Below are positions 1-49,750 of a DNA stretch of 49,750 nucleotides, in pieces. The stretch comes from a virus. Under the pieces are notes generated by a model. The model made no database searches and had not been told where the DNA came from. It worked only from the letters and a program-made list of their open reading frames with translations. The translations under genes were made by a program, and so were the position numbers. The stretch spans positions 1 through 49,750 of the IMG/VR virus record IMGVR_UViG_3300044641_002729; one strand, 5' to 3'. Position 1 is the stretch's first letter. Each line of letters opens with the position of its first letter.

Positions 1-230
1 CGCTCCAGAACGCAGAGATGATGTTCATGGATGGCTTTGACAACTGCCTCATCGGTACCGTCATGCTTGGTTCAAAGGTCGTAGCCTGTTACGATGTCGC
101 ACTGATAATAAAGCAGCACATCGCTGATGGCATGACTGAAGACGAGGCGTGGGAGTACTTTGAGTTCAACCAGTTGTCAGCCTACATTGGCGACAACTCC
201 CCTGTATTCCTAGTCCGAGACGCAGGATAA
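1..230 (+). CDS. small hypothetical protein, 5' end cut by the window edge
   Basis: This is the 3' part of the gene present in full at 48706-48996 (96 residues). The reading frame enters at base 3, and the first in-frame ATG, at 18, is internal. The protein is acidic and has no motif I recognise. Its stop overlaps the start of the primase-helicase by one base (TAATG), so the two are probably translated as a coupled pair at the end of the replication operon. No function is proposed. Confidence 0.8.
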   Translation, partial: LQNAEMMFMDGFDNCLIGTVMLGSKVVACYDVALIIKQHIADGMTEDEAWEYFEFNQLSAYIGDNSPVFLVRDAG

Positions 231-984
231 TGATTGACCAATCAAGGGTTGCTACGCACTTGCAACTCCTCTTTCCGTGTCCGCTCACGGAAAAGGAATA
301 CATTTGCTTGCGTGGTATAGGTGAAAAGGGAACCGAGCGAGAGGGCGTGTTCAAGGAGGATATCTTCCTCCATCCATTCAGTGACCCTGCTTGGATAATA
401 CACGCATGTAACCATGTTAAGCGTTGGTCCGACAACTCTATTGCGTCATTCGTAGTCCCAGGTGCTCTCAAAGAGGCAAGGGGAACCGCTGAAGCCGTGA
501 CTTGGCTGGCTAACATCGTCGTCGATATCGACAGCGGTGACACTACAACCAAGTTGCAACATGCGGAGAAATACCTAGGAAAACCCACTATGATTGTCGA
601 GTCTGGAGGAACAACCGATGAGGGGTTCCCAAAGGTGCATGCCTATTGGCAGATACCCCCGACCTCCGACATCGCAGGTGTGGTGAAACTCAGACACGCT
701 CTCGCAATCGCAGTAGGCGGGGACCCCCAGTTCGGACTTGGCGTTGCGTCAAACCCATATGGGCGTGCACACCAACCAGTCCGAATTGCTGGCTCGCTCA
801 ACTGCAAGGGGGGGAACAAGAAGCCAGTCTCCATAAGAGAGCACAACCCAGACAGCCTCATGCAAGACCCGACCGAACTGCTTACGCTCGTTGAGTCGAT
901 GCCAAGAGCCCCAGGTCTGCCAGAGATTACGGAAGACCAGCGATATCAGTTCAAGGCAGAGAAGAAGGTCGAACTAACAACCGA
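1..984. repeat. terminal direct repeat, copy 1 (circle closure)
   Basis: This stretch recurs at 48767-49750, an offset of 48,766 bases. I counted 25 base differences, about 97.5% identity, and every one appears synonymous in the two genes covered. Ten of them cluster between 544 and 593. An exact terminal repeat or ordinary assembly overlap would be identical, so the two ends most likely derive from different co-occurring strains of a circular or circularly permuted phage genome. Confidence 0.9.
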
Positions 985-2536
985 TGTTAAGGCTGGCGGT
1001 GATGGCGAAGAAACCAGATGGGGCATGTTCAACCGTGTCTCTGGTCACTACATCCATTGTGCCAGAGTCGGTGAGATGACCATCGAGGAAGCCAAGGACT
1101 CGACCTACGGATGGATGCAAGCACACATGCTCCCGCCATGGCCCGATGCTAGGTTCGGAGCAGAGTGGAAGAAACTCGTGAACAGGGATGTAGGCATACA
1201 CGGACAGTTCCCGAAGATGCAGGAGCCAATCATCCCGCAAGGAAACGGCCTTGAGATATGGGCGGCACACCGCTGGTCGATGGGTGAGTCACCCAAGCGT
1301 CAGTTCATAGTGCCGGGACTTATCCTAGCAGGGAAGCACCAACTCATGGTAGCCGAAGGTGGTGCTGGCAAGACCTTCTTGGCACTCGACCTTGCGATGA
1401 AGGTTGCGTCATTCACAGACTGCAAACCAGAGAACACCCACCAGTGGTGCGGTAAGCCTATCACCATGGGTGGAACAACCGTTATACTGACAACCGAGGA
1501 CGACAAGGAGGAACTCCACATCCGACTCAACGACATCGACCCAGAAGGAAGATTGCGTGCAGTCGCTGGAGATAAGTTCATCGTCCTTCCCACCATCAAC
1601 ACAGGCGGTGCTTTCTGTCTCGCAGAGCGGGACGCACGCACAGGAGAAATCAAAGCCTCAAAGAAGTGGGCAGAGATGCTGGGCATGCTGTCGTCAATCA
1701 AGGACCTAACGCTCGTAGTCGTGGATACGCTGAACTCAACGCTTCACGGTGACGAGAACTCAGCCATCGTAATCAACGAGTTCGTCCGTCAAGCCTCGCA
1801 GGTGTGCGGTCAGTTAGGAGCAGCGTTGCTCATGACTCACCACATCCGCAAGCAGGGAGACGAACCAATCCGTAATGCTGAGGACATGAAGTCAGCCGTG
1901 CGTGGCTCGTCAGCCCTGCCAGCAGCCTTCCGCTCCGTCATTGGCATCTGGCATTGTTCAGACTACGACAGACGCATGCAAGCGATGGGACTGACCCCCG
2001 AGCGTGGATGGCTGTGGAAGATGGCTATCATCAAGGCAAACAACCCAGAGATGATGCGTGGCGAACTCACCTTGCTTCGCAACGAGACAGGCTTGCTCCG
2101 TGATGTGTCCGATGACGACTCGTTCCACTCCGTCAATACCAACGAGCGTGAGGCTTGGCTGTTCATGGCTATTCGCCTTGGCTCCGAGGCTGGACACCCA
2201 TACTCCGTGGAAGGCAAGAACGCAAAGAGCGGACTTTATCGCAGAAGGGGAGAACTACCCCCCCTCCTCCGACAGACAGGCCCGAGCGAACTCGCTCATA
2301 TGGTGGACAAGATGCTACAAAGTGGGGTCATTATCACGGCATCTGCGTCTGGAACAGAGAAGAAGTGGCTTGACACACCCCAGGGACGGTATGCAAATTG
2401 CGATGAAGATGGAGAAGAAATCAGTTCTGGTGCATACCTCGACCAGCCCAAATGGGCTGATTATGAATACGACCACGAAGTGAAATCCTGCATCAGAAAG
2501 GGAACCAAGAAGCCTAAAAACCACTTCGACTCGTGA
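230..2536 (+). CDS. AEP primase - RepA-like hexameric helicase fusion
   Basis: A replication protein of 768 residues with two parts. The N-terminal part carries the three archaeo-eukaryotic primase signatures: an acidic pair in VVDIDSGD (residues ~96-103), a histidine in KVHAYW (~135) and the later VRIAGSLNCKGG block (~184-195). The second part is a RecA/RepA-type ATPase with Walker A EGGAGKT (~377-384), Walker B LVVVDTLNS (~494-502) and a downstream MTHHIRK segment. Such fusions prime and unwind DNA at the fork. Since no replicative polymerase is encoded, host polymerase probably extends the primers, or the AEP domain has polymerase activity. The start overlaps the preceding stop (TAATG), and a second partial copy begins at 48996. 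Motif TTGCGTCANTC lies inside at 441 and 1404. Confidence 0.85.
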   Translation: MIDQSRVATHLQLLFPCPLTEKEYICLRGIGEKGTEREGVFKEDIFLHPFSDPAWIIHACNHVKRWSDNSIASFVVPGALKEARGTAEAVTWLANIVVDIDSGDTTTKLQHAEKYLGKPTMIVESGGTTDEGFPKVHAYWQIPPTSDIAGVVKLRHALAIAVGGDPQFGLGVASNPYGRAHQPVRIAGSLNCKGGNKKPVSIREHNPDSLMQDPTELLTLVESMPRAPGLPEITEDQRYQFKAEKKVELTTDVKAGGDGEETRWGMFNRVSGHYIHCARVGEMTIEEAKDSTYGWMQAHMLPPWPDARFGAEWKKLVNRDVGIHGQFPKMQEPIIPQGNGLEIWAAHRWSMGESPKRQFIVPGLILAGKHQLMVAEGGAGKTFLALDLAMKVASFTDCKPENTHQWCGKPITMGGTTVILTTEDDKEELHIRLNDIDPEGRLRAVAGDKFIVLPTINTGGAFCLAERDARTGEIKASKKWAEMLGMLSSIKDLTLVVVDTLNSTLHGDENSAIVINEFVRQASQVCGQLGAALLMTHHIRKQGDEPIRNAEDMKSAVRGSSALPAAFRSVIGIWHCSDYDRRMQAMGLTPERGWLWKMAIIKANNPEMMRGELTLLRNETGLLRDVSDDDSFHSVNTNEREAWLFMAIRLGSEAGHPYSVEGKNAKSGLYRRRGELPPLLRQTGPSELAHMVDKMLQSGVIITASASGTEKKWLDTPQGRYANCDEDGEEISSGAYLDQPKWADYEYDHEVKSCIRKGTKKPKNHFDS

Positions 2537-2543
2537 AATCTAT

Positions 2544-2615
2544 CAGCCAGTATCTCAATGGTAGAGTCCCTGTTTTGGGTACAGGGTGTTGCAGGTTCAA
2601 GTCCTGTCTGGCTGA
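2544..2615 (+). tRNA. tRNA-Pro (anticodon TGG)
   Basis: The cloverleaf has acceptor CAGCCAG/CTGGCTG, U8-A9, anticodon stem CCTGT/ACAGG, loop TTTGGGT, T arm GCAGG/CCTGT and discriminator A. CCA is not encoded. It starts 7 bases after the primase-helicase stop and opens the seven-tRNA cluster. It reads CCA, the dominant proline codon of the virion genes. Confidence 0.9.
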
Positions 2616-2621
2616 CTCCTT

Positions 2622-2692
2622 GGGGCGTTCTTTCAATGGCAGGAAATCCCGTTTGCAATGGGACAATGGGGGTTCGATTCCCCCCCGCTCCA
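2622..2692 (+). tRNA. tRNA-Ala (anticodon TGC)
   Basis: The acceptor GGGGCG pairs with CGCTCC and contains the G3-U70 wobble that identifies alanine tRNAs. The anticodon stem is TCCCG/TGGGA with loop TTTGCAA, the T arm is five G-C pairs around TTCGATT, and the discriminator is A. The seventh acceptor pair (T-C) is mismatched. CCA is not encoded. Confidence 0.88.
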
Positions 2693-2697
2693 CTTTC

Positions 2698-2769
2698 GCC
2701 ACAGTAGCACAATGGCAGTGCGTCTCTTTTGTAAAGAGCAGGTTGTCGGTTCGACTCCGACCTGTGGCT
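2698..2769 (+). tRNA. tRNA-Thr (anticodon TGT)
   Basis: The acceptor is GCCACAG/CTGTGGC, the anticodon loop TTTGTAA, the T arm GTCGG/CCGAC around TTCGACT, and the discriminator T. One anticodon-stem pair is mismatched. It reads ACA/ACG. Confidence 0.9.
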
Positions 2770-2776
2770 CTCTTTC

Positions 2777-2849
2777 ACAGCGGTAACTCAATTGGCAGAG
2801 TGCCAGTCTTCCAAACTGGTTGTTGCGAGTTCGACCCTCGTCCGCTGTA
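2777..2849 (+). tRNA. tRNA-Gly (anticodon TCC)
   Basis: The acceptor is ACAGCGG/CCGCTGT, D stem ACTC/GAGT, anticodon stem CCAGT/ACTGG with loop CTTCCAA, T arm GCGAG/CTCGT and discriminator A. It reads GGA/GGG. Confidence 0.9.
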
Positions 2850-2853
2850 TTTT

Positions 2854-2938
2854 GGAAGGTTGGCAGAGCGGCTTATTGCACCTGTCTTGAAAACAGGCGT
2901 GGGTCAAACCACCACAGGTTCAAATCCTGTACCTTCCG
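2854..2938 (+). tRNA. tRNA-Ser (anticodon TGA)
   Basis: This gene is 85 nt long with the long variable arm typical of serine tRNAs. The acceptor is GGAAGGT/ACCTTCC, the anticodon stem CCTGT/ACAGG with loop CTTGAAA, and the discriminator G. It reads TCA/TCG. Confidence 0.93.
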
Positions 2939-2940
2939 AG

Positions 2941-3012
2941 GCTCCCTTAGTTCAACGGATAGAACACCTGCCTTCTAAGCAGGTTATCTTGGTTCGATTC
3001 CAAGAGGGAGCG
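2941..3012 (+). tRNA. tRNA-Arg (anticodon TCT)
   Basis: The acceptor is GCTCCCT/AGGGAGC, the anticodon stem CCTGC/GCAGG with loop CTTCTAA, and the T arm CTTGG/CCAAG. It reads AGA/AGG, which are heavily used in the 12.7-43 kb virion genes, whereas the 5.7-12.6 kb block uses CGT/CGC. Confidence 0.93.
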
Positions 3013-3020
3013 CCATTTCG

Positions 3021-3031
3021 TTGCGTCAATC
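3021..3031 (+). repeat. TTGCGTCANTC element in the tRNA spacer
   Basis: This copy (TTGCGTCAATC) lies in the 102-base spacer between tRNA-Arg and tRNA-Ile2. The spacer otherwise contains only a run of GAC/CCA-rich triplets and no convincing gene. Confidence 0.8.
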
Positions 3032-3114
3032 CTAACGACCCAGATGACCCAAGTAACCCATCTGACGATGACTACTTTGACCCAGGCGACAGCAATACTT
3101 GGCTTCAAGAAAAA

Positions 3115-3190
3115 GGGCCCTTAGCTCAATGGTTAGAGCAGTCCCCTCATAAGGGATTGGTTGTCGGTTCAAATCCGACAGGGCCCACCA
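3115..3190 (+). tRNA. tRNA-Ile2 (anticodon CAT, reads ATA)
   Basis: The acceptor is GGGCCCT/AGGGCCC with an encoded CCA, the only one in the cluster. The loop is CTCATAA, and the D arm (TTAGCTCAATGGTTAGAGCA) and overall layout closely match E. coli tRNA-Ile2 rather than elongator or initiator tRNA-Met. In the known family C34 is converted to lysidine by host TilS so that the tRNA reads ATA. ATA is common in the phage late genes. The Ile2 assignment is inference from resemblance, while the CAT anticodon is read directly. Confidence 0.85.
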
Positions 3191-3199
3191 ATTATAACC

Positions 3200-3556
3200 A
3201 TGAGCGATTTACCAAACAAACAACCAGATGACGACCTGTCTCAACTTTTCGATGGTGTCGTAGGCTTGGAAAAACAACCACTCCAATACTCTCTTGTCGC
3301 AACCATATGGTCGGAGAAGAAGGAAAAACCTGTATCTGGTTTAAAGTTGGGCATGCCGTGGCTCGGTGAGGCTCCAATGGAGATGAATACCATCGAAGCC
3401 ATGCGTAAGTCAGCGAAGGACTTTCTATTTTATTTTGACGAAAAACCACGAATAATGGCACACATAACCAGACGAACAAGAAAGCGGGGCAAGCCAGCCA
3501 CATTGGAGATTGTGTATTCTGGTCGTGTGCCATACCAACTTCTAGACGAACTATGA
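3200..3556 (+). CDS. hypothetical protein
   Basis: A protein of 118 residues. I start it at the ATG at 3200 (MSDLPNKQ), ten bases after the last tRNA, because the upstream in-frame ATG at 3161 lies inside the tRNA. The C-terminal half is basic (RRTRKRGKP). No family was recognised. Its stop overlaps the endolysin start (ATGA), which makes it the first gene of a tight run of six small genes ending at 4963. Confidence 0.7.
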   Translation: MSDLPNKQPDDDLSQLFDGVVGLEKQPLQYSLVATIWSEKKEKPVSGLKLGMPWLGEAPMEMNTIEAMRKSAKDFLFYFDEKPRIMAHITRRTRKRGKPATLEIVYSGRVPYQLLDEL

Positions 3557-4005
3557 TACTCACAAGCATCCTGCTAACAGCCTCGATATTTGGACCAATC
3601 GAATCAAAGGACAACAACAAGATAGCAGACTGCATAGCATTGGTAGAAAGCGGAGACAACCACCTTGCCATAGGAGATGGCGGTAAGGCGGTAGGAGCCT
3701 ACCAGATGCACAGACAGGCTTGGGAGGATGCCAACAAGCTGCGGCAGCTGAATGGTCTGTTGCGTCATTCTTGGTCCTCTCGGTTCAACCCTGCTGTCCA
3801 GCGTGACATGGCTCTCGCCTACATCCAATGGATAAGGAGGGCGTTCTATTCTTCATACGGCATACTCCCTTCACCTATGCATGTCTATCATGCATACACC
3901 ATGGGCTTCACGAAGTCGAAATCAGTTGACTTTGGCATGAACGAACTGCCATCATTCAAACGCAACGCCATACAACGCTTCACCACACTATACAATAACA
4001 GATGA
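3553..4005 (+). CDS. endolysin, lytic transglycosylase / lysozyme-like
   Basis: A protein of 150 residues that probably cleaves host peptidoglycan at lysis. The segment ALVESGDNHLAIGDGG followed by AVGAYQM (residues ~29-54) is the typical catalytic block of SLT/lysozyme-fold enzymes, with E32 as the likely catalytic acid. The hydrophobic N-terminus (MILTSILLTASIFG) looks like a signal or SAR sequence, which would allow export without passing through the holin pore. It lies far from the holin and spanin candidates at 43.1-44.2 kb. It overlaps both neighbours by four bases (ATGA). TTGCGTCATTC occurs at 3760, read as L-R-H-S. Confidence 0.75.
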   Translation: MILTSILLTASIFGPIESKDNNKIADCIALVESGDNHLAIGDGGKAVGAYQMHRQAWEDANKLRQLNGLLRHSWSSRFNPAVQRDMALAYIQWIRRAFYSSYGILPSPMHVYHAYTMGFTKSKSVDFGMNELPSFKRNAIQRFTTLYNNR

Positions 4006-4217
4006 AAGAATACTACCACAAGAGCGAAGGACATACCCGCCTTGCTCATGCACTCCGACAGTCTCGCTTCCGTGGCGAGAACGCACCTGTCGTCATCGAC
4101 CAAGCCACGGCACAGATAATAGTGGATGCATACAAGATGCGTCTGGAGGAAGCAAGGAAGCGTGAAATCGCAAACAACCGTAGGAAGAAACTTCTCAACA
4201 TCGAAACCAATGACTAA
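4002..4217 (+). CDS. small basic hypothetical protein
   Basis: A protein of 71 residues, basic at both ends, with a likely helix (EEARKREIANNRRKK) near the C-terminus. It overlaps the endolysin by ATGA. No function is proposed. Confidence 0.65.
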   Translation: MKEYYHKSEGHTRLAHALRQSRFRGENAPVVIDQATAQIIVDAYKMRLEEARKREIANNRRKKLLNIETND

Positions 4218-4527
4218 CATGAGCCAATCAATACCAACATTAAAAGCAGAATTAGAAAAGTGGAAGAAACACGCCAAAGCCCTGCAAACACAGGCCGATA
4301 AACTCCAGATAGAAAGCGAGCGTCTCCACGAAAGAGCAAAAACCATGGAAGCACGAACGCTCCATCTTGAGAAACTTGGCTCTGCGTTGGCTACGCAAGT
4401 CCTCATACAGATGCTTAACGGACTTCGCTCCGAACCTCTCATACAAGCGTATTGCAATTGGCGTGACGAGATAGTAGGATACCCAGACTTCAAACCCACC
4501 CCTGGTCGTAAAAAGAAAAAGCGATGA
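4210..4527 (+). CDS. coiled-coil hypothetical protein
   Basis: A protein of 105 residues from the ATG at 4210, which overlaps the preceding stop. The in-frame ATG at 4219, just after that stop, is equally plausible. Residues ~10-60 form a long charged heptad-like coiled coil (LKAELEKWKKHAKAL), and the tail is strongly basic (GRKKKKR). The lysine-rich end suggests nucleic-acid or membrane contact. It overlaps the next gene by ATGA. Confidence 0.65.
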   Translation: MTNMSQSIPTLKAELEKWKKHAKALQTQADKLQIESERLHERAKTMEARTLHLEKLGSALATQVLIQMLNGLRSEPLIQAYCNWRDEIVGYPDFKPTPGRKKKKR

Positions 4528-4751
4528 GCAACTACATTGATGTAATCGACAGGCTTGGCTTCGACTCTTGGTGCAACAATCTTGTCGTAGACCAAATCGA
4601 GAACATAACAACCAACAAGGGGAAAACCACCTTGCAGGACGATGACATGTCCTTCTCAATGTCTTGGGGTGACGGCAAGGGCGTTGCGTCAATCCGTGCC
4701 TACACCAGCAGCGGATGGCAGGAAACCACCATCGAGTTCAAACTGCCATGA
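4524..4751 (+). CDS. small acidic hypothetical protein
   Basis: A protein of 75 residues, acidic, with alternating polar and hydrophobic stretches that suggest a small beta-rich domain. No family was recognised. It overlaps both neighbours by ATGA. TTGCGTCAATC at 4684 is read in the V-A-S-I frame. Confidence 0.65.
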   Translation: MSNYIDVIDRLGFDSWCNNLVVDQIENITTNKGKTTLQDDDMSFSMSWGDGKGVASIRAYTSSGWQETTIEFKLP

Positions 4752-4963
4752 TTATCCACGAGTTCAAGAACCCGATACCCGTCAAAACACCCCTCGGATA
4801 CGGCTGGATGCTGTATGTCCGTGATGGTGGAACTTGGTCAAACGATGTGTTTGCCATAGTCCAAGAGGAGGATGGCATCATTAGGCACTTCCGCACAGAC
4901 CAATTCTGCGTGTTGCAGAACCCGACCTTCGACATAACCAACAAAGAGGAGCGAGGAAAGTGA
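4748..4963 (+). CDS. small hypothetical protein
   Basis: A protein of 71 residues beginning MIIHEFKNPIPVKTPLGYGW. I chose the ATG at 4748 because it overlaps the previous stop (ATGA) like the other genes of this run. An ATG at 4715 would overlap by 37 bases. The content is beta-strand-like, with no known motif. Its stop lies at the edge of the repeat-rich non-coding stretch. Confidence 0.65.
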   Translation: MIIHEFKNPIPVKTPLGYGWMLYVRDGGTWSNDVFAIVQEEDGIIRHFRTDQFCVLQNPTFDITNKEERGK

Positions 4964-5200
4964 GGATATCCTCGTCGCTTCCTTTGAGGATGATAAATGC
5001 GTAAGTGTATGACTATCAACAACCTAACACCTTCCTCGACCCCCCTTCCTCGACCCATGCGTAAGTCGTTGGTAATCAACGAGGATGATGAGGATATATA
5101 TAGGTATTAGTAAGCCCCAAGGGGGCGCTTACGCTCTTGTTGCTTACAACCTATATCGCCCATTGGAACTTATGTAAGGAAAAAACCACTACAAACAAAC
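4964..5200. other. non-coding repeat-rich stretch, candidate replication origin
   Basis: Over 237 bases with no gene there is a palindrome GAGGATATCCTC (4962-4973, starting in the preceding stop codon) and a direct repeat ATGCGTAAGT at 4997-5006 and 5057-5066, exactly 60 bases apart. The same core recurs inverted at 5127-5134 (GCTTACGC), and CTTCCTCGACCC occurs twice (5031-5042, 5045-5056). An AT-rich tract (ATATATAGGTATTAG) starts near 5094 and a G/C hairpin lies near 5112-5130. Iteron-like repeats next to an AT-rich tract are a common origin layout, but an operator array for the downstream gene is also possible. Confidence 0.45.
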
Positions 5201-5665
5201 ATGTCAAACAACCTTCAATCCATGGAACTGTTCACCAAGACTCTGGGAACTCCAAGACCACAACCCAGACCACGCTTCTTCCAGAACAGGGTCATAGCCA
5301 ACAGCAATCCAAATGCCCAATTATGGAAAAGGATACTCGTTGCGTCACTCCTTGACCAGAAACAGAAGCAACTGTGGAAACAGCCATCCCCAGACTCGCC
5401 CATGGCTATTGTCATGGTGTTTATGTTCGCAACCCCAGACAAGTCACGCTGGGGGACATGCCACAACCACCGCCCAGACACGGACAACCTCGCCAAACTC
5501 GTTCTTGATGTGATGACACAGGTTGGCATCATGGAGGACGACTGCATCGTGTCTCGCCTCGTTGTCGAGAAAGTCTGGTGCAAGCCAACCGAAGAAGGAC
5601 TCAACATGTCCGTCTGCTCCCTGCCCAGCGGAAAGGGATATAAGAAAATAAATAAACACGCTTGA
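5201..5665 (+). CDS. rusA: RusA-family Holliday junction resolvase
   Basis: A protein of 154 residues, a little longer than the E. coli RusA length of about 120. The signature RPDTDNLAKLVLDVM (~residues 91-105) supplies the paired aspartates, followed by GIMEDDCIV (~109-117) with further acidic residues, as in RusA active sites that bind magnesium and nick four-way junctions. It would resolve recombination or replication intermediates before packaging and so complement the Sak4-like protein at 44.9 kb. It is preceded by an A/C-rich leader with no Shine-Dalgarno site. TTGCGTCACTC at 5340 is read V-A-S-L. Confidence 0.8.
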   Translation: MSNNLQSMELFTKTLGTPRPQPRPRFFQNRVIANSNPNAQLWKRILVASLLDQKQKQLWKQPSPDSPMAIVMVFMFATPDKSRWGTCHNHRPDTDNLAKLVLDVMTQVGIMEDDCIVSRLVVEKVWCKPTEEGLNMSVCSLPSGKGYKKINKHA

Positions 5666-5677
5666 CGGTCATAGCCG

Positions 5678-5688
5678 TTGCGTCAATC
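5678..5688 (+). repeat. TTGCGTCANTC element upstream of small gene
   Basis: The copy TTGCGTCAATC sits in the 47-base gap after rusA, 24 bases before the next start. The sequence after the element is an A/C-only leader (5697-5712). Confidence 0.8.
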
Positions 5689-5712
5689 TCACCTCGCACA
5701 ACACAACACACC

Positions 5713-5928
5713 ATGAGCAAAACATACGCATGCGACATCCTGCCCAGCCATGAGCAGAACTATGAAACCAAGGAGATGGGCTGGGTAGTCCGTATCCACG
5801 ATGAAACCAACGACCTCGCTTGCGAGCGTTGGTATGACACCCAGAAAGAAGCCGATGCCTTCATCGAAGGCTTTGTCGCACTTTCGGAGTTGCAATCCAA
5901 TGACGGCATCATCAACCTTGACGAATAA
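5713..5928 (+). CDS. small acidic hypothetical protein
   Basis: A protein of 71 residues beginning MSKTYACDILPSH. The open frame extends upstream only through a TTG at 5662, which would make the TTGCGTCAATC element coding. The ATG at 5713 follows a 16-base A/C-only leader like those of other genes here, so I prefer it. The protein contains a pattern (WVVRIHDETNDLACERWYDT) compatible with a small alpha-beta fold. No family was recognised. Confidence 0.65.
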   Translation: MSKTYACDILPSHEQNYETKEMGWVVRIHDETNDLACERWYDTQKEADAFIEGFVALSELQSNDGIINLDE

Positions 5929-5931
5929 CCA

Positions 5932-6441
5932 ATGAGCGAAGATTTCTTCTGTGACAACTGCGGAGACAAACTCCATGAATACAAGTTTCACTCCTACCAA
6001 GAGTGTCCTTGGCACACGGCATCAACCATCATTGGCGAGTCTGCTTGCCTTTGCGTCAAATGCGTGAACATGTTTTCCCCAACCACCAAACAAACACACA
6101 CACACATGAAACTAACAACCCGCATCAAGAACCAAATCTCGCTCTGGCTTTTCGGAGTGGACGCACAGACCATCGGCAAGCACATCCGTATCCTTGAAGG
6201 AAAGAGCCTTGTCACCAGCGGTGAGGGCGACCTCCGCATCAAGGCTATCGAGGACAAACTCAAGGAGATGGACAACAACCCCAACGAATATGTTGACCGT
6301 AGTGATGTCTGGGACATGGCATGCGAAACCGTCAGCGAGGAGGTTCCCACCATGTTTGAACACCTCATGGAACAGGACGACTTCAAGAAGAAGATTGTCA
6401 CCATCGTCCAAGCCTCCAAGCGTAAGCCGAAGAAAAAGTAA
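5932..6441 (+). CDS. zinc-ribbon-like protein, possibly two proteins from one frame
   Basis: A protein of 169 residues. The first ~45 residues hold a CDNC pair and a CVKC pair with further Cys/His between them, as in a small zinc ribbon. The rest is helical and ends in a basic tail (RKPKKK). Inside the frame, bases 6077-6105 are only A and C and run straight into an in-frame ATG at 6106, just like the leaders of neighbouring genes. Translation may therefore also start at 6106 and give a 111-residue protein (MKLTTRIKNQ). No stop codon separates the two parts. Confidence 0.6.
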   Translation: MSEDFFCDNCGDKLHEYKFHSYQECPWHTASTIIGESACLCVKCVNMFSPTTKQTHTHMKLTTRIKNQISLWLFGVDAQTIGKHIRILEGKSLVTSGEGDLRIKAIEDKLKEMDNNPNEYVDRSDVWDMACETVSEEVPTMFEHLMEQDDFKKKIVTIVQASKRKPKKK

Positions 6442-6445
6442 ACCG

Positions 6446-6456
6446 TTGCGTCATTC
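6446..6456 (+). repeat. TTGCGTCANTC element before the 103-residue gene
   Basis: The copy TTGCGTCATTC lies five bases after the stop of the zinc-ribbon gene. It is followed by a C/T-rich run and then by a 27-base A/C-only leader (6465-6491). Confidence 0.8.
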
Positions 6457-6491
6457 CTTTCCCTCCCACCCAAACCAAAAACCAAAACACC

Positions 6492-6803
6492 ATGGAAGAA
6501 GAAACGCCCACCACCCCCACCGACACCCAGCCCACGCCCCAGCGTCGTGGTCGGGGCAGGAAACTGCTCACCGACACCCCGCCTCGCACCGACACGGCTA
6601 ACTGCGTCATGCACCATGTCCGTATCCACGAGACGCTGGATGCCATCGTCCGTAGCATCGTGACCAAGCGTGGCATCTCGTTCCGAGACGCATCCGAGGA
6701 AGCCTTGCTCGCTTGGGCTAACGCCAATGGCGTTCGGGTCGAGACTCGTGAGGTTGCCATCGTGCGTCCCGACACCGAAACTCGTTTCGAGGTTGCTGGC
6801 TGA
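6492..6803 (+). CDS. hypothetical protein with ribbon-helix-helix-like C-terminal half
   Basis: A protein of 103 residues. The first ~35 are a low-complexity Thr/Pro/Arg linker (PTTPTDTQPTPQRRGRGRK). The remainder contains VRIHETLDAIVRSIVTKRG and ASEEALLAWANANG, a strand-helix-helix pattern similar to small DNA-binding regulators, but no signature is decisive. It is followed by an intrinsic terminator, so it closes a transcription unit. GC-rich codons set it apart from the virion genes. Confidence 0.65.
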   Translation: MEEETPTTPTDTQPTPQRRGRGRKLLTDTPPRTDTANCVMHHVRIHETLDAIVRSIVTKRGISFRDASEEALLAWANANGVRVETREVAIVRPDTETRFEVAG

Positions 6804-6814
6804 CAATCGAGCCG

Positions 6815-6825
6815 TTGCGTCAATC
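6815..6825 (+). repeat. TTGCGTCANTC element just before a terminator
   Basis: The copy TTGCGTCAATC lies between the stop at 6803 and the hairpin at 6828. This is the only intergenic copy placed before rather than after a terminator. Another copy follows the T-tract at 6873. Confidence 0.8.
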
Positions 6826-6827
6826 CC

Positions 6828-6858
6828 AGCCCATGACTAATCCTCATGGGCTTTTTTG
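6828..6858 (+). terminator. intrinsic terminator
   Basis: Stem AGCCCATGA (6828-6836) pairs perfectly with TCATGGGCT (6844-6852), with a 7-base loop and then a run of T. It separates the 103-residue gene from the AAA+ ATPase unit. Confidence 0.85.
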
Positions 6859-6872
6859 TTTTTACTTTTTTG

Positions 6873-6883
6873 TTGCGTCATTC
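6873..6883 (+). repeat. TTGCGTCANTC element after the terminator, AAA+ leader
   Basis: The copy TTGCGTCATTC directly follows the T-rich tail of the terminator and opens the 147-base leader of the AAA+ gene. Confidence 0.8.
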
Positions 6884-6908
6884 CCTGCGAGCGTCCAAAA
6901 CATTCTTA

Positions 6909-6972
6909 TCGCTCGTCCACGCCACGGCTCCACACATCACCAACGGCTCGGTTAGGCGGACAGGACGAGCGA
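6909..6972. repeat. inverted repeat in the AAA+ gene leader
   Basis: TCGCTCGTCC (6909-6918) is the exact reverse complement of GGACGAGCGA (6963-6972), 44 bases apart. It lies between the element at 6873 and the A/C-rich leader that ends at the ATG at 7020. It may be an operator or a long-range RNA stem in the leader. Confidence 0.6.
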
Positions 6973-7019
6973 CACCACTTTCCCCCCACACACACAACAC
7001 AGTAAACAAAAACAAAGCC

Positions 7020-8303
7020 ATGAACGACAACGCAGTAAACGCAAACAACGCCACCGAACCCACGGTGGAGAAGCCCATCAGCGAGATGACCGCAGCCGAG
7101 GTGCAGACGCACCTGCCGATGCGGGGATACGCTTTCATCACCAAGGAGAACCGCCCCTACTACGAGCGTTTCTTCATCCATTGGGGTCTGACTGTTCCCC
7201 AAATCAACGCCCTGTCGGATAAGCAGATTACCGACCTCTATGACGACAGCACCAACATGCTCATCCGCACCGTCAAGGGCATGCGAGCCATGGACATTCG
7301 CTCTCGCCCCGCCACGCTCGACAGGCTCCAAATCAATGCCGTCCGTGATGCGGTGAACGCAGAGGCTCTCGCCCAGAGCATGTCCGACAGCATCATCAAA
7401 GCCGTCCTGTCTGCCAACAGCAAGGCTGTCTCCATGGATGATGTCCGCAGGATTGTCCGTGAGGAGATGCCGTTGCGTCACTCCGAGGGCAAAGCCTCCA
7501 AGCCTCGCATCATCGAAATCCGCAAGCCCGACAGCGACCCTGTGCAAATCGAGGGGCTGGTTCACTCCGAGTTCAAGCATGTCCTCACCATGGCTTCTCG
7601 TGAGAATGTCATGCTCGTTGGCGGTGCTGGCTCTGGCAAGACCACGCTCGCCCGACAGGTTGCCAAGGCTCTGGGTCTGCCTTTCTACTTCACAGGAGCC
7701 GTCCAGCATGAAGCGAAACTGCTGGGCTTCATCAACCCTCATGGCAAGTATGTCGAGACGGCTTTCTATCGTGCGTGGACGCAGGGTGGCGTGTTCCTCA
7801 TGGACGAGATGGACGCTTCCGACCCGCAAGCCCTCCTCGCCATCAACGCATCTCTGGACTGCAACCTGTGCGACTTCCCCTGCGGTGTCGTCGAGAAACA
7901 CAAGGACTTCCACTTCATCGGTGCGTCCAACACCTTCGGCAAGGGTGCGACCATGGACTACATCGGACGAAATGTGCAGGACGAGGCTGGACGCTCCCGC
8001 TGGTATTACATCCAAATCAACTATGATGAAGCCATGGAGGAAACCATCGCCCTTTCGCATGCCCCTGCCGACATCGCCCTCGGCTGGTGCAAGTATGTGC
8101 GAGCCGTCCGCAAGGCTGTCGAGGAACTGCACGAGCGTCATGTCGTCAGCCCCCGCACGACCATCAAGGGCGTGAAGGCTCTCTCGGCTGGCATCCCTCG
8201 TGAGAAGGTTGAGGATGCCGTCCTCTGGCATGGCATGGATGCCGAACGCAAGGCTCGTGTGCTGGAAGAGGCGAAAAAGATTTGCGGAGGTGTCCTTCCG
8301 TAA
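7020..8303 (+). CDS. MoxR/CbbQ-type AAA+ ATPase
   Basis: A protein of 427 residues. The frame stays open up to 6846, but that part crosses the terminator and T-tract, so I start at the ATG at 7020, which follows an A/C-rich leader. The AAA_5-like core has Walker A GGAGSGKTT (~residues 200-208), an HEAKLLGF pore-like segment, Walker B VFLMDEMDA (~257-266), sensor 1 IGASNTFG (~300) and an arginine-rich segment after it. MoxR-type ATPases remodel protein complexes, often together with a von Willebrand A partner encoded next door. The gene at 8328 is a candidate partner. TTGCGTCACTC at 7473 is read L-R-H-S. Confidence 0.8.
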   Translation: MNDNAVNANNATEPTVEKPISEMTAAEVQTHLPMRGYAFITKENRPYYERFFIHWGLTVPQINALSDKQITDLYDDSTNMLIRTVKGMRAMDIRSRPATLDRLQINAVRDAVNAEALAQSMSDSIIKAVLSANSKAVSMDDVRRIVREEMPLRHSEGKASKPRIIEIRKPDSDPVQIEGLVHSEFKHVLTMASRENVMLVGGAGSGKTTLARQVAKALGLPFYFTGAVQHEAKLLGFINPHGKYVETAFYRAWTQGGVFLMDEMDASDPQALLAINASLDCNLCDFPCGVVEKHKDFHFIGASNTFGKGATMDYIGRNVQDEAGRSRWYYIQINYDEAMEETIALSHAPADIALGWCKYVRAVRKAVEELHERHVVSPRTTIKGVKALSAGIPREKVEDAVLWHGMDAERKARVLEEAKKICGGVLP

Positions 8304-8310
8304 TCCATCG

Positions 8311-8321
8311 TTGCGTCACTC
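8311..8321 (+). repeat. TTGCGTCANTC element before 8328 gene
   Basis: The copy TTGCGTCACTC fills the 24-base gap between the ATPase stop and the next ATG. The start codon begins six bases after the element. No Shine-Dalgarno site is present. Confidence 0.8.
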
Positions 8322-8327
8322 CCAGCC

Positions 8328-9188
8328 ATGTCCGTCCTACACATCCGAAACCACGACCGCGCTAACAAGGCGGTTCGTGTCTACAACTCCATCGACCACG
8401 CCCTGCGTATCGCCACTACGCAGAGGTGCTGGAAGAGCCAACACTCCCAGCGTGAGGGTGACTCCTCGTGGTATGGTGCTAACTTTGAAACCGCCCTCGA
8501 CCTTGCCAAGCGTGGCTGGCGTGAGGGTGCGGTCAAGGTGCGTCAAGCCTTCGCCAAACTTCCTGCTCCCACCCTGTCCGCTGGCAACGCCTGGCGTAAT
8601 GACTACTACGGTGAGCAGATTGACATGGCTCGCTTCGCCTCTGGCGAGGACGCATGCTTCCGCACACGCAACGGCAATAACCGTGGCAGGGCGAAACTCG
8701 TCCGCATCCTCGTGCCGATGGCTTACCCATGCTCCACGGCATCCTCGTCCGTAGTCAATCGTGGCTCCGCAATCATCAGCGTTGTGGACGCTCTCGAAAT
8801 GACGAGACGCACCGTCGAGGTTGTTGCGTCATTCTCATCCACCTCTGACAGCGACAGAGAGCCTACCAGCGGATACCACATGAACCATTGTGTCGTGGTC
8901 AAAGCAGCGGGTCAGCCGTTCGACATTCCCCGCATGGCTTTCTTCCTCGCCCACACAGCCTCGCTCCGCAGGATTGGCTTCGCCCTCATGGAAACCGTTG
9001 CGGACGCAGAGCCGAGCCACAAGGGGAGTTATGGCTACGGCTGTGACATCCACCCAGACGAGCAGAGCCACACCAGCATCGCCCTCCCCGAACTCCATGG
9101 CGGTGATTGGTCGTCTCCCGAAAAATCCAGAGAGACGCTCGCCAAAATCATCCGTGAGAAGGGTCATCAACTCTCGTTCCGTGACTGA
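8328..9188 (+). CDS. phage protein, possible degenerate vWA-like partner of the AAA+ ATPase
   Basis: A protein of 286 residues. From memory it resembles a family of uncharacterised phage proteins with a conserved block like IDMARFASGEDAC (~residues 98-110), followed by a strand-helix-strand region (VRILVPMAYP, then RGSAIISVVDALE, then TVEVVASFSS; ~124-168). That order resembles the start of a von Willebrand A domain, but the metal-binding DxSxS motif is missing. Its place directly behind a MoxR-type ATPase fits a MoxR-vWA pair. This function is inference only. TTGCGTCATTC at 8824 is read V-A-S-F. Confidence 0.6.
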   Translation: MSVLHIRNHDRANKAVRVYNSIDHALRIATTQRCWKSQHSQREGDSSWYGANFETALDLAKRGWREGAVKVRQAFAKLPAPTLSAGNAWRNDYYGEQIDMARFASGEDACFRTRNGNNRGRAKLVRILVPMAYPCSTASSSVVNRGSAIISVVDALEMTRRTVEVVASFSSTSDSDREPTSGYHMNHCVVVKAAGQPFDIPRMAFFLAHTASLRRIGFALMETVADAEPSHKGSYGYGCDIHPDEQSHTSIALPELHGGDWSSPEKSRETLAKIIREKGHQLSFRD

Positions 9189-9190
9189 CC

Positions 9191-9289
9191 ATGAGCCGAT
9201 TTCATATCTTCTGCATTTACCTTGCCATCGGCATCGTGATTGCCTTCATCTGCTTCACGGTTCGCAGTTGCGTCATTCCCAAGCCGTAA
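9191..9289 (+). CDS. 32-residue putative membrane peptide
   Basis: This tiny frame starts two bases after the stop of the 8328 gene (MSRFHIFCIYLAIGIVIAFI and on to a stop at 9287). Almost its whole length is one hydrophobic helix, and it ends in R-S-C-V-I-P-K-P, where the S-C-V-I-P stretch is the TTGCGTCATTC element (9268) read in the third frame. It may be a real small inner-membrane protein or a chance frame leading into the element. Confidence 0.4.
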   Translation: MSRFHIFCIYLAIGIVIAFICFTVRSCVIPKP

Positions 9290-9329
9290 ACTTCCCCCCC
9301 ACACACCAACCCAGATACACACAACACAC

Positions 9330-10091
9330 ATGACCAACGACAGCGACAACAAGCCCGACAAGGGCAAGCCCAAGGGCAAGAAGCCCACGCTCCACGAGCA
9401 GTCGTGGGAAGCCCACATCGCAGAAATCCACATCAAGGGAAACAACATCAAGGAGGCTTACCACCCCTTGCTGTTTTCCCTCCTCTGCCACATCGGGCAG
9501 AACAGCGTCCTCTGCTCTCGCTCGGCTATGATGGCTGGCGACAAGAAGAAGGCTCACGACCTCCTCAACTACGCCCGACTCTGCTCGGCAATCGCCACCG
9601 TGTTCAACCTCGTGGCGAGCAAGGGTATCGAGGGCGGTGCGGAGCATCTGGAAAAAGCCGTGAAGGGTGACGCTGGCGACCCCGCCAAAGACCTCATGCA
9701 AGAGTGGATTTCGTCCGTTGGACAAATCCCCGCAAGCCATGTCTGCCAGATGGCTGGCAAGGTGCTGGGTGCGTTGCGTTATTCCGAGGAGGGTGATTTC
9801 GTCCGCATGAAATGGGACGAGACGCTCTGCGGTCTTAACGACTACGACAACCCGAAGGTGAAGGCTCACCTCAAGGCGGTCATGGAACGCATGGGCATCC
9901 GTGACGATGCTCCCACGCTGGTAGAGGACGAACTGCCTCCCCTTGAAGGCGAGACGACCTCCGAGGTGGGCGGTGGCTACTCCCTGCGGAAGCAGGTGTC
10001 CAAGAAGGACGAGGAGAAGGACGAGGAGAAGCCCGACGACGACGAACTCCCTCCGTGGATGAAGTCGGACAGGTTCAAGCCGTTGAACTGA
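9330..10091 (+). CDS. hypothetical protein with acidic C-terminal tail
   Basis: A protein of 253 residues starting MTNDSDNKPDKG at the ATG after an A/C-rich leader. The frame is open from 9240, but that part would read through the leader. It has a lysine-rich head (residues ~5-20), a helical middle (~30-200) rich in Ala/Leu, and a charged tail with Asp/Glu/Lys repeats (SKKDEEKDEEKPDDDELPP). No family was recognised. It is followed by an intrinsic terminator. TTGCGTTATTC at 9774 is read L-R-Y-S. Confidence 0.7.
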   Translation: MTNDSDNKPDKGKPKGKKPTLHEQSWEAHIAEIHIKGNNIKEAYHPLLFSLLCHIGQNSVLCSRSAMMAGDKKKAHDLLNYARLCSAIATVFNLVASKGIEGGAEHLEKAVKGDAGDPAKDLMQEWISSVGQIPASHVCQMAGKVLGALRYSEEGDFVRMKWDETLCGLNDYDNPKVKAHLKAVMERMGIRDDAPTLVEDELPPLEGETTSEVGGGYSLRKQVSKKDEEKDEEKPDDDELPPWMKSDRFKPLN

Positions 10092-10096
10092 AACAA

Positions 10097-10129
10097 GGGG
10101 GGGCGAGCAATCGCCCCTCTTTCTTTTGT
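10097..10129 (+). terminator. intrinsic terminator
   Basis: Stem GGGGCGA (10100-10106) pairs with TCGCCCC (10111-10117) around a GCAA tetraloop, followed by TCTTTCTTTT. The element TTGCGTCAATC follows at once. Confidence 0.88.
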
Positions 10130-10130
10130 G

Positions 10131-10141
10131 TTGCGTCAATC
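10131..10141 (+). repeat. TTGCGTCANTC element after a terminator
   Basis: The copy TTGCGTCAATC directly follows the T-tract. The 41 bases from here to the ATG at 10169 match the leader starting at 11097 at about 36 positions, so the leaders are duplicated. Confidence 0.8.
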
Positions 10142-10168
10142 CCTGCCCAAGCCTTTTGTGTCCTTGCC

Positions 10169-10441
10169 ATGAGCAACCCATACCAACACCCCGCAAACGA
10201 AAAAATCACCACCTTTATGCAGACCCTCGCTCTGCCATCCGATTGGGAGAAGCCCGAAGTGGACTTCTCTAACATGGACGGCAACGCCATGGTCATCATC
10301 GGAACGGTGGCACGAGCCATCCGCAAGAGCGACCACCCCGAAGCCGATGCTGTCGCAGAGCGATACACGCAGGCTTGCATGCAGAGCGACTACGACACGC
10401 ACCTCGCCATGCTGTCGGCAATCATCAACCCTTGCTTCTGA
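10169..10441 (+). CDS. hypothetical protein
   Basis: A protein of 90 residues starting MSNPYQHPANEK. The frame is open further up but would cross a terminator. It is acidic and helical, with a pattern (MVIIGTVARAIRKSD) suggesting a compact helical bundle. Its stop is immediately followed by another TTGCGTCANTC copy. No function is proposed. Confidence 0.65.
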   Translation: MSNPYQHPANEKITTFMQTLALPSDWEKPEVDFSNMDGNAMVIIGTVARAIRKSDHPEADAVAERYTQACMQSDYDTHLAMLSAIINPCF

Positions 10442-10452
10442 TTGCGTCATTC
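10442..10452 (+). repeat. TTGCGTCANTC element between stop and start
   Basis: The copy TTGCGTCATTC begins one base after the stop at 10441 and is followed by CC and the ATG at 10455. The element therefore makes up nearly the whole 13-base intergenic space. Confidence 0.85.
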
Positions 10453-10454
10453 CC

Positions 10455-10667
10455 ATGTCCCTCGCTCCCTGCTACTGCGGTTCGACCAAGCCGACCTATT
10501 GGATTAACGATGGTCACGGCATCCCTCTCTGCAAGGTGTGTGACGACTGCCGAGATGCGAAACTCAAGCGGTATCGCTCCGACATCCTCACGCCCTACGA
10601 GACGGACGGTGAGCCTATCGAACCCGACTACAACCGAGTGAGGCTCACGCCTCGCAACGATTGGTGA
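10455..10667 (+). CDS. small zinc-finger-like protein
   Basis: A protein of 70 residues starting MSLAPCYCG. Cysteines in a CYCG pair and a CKVCDDC group could bind one zinc ion. The C-terminal half is charged. The gene ends just before an intrinsic terminator. The start is set by the element that occupies the preceding gap. Confidence 0.65.
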   Translation: MSLAPCYCGSTKPTYWINDGHGIPLCKVCDDCRDAKLKRYRSDILTPYETDGEPIEPDYNRVRLTPRNDW

Positions 10668-10671
10668 ACCG

Positions 10672-10702
10672 AGGGGCTGGGAAACCAGCCCTTCTTCTTT
10701 TG
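10672..10702 (+). terminator. intrinsic terminator
   Basis: Stem GGGCTGG (10674-10680) pairs with CCAGCCC (10685-10691) around a GAAA tetraloop, followed by TTCTTCTTTTG. The TTGCGTTATTC copy follows. Confidence 0.88.
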
Positions 10703-10704
10703 TG

Positions 10705-10715
10705 TTGCGTTATTC
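10705..10715 (+). repeat. TTGCGTNANTC variant after a terminator
   Basis: The copy reads TTGCGTTATTC (C to T at position 7) and directly follows the T-tract. The ATG comes 27 bases later. Confidence 0.75.
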
Positions 10716-10742
10716 CCACCACTCACAAGTTATTAACACGCC

Positions 10743-11039
10743 ATGAAACACACGCTCCTACTCCACCCCACCAACGCCCGCAACGCCCTGCTCATGCAAC
10801 AGGCTCGCCTCGAAATCGAGAAGCAAGCCGTATTGCTCCACGGCAAGTCGCCCAAGGGTCAGAAGCCCACCATGCTCCGCAAGGATGCCGTGGCGGTCAT
10901 CAAGGCTTGCATGCTCGTCATCAAGCATGCGTCCTCCCTCGGTTGCGTCACTCGCATGCCGAAGGACAGCAAGCCCATCAAGCGTAAGCGTCGCCGTCAC
11001 GCTCGCAAGGTGAGCATCAGCGTTGAGGTGGACGGCTAA
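10743..11039 (+). CDS. small basic hypothetical protein
   Basis: A protein of 98 residues that is strongly basic, with a KPIKRKRRRHARK cluster near the C-terminus (~80-92) typical of nucleic-acid contact. The N-terminal two thirds are helical. It is flanked by terminators on both sides, so it is probably transcribed as a single-gene unit unless readthrough occurs. TTGCGTCACTC at 10943 is read in the third frame (G-C-V-T-R). Confidence 0.65.
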   Translation: MKHTLLLHPTNARNALLMQQARLEIEKQAVLLHGKSPKGQKPTMLRKDAVAVIKACMLVIKHASSLGCVTRMPKDSKPIKRKRRRHARKVSISVEVDG

Positions 11040-11064
11040 CACATCGGACACATGACGGCTCACA

Positions 11065-11096
11065 GGGGCTGGCTTAATCGCCAGCCTCTTTCTTTG
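11065..11096 (+). terminator. intrinsic terminator
   Basis: Stem GGCTGGC (11067-11073) pairs with GCCAGCC (11080-11086) with a six-base loop, followed by TCTTTCTTTG. It is again followed directly by the TTGCGTCANTC element. Confidence 0.88.
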
Positions 11097-11107
11097 TTGC
11101 GTCACTC
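11097..11107 (+). repeat. TTGCGTCANTC element after a terminator
   Basis: The copy TTGCGTCACTC starts a 38-base leader closely similar to the one at 10131. Both contain TCCCTGC near the start and TGCCATG at the end. Confidence 0.8.
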
Positions 11108-11134
11108 CCTGCTCGTGCCTTGTGTGTCCATGCC

Positions 11135-11299
11135 ATGAAACAAATCATCCTCACCCTCCTCGCTCGCATGCTCCTACGCATGTCGGGCTTCACCCTGCGA
11201 GTCAGCGAAGGCTTGCTCGCCCTCTCCAACGAGTGTGCGTATCAGGAGTTTATCTCCCGCAAGCGTAAGCAACTCGCCCTCGACATCCGCAACTACTGA
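11135..11299 (+). CDS. 54-residue hypothetical protein
   Basis: This short gene runs from the ATG at 11135 to TGA at 11297-11299 (MKQIILTLLARMLLRMSGFT and onward). The first ~20 residues are hydrophobic with basic residues, like an amphipathic or membrane-associated helix. The remainder is charged. It is supported by its place between a duplicated leader and the next element-plus-start, and by GC-rich codon use like that of its neighbours. Confidence 0.6.
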   Translation: MKQIILTLLARMLLRMSGFTLRVSEGLLALSNECAYQEFISRKRKQLALDIRNY

Positions 11300-11310
11300 T
11301 TGCGTCACTC
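11300..11310 (+). repeat. TTGCGTCANTC element between stop and start
   Basis: The copy TTGCGTCACTC follows the TGA directly. CC and the next ATG (11313) come straight after it. Confidence 0.85.
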
Positions 11311-11312
11311 CC

Positions 11313-11660
11313 ATGGCTCCACAACAGAAAGTAAATCATCCTGCGGTCATCGAATGGCGTGAGCATGACTGCGTTGCCTCCATGATTGATGCCAACGGAA
11401 CCATCCTCCAAAAGAGCAAGCCTGGCGTGACCTTCAAACTCAACTTCAAGACTCCCAAGGCAGAGGTTGAGTCTTACTTCTATGTCTCTTGGCAGATGTG
11501 GAATGACAGCCAGACCATCTACGGCTCTGGCGGTATCTGGATTGACCAGCGTGAGCGTGGCATGATGGGTCGTGTGTTCGACTATGACGGTTGCTTTGAA
11601 CTGCCCAAAGAAATCGTCAGCCGTCTCTCTGCTCTCGGCTATGACTGCTCTGACCTCTGA
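11313..11660 (+). CDS. hypothetical protein
   Basis: A protein of 115 residues starting MAPQQKVNHPAVIEW. It has alternating strands and aromatic residues (VESYFYVSWQMWND, then YGSGGIWID) that suggest a beta-rich fold. No family was recognised. The start is fixed by the element that fills the preceding gap, and the stop abuts the next element. Confidence 0.65.
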   Translation: MAPQQKVNHPAVIEWREHDCVASMIDANGTILQKSKPGVTFKLNFKTPKAEVESYFYVSWQMWNDSQTIYGSGGIWIDQRERGMMGRVFDYDGCFELPKEIVSRLSALGYDCSDL

Positions 11661-11671
11661 TTGCGTCAATC
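11661..11671 (+). repeat. TTGCGTCANTC element between stop and start
   Basis: The copy TTGCGTCAATC follows the TGA directly, then CC and ATG (11674). It is the third case of the arrangement stop-element-CC-ATG. Confidence 0.85.
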
Positions 11672-11673
11672 CC

Positions 11674-11970
11674 ATGAAGCCCAAAATCAGATATGAGGTA
11701 AGCGTGTCAAATGTCACTCTGACATATCGTGACAAGCCCACCGTGGTCATTCCTGCCGTCACCTTCTACTTCACGCATGTCGGTATCCTCATGCTCTCGC
11801 ATCGTGCGGGAGATGAGGTGACTGACCATCGTGCCAATCGGGTGCGTCACTCCAAGGTTCACGCTGGCATGATGCGTCAGATGGAGATGGGCGGTCATAC
11901 GCCCTTCAAGGTTTGCTCCTATCGCATTGAGAGTGTCCTCCCTGTTTCGTCAGTCGGGCGATTGACATAG
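11674..11970 (+). CDS. hypothetical protein
   Basis: A protein of 98 residues starting MKPKIRYEVSVSNVTL. It is predicted to be mostly beta at the N-terminus, with a His/Arg-rich middle (SHRAGDEVTDHRANRVRHS). No family was recognised. It is the last gene of the GC-rich accessory block before terS. Confidence 0.6.
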   Translation: MKPKIRYEVSVSNVTLTYRDKPTVVIPAVTFYFTHVGILMLSHRAGDEVTDHRANRVRHSKVHAGMMRQMEMGGHTPFKVCSYRIESVLPVSSVGRLT

Positions 11971-11978
11971 AGGGGGCT

Positions 11979-12024
11979 GGGAATGACACAACGCATCGTG
12001 CTTACCCCACGGTGCGTCATTCCC
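11979..12024. repeat. inverted pair of element-like sequences upstream of terS
   Basis: GGGAATGACACAACG (11979-11993) is a one-mismatch reverse complement of the common element, and TGCGTCATTCCC (12013-12024) is a forward copy lacking the first T. Together they can pair over 12 positions with one mismatch. The same 15 bases recur exactly at 12459-12473 inside terS. This is a candidate packaging (pac) or operator region. Confidence 0.5.
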
Positions 12025-12068
12025 TGCTGTCGGTTTGACATTCATCCAATCTCTGTCACTCTGGGGAC

Positions 12069-12674
12069 ATGGATAACTCTGGGAGAGGTGTTGCGGTCAA
12101 GGCTGGGAGCGTGCGTCATGGCTCTCTGGGACGGTTTGAGTCTGCCACGGCTGGTGGGAGTCTGACTGACTCTCAAAGGGCTTTCGTTGAGGCTTTCTGC
12201 TCCAACGGTGGACATGCGAAAGACGCAACAAGGCAAGCGGGTTATGAGGGGCATCACGCCCCCGCAAGGCTCCTGTCCCTGCCACATGTGCGACATGCCA
12301 TCAGAGAGACATTGGAGCGTAAGGTTCGGACGGAGGGTGCGTCACTCGCTTGGGGAACCCTGCTTCACCTTATGGCTGACCCTTCGACCCCTTCGGCTGT
12401 CCGCTTTCAATGTGCAAGGTGGACGCTTGAGGCGGGTGGCATAGGCGGTAGCAGGGCAGGGAATGACACAACGGATGGCAAGTCGCTGTCCGAGATGTCG
12501 CTGTCCGAATTAGAGCAGATGGTCAAGCAGGGGCGAGAGGCTGTTGCCTCTCTCACAATCATAGACGCAACGCCATCGGATGACGCAACAGCGTCCGACA
12601 CAACGATTTACAGAACCGACCCCTCCCCTCCCCCCCATGACCACGCCCGCAATCCATTGACCCCAGAAACATAA
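12069..12674 (+). CDS. terS: terminase small subunit
   Basis: A protein of 201 residues. The block LTDSQRAFVEAFCSNGGHAK, followed by ATRQAGY and then LLSLPHVRHAI (~residues 32-80), is the helix-turn-helix signature of the Terminase_2 small-subunit family, which recognises phage DNA and recruits the large subunit for packaging. The C-terminal 60 residues are Ser/Thr/Asp-rich and likely disordered. The gene still uses GC-rich codons, and composition changes abruptly after it. The two exact GGGAATGACACAACG repeats lie before and within it, as pac sites often do. Confidence 0.75.
   Translation: MDNSGRGVAVKAGSVRHGSLGRFESATAGGSLTDSQRAFVEAFCSNGGHAKDATRQAGYEGHHAPARLLSLPHVRHAIRETLERKVRTEGASLAWGTLLHLMADPSTPSAVRFQCARWTLEAGGIGGSRAGNDTTDGKSLSEMSLSELEQMVKQGREAVASLTIIDATPSDDATASDTTIYRTDPSPPPHDHARNPLTPET
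12459..12473. repeat. second GGGAATGACACAACG copy, inside terS
   Basis: These 15 bases are identical to 11979-11993, exactly 480 bases away, and are a minus-strand variant of the common element. Repeats around terS suggest recognition by the terminase small subunit. Confidence 0.5.
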
Positions 12675-12677
12675 AAT

Positions 12678-12705
12678 TTGTAATTTTAAAAACATTTCCT
12701 ACATA
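12678..12705 (+). promoter_or_regulatory. candidate sigma70 promoter for the virion block
   Basis: TTGTAA (12678-12683), a 16-base spacer and TACATA (12700-12705) lie in an AT-rich gap after terS. The predicted start of transcription falls at about the ATG at 12713, which would make the tail-fibre mRNA leaderless. Confidence 0.45.
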
Positions 12706-12712
12706 TTGTACC

Positions 12713-15580
12713 ATGAGCAACCCTCCAGACCCGTATAATCGGAGTTTTAATTTTGAAGACTTTCAGTCTATCAATCCAAATTCACCACTTCCAGCTCAAC
12801 ATCTCGAAAACGAGCTAAATAACATCGAAGAAACACTTGATGCCACGGTTTCAAGACTTGCCGAGATTCAGAATGCTGACGGAAGTCTTAAGGTTGGCAA
12901 CGCATTGACGCAGCAAGCAACACAAACCGCTACAACGGTTGCGACAAGTGTAGCCACACAGGTTGCTACCGATTATCTTGATGCCAACTTTGACGCTAAT
13001 GCAGCAAGTTCAGCTTCAGCTTCAGCACTTGCCGCATCGCAGTCCGCCTCTCAATCGGCAAACTCAGCACATCTTGCGTCACTTCACGCAAACTACGCAG
13101 AGCAAGCTACACTTGCGGCACAAGGTTCAGCAACACAGTCTGCTTCATACAGGAATTCGGCAGAGGATTATGCTGACCAGGCTAACTTAAGCAAGATTGC
13201 CGCTCACGGCTCGGCTCAATCTGCCGCTGCTAATGCTGCAGAGGTTGGAAATGTGTACAATTCAGCCCTTTCACTAAAAAACTGGGTTGACTCTGAGTCT
13301 TTTCAGTTTCTTCACAAGCGTGAAGACATGGCTGATGCTGGTGCAATTATGCTGTTTAATGGAGGAGAAGCACAAAACACGCTTATTGGAAAGATTTTCT
13401 TCGGTGCATCAGTTAATGCAGATTCATCAATAGAATATTTGCCACCAATTAATGGTGTTTATCCAGGGAATTTCGGCCCATATAGTGGTCCATGGTGGGT
13501 TGATGGTCACGAATCTCCAGAAGACCCGCACAAAATCGTCATGAGGGACATGATGTCATGCCTTGTTGACACATGGACTTACTTTGGACCAAGAGCTTCC
13601 TCTTGGAACGGTGAAGCACACAACCTTAAACCATTCCAAGACGGAATAAATGGACAACCTAATTCTGCGCTGCACTTTGGTCCAGAAAGAATTAAAGGTG
13701 TTAATTATACTCTTGATAATTTTGGTGTCGGATTGCAGAAAGGCTCTCAGCCGCTTACTCCTAAGGGCTATGTTGATGAAGCAGATACATTGCTTTCTGC
13801 AAGAATAGACTTAAAGGCAAACAAGTCTGGCGACACATTCACGGGTAAGGTCAACATGACCCCTTCCGTGACTACGGCACCGCTCAACCTTGGCTCACAG
13901 CAATCATCACCCTCTACTACTGTCGCTGGCGACATTTGGATTGGCGCCAATATCAACTACAAGTCTTTTGACGGCACTACCAAAGCGGTAGCAAACACGA
14001 ACACCACGAACCAATTCTCCCAAGGGCAAGCTATTTCGGTAAACTCTGCAAGCAACGCGCTTCGTATAAACCAGACAGGCACAGGACCAGCCTTGGTGGT
14101 CGAGGACAGCACATCGCCAGACGCTACCCCCTTTATAATTGATGCCAACGGCAGGGTTGGAATTGGTGGCTCACCAGATGCTACCGCTGCTCTAAAGGTA
14201 GATGATGGCGGCATTAAGTTCGGAGACGGAACCACACTGACTACGGCAAACCACAATCATACTATTGCTCAAGTTTCTGGATTACAGGACGCAATTAACG
14301 ATGCAAAATTGCAAGAGTATGACAATTTCAAGATATACACAACAAATGACTTAGTTCTTTCTGGTAATAAAATATTTAAGTTTAACAGTTTTGTTGGTGC
14401 CGCTGGTTATGGTCCAGTCACACATCCGTCTTATTGGACAGAAATATTAGCACAGCCAGACCTTTCTCCGTACGCAAGGCTTGATGGTGCTACATTTACT
14501 GGCAAAGTCGATTTTACCTCAACCGATGGGGCGGCTGGACTAAACATAGGCATCGGTGGGACGGATACATCGGCTACGACTGCTGGCGATATGTGGATTG
14601 CCACAGGTGGGTCTGCTCTTAATTACCGAGACGGACTAGGGGCTTGGCGTATCTTGGCATCTCGTAATCTGTCTAATACCTTTACTGTTCCGCAGATTGT
14701 TTCTGCTCCTGCTGGCACAACTAGTGCCGCCTTGCGTGTTACGCAACTTGGCACAGGTCACGCATTGGTAGTCGAGGATTCTAACAATCCAGACGCTACT
14801 CCGTTTGTGATTGATAGCAACGGCAGGGTTGGTGTCGGTGTTACCCCAGATGCTACTGCCGCAATTAAAGTTGATGCAGGAGGCGTTAAGTTTAATGACG
14901 GGACTACTTTGATTACCGCTAACCATCAACATACCAAAGCCCAAGTCCAAGGTTTGGTGGTAGAATTAGACGGCAAGGCAAATCTTTCTGGGGCTAGTTT
15001 TACAGGAAACATTTACGCTACTTCAAGCATAGTTCAAGCAAGTCGTTTTATTGGGATGCCACTTAATGGAAGGGCAAGTGTGAACATTGGAACAGGTGGC
15101 ACAGCTTCTGCAAGCAATCAAGGGGGCGATTTGTGGATTACTTCTGGCGGGAAAAACATAAATTATGTAGATGGAGAAGCCACTACCCAGGTTGCGGCAG
15201 CATGGGGTACCCCAAATATTTTTAGTACTTATCAAGTTATATCTGGCGGAAGTTCGAGTTCGACGCCCATGCTTCGCATTAATCAGACTGGAACGGGCCC
15301 AGCATTGCTTGTTGAAGACTCTACCACACCAGATACATCATCATTTGTTGTTAATGCAAGTGGAAATGTTGGAGTTGGTGTTGCTTCTTCACATAGTGGA
15401 ACAGAGAAGCTTGAAGTCGTTGGCAATGTTAAAGCTGATGGATTCGTAAGCGGAACTGGACCAGTATTCAGAGTAAATGGGTTCCAGTCACATACTGGCG
15501 GCAATGATACACATGAGCTTCTTGTGTCTATAAACGGAAGCACTTATAGGATTGGAATGACCTTCGTCTCAACTCCATAA
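12713..15580 (+). CDS. tail fibre with T7-type N-terminus and triplicated shaft module
   Basis: A protein of 955 residues. The first ~45 residues (YNRSFNFEDFQSINPNSPLP) have the look of podovirus fibre attachment domains. Residues ~60-190 are Ala/Ser/Gln-rich and probably form a trimeric coiled-coil or helical shaft. From ~375 a module occurs three times. Each copy holds a T-F-T-G-K/N start, a GD-I/M/L-W-I strand, an INQTGTGPALVVEDS-like segment, and in the first two copies a GDGTTLTTANH-like end. The fibre would contact the host surface. Its place between terS and terL is unusual. No S74 chaperone domain is visible at the C-terminus. The stop overlaps terL (TAATG). Confidence 0.8.
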   Translation: MSNPPDPYNRSFNFEDFQSINPNSPLPAQHLENELNNIEETLDATVSRLAEIQNADGSLKVGNALTQQATQTATTVATSVATQVATDYLDANFDANAASSASASALAASQSASQSANSAHLASLHANYAEQATLAAQGSATQSASYRNSAEDYADQANLSKIAAHGSAQSAAANAAEVGNVYNSALSLKNWVDSESFQFLHKREDMADAGAIMLFNGGEAQNTLIGKIFFGASVNADSSIEYLPPINGVYPGNFGPYSGPWWVDGHESPEDPHKIVMRDMMSCLVDTWTYFGPRASSWNGEAHNLKPFQDGINGQPNSALHFGPERIKGVNYTLDNFGVGLQKGSQPLTPKGYVDEADTLLSARIDLKANKSGDTFTGKVNMTPSVTTAPLNLGSQQSSPSTTVAGDIWIGANINYKSFDGTTKAVANTNTTNQFSQGQAISVNSASNALRINQTGTGPALVVEDSTSPDATPFIIDANGRVGIGGSPDATAALKVDDGGIKFGDGTTLTTANHNHTIAQVSGLQDAINDAKLQEYDNFKIYTTNDLVLSGNKIFKFNSFVGAAGYGPVTHPSYWTEILAQPDLSPYARLDGATFTGKVDFTSTDGAAGLNIGIGGTDTSATTAGDMWIATGGSALNYRDGLGAWRILASRNLSNTFTVPQIVSAPAGTTSAALRVTQLGTGHALVVEDSNNPDATPFVIDSNGRVGVGVTPDATAAIKVDAGGVKFNDGTTLITANHQHTKAQVQGLVVELDGKANLSGASFTGNIYATSSIVQASRFIGMPLNGRASVNIGTGGTASASNQGGDLWITSGGKNINYVDGEATTQVAAAWGTPNIFSTYQVISGGSSSSTPMLRINQTGTGPALLVEDSTTPDTSSFVVNASGNVGVGVASSHSGTEKLEVVGNVKADGFVSGTGPVFRVNGFQSHTGGNDTHELLVSINGSTYRIGMTFVSTP

Positions 15581-17163
15581 TGTCTAAAGAAAACAAAAAC
15601 AAGAAGGAACACCTTGAGCGGCAGATAAAAGCCGCTGAAAGGCTTATTGCTACAAAGAAAGCACAGACCAGTCTTCTTGAATTTACCAAGTTGACCATGC
15701 CCAGCCCAGAAGACCCAGATGATGTGAATCTATCTAGGTATAGTCCAGCAAAGCATCATGAAGTCATATGTGCAGCACTTGAAGAAGTTGACGCAGGAAG
15801 AATACAAAGACTGATTATCACTATGCCGCCTAGACACGGTAAGTCGGAGTTGGCGTCAAGAAGGTTTCCTGCATTCTTTATGGGCAAGGACCCATATAGA
15901 CAATTAATATTTGCCACATACAATGACGAGTTTGCACAGGACTTCGGAAGGCATGTAAGAGACACAATGCGTTCAGATATATACCAGCATGTATTTCCAC
16001 TATCTAGACTAAAGGCTGGCTCCCAGGCAAGCGACAGAATTCAAACAGAAGAAGGCGGAATGTGTGTATTTGTTGGTAGAGGTGGTTCACTTACTGGTCG
16101 TGGTGCCGATTTGTTGATTATTGATGACCCTATTAAGGACAGAGAAGAGGCAGATTCAAAGGCAATAAGAGAGAAACTGTGGAACTGGTTTACCGATGTC
16201 GCCATGACACGACTCATGACCGCAGGTGCTAGAGTCGTAATAATCATGACAAGATGGCATGAAGACGACTTGATAGGAAGACTTACTGACCCAAAGAATC
16301 CGTGCTACAATGAACAGGAAGCTGCGAACTGGAAGGTGCTTGCACTGCCAGCTATAGCGGTAAATGACGACCCAATGGGTAGAAAACCAGGTGAAGCACT
16401 GTGGCCTCAGCGTTTTGACCTAGACTTTTTGAACCAGGCTAAAAGACTTAACCCAAAGGGTTTCGCAGCTCTTTACCAGGGAACGCCTTCGCCAGATGAC
16501 GGTGATTACTTTAAGAGAGACTGGATTAAGACATATATGCCAGGAGACTTGCCACGCAACCTTAGGATATATGTATCATCCGACCATGCTATATCAACGG
16601 ACCAAGAGCGAGATGCTACCGTTTTGCTGCCCGTAGGTGTTGATGAAGAGGACAATATATGGGTTTTACCAGATGTTTGGTGGAGACGAGCAGACTCTGC
16701 CGCTGTCGTCGAAGGGATGATAGACCTAATGGTCAGACGCAAACCACAGATGTGGTGGGCTGAAAGCGGTCATATAACAAAATCAATAGGACCTTTCTTG
16801 AGAAAGAGAATGGCAGAAAGACAGGTTTACTGTGCCATAGATGAGGTTGTTCCTACAAAGGACAAGCAGACACGAGCACAATCAATAAGAGCAAGAATGA
16901 GCATGGGCAAGGTATTCTTCCCAAGATTTGCATCCTGGTGGGGTGATGGCCTGGACGAGCTTCTCAAGTTCCCGTCTTCCACGCATGACGACTTCGTTGA
17001 TGCACTCGGTCACATAGGCATGGGCTTGGACAAGCAGGTAGGAGCCAAGGCTGCAAAGATAAAAATTGACAGTATGCCAAAGAGCGGAACAATGGCATGG
17101 ATAAAGTGGGCAGATAAGCTGAGAAGGAGAGACGAATCTATAATAAGAATGGGCGGTTTTTAA
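15580..17163 (+). CDS. terL: terminase large subunit
   Basis: A protein of 527 residues, a normal length. The ATPase domain has Walker A MPPRHGKSE (~82-90), Walker B LLIIDDPIKD (~177-186) and a coupling motif IIMTRWHEDD (~222). The nuclease domain shows SSDHAIS (~333) and HDDFVDALGH (~469), with the acidic residues that bind metal and cut the concatemer. It translocates DNA into the prohead through the portal encoded next. The pac-like repeats near terS and the closure of the contig into a circle fit headful packaging, but do not prove it. Confidence 0.92.
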   Translation: MSKENKNKKEHLERQIKAAERLIATKKAQTSLLEFTKLTMPSPEDPDDVNLSRYSPAKHHEVICAALEEVDAGRIQRLIITMPPRHGKSELASRRFPAFFMGKDPYRQLIFATYNDEFAQDFGRHVRDTMRSDIYQHVFPLSRLKAGSQASDRIQTEEGGMCVFVGRGGSLTGRGADLLIIDDPIKDREEADSKAIREKLWNWFTDVAMTRLMTAGARVVIIMTRWHEDDLIGRLTDPKNPCYNEQEAANWKVLALPAIAVNDDPMGRKPGEALWPQRFDLDFLNQAKRLNPKGFAALYQGTPSPDDGDYFKRDWIKTYMPGDLPRNLRIYVSSDHAISTDQERDATVLLPVGVDEEDNIWVLPDVWWRRADSAAVVEGMIDLMVRRKPQMWWAESGHITKSIGPFLRKRMAERQVYCAIDEVVPTKDKQTRAQSIRARMSMGKVFFPRFASWWGDGLDELLKFPSSTHDDFVDALGHIGMGLDKQVGAKAAKIKIDSMPKSGTMAWIKWADKLRRRDESIIRMGGF

Positions 17164-17181
17164 CAATCAAACTATAATAAA

Positions 17182-19239
17182 ATGGAAAACAACAACATAA
17201 TAAACAGAGACGCTGAAATACCAGACGACTCTAGGTCATCACTCGTAAACGACTGGCTTTCAAAAGTACAGGAAGCAAAGTCATATTGGAGGCCAGTCTT
17301 TGACAAGATGAAAGACGACATGGACTTCGTTAATGGAAAACAGTGGGAGAATCAGTCAGAGAATGACACGAGATATGTTGCCAATATAGTTCAGAGACAC
17401 CTTCAACAGCGTGTTGCGTCACTCTATGCAAAGAATCCAAGAGTTGTGTCTAGAAGAAGAAAGACGCTTGATTTTGCAATTTGGGATGGAAGCATGGGGA
17501 TGCTGCAGGCAGCACAGACATCTGCACAGCTTGCACTTGCATCTGGAATGCCGCCAGACCCTCAGACACTTTCCTTCCTTCAAGACTTCCAGGCTGGCGT
17601 TCAGAGAAGGCAGTTTATAGATAAACTTTCAAAGACAATGGAAATTGTCTTTAAGTACGCCCTGGAACAGCAGCATCCAAACTTTAAGCTTCAGATGAAG
17701 CAGTTGGTCAGAAGAGTTTGTGTCACTGGTGTAGGATATGTCAAGATTGGATTTGAGAGACTGATGGAAAGAAGACCAGAAGACTCAACAAAGATAAGGG
17801 ACATTACGGACAAGATGTCTACATTGAAGCGTATCATGGCGGACATGCATGACAAAGAACTGGATGAGACTACGAAGGAGTTTGAGCAGCTTAAGCTCAT
17901 GCTTACTGAACTCCAGAAACAGGAATTTAAAATCGTAAGAGAAGGGCTTGTGTTCGACTTCCCGTGTGCTATGACAATCATACCAGACACGAAGTGCAAG
18001 CAGCTAAAGGACTTCATAGGTGCCGATTGGGTCGCACAAGAGTTCTGTCTTTCCAATGACGAGGTTAAGGAAATATACGGCAAAGATGTCGCCCTTGGTA
18101 GGCGTGCTGTTCGTAAGTTCCTTGGAATGCAGATGCCAGCTTATGCTAAAAATGAAGATATACTTGTGTATGAAATATACTCAAAGAAGGATAACCTTAA
18201 ATATGTTGTCGCAGACGGATACCCAGATTTTCTTGCAGAACCATCTGAGCCATATCCTTGTCTTGAAAGATTTTGGCCTTTCTTTACTTTAAGCTTTAAC
18301 GACAGCGAGTCAGATAAGGATGTTTATCCTACATCTGATGTTCGCCTCATTATGCCAATGCAAAAGGAGTACAACCGTGCAAGACAGGGACTCCGTGAGC
18401 AGAGACATGCCAATAGACCCAAGTATGCAGTGCCCAAGGGTATGCTTGATGACGAAGACAGGCTTAAGCTTCAGACTCACCCAGCAAATGCTGTTCTTGA
18501 ACTGAACTCAATAACCCCTGGAACCAAGGTCATGGACCTTATCCAGCCAATACCACTTGCCGCATTTGACCCGATGATGTACGACACAAGCATGTTGTTT
18601 GACGACATACTTAAGGTTGTTGGCTCACAGGAAGCTAATCTTGGCGGCAGTGCGTCAAATACAACGGCAACGGAAGTTTCTGTTGCTGAAGGTTCAAGAA
18701 TGTCATCTGTTCAGTCTAACATAGACGACCTGGATGACATGCTCAACTCAATGGCTAGGTCTGCTGGGCAGGTTATGCTTAAGTATTACAACGAGGATAC
18801 GGTAAAGAAGATAGCTGGTCCTGGTGCAGTTTGGCCCTTAATGGACATGGCAACGATCATGGAAGAGCTGTTCTTGACAATTGAAGCTGGCTCTTCTGGA
18901 AGACCTAATAAGGCACAGGAAATAGCTAATTTTGAAAGACTTGCACCGCTTCTCATGCAGATTCCTGGTATTCAGCCAGAATGGTTGGCTAAACAGGCAA
19001 TCATGAGGCTTGATGACAACATGGAGTTTGAGGATGCTGTCGTTGCTGGAATACCTTCAATAGTGGCAATGAACGCTGCTTCCGCTCCTACGCCAAACGC
19101 AAACGCTGCCGCAGGAACTGAAGACGACCCCAACTCCCAGGGAGACGAGGGCAAGGACAACGGTGGCAAGACGAACACGCAGGACGGTCCAGCACCAGAC
19201 GCTCCAGTCGAGCAGCCCCCACAAGATGTAGCAATGTAA
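17182..19239 (+). CDS. portal protein
   Basis: A protein of 685 residues, the size of P22-type podovirus portals. It lies directly after terL. The N-terminus (SYWRPVFDKMKDDMDFVNGK, then RYVANIVQRHLQQRVASLYA) is typical of portals, with a long helical region at ~210-250 and an acidic disordered tail (EDDPNSQGDEGKDNGG). It would form the dodecameric ring at one capsid vertex for DNA entry and exit. TTGCGTCACTC at 17414 is read V-A-S-L. TATAAT lies close to the start, but no -35 partner was seen. Confidence 0.88.
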   Translation: MENNNIINRDAEIPDDSRSSLVNDWLSKVQEAKSYWRPVFDKMKDDMDFVNGKQWENQSENDTRYVANIVQRHLQQRVASLYAKNPRVVSRRRKTLDFAIWDGSMGMLQAAQTSAQLALASGMPPDPQTLSFLQDFQAGVQRRQFIDKLSKTMEIVFKYALEQQHPNFKLQMKQLVRRVCVTGVGYVKIGFERLMERRPEDSTKIRDITDKMSTLKRIMADMHDKELDETTKEFEQLKLMLTELQKQEFKIVREGLVFDFPCAMTIIPDTKCKQLKDFIGADWVAQEFCLSNDEVKEIYGKDVALGRRAVRKFLGMQMPAYAKNEDILVYEIYSKKDNLKYVVADGYPDFLAEPSEPYPCLERFWPFFTLSFNDSESDKDVYPTSDVRLIMPMQKEYNRARQGLREQRHANRPKYAVPKGMLDDEDRLKLQTHPANAVLELNSITPGTKVMDLIQPIPLAAFDPMMYDTSMLFDDILKVVGSQEANLGGSASNTTATEVSVAEGSRMSSVQSNIDDLDDMLNSMARSAGQVMLKYYNEDTVKKIAGPGAVWPLMDMATIMEELFLTIEAGSSGRPNKAQEIANFERLAPLLMQIPGIQPEWLAKQAIMRLDDNMEFEDAVVAGIPSIVAMNAASAPTPNANAAAGTEDDPNSQGDEGKDNGGKTNTQDGPAPDAPVEQPPQDVAM

Positions 19240-19242
19240 ATG

Positions 19243-19270
19243 TTGACAAAACATTGTTTATTGTGATATT
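19243..19270 (+). promoter_or_regulatory. candidate sigma70 promoter for scaffold and capsid genes
   Basis: A perfect -35 box TTGACA (19243-19248) is followed after 16 bases by GATATT (19265-19270). Transcription would start about 4 bases before the scaffold ATG at 19281. Confidence 0.55.
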
Positions 19271-19280
19271 GATTTAATTC

Positions 19281-20282
19281 ATGAACAACATGGATAACAC
19301 TGACGCTAATACCGCTACCGCTTCGTCAACGGATGCAGCCATCAATGGAATGACTTCTGTTGATGGAGGGGAAAACATTGGAACCACCCCAGTTCCGCAT
19401 GACGAAGTTAAGAGGAGGTCTTTACTTGATGTTGTACGAAGTGCAGTATCAAGAAGGCTTTCCGACACGGGGTCGTCATCCGTGGAAAGAGACAACGGGT
19501 CGGACCGCTCGACAAGTAGCAATGACAGCTATGGCGAAAGGACGAGTGGCGGCGAAGACAATGTTCCGTTTCATAATCACCCAAGATGGAAGGAAATAAT
19601 GGCCGAGCGCGAGGCTCTCAAGCAGCGTGCCAAGCATTATGACGAAATCTCGGAATATATGCGTGCAAACGGTCTTACTAATGCTGAATTAGCACAGGGA
19701 TTTGAAGTGATGGCTCTCATGAAGAATGACCCAATCAAGGCAAAGGATGTGCTTGTTTCTCATATAGACAGAATCTCCGAGTTTACTGGAGATGTGCTGC
19801 CTAGAGATATTCAGTATAAGCTAGATGTCGGTGAGATTGACGAAGATAGTGCAAGAGAACTTGCTAAGTATCGTGCAAAAAACGAATACACATCAAGGGC
19901 TGTTGCAGAAAATCAAGCCAATCAGATAGCACAGCAAGAAGCAAGTCATCAAAAAATGATGTATGACGCAGTGGTTAATTGGGAGGGTATTGTTGCATCT
20001 AGAGACCCAGAGTATCGTAACAAACAGGCATTGGTTACTGATAGAGTTAAGTCAATTATGCAGGAAGTCGGCAGACCTGGAAACCCCGAACAGGCGGTCC
20101 AGTATGTGGAAAGAGCGTATAATGAAATCAATCAGAGACTTGGTTCTCTGGCTGGAAGGACTGTACCAACTAGAAGTCCTATGTCTACCAACAGCTCGTC
20201 AAGCGGTTCTTTTGCTCCGCAACCCAAGTCGCTTAAGGAAGCGATTTCATGGGCAGCAAAGCGAGGCGGTCCATCTCGTTAA
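19281..20282 (+). CDS. capsid scaffolding protein
   Basis: A protein of 333 residues, assigned by place (between portal and major capsid protein) and by composition. It is acidic and Ser/Thr/Asn-rich in the first ~105 residues, helical and charged between ~110 and 285, and ends in a basic tail (LKEAISWAAKRGGPSR) of the kind that binds the capsid protein. Scaffolds direct procapsid assembly and then leave. The ATG at 19290 is an alternative start. Confidence 0.7.
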   Translation: MNNMDNTDANTATASSTDAAINGMTSVDGGENIGTTPVPHDEVKRRSLLDVVRSAVSRRLSDTGSSSVERDNGSDRSTSSNDSYGERTSGGEDNVPFHNHPRWKEIMAEREALKQRAKHYDEISEYMRANGLTNAELAQGFEVMALMKNDPIKAKDVLVSHIDRISEFTGDVLPRDIQYKLDVGEIDEDSARELAKYRAKNEYTSRAVAENQANQIAQQEASHQKMMYDAVVNWEGIVASRDPEYRNKQALVTDRVKSIMQEVGRPGNPEQAVQYVERAYNEINQRLGSLAGRTVPTRSPMSTNSSSSGSFAPQPKSLKEAISWAAKRGGPSR

Positions 20283-20312
20283 TTTGGCTAACTCAAAAAC
20301 ATATAAAATACT

Positions 20313-21389
20313 ATGGCATACGACGGAAATGTGATTTCGGCTTTTACAACAGCTGAAATCGCCTCAATAACAAACGCTGCTCTTGATTACTACATCAAGG
20401 GTGAAAGCTTCGCTCAGACAATCCAGGAAAAGCCTCTGCTCGGCCGAATGATGGGCAAGCAGAAGACTTTCCCAGGTGGTAAGGGCCTTATCAGCATCCC
20501 GATTATCTCGGAATACACAACTGGAATCGAAGGATTCGTTGGTGATGAGTCGGTCTCGTACGACAATCCCAACAATCTCAAGCGTGTGACCTTCCCCTGG
20601 AAGGAAATTCACGCTGGTATCTCGATGACACTCACCGAACTCAAGATTGACGGCATCTCTGTCGTTGATACCCTTGACGGTGCAAATGTCACGAGACACT
20701 CTGAAAGAGACATGACCGTCCTCACAAATATCCTTGAGCATAAGCTCGCTGATATGGCTGAAGGCTGGGCTCGCTCTTTCAATGAGATGCTCTGGCTGGA
20801 CGGTACCCAGGACAACAAGCTTGTCCCTGGACTCTCATTCTTCATCGCTGACAACCCGACAACTGGTGTCGTTGGTGGTGTGAATAGAGCTACCGCTGGT
20901 AACGAGTTCTGGAGAAACAGAGCCCTGGTCGGTACAAACAAGATAACATCTTCTGTTACCAATCAGACACTTACAAAGACACTCAGAGCTGAAGCTAGAC
21001 AGCTTAAGCGTTTTGGCGGTAAGCCAGACCTTATTCTCGCTGGTTCTAAGTTCATCGAGACCCTTGAGGCCGAAGTCTTTGAAAAGGGAGCTTATACCCA
21101 GACTGGATTTGTCAATAACGGTAAGAACGAAATCGGCATGGCTGATATCAGCATGCGTGGAGTCGGTACATTTATCTATGACCCGACCCTTGACGACCTT
21201 AACAAGTCCGACTACGCTTACTTCGTTGATAGCGGTAACATCAACCTTTATGTCATGGAAGGCGAAGACAGAAAGACACACAATCCTGCGAGACCGCATG
21301 ATAAGTATGTCCTCTATCGTGCCATGACCTGGACGGGTGCTACAGCTGCCAGACAGCTCAACGGTTGCGGTGTCTACCAGGTTGCATAA
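20313..21389 (+). CDS. major capsid protein (HK97 fold)
   Basis: A protein of 358 residues. The segments MLWLDGTQDNKLVPGL and ADNPTTGVVGG, followed by RATAGNEFWRNRA (~residues 155-208), are familiar from podovirus capsid proteins. The long N-arm and E-loop regions precede them. Codons are visibly more C-ending (CTC, ATC, GTC) than in its neighbours, as expected for the most expressed gene. No Shine-Dalgarno site precedes it, only an AT-rich leader. An intrinsic terminator follows. Confidence 0.88.
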   Translation: MAYDGNVISAFTTAEIASITNAALDYYIKGESFAQTIQEKPLLGRMMGKQKTFPGGKGLISIPIISEYTTGIEGFVGDESVSYDNPNNLKRVTFPWKEIHAGISMTLTELKIDGISVVDTLDGANVTRHSERDMTVLTNILEHKLADMAEGWARSFNEMLWLDGTQDNKLVPGLSFFIADNPTTGVVGGVNRATAGNEFWRNRALVGTNKITSSVTNQTLTKTLRAEARQLKRFGGKPDLILAGSKFIETLEAEVFEKGAYTQTGFVNNGKNEIGMADISMRGVGTFIYDPTLDDLNKSDYAYFVDSGNINLYVMEGEDRKTHNPARPHDKYVLYRAMTWTGATAARQLNGCGVYQVA

Positions 21390-21413
21390 CCAGTAGATAA
21401 AGTAAAATAAACA

Positions 21414-21447
21414 GGGGGTGGGGGCTTGACAGTCCTCACCCTCTTTG
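21414..21447 (+). terminator. terminator after the capsid gene, overlapping a promoter
   Basis: Stem GGGTGGGG (21416-21423) pairs with CCTCACCC (21434-21441) with one G-T pair. The 10-base loop contains the TTGACA of the next promoter. TCTTTG follows, a short T-tract, so termination may be partial. Confidence 0.65.
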
Positions 21448-21455
21448 TATATATA
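21426..21455 (+). promoter_or_regulatory. sigma70 promoter inside the terminator
   Basis: TTGACA (21426-21431) is followed by TATATATA (21448-21455), giving a -10 box with a spacer of 16-18 bases. The predicted start lies at or just before the ATG at 21464, so the transcript would be leaderless. Confidence 0.65.
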
Positions 21456-21463
21456 GATGCACC

Positions 21464-21790
21464 ATGGAAATCGCAAGAGTATCAATAGCACTGTCAAATG
21501 ACCTTAACAATGTTGTCTACAAGGATAACATCACGCCAGTTGAAGCGACAATACTTCGCTCTCTTCACGGCAAGGGTTCGATTAATATCGTGTACATTGA
21601 AAGCATGGATAAGCGTTCTCACAGTTCCGAAATGGAGCGAATGAGAAAGGGATATCCTAAGTCTACAATCGACAAGCTTTACCCAGGTGAAGCACCCAAG
21701 ATTCCAGTCCGCTTTAGTGAGATAGGAATGTCTGAACCTGCAGAAATCGTCAGACCTTCACTTAAGGCTGAAACAGAAACTGCTGAATAA
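21464..21790 (+). CDS. hypothetical virion-region protein
   Basis: A protein of 108 residues starting MEIARVSIALSNDLNNVVYK. It lies between the capsid and adaptor genes and has its own promoter. The first half could form a small alpha-beta domain, and the C-terminal 25 residues are acidic and probably flexible. A head-decoration or accessory role would fit the place, but nothing in the sequence shows it. TAATG overlap with the next gene. Confidence 0.65.
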   Translation: MEIARVSIALSNDLNNVVYKDNITPVEATILRSLHGKGSINIVYIESMDKRSHSSEMERMRKGYPKSTIDKLYPGEAPKIPVRFSEIGMSEPAEIVRPSLKAETETAE

Positions 21791-22479
21791 TGGCAAAGAA
21801 CACAACACTTTCAGCACTAAGAGACCAGCTTAGGGCAGAGATTGGTGCATCACCGAATGTATCAATGGGAGTGAACTATGTTCCGCAGATGAACCATCTA
21901 CTTAACAGGGTTCAAGAAAGGTTATGGACTGAATATGACTGGCCGTTTTTGTGGACTGAAACAGACTTTCAGTCTGTTGACGGACAGCGGTATTACAATG
22001 TGCCGTCAGATGTAAATCCAGACAGAATAAAGAAGATAATGGTCAACTGGAATGACTACTGGTATTGTTGTGAAAACGGAATATCTCCAGCTCACTACAA
22101 TATAGTCAACAGCGATGCTGGCGACAAAGAAGACGAAGTGCGCAGGTGGAGGCTTGCTGATGGCGATACAAAGATTGAATTGTGGCCTATACCAGAAAGT
22201 GACCAGCAGAAACTTAGAGTGTTTGCTTATAAGTCATTCCAGAGAATGGTATCTGATTCAGATAGAGCACTGCTTGATGACACTCTTATAGTCCTGTATA
22301 CTGCTGCAGAAATACTTGCTGGCATGAAGGACGACTCGGCACAGCTTAAGTATGACCAGGCTGGAAAACACTTCAACAGACTCAAGTCACTTAATACAAA
22401 GAATGCTGACTTCGTAATGGGGGGCAAGCAGATAAATCACGAAGAAAGAAAGCTCTGGGGGAAGTGGAAGCCTAACTAA
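21790..22479 (+). CDS. head-tail adaptor (P22 gp4 / T7 gp11-like position)
   Basis: A protein of 229 residues, helical, with an aromatic block typical of podovirus adaptors (ERLWTEYDWPFLWTETDFQS, ~residues 41-60), then YYNVPSDV and LWPIPE. Adaptors of this kind bind below the portal and hold the nozzle. The gene sits between the capsid gene and a long nozzle-like protein, in the usual order. TAATG overlaps at both ends. The exact family is not certain. Confidence 0.7.
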   Translation: MAKNTTLSALRDQLRAEIGASPNVSMGVNYVPQMNHLLNRVQERLWTEYDWPFLWTETDFQSVDGQRYYNVPSDVNPDRIKKIMVNWNDYWYCCENGISPAHYNIVNSDAGDKEDEVRRWRLADGDTKIELWPIPESDQQKLRVFAYKSFQRMVSDSDRALLDDTLIVLYTAAEILAGMKDDSAQLKYDQAGKHFNRLKSLNTKNADFVMGGKQINHEERKLWGKWKPN

Positions 22480-25298
22480 TGCCATACCTTTTAGTACAGG
22501 ATTTCAAGTTGGGTCTTGATGCTAGAAGGAATATTCTTACATCTCCGACTGGCTCATTGAACAAGTGTTCAAACGCACACATAACAAGAGGTGGAGAGAT
22601 AGAAAAAAGACGGGCGTTTGAACTTGTTGCGTCACTCCCACCAACACTTGATACGATGTGGCTTGATGCAACATCCGAGGGATTGTGGGCGTTTACTGGA
22701 ACGATACCAGATTTTACGCAGACGCATCAACTTGCTGCAAGTGGAATAAAGCTCATGGTGTTAAAACACCCTAGATATCCAAATACAATGACCCTAGAAA
22801 GGGTATCATGGTCTACTGCATTTGACGGAAAACTATTTGTTATAGCAGATTTTGTTTCCACTGGATATAATGAAACGATATGTTTCTATGATGATGCATT
22901 TGATTATTATCCGATGGCACCAGTCGGTCAAACATCTACAGCTTTTTACAGAAAGCCAAATGCAATTGATGGCACATATAAGGGAATGTCTTGGACAAAA
23001 CCAGATGGCTCTAAAATTACAATTGAAGAATTTGCGTTAAGCATGCTTGAATCAATAAAGAAAGATGAAAACTTTAAGAACTCTTACATCAATACTTCTA
23101 CTGGCGGCTCTCTTGTCAAAAATGAAATAATGCTCGTAGGCCCAGGTGGAAAGAAATTTGTAGCAGAAACTAGAATGATGGGCCAATTAGATAGGCTTAA
23201 ATACAGTGAAGATTTTGTTATAAAATCAGAAACATTTCAAGAGAGAGAAGAGTCTGTTGCAAAGGTCAGTGCAGTCGGTTCATTTTCCATAACAAACGGT
23301 TCTTCTGGTGCTGCATCAATAGGTGTAACTACAAGATGGATAAGCTGGTGGGTTCCTCAAATATCACAGATATTAATTGAACAGAAAGATGAAAACGGTG
23401 TTTCTTATTATGAAGATATATTGTTTCTCGCGCCTGGTGATGTAATTAATTCATCTAGCAATCCAGACCCAGGTTCATGGGATTCTGGAACTCTATTGAC
23501 ATCAATAGCACATAATATCAATCTAGGAACTGCCGTGCACGGCTTCACTGCCGTGTGGACAAACTATGGCGGTGGATGGTCTGGTGCCGACCCACATAGC
23601 CTTACAATATTTGGACCAGTTGAAAATGGACTTGATTACAATGATAGAAAACTAATAGTAGAGTTGGATAATACTGCAGCAGAAATAGCAGGAATGACCG
23701 CTGGCTCGCGCGACGGATATTTTCCATTTCTAAATGAAGGAAGAGTAGACAGTCAGTTCGTAAAAGTTGACGGAGATGGAAATCCAGTAATACCAACAAA
23801 TGCTGATGGTAAATATTATACTGTTAATTTTTCAAATGGAATAATGGCTGGTGCGCAGGACAATACAGTTTCAAGCATAAAAATTGATGGTTTCGAGATA
23901 CTGGGAAAAAGAATATACTGGAAATCATCAAACCATAATATGATGTCGCAGTTGGCTACTGAAATTAATTTATTTCAAAATGTTTATGATGCAGAACTTT
24001 CAGATGGAAAAGTCAAAATTAAGCATAATGCTGGTGGTTCTGCAGAAAATGGTTCAGTAATTAGTGTTACAACAAATGGAACTGTTGTTGGTTCACAGGT
24101 CTTACCATTAATCGGAGGAGTAAATGAGGTAATAGGAAAACCACAAATAACAAAAATAACAATTGGAATAAATAATGTAACGACTGGGACTGGTGGAACT
24201 GGACCAGCAACAGCACAAATAAACGCAGGTATAAGATGTGAAATAAATACAAAGATAGAAAATGAACTATTTTACTCTACGCTTTGTGCTTCAGACATAA
24301 CTGGCTCAATAGCAAAATATGCATTATCGTATAAGTCAAAAATGCATCTTGTTGCAGATAAATCTGTATTCTTTTCCGAACTTAATGACCCCACATCGTG
24401 GGACCCGCAGAAAACTGGTGCTGGATTTATAAATTTTTCAAACAATTTTTCATCGTATTATGGTGTAAATTCAATATCTACATACGGTGAAAGCCTTGCC
24501 GTGTTCGGTGAGACAAGTATTCAGATATGGAACTGGGACCCAAATCCAGAACTTAACAGCCAGAAACAGGTTCTTGCAAACACTGGAACGATAGAAAAGG
24601 CCGCTGTCACGCAGGTCGGTGACATAGATGTGTTTTATCTTTCAAATAGTGGGATTAGGTCTTTGCGAGCAAGAGACCAGACAAATAGTGCCATGTCTAA
24701 TGATGTAGGCACGCAGATAGATACAATGCTATCTAACGACATAGTTGCTCTCAACGGTAACTATGAACACATAAGCTCTTGTATTGAACCAAAGGACGGA
24801 AGATATATGCTGGCGATAGGTAATAAGATTTATGTTCTTTCATACTTTGTTGGTTCTGGAATACAGGCTTGGTCTACATACGAGCCCAACCTTGGAGACA
24901 TTCACAGAATGATAAGCAACGAGAAAAATGTATATGTCAGAACTGGTGATAAAATTTACAAGCTTTCAGATTCGCTCTATTCATCAAGCGTAGACTCAAA
25001 TGTCTGTGAAATAGTCATGCCATACATGGACGCTCAGAAGCCAGCACACACGAAGACATATACTGGAATTGACGCTACCACCGAAGGGCAGTGGGCGGTA
25101 TACGCTGGAACCAATACATCTAATACATCTTCAACAGAACTTATAGCAACAATTAACAATTCTACATTTGCCCTAGGACGGATACCAATGTCTGGAATAA
25201 GCACGCACATAGGCATCAAAATGATATCTGGAGCTTCAAATGTAAAATCTTCAATTGGCAATTTAATGATTCACTATAGACTTAATGACGCAGACTAA
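22479..25298 (+). CDS. tail nozzle / tail tubular protein-like
   Basis: A protein of 939 residues. The N-terminus (LVQDFKLGLDARRNILTSPT, then HITRGGEIEKRRAF) is the pattern of podovirus nozzle proteins that start by binding the adaptor. The long middle is beta-rich, with many Gly/Asn/Ser turns, and the C-terminal third contains propeller-like repeats (for example SYFVGSGIQAWSTY). It would form the tube through which DNA leaves. TTGCGTCACTC at 22627 is read V-A-S-L. The assignment rests on place and N-terminal resemblance. Confidence 0.7.
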   Translation: MPYLLVQDFKLGLDARRNILTSPTGSLNKCSNAHITRGGEIEKRRAFELVASLPPTLDTMWLDATSEGLWAFTGTIPDFTQTHQLAASGIKLMVLKHPRYPNTMTLERVSWSTAFDGKLFVIADFVSTGYNETICFYDDAFDYYPMAPVGQTSTAFYRKPNAIDGTYKGMSWTKPDGSKITIEEFALSMLESIKKDENFKNSYINTSTGGSLVKNEIMLVGPGGKKFVAETRMMGQLDRLKYSEDFVIKSETFQEREESVAKVSAVGSFSITNGSSGAASIGVTTRWISWWVPQISQILIEQKDENGVSYYEDILFLAPGDVINSSSNPDPGSWDSGTLLTSIAHNINLGTAVHGFTAVWTNYGGGWSGADPHSLTIFGPVENGLDYNDRKLIVELDNTAAEIAGMTAGSRDGYFPFLNEGRVDSQFVKVDGDGNPVIPTNADGKYYTVNFSNGIMAGAQDNTVSSIKIDGFEILGKRIYWKSSNHNMMSQLATEINLFQNVYDAELSDGKVKIKHNAGGSAENGSVISVTTNGTVVGSQVLPLIGGVNEVIGKPQITKITIGINNVTTGTGGTGPATAQINAGIRCEINTKIENELFYSTLCASDITGSIAKYALSYKSKMHLVADKSVFFSELNDPTSWDPQKTGAGFINFSNNFSSYYGVNSISTYGESLAVFGETSIQIWNWDPNPELNSQKQVLANTGTIEKAAVTQVGDIDVFYLSNSGIRSLRARDQTNSAMSNDVGTQIDTMLSNDIVALNGNYEHISSCIEPKDGRYMLAIGNKIYVLSYFVGSGIQAWSTYEPNLGDIHRMISNEKNVYVRTGDKIYKLSDSLYSSSVDSNVCEIVMPYMDAQKPAHTKTYTGIDATTEGQWAVYAGTNTSNTSSTELIATINNSTFALGRIPMSGISTHIGIKMISGASNVKSSIGNLMIHYRLNDAD

Positions 25299-25299
25299 C

Positions 25300-25674
25300 A
25301 TGTTCCCAAGATTTGTACCAGTAGATTCACAGGAAATATCGGACAAAATAGCTATTGAAGCCGCTGCCGATGGGCATCCCGTTCCAATATCTCCAACATA
25401 TTACTTAGAAAAAGACGGTGAAATAGCTGGTACAGTAGGTATATTAAACATGAATGGCGGAATGTGCATGGTTTCAATATGGGCACATAGCAAAAGGGTC
25501 ACAGCAAGAGATACATTAATGTGTCTTGCTATTGTTGAAAACTTCTGTAGAATGGTTGGGTACAAGCATATTTATATGCCTTGTTCAACTACCAGCCCCT
25601 ACTGGGACTACATGCAAAAAATGGGTTATGTTGAAACTAACCCATCAACTAAATACTTTATAAAACCAATATAA
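25300..25674 (+). CDS. GNAT-like acetyltransferase-fold protein
   Basis: A protein of 124 residues from the ATG at 25300, just after the nozzle stop. An ATG at 25285 would overlap it by 14 bases. The order YLEKDGEIAGTVGIL, then SIWAHSKRVTARDTLMCLAI, then HIYMPCSTTSPYWDYMQKMG (residues ~31-113) resembles a GNAT fold with a helix at the acetyl-CoA site. The usual Q/RxxGxG/A loop is not clear. Small GNAT-like genes next to tail genes are common in podoviruses, and their role is unknown. Confidence 0.6.
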   Translation: MFPRFVPVDSQEISDKIAIEAAADGHPVPISPTYYLEKDGEIAGTVGILNMNGGMCMVSIWAHSKRVTARDTLMCLAIVENFCRMVGYKHIYMPCSTTSPYWDYMQKMGYVETNPSTKYFIKPI

Positions 25675-25676
25675 CT

Positions 25677-26276
25677 ATGTGTGGCGGAGGAGATGGAGGA
25701 GCAGCCGAGTCTCGGCAAATGGAAATTGATAGGCAGAACCGCATCAAAGCGGGGATAGCTGCAGTCAATGATGCTTTTGTTGGGTTTGATAATTCTTTCT
25801 ACGCAAAGCAGAAAAGTAATTACAATGCATGGGCTATGCCGCAACTAAACAGGCAATACAATCAGCAACTCGACCAACTAAAATACGGACTTGCAAGGAC
25901 TGGGCTAGGTTCTTCGTCTGCTGGAGCAAGGGCTAAGTCTGACCTAACATTTGACATGAATTTGGCATCACAACAGATAGCCAGTCAAGCAAAAGACTAC
26001 GAAATGAGAACAAGGTCACAGGTTGAAGGTGCAAGGGCTGACCTTATATCACAAGCAGTCTCAACAACAGACCCACAGAATGCTGCCAACAGAGCTTTAT
26101 CAGCTGCCACGGCTAATGCGTCTGGACCTGGATACACACCGCTTGGAGCACTGTTCGGTGCAGCAAGTCCAATAGTGGCAAACAACATGATGCTTAACGC
26201 TTCAAATCCAAACAATCAAATGTTTAATTATCCTGGTCAACAGTCCTCAAAGGGTAGCGGAAAGGTTATCAAATAA
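25677..26276 (+). CDS. internal virion (ejection) protein, small
   Basis: A protein of 199 residues starting MCGGGDGGAAESRQ, with Ala/Gln/Asn-rich helical sequence and no aromatic core. Short, Ala-rich proteins with an MCGG or MCDP start before the large ejection proteins are typical of podovirus internal virion proteins, which leave the capsid with the DNA. It overlaps the next gene by one base (TAATG). Confidence 0.65.
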   Translation: MCGGGDGGAAESRQMEIDRQNRIKAGIAAVNDAFVGFDNSFYAKQKSNYNAWAMPQLNRQYNQQLDQLKYGLARTGLGSSSAGARAKSDLTFDMNLASQQIASQAKDYEMRTRSQVEGARADLISQAVSTTDPQNAANRALSAATANASGPGYTPLGALFGAASPIVANNMMLNASNPNNQMFNYPGQQSSKGSGKVIK

Positions 26277-27172
26277 TGTGTGACCCAGTTACAGCTTCTT
26301 TGATGGTTGCCAGTGCAGCTTCTACCTATGCTGGAAACAGAAAGGCCCAGAAGAAAATGGAGGGCGCTGTTAGGACTGAAAAAAGCAGACAAAAGGCTTT
26401 TGCGGAAGGTCAGCAAAATGCGTTAGACGCATCAATATCAAACAGGAATTACAAGAATTCACAAAAGTCAATAGATGACGCAAAAGTCGCACTCGAAAAA
26501 GACCTTACCGAAAATGACAATGGTGCTGCAGGATTCGGTGTGGATGCTGGAGCTCCAGAAACAGCGAGTGGCAGTTCAAATACGACTGTTTCAGACTCTT
26601 ATTCAAGGGGAGAGGGGAGGGCAAAAACTGCATCAAGAGAGAACGCGGTAAGAACCGCCGCCTTGCAGTCGTTCGGGAATACCATGGCTGCACAACAGCT
26701 GGCAAACACAAGATACGCACAGGACTCTGCTGTTTTGGCTAACATGGCACAGGGCTCAATGGGTGTTTTGCCATACGAACTACAAGCTGCTTCCAAGGCT
26801 GGAGACTCGTTAAAGACAATGGGCCAAGTTTTGTCACTTGCTTCGATGTACACTGGCTACATGAATGCAGCTGGAAACGGTTTTGGACCATCATGGGGCG
26901 ACCTGTTTGGCTCTGCAGCTCCAGAGGCGGCAGCATCAGCTGTTGCCCCAGCGGTTTCTACTGCTCCAGCCGCTGCTGGCACTGTTGCACCAATTAATAA
27001 TGCATACACCACATTCCCATCAAGCGGAATAGGCCCTCCGTCCTTTAATACAAATCAAGCGATACAAGGCGGATACCAGGCACAAGCTGGAAACTATGTC
27101 GGAGGAATACCGAAGTCGGTATACAGACTGCCTACAGAATTCTCACAAGTAAGAAAGGTACCAATAAAATAA
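26276..27172 (+). CDS. internal virion (ejection) protein
   Basis: A protein of 298 residues starting MCDPVTASLMVASAASTYAG. A hydrophobic N-terminal helix is followed by Lys/Gln-rich helices (residues ~20-75), a Ser/Gly-rich linker, an Ala/Gln-rich helical stretch (~110-190) and an Ala/Pro-rich tail. The layout resembles T7 gp14-like proteins that insert in the outer membrane during ejection. The functional call is by resemblance and place. Confidence 0.65.
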   Translation: MCDPVTASLMVASAASTYAGNRKAQKKMEGAVRTEKSRQKAFAEGQQNALDASISNRNYKNSQKSIDDAKVALEKDLTENDNGAAGFGVDAGAPETASGSSNTTVSDSYSRGEGRAKTASRENAVRTAALQSFGNTMAAQQLANTRYAQDSAVLANMAQGSMGVLPYELQAASKAGDSLKTMGQVLSLASMYTGYMNAAGNGFGPSWGDLFGSAAPEAAASAVAPAVSTAPAAAGTVAPINNAYTTFPSSGIGPPSFNTNQAIQGGYQAQAGNYVGGIPKSVYRLPTEFSQVRKVPIK

Positions 27173-27173
27173 T

Positions 27174-29474
27174 ATGGCAACACTAGGAATGGACCCCAAT
27201 ATCTCCCAGGGCATAAGCCAGTTGGGGGGTGCTATGCTCAAGCTTCCGTCTATAAGACAGGATGCCATGAGGCAGGCTGCTGCACAGGCAAACGCTGATA
27301 GATTATACGAGCTTCAGCTTGCAAGGAATAACGCACAGGTGCCACTTATTGAAGCACAAACTGGTTGGTATAATGCTAGAACGAAGAATGAAACCGCAAA
27401 GGGTGTTGCTGGTGAGCTGTTTCCTGGCGTTGTAAATAATGTGTTTGAAACAATACCAGCAGTTGCTGGTAGTCCAGAGGTTCCAGCGGGATGGGCACCG
27501 CCTTCTGGCGGATGGAGTTCTCCAGACCAGCCCATGGGAAGCCTTGGTGCATACCCTGGAAAAGCTGCAGTTGCGGCACAACCAGCTAGAACTGCAATAA
27601 CGACAGACCAGAACAAGCTTGCTGCTTTTGTGGCTGGAGCTAATGCTGCTGGATATAATCCACAGACAAATGTTAATGCCATTAGGCAGCTTCTCGGCAC
27701 ACAGGCTATGACAGCTGGAACGCCTGGAAATCCAGGAGTTCCGTATCAAGGATACCAAGGCCTAGGAATGAACCTAATAACACCAGGTTCTTTTGATACA
27801 AATACAGCAACTGGCGTTGAAGACAGGAATACCATGATTGGAACGGCACATCAAAACGCACTTGAACTTGCAACCACAAAGGGCAATCTCGCAAACGCTG
27901 GCTCTCTTGCTAATACGGAGAAAAGAAATGAAGGTGCGATGGACAGACTGGTAGCAAAGGGAGAACAGGTTACGCCAGGAAAAGGTCCGAAAATATCATT
28001 CTCTGAAGACAAGGCGGCACAAGAAAAGGCAATGATACTGATGGATAGATTTGTTACAGAATCTCTCGCTGGTGCCTCAGACGATGAAGTGAAAGATTTG
28101 AAGGATAAATACATGGGTGGTGCAAGGGGTAGGGAAGTTTACACAGAATTGAGCAGGGTTATTAGGGAAAAATTTGCAGCTACAAAAAATGTAGTTGAAG
28201 CAGAGGATGCTGGAGTTGAATACCTAAAAAGCCTTAAAAATGAAGACATAGGAAGCACACCTACATACTGGGGACTCGGAACACCGAAGGCTTACACGGC
28301 AAATAAAGATATATCTGCCATAGGTGGTGATTCCCCGAAGATGTCAGCGTCTGGCTCAACACAAACGCCAGCAGAAGCACTAACACAACCAGTGGCAAAG
28401 CCAGTTGCCGCAGAGCAGAGACCAGTCGCAAGCGAAGAAATACTTGTCAGCCCGTCAAAGGAAACAATGCCAACAAAGGTAGAGGCTCCAGTAGAGAAAG
28501 CGGTTGCTCCAGCCGAAAAGCTTCCAGTCGCTCCCAAATCAGCAGAGCCAGCCGCAGGGGTTGCTAATCCAGCCAGTGTTGCAGCTGCTGTTACAGCTAA
28601 TCCCTTTAGCGGAACTGGAACGGTAGAAAATGAGCTTCCCGCCACAATAGGTTCACCAAGCGGTTCTGGTGCTGCATCTACAGAAAAGACTCCATTTGAA
28701 AAGAAATATGTTGACTTAATGACCAGGAAGGCAAGGCTTTCCAGGTCACTGGTCAAGCGGCCACTGCCGCCACAGGGGACTGAAACTGGAATCGGACAGG
28801 CACCAAATGGTACACTGTACGACATGACAAAGCCAAATTTCCCAACAATAGGTTCAACTGAAGCCACGACAAAAGAATTGCTTGATATTGATAGACAAAT
28901 TAAGGATTTAATGAGAAATCCATTTTCAAGAATATCACCGTCCGCAGCCTACCTAGATGACCTTACTGTTGGTGGAGCTGGAAGGTATTATGTTGAAGAT
29001 GCATCAAAGGTTCCAGACGCACAGCGTCCGCTTGTCATTGATAAGAAAGAAATAATGTTCCTGCTTCAATCACCGACTGTGATTAGAAATTCAGATGGAA
29101 CGCCTCGTGCTGTTTACAAGACACAGGACGGACGCTATCTTGACGAAGGTGTTGTGTTCTCAAACTTTGACAAGCATCATGACAAGCTTTCAAAGTACTT
29201 TATACAAGAAGGAATGCTTGATATGAAGCCTGGTGATTCTCTTGCTAGAAAGTTATTTTCACTTAAAGTATCAGCTGACGCAGAAATACTTGCATACAAC
29301 AGGGCAAGGGGCGACAAGTCTTGGCTAAAGCAAATGGGTGGCTCTATGGGAATTCCTGGATTACAGTCACTTAATCCAAGTGGTCCTGGATTTGGACAGC
29401 CAAGAAACATGATGAGATATGGCTCTCCAGAGTATATCAGCCAGCATCCAATACCAGATGTTCCAGAAAGGTAA
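27174..29474 (+). CDS. large internal virion (ejection) protein
   Basis: A protein of 766 residues. Residues 1-70 are helical and Gln/Ala-rich (RQDAMRQAAAQANADRLYEL), the middle is Ala/Pro/Thr-rich low complexity (~395-500, APVEKAVAPAEKLPVAPKS), and the last ~200 residues look folded and charged. It follows two smaller ejection proteins and precedes the giant polyvalent protein, matching podovirus ejectosome order. No enzymatic motif was seen. Confidence 0.65.
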   Translation: MATLGMDPNISQGISQLGGAMLKLPSIRQDAMRQAAAQANADRLYELQLARNNAQVPLIEAQTGWYNARTKNETAKGVAGELFPGVVNNVFETIPAVAGSPEVPAGWAPPSGGWSSPDQPMGSLGAYPGKAAVAAQPARTAITTDQNKLAAFVAGANAAGYNPQTNVNAIRQLLGTQAMTAGTPGNPGVPYQGYQGLGMNLITPGSFDTNTATGVEDRNTMIGTAHQNALELATTKGNLANAGSLANTEKRNEGAMDRLVAKGEQVTPGKGPKISFSEDKAAQEKAMILMDRFVTESLAGASDDEVKDLKDKYMGGARGREVYTELSRVIREKFAATKNVVEAEDAGVEYLKSLKNEDIGSTPTYWGLGTPKAYTANKDISAIGGDSPKMSASGSTQTPAEALTQPVAKPVAAEQRPVASEEILVSPSKETMPTKVEAPVEKAVAPAEKLPVAPKSAEPAAGVANPASVAAAVTANPFSGTGTVENELPATIGSPSGSGAASTEKTPFEKKYVDLMTRKARLSRSLVKRPLPPQGTETGIGQAPNGTLYDMTKPNFPTIGSTEATTKELLDIDRQIKDLMRNPFSRISPSAAYLDDLTVGGAGRYYVEDASKVPDAQRPLVIDKKEIMFLLQSPTVIRNSDGTPRAVYKTQDGRYLDEGVVFSNFDKHHDKLSKYFIQEGMLDMKPGDSLARKLFSLKVSADAEILAYNRARGDKSWLKQMGGSMGIPGLQSLNPSGPGFGQPRNMMRYGSPEYISQHPIPDVPER

Positions 29475-29511
29475 CGCTTGACTTTATAACAAAAAAAGAC
29501 ACAAATTAAGC

Positions 29512-32500
29512 ATGTCACAAGAACCAGGAAGCTATAGCGGTGAGCCAGGTAATAATATCTTCGAGGAAATACAGAAGAGTGGTAGCACATCATCACCGTC
29601 ACAACAGTATATAACGCAAGAAAGAGCACTTGCTGACATATCACCACAGACTGGAGCAACACCAAGCGGGAGTGTTAGTTTTGGCGGTAATGCATACGGA
29701 GCCAGAACATCACCATACATGGAGACTGCTGGCTCACAGGGTTTCCAGGAATTTACGGGTGCAGCTGGTAACGCTGCTATAAAGACTGCGGCTGTTCTTC
29801 CAGCATTTACACTGGGTGCTGCACCTATAGCCGCCTATGGTGCTGGTGCTGGACTGGGAGGATTTGGTTCTGCCGTCCTTGGATTTACTGGCGGCGGTGC
29901 TCTTGCTACTGGAGTTGGTATGGGTTATGACAGCCTTGTTGGACCTGGTGGTCTTCAAGGTCAGCAGCAGTATCAGAGAATGGATGAATCTGGTGCAACG
30001 CTTGCTGGTGAAATAGCGCCCCTTTTGGGTGCCATGGTTCCCTATGGTGCTGGTTCATGGAATCTTCCGAACATTGGTGCTGGTGCAATAGCGGGTGGAA
30101 TTAATGCCGTTGCAAGAGAGGGTGTGTATAACCCACAGGCAACACCAGGAGAAACGCTTGGCACGGTAGGACTTGATGCAGCAATGGGAGCTGGGTTTGG
30201 TGCAATGAGACCTACGATGCTTGGTCATGCACTGGCTCAACCAGGCATAAACGCTGGACTTAACAATCCACTTTATAGAGGTGTCATTAAGAATACATTC
30301 TTTGAAGGAGCCAACTCTCCAATGGTCCGTGATGGTTCGATGAACGGTGTTCCGCTTTCTCAGCCAGGTGGTTCTGCTACGGCATATGACCCAATAAGTG
30401 GAACTGGAAGAGTATCCTACAGGAACGCAGACGGTTCAATAAGAACGGCAAACTATACCAACCTTGAGGGACAAGCTGCAAAACTTAGCGGTGCCCAGAC
30501 CGTTGGAATGCCATACGCAGGAAGGGAAGCTCCAGACTTTTACGCATCTACATATAACAAGCCGAATGTTGGACCTAACTTACAGAACGAAGGACCTATA
30601 GATGTAGAGGCAACACAGGGCGGACCAAGCCCACGACTCAAGGCCCCCAATTGGGGAGAAGCTGGAGATGTCGGCAAGCCAAATGGAAGAGGTCCAGTTT
30701 TTGGACAAGACGCACAGGCACCAGGTCCAAGAACTCAGCCAACACCAGTGGCAGAGCAGGGTCCAGCACCGACAACAGGAGAAACGCAGACACCATCTAC
30801 TGGCGGTGCACCAAAGCAAATAGGCGAAACGCCCACACAAACTACTGGCTCAACGCCAGCCGAAGTTATTTCTGGAACCGAAAACCCACCCGCAACCACA
30901 GGTGGTGGTGCTGCAGCTCCAACAGCTGGAGAAGTTGGCAGACCAGTCCAAACAGCTGAAAGACCTCCAGTTTGGACACCGCCTCCCGTTGTTGGAGGTG
31001 GAACTAGCCCAATCGCAACAACTGGAACAACTGCCGAGGCTGGAACAACCGATGTAGCTACACCCACAGGGTCAGTTGGTAAGCCGTCTGCTGGAGCCGC
31101 TGGTGGCGAGGGAACTACAACAACAGGAACCAAGCCGACAGGCGGTCTCGCTGAATCCGTTGTGTCAATCCCAGGCGACTCTCTGGCACCTGGAATTCCA
31201 GATAGAAAGAAGGATGCAACAAGGGAAGACATTCTTGCTGGAACAAGAGGAATGGATGAGGCTTCCTATGGCGTAGAAGCATCATTTACTAATGACGAAA
31301 GAAAGCAGCACTTTGATAACAGAGCGAAGCACCTTCTTACGGCAGACCCAAAGACGCTGAACGAAAAAGATATAAGAGATAGAGCCACCATTGTTGGCTC
31401 GGCAAAGCCATCGGTTCCATCTACCAATGCCACATATACTGGACCAAAACTTCCATCATTTGTCGCAGCTGGAATAGCCGCTGGAAAGACGATAGACGAG
31501 GTGTTTGAGAATGTTCCAGAAACTCAGAAGCAGGAATTCAGCGGGTGGGTTCGTGACTATAAGATATGGATGGATAGCATATCACATGACAATAAGTCCC
31601 CTGCCGAGATAGCAACCACATCTACACCTCAGTCCATAGCAAACCAGAATGCTGCGATAGCAGATGCTGGATACATGCCAAAGGATAATCAGATTACAAC
31701 AGACATAGCTGCTGGTGGGCAGGTTGTTGCCATATCAGATTATAACAATGCAACATACGACAAGGCACAACTTAACCATGATGAAGGCACATACATAAGG
31801 CATCCGCAGACCAAGAAGGTCGTTAGCGTCCAGATGCCCAACGGAAGCGTCAATCACTACGAGGTTGCTGGACCGCTGTTTGTCAACGGTCTGGCTCGTG
31901 ATGCGAGCGGTAACATAATATCAGATGACCCTGTTTCAATGTATGAGGCAAGCGTTTCTGGAAAGCCGACACAGGTTGGAACCCCAACTGTTCTTCAGTT
32001 CACTCCTAATGCTGCAACATCTGTTACACCAATTGAGGCATCCAGGCTTCTTCCTAAGCACACCAACAAGATACCCGCACAGAAGCCCGTTCGTCAGCCG
32101 CAGGTTTCTGCTCCAGTTGAACCAGTGGCCGCTGCTCCAGCTGCTCCAGCCAGAACATCAACCGCAACCGTGGCTCCCTCGGCAGGAGCTTCTGTAGCTA
32201 CACCCACAACAACATCAACACCCGCACCGCAAGCTTCAAGCAAGCCCAAGGGAACTGTTGACTCAAATGGTCACACTAGAACACAGAATGATGACGGAAC
32301 ATATGAGATAAGAGGAAAGAGGTTTGTCATTACAACATCGACCAATAGCGATGGAGAAACGGTAGTTCGAACGAGATGGACAGAGCGTGCCATGGGTGGG
32401 ACTATATTTAAAGACGAAACGGAAACGATGAAGGCTTTCGAAAAACTCAACAGCCATGAGGAGGCAGCAAATAAGATATTAAAAAAGTTTACACAAATAG

Positions 32501-35500
32501 TTGAAAAGAAGATAAGAGAGGAAGAAGAGAAAATAGAAAGTCTGAAAGCCAAACTTCCCGCAATAGACCCTAAGAGCGATAGGTACGAATATGTAAGCAA
32601 AATAATAAAAGACAAGCAAGAGGGTTTGGAGCACGACAAATTAACGCTTGATGAATTGACTGGCAAGAATGCCAAACAGGAAGAGGCAGAGCAGCCAGTC
32701 GCAACTCCAGTCGCAGCGACTGCGGAAGAACAGCCAGCGACTGAAGAGAATACTACTCCAAAGGCAGAGGAAGAAACTACAAAAACAGTTACTGAATACA
32801 GGGGGAGTCACAAAGCACCAACTGGTAAGAACGGAGAAGGCTCTATTGATTCAATGGATAAAACATATCCAGATGATATATATTCAAGCAATGGTGCTAG
32901 GTACTATGGCTCTGGAAATACTGCAATGGACAAAAAGGCTCACGATTTGATTATAAGTCTTCGTGGTAAGCCAGATTCTTTGGTTACAGTTTATAGGGCC
33001 ATACCAAAAGGTGTTGCTGGACAGATAAATGTCGGAGACTGGGTTACTCCAATAAGAGAGTATGCAGTTGGTCACGGAGAAAGATTTGAAGAAGGATTTA
33101 ATATTTTAGAGAAAACAGTAAGAGCTGGAGATTTATTTACTGAGGGAAATAGCATTTATGAATTTGGACTTGGTGATTCAACACAAAATGATGCACAGAA
33201 ATCCGAAGCAAGTGCCAGTGAAAAGGAGATGGATAGGCAGATTGCCGAAGCAGAAAAAGCCGAGCAGTCGGCAGTTCCGCCAGTCGAAGACCCTAAAGAG
33301 GCCTGGAAAGAACATAATGAAAACCAGGAAGCAAATACTCCAATAATCTCAACGCCATCTACCGATGCCATACCTGCTGCAGCTAAGGATGGAAAAAGAT
33401 ATAAAAACTTCTCAGCATCAATAACCGTCAAAGACGGCAAGATTAAGTTCGGTGGAAGAGGGCAAATCACTACCACGATAAATGATTTTGACGAACAGTG
33501 GCAGACGCTCATACGCTCGTATGCTTCAGACGAAGCAGAACCCATGCGTAGCGGTGCATACCCAGCTTTCTTTGATAATGCAAGTGCTGGAGGCCCTGGA
33601 AGTTGGATTACATCGGCAATGCCAATGACAAATGGAAACTTCTTGATATACGAAGTTAATCCTTATGGAAAGAAGCCAGAAGGTAATGCGGCAAACAGAA
33701 CGGTTAGACTGTTTAGATATGTTGTCAATTCAAGCGGAAATCAGCTCCTTCAGCCGTTTGAGGTCGGTAAGTTTGAACTCACTGGGTTCAAGTCAAACGA
33801 CGGAAAGTATGCAATACCTGCATTGCTACACGCCATGCTAGTTGCCGCTGACGACTATACAAAGTCGAAGTCAATGTCTGTGGAAGATGTCCTTGAAGTG
33901 AGCGGTGGAAGAACTCCTCTTACTGGAATCATAGACTCACAGCTTCGTGACTATGAAGACAATCAGATAGCACCAGTCGGAATTAGGTCAAGAATGGAAG
34001 AGTTTAATTCACTTCCACTCGGACTGTCTATAAACAATGCAATCATTGTTTTCATGGCAGACCCCACAAACAATGACAATGCGAAGGTTCTTGCCTATGA
34101 GCTTGAAAACAATGGCAACCTGGGCAAAGACATGGCTAGAAAGTTTGTCAGAGATATCATTGACGCACAGGGCGGAGACCAGTCAATGATTAACTTCAAT
34201 GTCGTCAGAAAGCCAGAAGACGATATGTTGTACCCAGAGAGGGTGGAATCTGGACTCAACAAGAGAACTGCAAAGATATTTGAGGAGTGGCTTAAGCGTG
34301 GAAGAAAAGCACTTGTTACTGAGGTTGGAACGGATGACCCAAAGACTGGACTTCCAATGCCAAAGGAAATACAGAAGCCAGGAACAAATCCACAGGGTAA
34401 GCCATGGACAAAGATTAAGAAAAAGGCTGACGGTTCTACAGATTATGACGCTGATGGAAACCCACTTACCGAACCCTGGATGGTTCCAAATCCGAAGAGA
34501 TGGCTCATAGAATATCCAGAATTTGTAACAGAGGAAACATTCCATGTAAAAGACAAGGACGGAAAAACAAAGTTTAAGCCAATGCCATACCAGGTTCGTG
34601 GCATGAACGCTGCACTTGGAAGATTCTTGAACGGCTCAAGTCCAGTCAAGACTGGCGAGGTTGCAAGAGCGTTCCTCAACATGGACGCACCTGGTCTCGG
34701 AAAGACAATACAGATTCTTGGAACCGCAAAAATGTGGCACGAGAAAATGAAGGAATGGACAAAAGACCCAAATAGCCCATGGTATGGAAAGCCAGCCAAG
34801 GTTCTTGTTGTTTCTCAGAACAGAACAATTCTTAAGAATGCATTCGGTGGTGACGCTGAAAAAATGGGTCTCGACCTTGGTGGTGAATTTGTAGACATGG
34901 GTGGAGGACATATTAAGTTTGTCCCGAAGAAGACAAGCGGCACAGAAGAAGGAGGCCTTTCTATTGACGGTGATGAATCGTGGATAGATTTTGCAACATA
35001 TAGCGACATTAAGCCACAGATGGAAGAAGTTCCAGTTTGGATTGATGCAGAGAAGAAGGTTCCAAAGATGGTTCCAAAGTATGTCATGAATGATGGTGAG
35101 ATAGTTATCGGTGCAGATGGACAGCCGATGATTGAACAGGAGTCGGACGGAAAGGGCGGAACAAGAGATAGAATGGTTCAAGCTGTTGAAGAGATACCAA
35201 ACGGTCCGCCCAAGAAGGGTGCTGGAGAGTGGGGACTAGTCATATTTGACGAGTGTCATAACATGAAAAACATGGATTCTGGCCGCTCACAGGCTGGTCA
35301 TGACCTATTCATACGCTCACAGCATGTCATGCTTGCAACTGGCACGCCAATAGACAAGCCGCACCTGCTCGGTTACTTCATTGCGATGGTTCTGGATGTT
35401 TCGCTTCACGAAATAGCACCAGAGCTTCAGATGAAGGTGCAAGGCTCAAAGATGTCAAAGACAAGAAAGGCAAAAGGATTTACTGCACAAGACTTTAGAG

Positions 35501-38500
35501 ACTCGCTTTCAATTGAACACTGGGGCAAGCTGTCCAAGGAAAAGCAGCAGGAAGTATTCCTTCTTGCTTTGCTTGGCATCAGAAGAATTAGAGATAGAGC
35601 TGGAAGCCTTGGAAGACTTATAAGAAGAGGAAAGGGATTCTTCGGAATACCAGACCTTTGGTTTGATTGCACCGACTCCATGACCCCAGAAGCTAGGGAC
35701 ATGATAGTCAAGCATGAGATATGGTGGGCTGCTACAATTGCCGCCACGCCTCCCGCATCAAGAAGAAACAAGATTGGAGAAAAGCTGATGGAAAGCAAGA
35801 GGCTTGCAGCTTGTATAAAGCTCGGAGTTCCTAATACTAACTTCAACTCAACCGATGAGCCAAAGGGTGCCCTGCGAATTGCTCTTAACGAGCTTAAGGC
35901 TGGAAGAAAGGTAATAATAACTGTCGATACTACGAACGAAGACGGAACCATAGACCCAACTCTTAAGAGCAAGTTTAAGGGTCTTGTCGGTCAAGACGGA
36001 AGACCCACTACTTATGACAGTGAATTTACAATGCTCAAGTCTTACTTAGATAAGGCTGGAATAAAGTACGGGACAATAGTTGGTGCTGACGCAAAGGGAA
36101 GACAGAAGAGCATAGCAGACTTCCAGAAAAATAACATGGATGTTCCAGTCATAATCATGACGATAGCATCTGGTGGAACAGGACTCAGCTTGCAGGACTT
36201 GTTTAATGTATATAGAGAATGGGGTTACGACAGAAAGACTGGCTCACCCAATATTCAGCTTGGTGAAGAGTATGACGCATCTATCGGCAAGAAGCCGTCA
36301 GAAGGCAGAAAGTTCGTTTCTGGAGCTGGAAAAGAAGGTCTTCTTCCGCCACTCCCCACATCAACTACTGGAGACAGAGCAAGGCGTTACCTTGGCATGG
36401 TTGCCACTGAGGGAACATCATATGACAAGCCACTTCCTACGGACAGCCATCCGAGAAGCATGATAATAGTCTCAGCCCCATGGGGAGGTGACTCCGTTGA
36501 GCAGGTTATAGGAAGAGCTGACAGAATGAATACCACTACACCAACAAGAGTGTTTTGGATGACCACAGAAATAGCATCTGGGGATAAGCGTCTTATAGAG
36601 CTAGTCAGAGCAAAGATAGCAACGCTTGAATCAATGATTCAGTACGGTGACGATTTGGATGCACTTATTGCTGGAGGAATAGAAGCAGAAGGCGTTAAGT
36701 CGCCTATCGCCCAGGCCGCTGAAAGCGGACAGAGCAAGAAGCTTCCCAAGGATGCCGCAACAAGGCTGGCAAAAACAGCACTTGAGGCTGCACTTACTGG
36801 AGAGCAGACGGTCAAGGAAAACAATGAATCTAAGATTGCAGAGGTTCTTGGGGAAGACCCAGAACTCAGCATTCCAGCCAACAAGAGAAAGGTTCAGAGA
36901 TGGAGAAGTGCCGTCAAGAAAGCATCAGCTTCAATAGACTCAATAAAGGTTGCCCTCAAGGAACTCGATGACGGAACACTTGACCCGTATTCTGTAGACC
37001 CGAGCAAGATTAAGGAGTGGCTGCAGAGCAGAGGCCTGTCTCCTAGCGGTGAGAACGAAGACGGTTCAGACATTGACATAGAGGAGGACCCAGAAGGTGA
37101 CAGCATGAACAACTTGTTTAAGAACATAATAAACAAGAATGTCATAACCAACTCCAATGGTGTTGCTATGATAAAGGCACCTGGAAACACCAAGGGCTCA
37201 AGAAATAGGCTGAATAATATCATACAGAATTTGTATGGACTTCAGTCTGGAATAGTCCCGGAAACAGCAAGGCCAGAGGTCACAGAGGAAGTTAACAAAA
37301 TTATAAACGCCATAGTAAGACCATACAGGGCTGCATATGCAAATGGTGAGATAAACTCACGAAGATTTGCCGCCATGCTTGGCTTCGCAAGGGATATAGC
37401 CTGGAGACTCAAGGACTATAGCATCAATTCTGTATACGCATCTACGAACGAAGAGGCGATGAAGAAGGCAGAGCTTGGTGCTGCTGGTGCGATTAACATA
37501 TCGGCCAGGGAACTGATGACCCTCATATTCAGCGAAAAGGTATCCATGTCGCTGTATGGAAACAAAACAACGCTTACTGCAAAGTCTGCAATGTACACGA
37601 CATTCCACGAAATTGGACATGCCTTGATGCGTATGATACCAGACGACATAAAGGTCGGAATGATTAAGGAACTTGAAGCCGCAAGAGCAGCTTGGTTCGC
37701 AAGTCTCCCAGAAGGAGATGTCAGAAAGGCACTCTCTATGCCAGAGCACGACTGGCACTACACGGCTGGCATGAGAAACTTCTCATTCTCAAGGGAGAAT
37801 GTAACTGGATACCCGATAGGAAAAGAGTTTAGCCCGTCATCAAAAACATATGAGGGGATGGCATACTCTGGTAACTCAAAGACAAAGAGAGGCCGAGGAA
37901 CTGGTGCAAACTTCTTTGCGTCAGCTATGGTTTCCCTCGCTCTTGCAAGGTTTGCCGAAGACCCGAATGGACTGGGGAATTCATCAAAGGCGAATAAACT
38001 GAGAGAAGCTGCTGAAGTTGAGTACAGTGGAGTCGGACGGCCAGGTCAGCTTGGATTTAAGGCTGGAAGCGGACCGATTGCTCCGTTCATGGCACTGTTC
38101 AACCTTGGGGTTGGATATAACTTGAACGAACTGATGTATAAATCTAAGGCACCAGTCGTTGAAATATGGACAACAAAGACATCTGACCCAGCTTCACCAT
38201 ATGAGATAAGCAAGTCATCTGGTTCACTTTCCGCTGGAGTAATCCACAAGATGATTCAGAATGGTGAAGGATTTATAACCACTGACCCAGACAATGCGAG
38301 CAATGCAAAGATTACAACAATCCTTCCAAATGGTAAAGTACAAGTTACCATAATAAACGCAAAGGCTTACCTTACCGCACTCTCGGATGAATACCTTGAG
38401 CTTGTCAAGGGTCAGTCTGAGGGTGGAAAACTAACCGCACTTGCAGACGGAAACATACTGAAGGAATTCATATATGGTTCAACTGGTATTGACCACCTCA

Positions 38501-41500
38501 GACAAAGCCAAAACATAAGAAGAATATCATCTGGTACGGCTGAAAATAGAATCTACAGACTTACAAGCCTTGACGAGTGGCTTGCTGAAAATACCGCAGC
38601 TTACTGCAGAGACTACTACATGCTAGGCAACTACAGCGAGGAAGTTTCCATGACTGGTGACATCGTTGCGTCACTCTTTGTGCATGCATCATCTGGCGGT
38701 GACTCAAGACTTACTAGAAGAATAATATCTGGCATATTCCAGAACACGATACCAGAGTCAAAGGATGCATCGGAAAGCGGGACTGAATACTATAGAAGAT
38801 ACGGTGACGATAATGATAAAGCATTGAGAACTGGAAATCAGCAGTCTGGCTCAACATCTCCTCCTATGATTAATAAAAACATTCTACCCAAGGGTATGAG
38901 TGTAGCAGAGGATTCAATATTGAAGAGCGGAAGAGGAGCCACATTCAGTGCTTCATCCGTTAAGACGGTCAAGGAATGGGTATACAACTTAACCCAGCTT
39001 AGGGACTGGGCTATAGAGAGTGCTGCTGGTGCCGTTCCATCAATGAAAAAAATCGCAAACGCAGTGGCAAAGATAAAGTCAATGCGTTCCGAAACAAAGT
39101 CAATGCTCAAGGCACCGCTAACATACGGTGGTGAAGGTCTTGTCGGGACACTGATTGGACAGATAGAGCAGATAGCCAGAATAACAGACAACGATATGAT
39201 AAGAGACCTCGGTAAGAGGCTTTACAATAGACCAGATACTGGAGAGGTCAGCAGAAATACATTCACTGAAGACATGACCGTCTATAGAAACTATTGGCAG
39301 CATGTCTTTGATTCAATAGTCAAAAAGCACCTTGGTGAAACGATAGACAGGTCATCTGAGTCAAGAGACAGACTCTTGTCGCTCAAGAAAGCTTTTGACA
39401 TTTCTGGCAAGACAGCAACACCAAAGCAAGAATTCGTTGATAAGCTTGCTGAATATGTACTAAATGTACTGCACCCAGAGTTCAACAAGATGAGAAGGTC
39501 TCTCATGGAGGCAAAGGCTTATGCGGCTGAAGATAAGTGGGATAAGCTTCCAGCAGACCTTAAGGAATATCTTGATTCGATTGGAATACAAATACCACAA
39601 AAGCTTGGTATTCTTGCTACCATGATGTTGCAGGAAGAGGCACAGGCGAAACTTGATGCTGGCAAGTACGGCAAGGGTAGCAAGTATGACAATATAAAGT
39701 TTGGAAGAGAAGCAGACGAATACCTTGGAGATTACTTTGAAGAAGGAACAATAGACAAGCTGATGATGGATGTGGGAAGATGCATGTCTATCCCAAGGAG
39801 CATGCCAAACTATGAAAGCTATGTGAAGTCAAAGTTCTCAAAGGAGGTTATAGATTGTGCCCATGATTTGACTGAAAACTGGGCGAAGCCGTACAGAAAG
39901 TGGGCAGATTCGATGGGTGAAGGAATAGACGACTGGGGTACATCGTGGAGACCAAGAGTCATGGACTCAGATTCCATTCATGGAGTCAGAGACGGAGTGA
40001 GAAACAGGTCCGACTCGTTCATACTTAAGGCTGCAAGCACTATATACAAAGACAACAAGCACCAGAGAATATTGCTTCCAGTGTCATTTAAGAAGTTCTT
40101 TGAAGACAATAACTACTTCATTGAGTACGGAGCAAATAGCGAAGATGTAAACCCGTCAAAAACAAAACTTGGAATAAACCAGGCTTATAGACTGGCCGAG
40201 GAATGGAGAAGGGAATTCTCGGCAAAAAATTTGAATAAATATCTGACAGAAAGAATTAAAGCAGTGCTTATGACTGCAGGTATGTCTGAAGAAAAAGACA
40301 TAACTCATCTTGATGATTTCGGATTTGATGTTGACATAAAGCCAATAATCATGACCCCAGTTTATCCTACTCCAGAAACAGGACTGAAGGTCGTTACAAC
40401 AAAGGCAATAAGCATAGCTGTTGCCCTCCGTGCTTACAAGAGACTGCTAGAGACAGTCACCAGTGCCGATGTCGGTGGTGCGTTGACTGGAGAGAAAGAG
40501 ATGATTGACAGGGCAATCGAGAGACTTGACGAGCAGCACAACAGAAAGTTCCTTGAGAATAATCTCACACAAATTGACGCATTCAATCTGGCAAGACAGT
40601 TCTCAGACAGGGTTTTGCATAAGGCAATGGGGCTTGCTTCATCTGGGAACGGATACGCTGACATATTTGGTGGACAATACGGAGACTTGAATAAGGCGGA
40701 CAGCCAAAAGCAGAGACTCATGGAGTGTGAGTTTGCCGATAGCATACTCGGAGAGTTTTACACGAACGATGTTCGTATATTTGGAAAGCACTATAATGAA
40801 AGCGTAACAAAGTCCATAATCATAAGGCACCACATTCCAGAAAAGTTCTGGAACTCGCTCCAGAAGTCGGTTGTTTCAAATCCAAATTCGACACATTATT
40901 GGCCCGACATTTGCTGGACAGTCAGAAGAATAACGGAAAGCGACCAAGAAGAGTCATCAAGTGGTCTCGTTAATTCGATGCTTACCCTTGCGGCACATTC
41001 ATTGTTCATGACCGCAACATCAGCTCTGCAGTTTGCAGAACCGCTCGTGTTCGGTACTGTCTTCAAGCAAAAAAACTTTGCGGCATCTGCCGTAGAGTCA
41101 GCGAAGGCCTCTGGTGGAAACCTAAGAATGGTCCTCGTATCAATAGCAAACTCGCTGGCAAGCGTGTCAACTCAGCTTGCTACACTCGGACAGTATGAAG
41201 CAAAGTATTTCCCTGGACTCAAAAAGATGTCAATGGAAGATGAGTTTTTCACAAGACTTGCAAGAAGAATTGGAATAGTCCAAAGCAAGTATCTTGAGAA
41301 TCTCGACACGAGCACTGCCGACAAGCGTGGTCTGGCACAGAGAATGTCAGACAGAGCACTTCAAAGATTCCATTATTCTGGAAGCGGATTAACTGCTGTC
41401 ACGGACTCGTCAAGAGTTGCCGTTATGAAATCAACGATAATGGCACTTGAGCAGATGGCTGATGAAATCGTAACCAAAACAAGAGCAAAGAATGCCAACG

Positions 41501-42768
41501 GAATGTGGGTTAGAGGTGAAGAGCTGTCCGTGCTTTCTCCGAATGAAATAATGATGATGAGAAACATGGGCGTGGTTGAGGGTGAAATGTCAAGATTTCT
41601 TGAGTTTTGCCTGTCATACAGAGCGTCTATAACTGGAGACTATTCAACCATGTCACCACAGATGATGGAAGATTTGATTGAAACAGAGACCCAGATGCTT
41701 CCCCGTTTCAAAAAATTTCCACAGGGAAGAAGAAGTGCATCTGAAATAGCCAGCGACAACAGAGTTAAGGCTACATACTTTAATGCTCTGGCAAGAATCA
41801 ACTTCATGACCGTGCAGGTCAGCTCAAGGGCAACCGAACAGAGAACGAGAGCCGCAATATCAAGATTAACATCTGCTAGTACGGCAAGAACCATATTCTT
41901 CCTTTCTCACTACGGTTCTTCCCTTTCAAGAAATGTGCTCCTTCCTGCCGCAAGAGTGGCGAAGTCAATGTTCCAAGGAAAGCAGAGCCAGTTTGCAGCA
42001 ACCCCTGGAAGGCATGATGCTGCATTAAGACTTAACAATCTTCCGCCTGGAACATACATAACCAATACGGCAAACCCATACGCTGGATACAGGAATGCTG
42101 CTGGTGCACTTGCGTCAATCACGGCAGTTTTTGCTCTCATGGTTGCCGCAAACTACGAAATAAGACACCTCCGCAGCCAAATCAGAAAGAACCCATCAAT
42201 ATACATCATTGATGAGCCGACAAACTCGGTAAAGATTGCCGCTGCCATAGACTCTGCTGGCGGACTTGGAAATGTGTCCCTTCCGTTGAACCTGGTTCTT
42301 GGCGGCATTAGATACAACCGCTCTGCCTCCCAGATGGTGGCTGGTGCATACCCAGGAAAGGTGTTCCAGACGGCTGACGATGTAAGAAATGCCTATTCTC
42401 CCAACAATAGAAACTCTCCCAACACACCGACTGCTGAACGAAGAGTCGCTGGTGACATATACGATGTTGCGTTCATACCAATAGCAACACAGGCATTTAC
42501 CTACATACTTCCAAGGACTAATGTCGGTGATATGTTTAATTTTGCAGCCGTACAAGCCATGTCACACCCAGGAGCCAAGGAAGCATTTAAGCGTGCCTGG
42601 CCTGGCTCTGGTGAGGCTGTTCCACGAAGAAAATCTGAGCTTGACTCGATGTACAACGAGGGAAAGATAACATTCTCTATGTATATGAGTGCATTAAGAC
42701 AAAGAAAAGAATGGGAAGCCGCAAACCCAACAAAGACAGATGCAATAGGCGAAAGGGAGCGTAGATGA
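29512..42768 (+). CDS. giant polyvalent virion protein (ART-like, SNF2 helicase, zinc peptidase)
   Basis: A protein of 4,418 residues, over a quarter of the genome. In order: a Gly/Ala hydrophobic stretch (~87-140); Thr/Pro/Gly low complexity (~397-547); a charged coiled coil (~982-1017); an ADP-ribosyltransferase-like part (~1095-1217: VTVYRAIPKG, then GDWVTPIREYAVGHG); an SNF2/DEAD-type helicase (~1690-2340) with DAPGLGKT (~1725), DECH (~1913), ASGGTGLSLQ (~2218) and IGRADRMN (~2333); and a metallopeptidase with HEIGH (H2699, E2700, H2703) and a likely third ligand in EWLAENTA (E3026). Near ~3820 and ~4196-4215 hydrophobic helices occur. Such polyvalent proteins are injected with DNA to counter host defences. 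This fits its place after the ejection genes but is inference. TTGCGTCANTC occurs at 38666 and 42110. Confidence 0.8.
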   Translation: MSQEPGSYSGEPGNNIFEEIQKSGSTSSPSQQYITQERALADISPQTGATPSGSVSFGGNAYGARTSPYMETAGSQGFQEFTGAAGNAAIKTAAVLPAFTLGAAPIAAYGAGAGLGGFGSAVLGFTGGGALATGVGMGYDSLVGPGGLQGQQQYQRMDESGATLAGEIAPLLGAMVPYGAGSWNLPNIGAGAIAGGINAVAREGVYNPQATPGETLGTVGLDAAMGAGFGAMRPTMLGHALAQPGINAGLNNPLYRGVIKNTFFEGANSPMVRDGSMNGVPLSQPGGSATAYDPISGTGRVSYRNADGSIRTANYTNLEGQAAKLSGAQTVGMPYAGREAPDFYASTYNKPNVGPNLQNEGPIDVEATQGGPSPRLKAPNWGEAGDVGKPNGRGPVFGQDAQAPGPRTQPTPVAEQGPAPTTGETQTPSTGGAPKQIGETPTQTTGSTPAEVISGTENPPATTGGGAAAPTAGEVGRPVQTAERPPVWTPPPVVGGGTSPIATTGTTAEAGTTDVATPTGSVGKPSAGAAGGEGTTTTGTKPTGGLAESVVSIPGDSLAPGIPDRKKDATREDILAGTRGMDEASYGVEASFTNDERKQHFDNRAKHLLTADPKTLNEKDIRDRATIVGSAKPSVPSTNATYTGPKLPSFVAAGIAAGKTIDEVFENVPETQKQEFSGWVRDYKIWMDSISHDNKSPAEIATTSTPQSIANQNAAIADAGYMPKDNQITTDIAAGGQVVAISDYNNATYDKAQLNHDEGTYIRHPQTKKVVSVQMPNGSVNHYEVAGPLFVNGLARDASGNIISDDPVSMYEASVSGKPTQVGTPTVLQFTPNAATSVTPIEASRLLPKHTNKIPAQKPVRQPQVSAPVEPVAAAPAAPARTSTATVAPSAGASVATPTTTSTPAPQASSKPKGTVDSNGHTRTQNDDGTYEIRGKRFVITTSTNSDGETVVRTRWTERAMGGTIFKDETETMKAFEKLNSHEEAANKILKKFTQIVEKKIREEEEKIESLKAKLPAIDPKSDRYEYVSKIIKDKQEGLEHDKLTLDELTGKNAKQEEAEQPVATPVAATAEEQPATEENTTPKAEEETTKTVTEYRGSHKAPTGKNGEGSIDSMDKTYPDDIYSSNGARYYGSGNTAMDKKAHDLIISLRGKPDSLVTVYRAIPKGVAGQINVGDWVTPIREYAVGHGERFEEGFNILEKTVRAGDLFTEGNSIYEFGLGDSTQNDAQKSEASASEKEMDRQIAEAEKAEQSAVPPVEDPKEAWKEHNENQEANTPIISTPSTDAIPAAAKDGKRYKNFSASITVKDGKIKFGGRGQITTTINDFDEQWQTLIRSYASDEAEPMRSGAYPAFFDNASAGGPGSWITSAMPMTNGNFLIYEVNPYGKKPEGNAANRTVRLFRYVVNSSGNQLLQPFEVGKFELTGFKSNDGKYAIPALLHAMLVAADDYTKSKSMSVEDVLEVSGGRTPLTGIIDSQLRDYEDNQIAPVGIRSRMEEFNSLPLGLSINNAIIVFMADPTNNDNAKVLAYELENNGNLGKDMARKFVRDIIDAQGGDQSMINFNVVRKPEDDMLYPERVESGLNKRTAKIFEEWLKRGRKALVTEVGTDDPKTGLPMPKEIQKPGTNPQGKPWTKIKKKADGSTDYDADGNPLTEPWMVPNPKRWLIEYPEFVTEETFHVKDKDGKTKFKPMPYQVRGMNAALGRFLNGSSPVKTGEVARAFLNMDAPGLGKTIQILGTAKMWHEKMKEWTKDPNSPWYGKPAKVLVVSQNRTILKNAFGGDAEKMGLDLGGEFVDMGGGHIKFVPKKTSGTEEGGLSIDGDESWIDFATYSDIKPQMEEVPVWIDAEKKVPKMVPKYVMNDGEIVIGADGQPMIEQESDGKGGTRDRMVQAVEEIPNGPPKKGAGEWGLVIFDECHNMKNMDSGRSQAGHDLFIRSQHVMLATGTPIDKPHLLGYFIAMVLDVSLHEIAPELQMKVQGSKMSKTRKAKGFTAQDFRDSLSIEHWGKLSKEKQQEVFLLALLGIRRIRDRAGSLGRLIRRGKGFFGIPDLWFDCTDSMTPEARDMIVKHEIWWAATIAATPPASRRNKIGEKLMESKRLAACIKLGVPNTNFNSTDEPKGALRIALNELKAGRKVIITVDTTNEDGTIDPTLKSKFKGLVGQDGRPTTYDSEFTMLKSYLDKAGIKYGTIVGADAKGRQKSIADFQKNNMDVPVIIMTIASGGTGLSLQDLFNVYREWGYDRKTGSPNIQLGEEYDASIGKKPSEGRKFVSGAGKEGLLPPLPTSTTGDRARRYLGMVATEGTSYDKPLPTDSHPRSMIIVSAPWGGDSVEQVIGRADRMNTTTPTRVFWMTTEIASGDKRLIELVRAKIATLESMIQYGDDLDALIAGGIEAEGVKSPIAQAAESGQSKKLPKDAATRLAKTALEAALTGEQTVKENNESKIAEVLGEDPELSIPANKRKVQRWRSAVKKASASIDSIKVALKELDDGTLDPYSVDPSKIKEWLQSRGLSPSGENEDGSDIDIEEDPEGDSMNNLFKNIINKNVITNSNGVAMIKAPGNTKGSRNRLNNIIQNLYGLQSGIVPETARPEVTEEVNKIINAIVRPYRAAYANGEINSRRFAAMLGFARDIAWRLKDYSINSVYASTNEEAMKKAELGAAGAINISARELMTLIFSEKVSMSLYGNKTTLTAKSAMYTTFHEIGHALMRMIPDDIKVGMIKELEAARAAWFASLPEGDVRKALSMPEHDWHYTAGMRNFSFSRENVTGYPIGKEFSPSSKTYEGMAYSGNSKTKRGRGTGANFFASAMVSLALARFAEDPNGLGNSSKANKLREAAEVEYSGVGRPGQLGFKAGSGPIAPFMALFNLGVGYNLNELMYKSKAPVVEIWTTKTSDPASPYEISKSSGSLSAGVIHKMIQNGEGFITTDPDNASNAKITTILPNGKVQVTIINAKAYLTALSDEYLELVKGQSEGGKLTALADGNILKEFIYGSTGIDHLRQSQNIRRISSGTAENRIYRLTSLDEWLAENTAAYCRDYYMLGNYSEEVSMTGDIVASLFVHASSGGDSRLTRRIISGIFQNTIPESKDASESGTEYYRRYGDDNDKALRTGNQQSGSTSPPMINKNILPKGMSVAEDSILKSGRGATFSASSVKTVKEWVYNLTQLRDWAIESAAGAVPSMKKIANAVAKIKSMRSETKSMLKAPLTYGGEGLVGTLIGQIEQIARITDNDMIRDLGKRLYNRPDTGEVSRNTFTEDMTVYRNYWQHVFDSIVKKHLGETIDRSSESRDRLLSLKKAFDISGKTATPKQEFVDKLAEYVLNVLHPEFNKMRRSLMEAKAYAAEDKWDKLPADLKEYLDSIGIQIPQKLGILATMMLQEEAQAKLDAGKYGKGSKYDNIKFGREADEYLGDYFEEGTIDKLMMDVGRCMSIPRSMPNYESYVKSKFSKEVIDCAHDLTENWAKPYRKWADSMGEGIDDWGTSWRPRVMDSDSIHGVRDGVRNRSDSFILKAASTIYKDNKHQRILLPVSFKKFFEDNNYFIEYGANSEDVNPSKTKLGINQAYRLAEEWRREFSAKNLNKYLTERIKAVLMTAGMSEEKDITHLDDFGFDVDIKPIIMTPVYPTPETGLKVVTTKAISIAVALRAYKRLLETVTSADVGGALTGEKEMIDRAIERLDEQHNRKFLENNLTQIDAFNLARQFSDRVLHKAMGLASSGNGYADIFGGQYGDLNKADSQKQRLMECEFADSILGEFYTNDVRIFGKHYNESVTKSIIIRHHIPEKFWNSLQKSVVSNPNSTHYWPDICWTVRRITESDQEESSSGLVNSMLTLAAHSLFMTATSALQFAEPLVFGTVFKQKNFAASAVESAKASGGNLRMVLVSIANSLASVSTQLATLGQYEAKYFPGLKKMSMEDEFFTRLARRIGIVQSKYLENLDTSTADKRGLAQRMSDRALQRFHYSGSGLTAVTDSSRVAVMKSTIMALEQMADEIVTKTRAKNANGMWVRGEELSVLSPNEIMMMRNMGVVEGEMSRFLEFCLSYRASITGDYSTMSPQMMEDLIETETQMLPRFKKFPQGRRSASEIASDNRVKATYFNALARINFMTVQVSSRATEQRTRAAISRLTSASTARTIFFLSHYGSSLSRNVLLPAARVAKSMFQGKQSQFAATPGRHDAALRLNNLPPGTYITNTANPYAGYRNAAGALASITAVFALMVAANYEIRHLRSQIRKNPSIYIIDEPTNSVKIAAAIDSAGGLGNVSLPLNLVLGGIRYNRSASQMVAGAYPGKVFQTADDVRNAYSPNNRNSPNTPTAERRVAGDIYDVAFIPIATQAFTYILPRTNVGDMFNFAAVQAMSHPGAKEAFKRAWPGSGEAVPRRKSELDSMYNEGKITFSMYMSALRQRKEWEAANPTKTDAIGERERR

Positions 42769-43151
42769 GTTCGTCCCTTGCCTGGAGGCGTAAAAGCGGC
42801 CATGACAGGTGGCTGTGGAACATATGCAAGGCAAGGGCTACAAGAAATGGTGTTGACTTTAACATAGAAATAGGTGATATTATAATACCAAAGAGATGCC
42901 CAGTGCTAGGTCTACCGCTAAAGATGAACAGCGGAACTCCGAGAGACGACTCTGCAACAATAGACAGAATAAACCCAAACAAAGGATACATAAAAGGAAA
43001 CATAGTAGTAATATCACACAGGGCTAATAAGATAAAATCAAACGCATCTTGCGCTGAAATATACAAAACATATAAATGGCTTAAAAAATTAAATGAAAAA
43101 TATACTAAAAAATATAAAGGAATTCTTAACATCCTTGAAGGAGAAAGCTAA
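42765..43151 (+). CDS. HNH / His-Me finger type endonuclease-like protein
   Basis: A protein of 128 residues. The segments RCPVLGLPL (~44-52), ATIDRINPNKGYIKGNIVVI (~65-84) and ANKIKS (~88) match a common phage family whose DRI, GYxxGN and xNKxKS positions form the His-Me finger active site. A role in packaging or DNA processing is usual for such genes. It overlaps the giant gene by ATGA. The C-terminal 30 residues are Lys/Tyr-rich, and the spanin candidate starts inside this gene, 59 bases before its end. Confidence 0.7.
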   Translation: MSSSLAWRRKSGHDRWLWNICKARATRNGVDFNIEIGDIIIPKRCPVLGLPLKMNSGTPRDDSATIDRINPNKGYIKGNIVVISHRANKIKSNASCAEIYKTYKWLKKLNEKYTKKYKGILNILEGES

Positions 43152-43866
43152 ATCACTAAAATGCGTTCTTGTGTTTTCCGTTTTTGTGCTATGCTCATGC
43201 GGTTCTTCAAATCAAGAAGCCGTAGAAGTCCCAGGGTCGGCAGATACACTTCTGAACGCTGGAGACCAGGGGAACTCGAAAGTTTCTGCCTCAGCGAAGG
43301 CGATAATAAAGGCAAACGAAATAAACGAAAACGCCCAATCAAAGAGGGCGATTGACGCAGAGGCTGGCATCATAATAGCATCGACTGGACAGCCGTCAAC
43401 TAAGGACGAACAGGAAGCACTAAATAGGATAGACAAGTATATCAAGGGCAAAATAGAAGAAGCGGAGTCTTTGACAAAGAAGGCCGAGTCAGAGGCGGCA
43501 TCATTGAGAGCAGAGCGAGATAGGCTGCGTGAGCAATATAAGAAAGAGGTTGCCGAGGTGAGGGCCCAACTAGAACTTACAAGGTTGAAACTTGAGGAGG
43601 AAAGAAAGGATTTTGTCACCATAATATTCGCACTTGTAGGAGGATTCCTTTTCTTAATAGGTGCACTGGTGCTTGCATTTAGCCCATTCAAGAAGCCAGG
43701 AATATACATAATAGCATGCGGTTCTCTTACTGGAACCCTTGCGTTCATATGGGATAGCCAGTGGTTTAAGTATACGGTTGCTGGCTGTTGCGTCATTCTC
43801 TTGGTGGCACTTGCCGCCTTCATGTACAAGAAGTTCAAGGCGTATAAAAATGGACAACAACAATAA
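43093..43866 (+). CDS. u-spanin-like lipoprotein with coiled coil and C-terminal membrane helices
   Basis: A protein of 257 residues. The N-terminus is basic, then hydrophobic (CVLVFSVFVLCSC), with a lipobox L33-C34-S35-C36 that would anchor it in the outer membrane. Residues ~100-170 form a long charged coiled coil (EEAESLTKKAESEAASLRAE). Three hydrophobic helices follow (~173-195, 201-219, 226-245). One chain that spans from a lipid anchor to the inner membrane is the layout of unimolecular spanins, which fuse the two membranes at lysis. Known u-spanins have one helix, so three is odd. It overlaps the preceding gene by 59 bases. TTGCGTCATTC at 43788 is read C-C-V-I-L. Confidence 0.6.
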   Translation: MKNILKNIKEFLTSLKEKAKSLKCVLVFSVFVLCSCGSSNQEAVEVPGSADTLLNAGDQGNSKVSASAKAIIKANEINENAQSKRAIDAEAGIIIASTGQPSTKDEQEALNRIDKYIKGKIEEAESLTKKAESEAASLRAERDRLREQYKKEVAEVRAQLELTRLKLEEERKDFVTIIFALVGGFLFLIGALVLAFSPFKKPGIYIIACGSLTGTLAFIWDSQWFKYTVAGCCVILLVALAAFMYKKFKAYKNGQQQ

Positions 43867-44185
43867 TGACTTTATAGGCTCACTGCCAGATGTAATCAAG
43901 TCCGTCATAGACGCTGGGTGGGTTAGTGCAATCGCTGGGGCTGCTGGCATGTGTGCCAGAATAATGCTTGGCGAGAACCCAGATATGACATGGATGAAAG
44001 CCTTGACACACACGATTGCGGCTGCAATCACTGCTGTTTTCGTAGGTCAAGCAATAAGTGATTACATCAGTCAAGAGGGCGTTAAGTTGGCAATAGTTGG
44101 CATATCTGGGTACGCATCTCCAGAGGTTTTGGACTACTGTTTGCGGTGGGTTAAGAAAATAGGTAAGTCTAAATTAAAAGATTGA
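43850..44185 (+). CDS. holin (Phage_holin_3-like)
   Basis: A protein of 111 residues starting MDNNNNDFIGSLPD, overlapping the spanin candidate by 17 bases. Three hydrophobic segments occur (WVSAIAGAAGMCARIML, THTIAAAITAVFVGQAI, KLAIVGISGYASPEVLDY), and GISGYASPEVLDY is a familiar ending of LydA/holin_3 proteins. It would form the lethal inner-membrane lesion that times lysis. The tail is basic. Its stop overlaps the -35 box of the regulator promoter. Confidence 0.75.
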   Translation: MDNNNNDFIGSLPDVIKSVIDAGWVSAIAGAAGMCARIMLGENPDMTWMKALTHTIAAAITAVFVGQAISDYISQEGVKLAIVGISGYASPEVLDYCLRWVKKIGKSKLKD

Positions 44186-44210
44186 CGAGTGCCCATGCGT
44201 GCGGGATAAC
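44182..44210 (+). promoter_or_regulatory. sigma70 promoter for the regulator and replication block
   Basis: TTGACG (44182-44187), an exact 17-base spacer and GATAAC (44205-44210). The start of transcription falls at the ATG at 44217, so the message would be leaderless. An imperfect inverted repeat (CCATGCGTGCG and CGCACATGG, 44193-44220) spans the -10 region and is a likely operator, perhaps for the HTH protein itself. Confidence 0.65.
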
Positions 44211-44216
44211 TCGCAC

Positions 44217-44459
44217 ATGGAACAACTAGACACGAAGAAACTCGTGCGTTCGCTTGGCGGACGCAGAGAGGTTTGGTCCATGCTCAAAGCAGAAGGACTA
44301 TCAATCTCACAGAAGGCAGTTGACAAGTGGACAGAGCGTGGGAGCATACCCTCATACGCACTTGTTAAGATTATCCTTGCGGCACTTAAGTTCAAGGGTA
44401 TCACTATCAACCTCAAAGATTTCATCATCACCACCAACAACAATGAAAACACCAAGTAA
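44217..44459 (+). CDS. small HTH regulator (Cro/carph-isopro-like)
   Basis: A protein of 80 residues from the ATG at 44217. An in-frame GTG at 44199 would overlap the promoter. The segment LVRSLGGRREVWSMLKAEGL and then KAVDKWTERGSIPS (residues ~9-45) is a helix-turn-helix typical of phage Cro-type or toYdaS/carph-isopro regulators, with the conserved W-RG-IP. It heads the replication operon and probably binds the inverted repeat over its own promoter. As no integrase is present, it is more likely a timing switch than a lysogeny repressor. Confidence 0.7.
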   Translation: MEQLDTKKLVRSLGGRREVWSMLKAEGLSISQKAVDKWTERGSIPSYALVKIILAALKFKGITINLKDFIITTNNNENTK

Positions 44460-44877
44460 GAAGTTCAGCCTCGAAACGGCACGCATCAAACTCGCAAACA
44501 TCTCTCGCAGCAAGGCTCAACTTGTTGCCGAAGAGAAGGAAGTTCAAGCCATGATTGACGAGCACTGCGGTGCGATGTTCAAGGAAGAACTCACCAAGCG
44601 AAACAAGGAGTACGGAGATGTCACCCTTGAAATCGACAACGAAAAAGTCACGATGAAGATTACGAAGAGCGTTGACTGGGACAGTGACTCTCTCTACGAA
44701 ATCGCAAGAGCCATGGGTCCGCAGAAGGCCGTCAATCTCATGGTCATCGAATGCAAAATCCCAGAAGCAAACTACTCGAAGATTTCTGTTGACGACCCAT
44801 TCCTTAAGGACATCAACAAGGCCAGAACGGTAAAGTATTCCGCACCCAAGTTCACTTTCTCCACCACCAAAGAATAA
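44443..44877 (+). CDS. hypothetical protein of the recombination block
   Basis: A protein of 144 residues starting MKTPSKKFSLETARIKL, overlapping the regulator by 17 bases. It is helical and charged, with a first coiled-coil-like part (~15-45) and a beta-rich middle (VTLEIDNEKVTMKI). It is always read with the Sak4-like ATPase four bases downstream, so a recombination or host-nuclease-inhibition role is possible but not shown. Confidence 0.65.
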   Translation: MKTPSKKFSLETARIKLANISRSKAQLVAEEKEVQAMIDEHCGAMFKEELTKRNKEYGDVTLEIDNEKVTMKITKSVDWDSDSLYEIARAMGPQKAVNLMVIECKIPEANYSKISVDDPFLKDINKARTVKYSAPKFTFSTTKE

Positions 44878-44881
44878 TACC

Positions 44882-45769
44882 ATGACCAACCACAAGGCTA
44901 CCAAGTTCGGCTTCGTAAGAGCCGATGAACGACTGAAGGCTACACCCAAGGTGAACATTGCGATGTTCGGCCCAAGCGGTGTCGGCAAGACCACACAGGC
45001 TCGCACCCTCGACCCGAAGACTACCCTCTTCGTTGACCTTGAGGCTGGCACGCTTGCCATCCAAGACTGGGCTGCTGATGTGTTCGACATCCGTGTCGCT
45101 GCATCTCAACTCAACCTGCATCCTTGGGAAGTTTCCCGCCTCGTTGCGTTAATCGTAGGTGGTGCCGACCCTTCAGACAAGGATGGACCATACAGCCAGA
45201 AGGCTCTCGACTGGGCTATGGAAGCACTTGGCAATCCCGACTTCAGTAAGTACTCGGTAATCTACATCGACTCCATCACCGTGGCTTCCCGCTTCTGTCT
45301 GGACTACTGCAAGACGCACCCCAGCACCATGACCCCGCAGGGCAAGCAAGACACTCGTGCCGCATACGGCTTGCTCGGGCAGGAAATGATTAGGTGGCTC
45401 ACCCATCTTCAGCACTCCCCCAAGAGCGTGGTCGTGGTTGGCATCCTTGACCGCATCGAAGACGACCTCAAGCGTGTCTTCTGGGAGCCCCAGATTGAAG
45501 GTTCAAAGACTGGCAAGGAACTTCCAGGCATCTTCGACCAGGTTCTTACCCTTCAGAACTTCAAGGGAGAAGATGGTAGCCTCTACCGTGCTTTCGTCTG
45601 CCATCAGCAGAACCCTTGGAATTACATTGCCAAAGACCGCTCGGGTCGTCTAGAAATGATTGAAGCCCCCGACCTCGGTGCTCTGATGCGTAAAATCAGA
45701 GAAGGCAAGAGACTTGACACTACGCTGGTAACTGCCCTTCCTTCCAGCGGAGCGTCTGAAAACAAATAA
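44882..45769 (+). CDS. Sak4-like RecA-fold recombination ATPase (AAA_24)
   Basis: A protein of 295 residues. Walker A FGPSGVGKTT (~28-37), a LFVDLEAGT strand (~50), Walker B SVIYIDSIT (~127-135) and a VVVVGILDR strand (~180) fit the minimal RecA-like Sak4/AAA_24 family. These bind ssDNA and support single-strand annealing with a partner ssDNA-binding protein, here the DUF669-like protein encoded next. It would make the concatemers needed for packaging. TTGCGTTAATC at 45144 is read V-A-L-I. Confidence 0.75.
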   Translation: MTNHKATKFGFVRADERLKATPKVNIAMFGPSGVGKTTQARTLDPKTTLFVDLEAGTLAIQDWAADVFDIRVAASQLNLHPWEVSRLVALIVGGADPSDKDGPYSQKALDWAMEALGNPDFSKYSVIYIDSITVASRFCLDYCKTHPSTMTPQGKQDTRAAYGLLGQEMIRWLTHLQHSPKSVVVVGILDRIEDDLKRVFWEPQIEGSKTGKELPGIFDQVLTLQNFKGEDGSLYRAFVCHQQNPWNYIAKDRSGRLEMIEAPDLGALMRKIREGKRLDTTLVTALPSSGASENK

Positions 45770-45807
45770 TAGGAGGCCAACCCAAAAACCAAAAAACACA
45801 ACACAAC

Positions 45808-46428
45808 ATGTCCAACATGAAGTTCACATCCGAAAGCGGTCTTGGCGACAAGGCCGAACTCATCCCGCAGGGCACGCTCGTCAAGGCCGTGGTCACTGTC
45901 AACGCCATCAAGCAGTCACAGGCGACTGATGGCCGATACATGCAACTGGAGTTTACAGTCTCCGATGGCATCTATCGTAACCGCAAGATTTGGGACCTCG
46001 TGTGCGACCCGCACGATGAGCGTAACAGCGAGAACTGGCGTAAGATGGGTATGCTTTCAATCACCCGCGCTTTTGAGGCTGGTGGCGTGTTTAAGCACGA
46101 CGACGAGGCTACTTATGAAGCCATGGAAGGCAAGTCCTTCGATGACATCGCCCGTCTTTTAGATGGTCTGGAAGTCTCCATCAAGGTGAAGGTCGAACGC
46201 TCGTCCGACCCTGCTCACGCTGATAAGAACAAGGTTGGCGAGTGGCTGACCCCTAATCCGAAAAGCAGCGGATACACTGGTTGGAAGAAACTGCAGTCTG
46301 AGGCTAACTCCAGCAACGGTCAAGCACCCGCTGGAAACCCACAGGCCAAGTTCTCCAATCCTTCCAGTGGTACGACCCCCGCTTGGCTGAAGACCCCAAA
46401 CACTGGGAAGAGCAATCTCCCCTTCTAA
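45808..46428 (+). CDS. DUF669-type ssDNA-binding protein
   Basis: A protein of 206 residues. The N-terminal half (LVKAVVTVNAIKQS, then RYMQLEFTVSDGIYRNRKIW; ~residues 24-62) is an OB-fold-like DUF669 pattern. The C-terminal third is Gly/Ser/Pro-rich and ends in SNLPF, similar to the short hydrophobic tips by which SSB proteins recruit partners. It follows the Sak4-like gene, the usual pairing. The ATG follows a 31-base leader of only A and C. AGGAGG occurs, but more than 30 bases upstream, too far for a Shine-Dalgarno site. Confidence 0.7.
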   Translation: MSNMKFTSESGLGDKAELIPQGTLVKAVVTVNAIKQSQATDGRYMQLEFTVSDGIYRNRKIWDLVCDPHDERNSENWRKMGMLSITRAFEAGGVFKHDDEATYEAMEGKSFDDIARLLDGLEVSIKVKVERSSDPAHADKNKVGEWLTPNPKSSGYTGWKKLQSEANSSNGQAPAGNPQAKFSNPSSGTTPAWLKTPNTGKSNLPF

Positions 46429-46446
46429 AAACTAACAAATGAACAA

Positions 46447-46537
46447 CCCCCAAGCATGCAATTTTGTGTGTGGATTGCATGTATGCCTTACGACACTGGT
46501 CATGGCTGAAAAGTGTCGTAAGGCGGGGGCCCACACA
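46447..46537 (+). ncRNA. candidate structured RNA with three-way junction and pseudoknot
   Basis: The 122-base gap after the ssDNA-binding gene can fold as follows. P1 pairs CCCCC (46447-46451) with GGGGG (46525-46529). P2 pairs CATGCAAT (46455-46462) with ATTGCATG (46474-46481) around an 11-base loop. P3 is a perfect 13-bp stem, 46485-46497 with 46512-46524. The P2 loop TGTGTGG (46467-46473) is complementary to CCACACA (46531-46537), giving a 7-bp pseudoknot that ends 13 bases before the next ATG (46551). There is no T-tract, so it is not an intrinsic terminator. It could be a riboswitch, a protein-binding leader or a small RNA. Confidence 0.6.
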
Positions 46538-46550
46538 TAAACTTAAAAAC

Positions 46551-46790
46551 ATGAAAGACATTACCATTAAAAACCTAACGCTGATGAAAGATAATCTTTC
46601 TGATGCAATGATTAACAAGAAGGCTTATACAGTAACAGACCCCTCCAAACTAATCGACATAATCGACTCTTATATCCAAATCCGCCAAGAGCGTGACACC
46701 TATATCGGTGAAAGGGATAAGTTAATGAAGGTTCTCGGGACCCTGCAGTGCATGGCTGAGTCCGTGCAGGAAATCATGGAGGAAAACTAA
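46551..46790 (+). CDS. small hypothetical protein downstream of the RNA element
   Basis: A protein of 79 residues starting MKDITIKNLTLMKDNLS. It is helical and charged (IDIIDSYIQIRQERDTYIGE). No family was recognised. Its start lies 13 bases after the predicted pseudoknot, so its translation would be the natural target of any switch. An upstream ATG at 46464 in the same frame lies inside the P2 loop and is disfavoured. Confidence 0.65.
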   Translation: MKDITIKNLTLMKDNLSDAMINKKAYTVTDPSKLIDIIDSYIQIRQERDTYIGERDKLMKVLGTLQCMAESVQEIMEEN

Positions 46791-46791
46791 G

Positions 46792-47016
46792 ATGAAATTT
46801 TCATACATAAAGGTCGCACCACTTAAGAAACTTGCACTTGGCAGTAAAAAGCGCCTTAGCACCGAGTTTCTTGTGGCACTGGACGAAATGGTGAAGGCAA
46901 AAATCATAGAAGCATGCTCCATCCATAACGGTGGAAGAAAGACTGTTGATATCACAATCGCTGCATACACTGGTGTGACAAGACCGCCACACTCCCATTC
47001 TGGAGGAAACAACTAA
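46792..47016 (+). CDS. small protein, possibly histone-fold
   Basis: A protein of 74 residues. The pattern KRLSTEFLVALDEMVKAKII, then NGGRKTVDITIAAYTG (~residues 20-60), is helix-long helix-GRKTV-helix, the layout of small histone-fold proteins in bacteria and phages, with the R-K-T pair at the usual loop. The tail is Pro/His-rich. If correct, it would bind or bend DNA. A GGAGG lies 9-10 bases before the ATG, one of few plausible Shine-Dalgarno sites in the genome. The fold is inference from pattern only. Confidence 0.6.
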   Translation: MKFSYIKVAPLKKLALGSKKRLSTEFLVALDEMVKAKIIEACSIHNGGRKTVDITIAAYTGVTRPPHSHSGGNN

Positions 47017-47249
47017 TGTCATCTAACTCGCTTCCAACAGACCAAGAAATAATAGACTCACAGGTTGCTCGTATCCAGGAATTGAGCAAGATGTATCAAG
47101 ACATGAAGACCAAGTATCTTGAAGTTATGAATATTTCAGTCACCGCAAGAGGTGGCATGATTATTGACAACCTGGATAAGACCAGCCCATGCGTTGCGTC
47201 ATTCTGTGAGCAAATCATGAACCATATAACCAAAGAAAGAAATGGATAA
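47016..47249 (+). CDS. small hypothetical protein
   Basis: A protein of 77 residues starting MSSNSLPTDQEIIDSQVARI. The first 40 residues form a probable coiled coil. It overlaps the previous stop (TAATG), with GGAGG nine bases upstream. TTGCGTCATTC at 47194 is read V-A-S-F. Confidence 0.65.
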   Translation: MSSNSLPTDQEIIDSQVARIQELSKMYQDMKTKYLEVMNISVTARGGMIIDNLDKTSPCVASFCEQIMNHITKERNG

Positions 47250-47631
47250 GGCATACTACAGAGAGATGTGGGAGGAGGCTCGTGAAGAACTGAAACTCGT
47301 TGACGAAGAGAACAAGGACTTGAAGGCTGAGAACGCCCGACTAAAGTCCGAGGTTGAAAGTCTGAAGAAGCCAGCAGTCATCGGAGGATACAACATCTCC
47401 GAGTATATCCGTATGGCTAACTCCGAGACACTTGAGTTCGACAACGGAGACATCTTCGCTGACATGACCCTCCCAGAGCGTATCAAATACATCGTCGAGT
47501 CCCACGCCCGACTCAAGGCCGAGGTCGAGCGGCTGACCGCCTTCACCACCCGCACCATCATCCCGAATGATGAACTGCAGAAGCAGGTAGAGCGGCTTAC
47601 CAAAGAACTGCACAGCCGTGAGCCATCCTAA
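47242..47631 (+). CDS. coiled-coil hypothetical protein
   Basis: A protein of 129 residues. Two coiled-coil stretches (~residues 8-42, EENKDLKAENARLKSEVESL; ~88-127) flank a short folded middle (NISEYIRMANSETLEFDNGD). It overlaps the previous gene by eight bases. It could act as a dimerisation or adaptor factor in the replication block, but no family was recognised. Confidence 0.65.
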   Translation: MDKAYYREMWEEAREELKLVDEENKDLKAENARLKSEVESLKKPAVIGGYNISEYIRMANSETLEFDNGDIFADMTLPERIKYIVESHARLKAEVERLTAFTTRTIIPNDELQKQVERLTKELHSREPS

Positions 47632-47641
47632 ACAAGTAGGA

Positions 47642-47803
47642 ATGTCATGCAAAAACAAACGCTTCATAAAACGAGGTCTAACATGGGAGGAAGTCGAGCG
47701 AGTCGAGAAAGCAACCATTGCCGACAAGGAACGATGGAGGCACCTGTTCTCACTTAATAAATATGTACCCACACCATCCAATGAAAAAAAAGGCGATAGA
47801 TAA
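47642..47803 (+). CDS. 53-residue basic hypothetical protein
   Basis: It starts MSCKNKRFIKRGLTWEEVER. I chose the ATG at 47642 over a GTG at 47618, because the GTG would overlap the previous gene and AGGA lies just before this ATG. The content is basic and helical. The end overlaps the next gene by 23 bases. Confidence 0.5.
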   Translation: MSCKNKRFIKRGLTWEEVERVEKATIADKERWRHLFSLNKYVPTPSNEKKGDR

Positions 47804-47948
47804 CGCCAAGAAGTGCAGGGAATTGATGAGCAAAAACAGGGAACTCTCCAAAGAAAACGAACGGCTACGAGAGATTGCCAAATATCTCTTTCAAACATCT
47901 GTCGCATACCTACCACAAGCCGACAGAAAACTAATCGGATTTCCATGA
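47781..47948 (+). CDS. 55-residue coiled-coil protein
   Basis: It starts MKKKAIDNAKKCRELMSKNR. It is strongly charged, helical and probably coiled-coil over the first 35 residues. It overlaps the Cas4-like gene by ATGA. The function is unknown. Confidence 0.5.
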   Translation: MKKKAIDNAKKCRELMSKNRELSKENERLREIAKYLFQTSVAYLPQADRKLIGFP

Positions 47949-48709
47949 ACAACACACAAGTACAAAAACTAATCGACCAGGCTATGGTCGAAGAAAACAA
48001 GAAACAGGTAAAGCGTAACTACCTTGGTGCGTCACGCTGGGGGGAGAAGTGCACCAGAAAACTTGCCTATGAGTTCCATGGACTTAAGTCCGACAAGCCT
48101 TTCTCTGGAAACACGCTTCGCATCTTTAATGTCGGTCACGATGGCGAAGAACGCATGGCTGAATACATGCGTCTGGCTGGCTTTGATATCCTCACCCACA
48201 AGGATGACGGCAAGCAAATTGGATTTGAAGCCGCAGAGGGCAAACTGAAGGGTCACATTGACGGTGCAATCCGTGGCGGTCCAGCCATCGAGGGACTGTC
48301 ATACCCATGCCTGTGGGAAAACAAGATGCTTGGAAAGAAGTCATTTGATGATTTGTGCAAAAAGGGACTCAAGGACAGCAAGCCAATCTATTACGCACAG
48401 GTGAACATTTATATGGGATACATGGAACTACCCCAAGCCCTGTTCACGGCTCAGAACCGAGACACTTGTGAAATATACGCTGAAGTTGTTGATTTCGATG
48501 CAAGAAACGCACAGGAGTGCTCCGACAGGGCGGTAGCCGTAGTCGGCTCAAGCAACCCAGAGGAGTTCCCACGCATTACCAACGACCCGCAGAACTTCCA
48601 ATGTAAGTTTTGCGACTTCCACGACAGGTGCCATGAACAGGCATCTGGAGAAATAGATGGACTCATGAAGCCCTATGGACATATTTTCCCCTATCCACCA
48701 AAACTATGA
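47945..48709 (+). CDS. Cas4/RecB-type PD-(D/E)XK nuclease
   Basis: A protein of 254 residues starting MNNTQVQKL. Nuclease motifs are GHIDGAI (~102-108, acidic residue) and LWENKM (E125-N-K127). Four cysteines, C36 in GEKCTRKL and C220, C223 and C229 in CKFCDFHDRC, have the one-plus-three layout of the iron-sulfur cluster in Cas4 and AddB nucleases. It probably resects DNA ends to make ssDNA for the Sak4-like annealing pair. It overlaps both neighbours by ATGA. Confidence 0.78.
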   Translation: MNNTQVQKLIDQAMVEENKKQVKRNYLGASRWGEKCTRKLAYEFHGLKSDKPFSGNTLRIFNVGHDGEERMAEYMRLAGFDILTHKDDGKQIGFEAAEGKLKGHIDGAIRGGPAIEGLSYPCLWENKMLGKKSFDDLCKKGLKDSKPIYYAQVNIYMGYMELPQALFTAQNRDTCEIYAEVVDFDARNAQECSDRAVAVVGSSNPEEFPRITNDPQNFQCKFCDFHDRCHEQASGEIDGLMKPYGHIFPYPPKL

Positions 48710-48996
48710 ACAACGAAACACCACCAATGAATGAGCCAGAAGACAACGCAAAGCGTGAAAGGCTTTCGCTCCAGAACGCAGAGATGATGTTCATGGATGG
48801 CTTTGACAACTGCCTCATCGGTACCGTCATGCTTGGTTCAAAGGTCGTAGCCTGTTACGATGTCGCACTGATAATAAAGCAGCACATCGCTGACGGCATG
48901 ACTGAAGACGAGGCGTGGGAGTACTTTGAGTTCAACCAGTTGTCAGCCTACATTGGAGACAACTCCCCTGTATTCCTAGTCCGAGACGCAGGATAA
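48706..48996 (+). CDS. small acidic hypothetical protein (full copy)
   Basis: A protein of 96 residues starting MNNETPPMNEPEDNAKRERL, the complete form of the gene cut at the start of the window. It is acidic at both ends, with a middle (TVMLGSKVVACYDVALIIKQ) that alternates strand and helix. It overlaps the nuclease gene (ATGA) and the primase-helicase (TAATG), so it is read as part of the same operon. No family was recognised. Confidence 0.75.
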   Translation: MNNETPPMNEPEDNAKRERLSLQNAEMMFMDGFDNCLIGTVMLGSKVVACYDVALIIKQHIADGMTEDEAWEYFEFNQLSAYIGDNSPVFLVRDAG

Positions 48997-49750
48997 TGAT
49001 TGACCAATCAAGGGTTGCTACGCACTTGCAACTCCTCTTTCCGTGTCCGCTCACGGAAAAGGAATACATTTGCTTGCGTGGCATAGGTGAAAAGGGAACC
49101 GAGCGAGAGGGCGTGTTCAAGGAGGATATCTTCCTCCATCCATTCAGCGACCCTGCTTGGATAATACACGCATGTAACCATGTTAAGCGTTGGTCCGACA
49201 ACTCTATTGCGTCATTCGTAGTACCAGGTGCTCTCAAGGAGGCAAGGGGAACCGCTGAAGCCGTGACTTGGCTGGCTAACATCGTAGTCGATATCGACAG
49301 CGGTGACACGACAACCAAGTTGCAGCATGCCGAGAAGTATCTGGGCAAGCCGACCATGATTGTCGAGTCTGGAGGAACAACCGATGAGGGGTTCCCGAAG
49401 GTGCATGCCTATTGGCAGATACCCCCGACCTCCGACATCGCAGGTGTGGTGAAACTCAGACACGCTCTCGCAATCGCAGTGGGCGGGGACCCCCAGTTTG
49501 GACTTGGCGTTGCGTCAAACCCATATGGGCGTGCACACCAACCAGTCCGAATTGCTGGCTCGCTCAACTGCAAGGGAGGAAACAAGAAGCCAGTCTCCAT
49601 CAGAGAGCACAACCCAGATAGCCTCATGCAAGACCCGACTGAACTGCTTACGCTCGTTGAGTCGATGCCAAGAGCCCCAGGTCTGCCAGAGATTACGGAA
49701 GACCAGCGATATCAGTTCAAGGCAGAGAAGAAGGTCGAACTAACAACCGA
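48767..49750. repeat. terminal direct repeat, copy 2
   Basis: It matches bases 1-984 with 25 substitutions and no insertion or deletion. The translated products of the shared parts are the same. Confidence 0.9.
48996..49750 (+). CDS. AEP primase-helicase, second copy, cut by the window end
   Basis: These are the N-terminal ~251 residues of the gene at 230-2536 with 23 synonymous base changes. It covers the AEP signatures but not the helicase domain. It is best read as the same gene met again after closing the circle, not as a second gene. Confidence 0.85.
   Translation, partial: MIDQSRVATHLQLLFPCPLTEKEYICLRGIGEKGTEREGVFKEDIFLHPFSDPAWIIHACNHVKRWSDNSIASFVVPGALKEARGTAEAVTWLANIVVDIDSGDTTTKLQHAEKYLGKPTMIVESGGTTDEGFPKVHAYWQIPPTSDIAGVVKLRHALAIAVGGDPQFGLGVASNPYGRAHQPVRIAGSLNCKGGNKKPVSIREHNPDSLMQDPTELLTLVESMPRAPGLPEITEDQRYQFKAEKKVELTT

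Follow-up and report, generated by a model that had tools for sequence, protein, structure and literature searches.

We describe a structured RNA of about 91 nt, encoded in a phage replication operon directly downstream of a gene for a single-strand DNA-binding (SSB)-like protein, in which a three-way junction is combined with a pseudoknot formed between a hairpin loop and the 3' tail. The element is almost certainly a real, conserved structured RNA, as indicated by compensatory changes in its three nested stems and by its presence at the same site in all seven of the closest relatives, and it is previously uncatalogued.

Genomic context of the RNA element

The sequence analyzed, hereinafter the window, comprises all 49,750 bases of the IMG/VR virus record IMGVR_UViG_3300044641_002729 and encodes a terminase, a portal protein, a major head protein, a primase, a Sak4-like annealing protein, an SSB-like protein, and a Cas4-type exonuclease, along with seven tRNA genes. 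Positions 1-984 and 48767-49750 of the window constitute a direct terminal repeat; the two 984-base copies differ by 25 mismatches, many of them spaced by multiples of three bases, as is typical of coding sequence. The record resembles one complete turn of a genome of roughly 48.8 kb, with ends originating from two variants. Elsewhere in the window, a single open frame of 4418 aa (29512-42768), found here in a phage of such size, includes in its middle a stretch with helicase-like motifs, seen by eye, and an intergenic region at 11040-11239 folds strongly (z -5.0).

The RNA element (46447-46537, + strand) occupies a 122-base gap between the gene for the SSB-like protein and the gene for a 79-aa protein (Table 1). 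Annotation of the neighboring genes agrees with the original prediction, made from the sequence of the window, that the element is located next to an SSB gene within a replication block. The SSB-like protein matches single-strand DNA binding families of PHROG at E values of 1e-4 to 7e-4, and its top PHROG match is phrog_2300 (E 2e-16), a family the function of which is unknown. For the 79-aa protein, searches against Pfam and PHROG produced no match.

Table 1. Coordinates of the RNA segments and flanking genes in the window
Feature	Position	Strand	Remarks
SSB-like protein gene, 5' neighbor of the RNA	45808-46428	+	206 aa, C-terminus ...NLPF; relatives L001-L007
P1, 5' strand (CCCCC)	46447-46451	+	in subfamily B, GU-CCC with bulged partner
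P2, 5' strand (GCAUGCAA)	46454-46461	+	fold and comparison with relatives
P2-loop segment (UGUGUGG), 5' half of pseudoknot	46467-46473	+	UGUGUG unchanged in 8/8
P2, 3' strand (UUGCAUGU)	46475-46482	+	fold and comparison with relatives
P3, 5' strand, 13 bp	46485-46497	+	compensatory pairs: 3 versus L002, 4 between L004/L005 and L007
P3 loop	46498-46511	+	UCAUGGC conserved; YRUGGY in relatives, by row comparison
P3, 3' strand	46512-46524	+	fold and comparison with relatives
P1, 3' strand (GGGGG)	46525-46529	+	fold and comparison with relatives
Tail (CCACACA), 3' half of pseudoknot	46531-46537	+	CACACA unchanged in 8/8
Spacer (UAAACUUAAAAAC) ahead of ATG	46538-46550	+	unpaired in fold; without Shine-Dalgarno
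3' gene, two-helix 79-aa protein	46551-46790	+	kept in 7/7 relatives

Fold and stability

In the fold, the closing stem P1 and the hairpins P2 and P3 form a three-way junction, to which the pairing between the P2 loop and the tail adds a pseudoknot. The helices are largely those originally predicted: P1 consists of five C-G pairs, P3 of 13 Watson-Crick pairs, and the pseudoknot of seven Watson-Crick pairs, growing to 11 once wobbles are allowed, with its end 13 nt ahead of the ATG at 46551, as had been claimed. The eight pairs of P2 are present as well, although this hairpin is not quite as perfect as described, with seven Watson-Crick pairs and a basal G-U pair.

The nested part of the fold has a minimum free energy of -47.8 kcal/mol (z -5.7), with 0 of 200 shuffles as good, and the RNA site shows the lowest z value (-6.6) of all 110-nt segments on the + strand of the record. 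A loose descriptor of the architecture (P1 of at least 3 pairs, P2 of at least 5, P3 of at least 9, and pseudoknot of at least 6) matched the + strand of the window solely at the RNA element and yielded 35 matches in 400 dinucleotide shuffles, and a stricter version (P1 of at least 4, P2 of at least 8, and P3 of at least 12) yielded none in 400 dinucleotide shuffles of the window. The segment ranking second in stability for its composition, 48961-49070 (z -6.3), served as a control; as it includes the primase gene start and relatives do not preserve its fold, we attribute this signal to chance or coding.

Homologs and covariation

A search of viral contigs (IMG/VR) for relatives of the SSB-like protein identified 50 loci. 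In the seven closest of these, L001-L007 (SSB identity 63-98%), the homologous gap contains the fold in every case, between the SSB homolog and the same 79-aa gene. The RNA starts 18 nt past the SSB stop codon in the window and 3-18 nt past it across all eight members, and 11-19 nt separate the pseudoknot tail from the ATG of the same downstream gene in all eight. The search for homologs with a covariance model, suggested as a check in the original prediction, succeeded: model R1, built from L003-L007 alone, with the window left out, recovered the window copy at 46447-46562 (E 2.4e-5), and it also found L001, with at most one copy per record. L002 was not reported by R1 at E<=10. Additional profile and motif scans of viral contigs detected no members beyond L001-L007, and cultured phages yielded no homologs; bacterial genomes contained no relative of the SSB-like protein, and their motif matches, among those listed, were chance only.

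The eight members fall into two subfamilies. Subfamily A (the window, L001, and L002) has tight junctions, and subfamily B (L003-L007) follows the pattern GUCCC-NA-P2-NNAAU-P3-A-GGG-C-A, in which P1 contains a bulged C; in 4 of its 5 members, an extra hairpin, ACCN-GAAA-NGGU, precedes the pseudoknot tail. The junction letters are conserved within subfamily B only, and the YRUGGY motif in the P3 loop is kept by most members.

When the helices of the window and L001 were compared with those of L002 without gaps, none of the 33 pairs was found to be broken, and six were changed on both sides, namely, two in P1 (C-G pairs replaced by U-A and A-U in L002), one in P2, and three in P3; the controls gave a mean of 2.0 double changes for shuffles and 0-1 for slid alignments. 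Likewise, between L004/L005 and L007, 4 of 31 pairs are doubly changed, all in P3, with none broken. A hand alignment of the eight rows has 264 of 265 cells paired and double changes in 24 of 40 pairs, but because the structure guided its construction, the ungapped comparisons provide the stronger evidence. Read on the + strand, the wobbles comprise seven G-U and no A-C pairs, and therefore, selection acts on the sense-strand RNA. Thus, homologous gaps do not break the pairs without compensation, an outcome that had been named as contrary to the prediction; rather, the pairs of P1, P2, and P3 are kept by compensatory changes. The expectation of covariation was borne out for these three stems but not for the pseudoknot, which has an invariant core and one covarying pair only.

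Judged from sequence comparison, the predicted pseudoknot is the least proven helix, and it is supported by being invariant, by extending to 10 bp in L006, and by the one covarying pair. The UGUGUG/CACACA core is identical in all eight members while the surrounding stems diverge, and because it never varies, it provides no covariation. In L006, the pseudoknot comprises ten contiguous pairs, the seventh being A-U in place of G-C. Compared with composition-preserving shuffles, the nine pairs of L002 reach p 0.004 and the pairing in L006 reaches p 0.0002; taken alone, the window, L004, and L007 do not reach significance (p 0.14-0.32). In L003, a second stretch complementary to the loop, 8 nt long, touches the ATG.

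Relation to known RNA classes

The claim that the element belongs to no known class is upheld by an Rfam search of the window, which matched tRNAs only, none of them at the RNA element; a permissive search returned only chance matches that scored under the gathering threshold, mostly to miRNA families, and none of the ribozyme classes of Rfam was matched. Nor did the element match a known terminator or a coding gene, the other findings named beforehand as contrary to the prediction. Specifically, the stem is followed by GGGGGCCCACACA, with no U run, and no terminator-like site was called there, so an intrinsic terminator was rejected. Coding across the RNA was rejected as well: the in-frame extension from the ATG at 46479 is not conserved, with ATG-TAA in L003 and a run into a stop codon in L004. 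Readthrough or frameshifting at the SSB stop codon does not fit the variable spacing to P1, the closed frames of L002-L004, and the conserved PF at the SSB C-terminus. Finally, pairing between the P3 loop and the start codon would suit L002 and L004 but not L005 or L007.

In some riboswitches, for example, SAM-IV and cobalamin, the 3' tail is the pairing partner of a hairpin loop. The window RNA resembles these in that a loop to 3'-tail pairing closes the junction beside the ribosome start region, but it has a different junction, no pocket letters common to all members, and no Rfam similarity. The STAXI motif, a pseudoknot present in two or three tandem copies, is found near SSB and other genes for DNA manipulation (PMC2864571). 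Like STAXI, the present element is a pseudoknot RNA near SSB; unlike STAXI, it is a three-way junction, is present once in the window and no more than once in any relative, and has no Rfam match.

Different RNAs after SSB in distant relatives

In relatives whose SSB is 40-48% identical, the same post-SSB site is occupied by different RNAs. The family C RNA (L008-L042; for instance, L008:3733-3835, L035:3706-3816, and L020:3686-3790) is about 100 nt long and forms a three-way junction; its loops CCGUCGGU and UGUUGGG are invariant, and its tail is C-rich. Among the 15 distinct sequences folded, double changes occur in 22 of the 33 predicted pairs, and an Rfam search produced no match. This RNA lies 6-10 nt ahead of a helicase gene, or inserts lie in between; in L030, a tRNA-Met (CAT) gene (3924-3996) has been inserted downstream of the family C RNA, ahead of the next gene. 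Similar to the window RNA, family C is a strongly covarying three-way junction located directly after SSB and near the next ATG, and a hairpin loop might pair with C residues in its tail. In contrast to the window RNA, however, it has an unrelated sequence, is not matched by R1, and differs in the order of the arms, with the tail-complementary loop on the second hairpin. Family C thus looks like another new RNA family. A third structure after SSB, the family D RNA (L043-L050; for instance, L043:2643-2735 and L048:3687-3779), has a long closing stem with inner arms and shows compensatory changes by eye; the next gene encodes either a helicase or a different ORF (C5-methyltransferase-like by eye). 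The presence of three unrelated RNAs after one gene suggests a shared need at the post-SSB position.

Possible functions

We propose that the pseudoknot controls translation of the 79-aa gene, a reading to which we assign a probability of about 0.47. The element would act in cis, as a single-copy RNA in the phage replication operon, with its three-way junction locked by the pseudoknot between the P2 loop and the tail. The pseudoknot would tie up the C/A-rich stretch at which translation of the 79-aa gene starts and so lower or gate this translation relative to that of SSB; the start would become accessible once a small molecule or a protein, whether SSB, the 79-aa protein, or a host factor, opened the pairing. 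Masking of the start is proposed because the CACACA of the tail is a C/A-rich leader stretch, to which UGUGUG is the complement. An SD-like site precedes only 3 of the 45 candidate genes in the window. Leaders are enriched in CACA/CAAC motifs (CACAAC, for example, is seen 5 times versus 0.5 expected), and C/A-rich leaders are found in several early genes, such as those starting at 5713, 6492, 9330, and 45808, the last being SSB itself, with an open leader. Given that most genes have no SD and several early genes use open C/A-rich leaders, masking of such a leader would make an effective switch. In Bacteroidetes lacking SD sites, secondary structure around the start codon tunes initiation (PMC6847099).

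The function may, however, belong to the SSB mRNA, because among the different RNAs of distant phages, SSB is the constant and the downstream gene changes. The fold could then block 3' exonucleases or mark a processing site, keeping the SSB message stable and abundant, with the proximity to the ATG being incidental. Such a role, which we consider possible but rather unlikely, would account for the start of the RNA 3-18 nt past the SSB stop codon in all eight members and for the two unrelated, covarying RNAs that directly follow SSB in distant relatives, ahead of a helicase gene or another ORF; yet a plain hairpin would be enough for this purpose, leaving P1, the second hairpin, and the invariant loop-tail pairing 11-19 nt before the ATG unneeded. 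A further alternative is an operator of the type found in gene 32 of phages T4 and RB69, a pseudoknot of about 28 nt that is located upstream of the phage's own SSB gene and accompanied by UUAAA repeats and an SD (PMC535899). By analogy, SSB or the 79-aa protein might bind the RNA, cover the A-rich spacer, and block the ribosome. The likeness lies in the replication operon, the adjacent SSB gene, and the succession of a pseudoknot and an unstructured A-rich leader, and the conserved YRUGGY in the P3 loop is as expected of a protein site. Nevertheless, the RNA is a larger three-way junction without an SD that lies 3' of SSB and before another gene, so the analogy fails on location, a defining feature, and the 79-aa protein has no recognizable RNA-binding fold; we regard this possibility as unlikely.

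A metabolite riboswitch with the junction as its pocket appears improbable. The compact junction with a pseudoknot beside a start codon would suit it, as would the junction letters of subfamily B, which are nearly invariant while the arms diverge, but the window and L002 are without most of these letters (AA/GA, AU/UU, and no J3/1), which is odd for a ligand pocket; moreover, there is no biosynthesis or transport gene, and the examples number only eight. Least probable is a structure acting at the DNA level, that is, a cruciform, a replication origin, or a packaging signal: the strong inverted repeats within a replication block would be compatible with it, but the wobbles, when written as DNA, are G-T on the + strand only, as expected of RNA, and the position relative to the start codon is conserved.

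Control of the 79-aa start by the pseudoknot, our preferred reading, could also be part of a broader pattern. Conceivably, the post-SSB gap is a hot spot of RNA replacement, with at least three unrelated RNAs succeeding one another there in the same job, that is, sensing the SSB level or the replication state and gating the next gene through a loop-tail pseudoknot that hides its SD-less, C/A-rich start; we consider this extension doubtful.

To our knowledge, phage mRNAs have yielded few RNA families with covariation support, with very few in phages without Shine-Dalgarno sites. The RNA described here offers a compact case in which hiding of a start by a pseudoknot can be checked through simple UGUGUG/CACACA swaps and, together with the two other covarying post-SSB RNAs, marks a defined place to seek replication-linked RNA control in phages. 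Should the post-SSB gap indeed be such a hot spot, the window RNA would represent one class of a new regulatory system.
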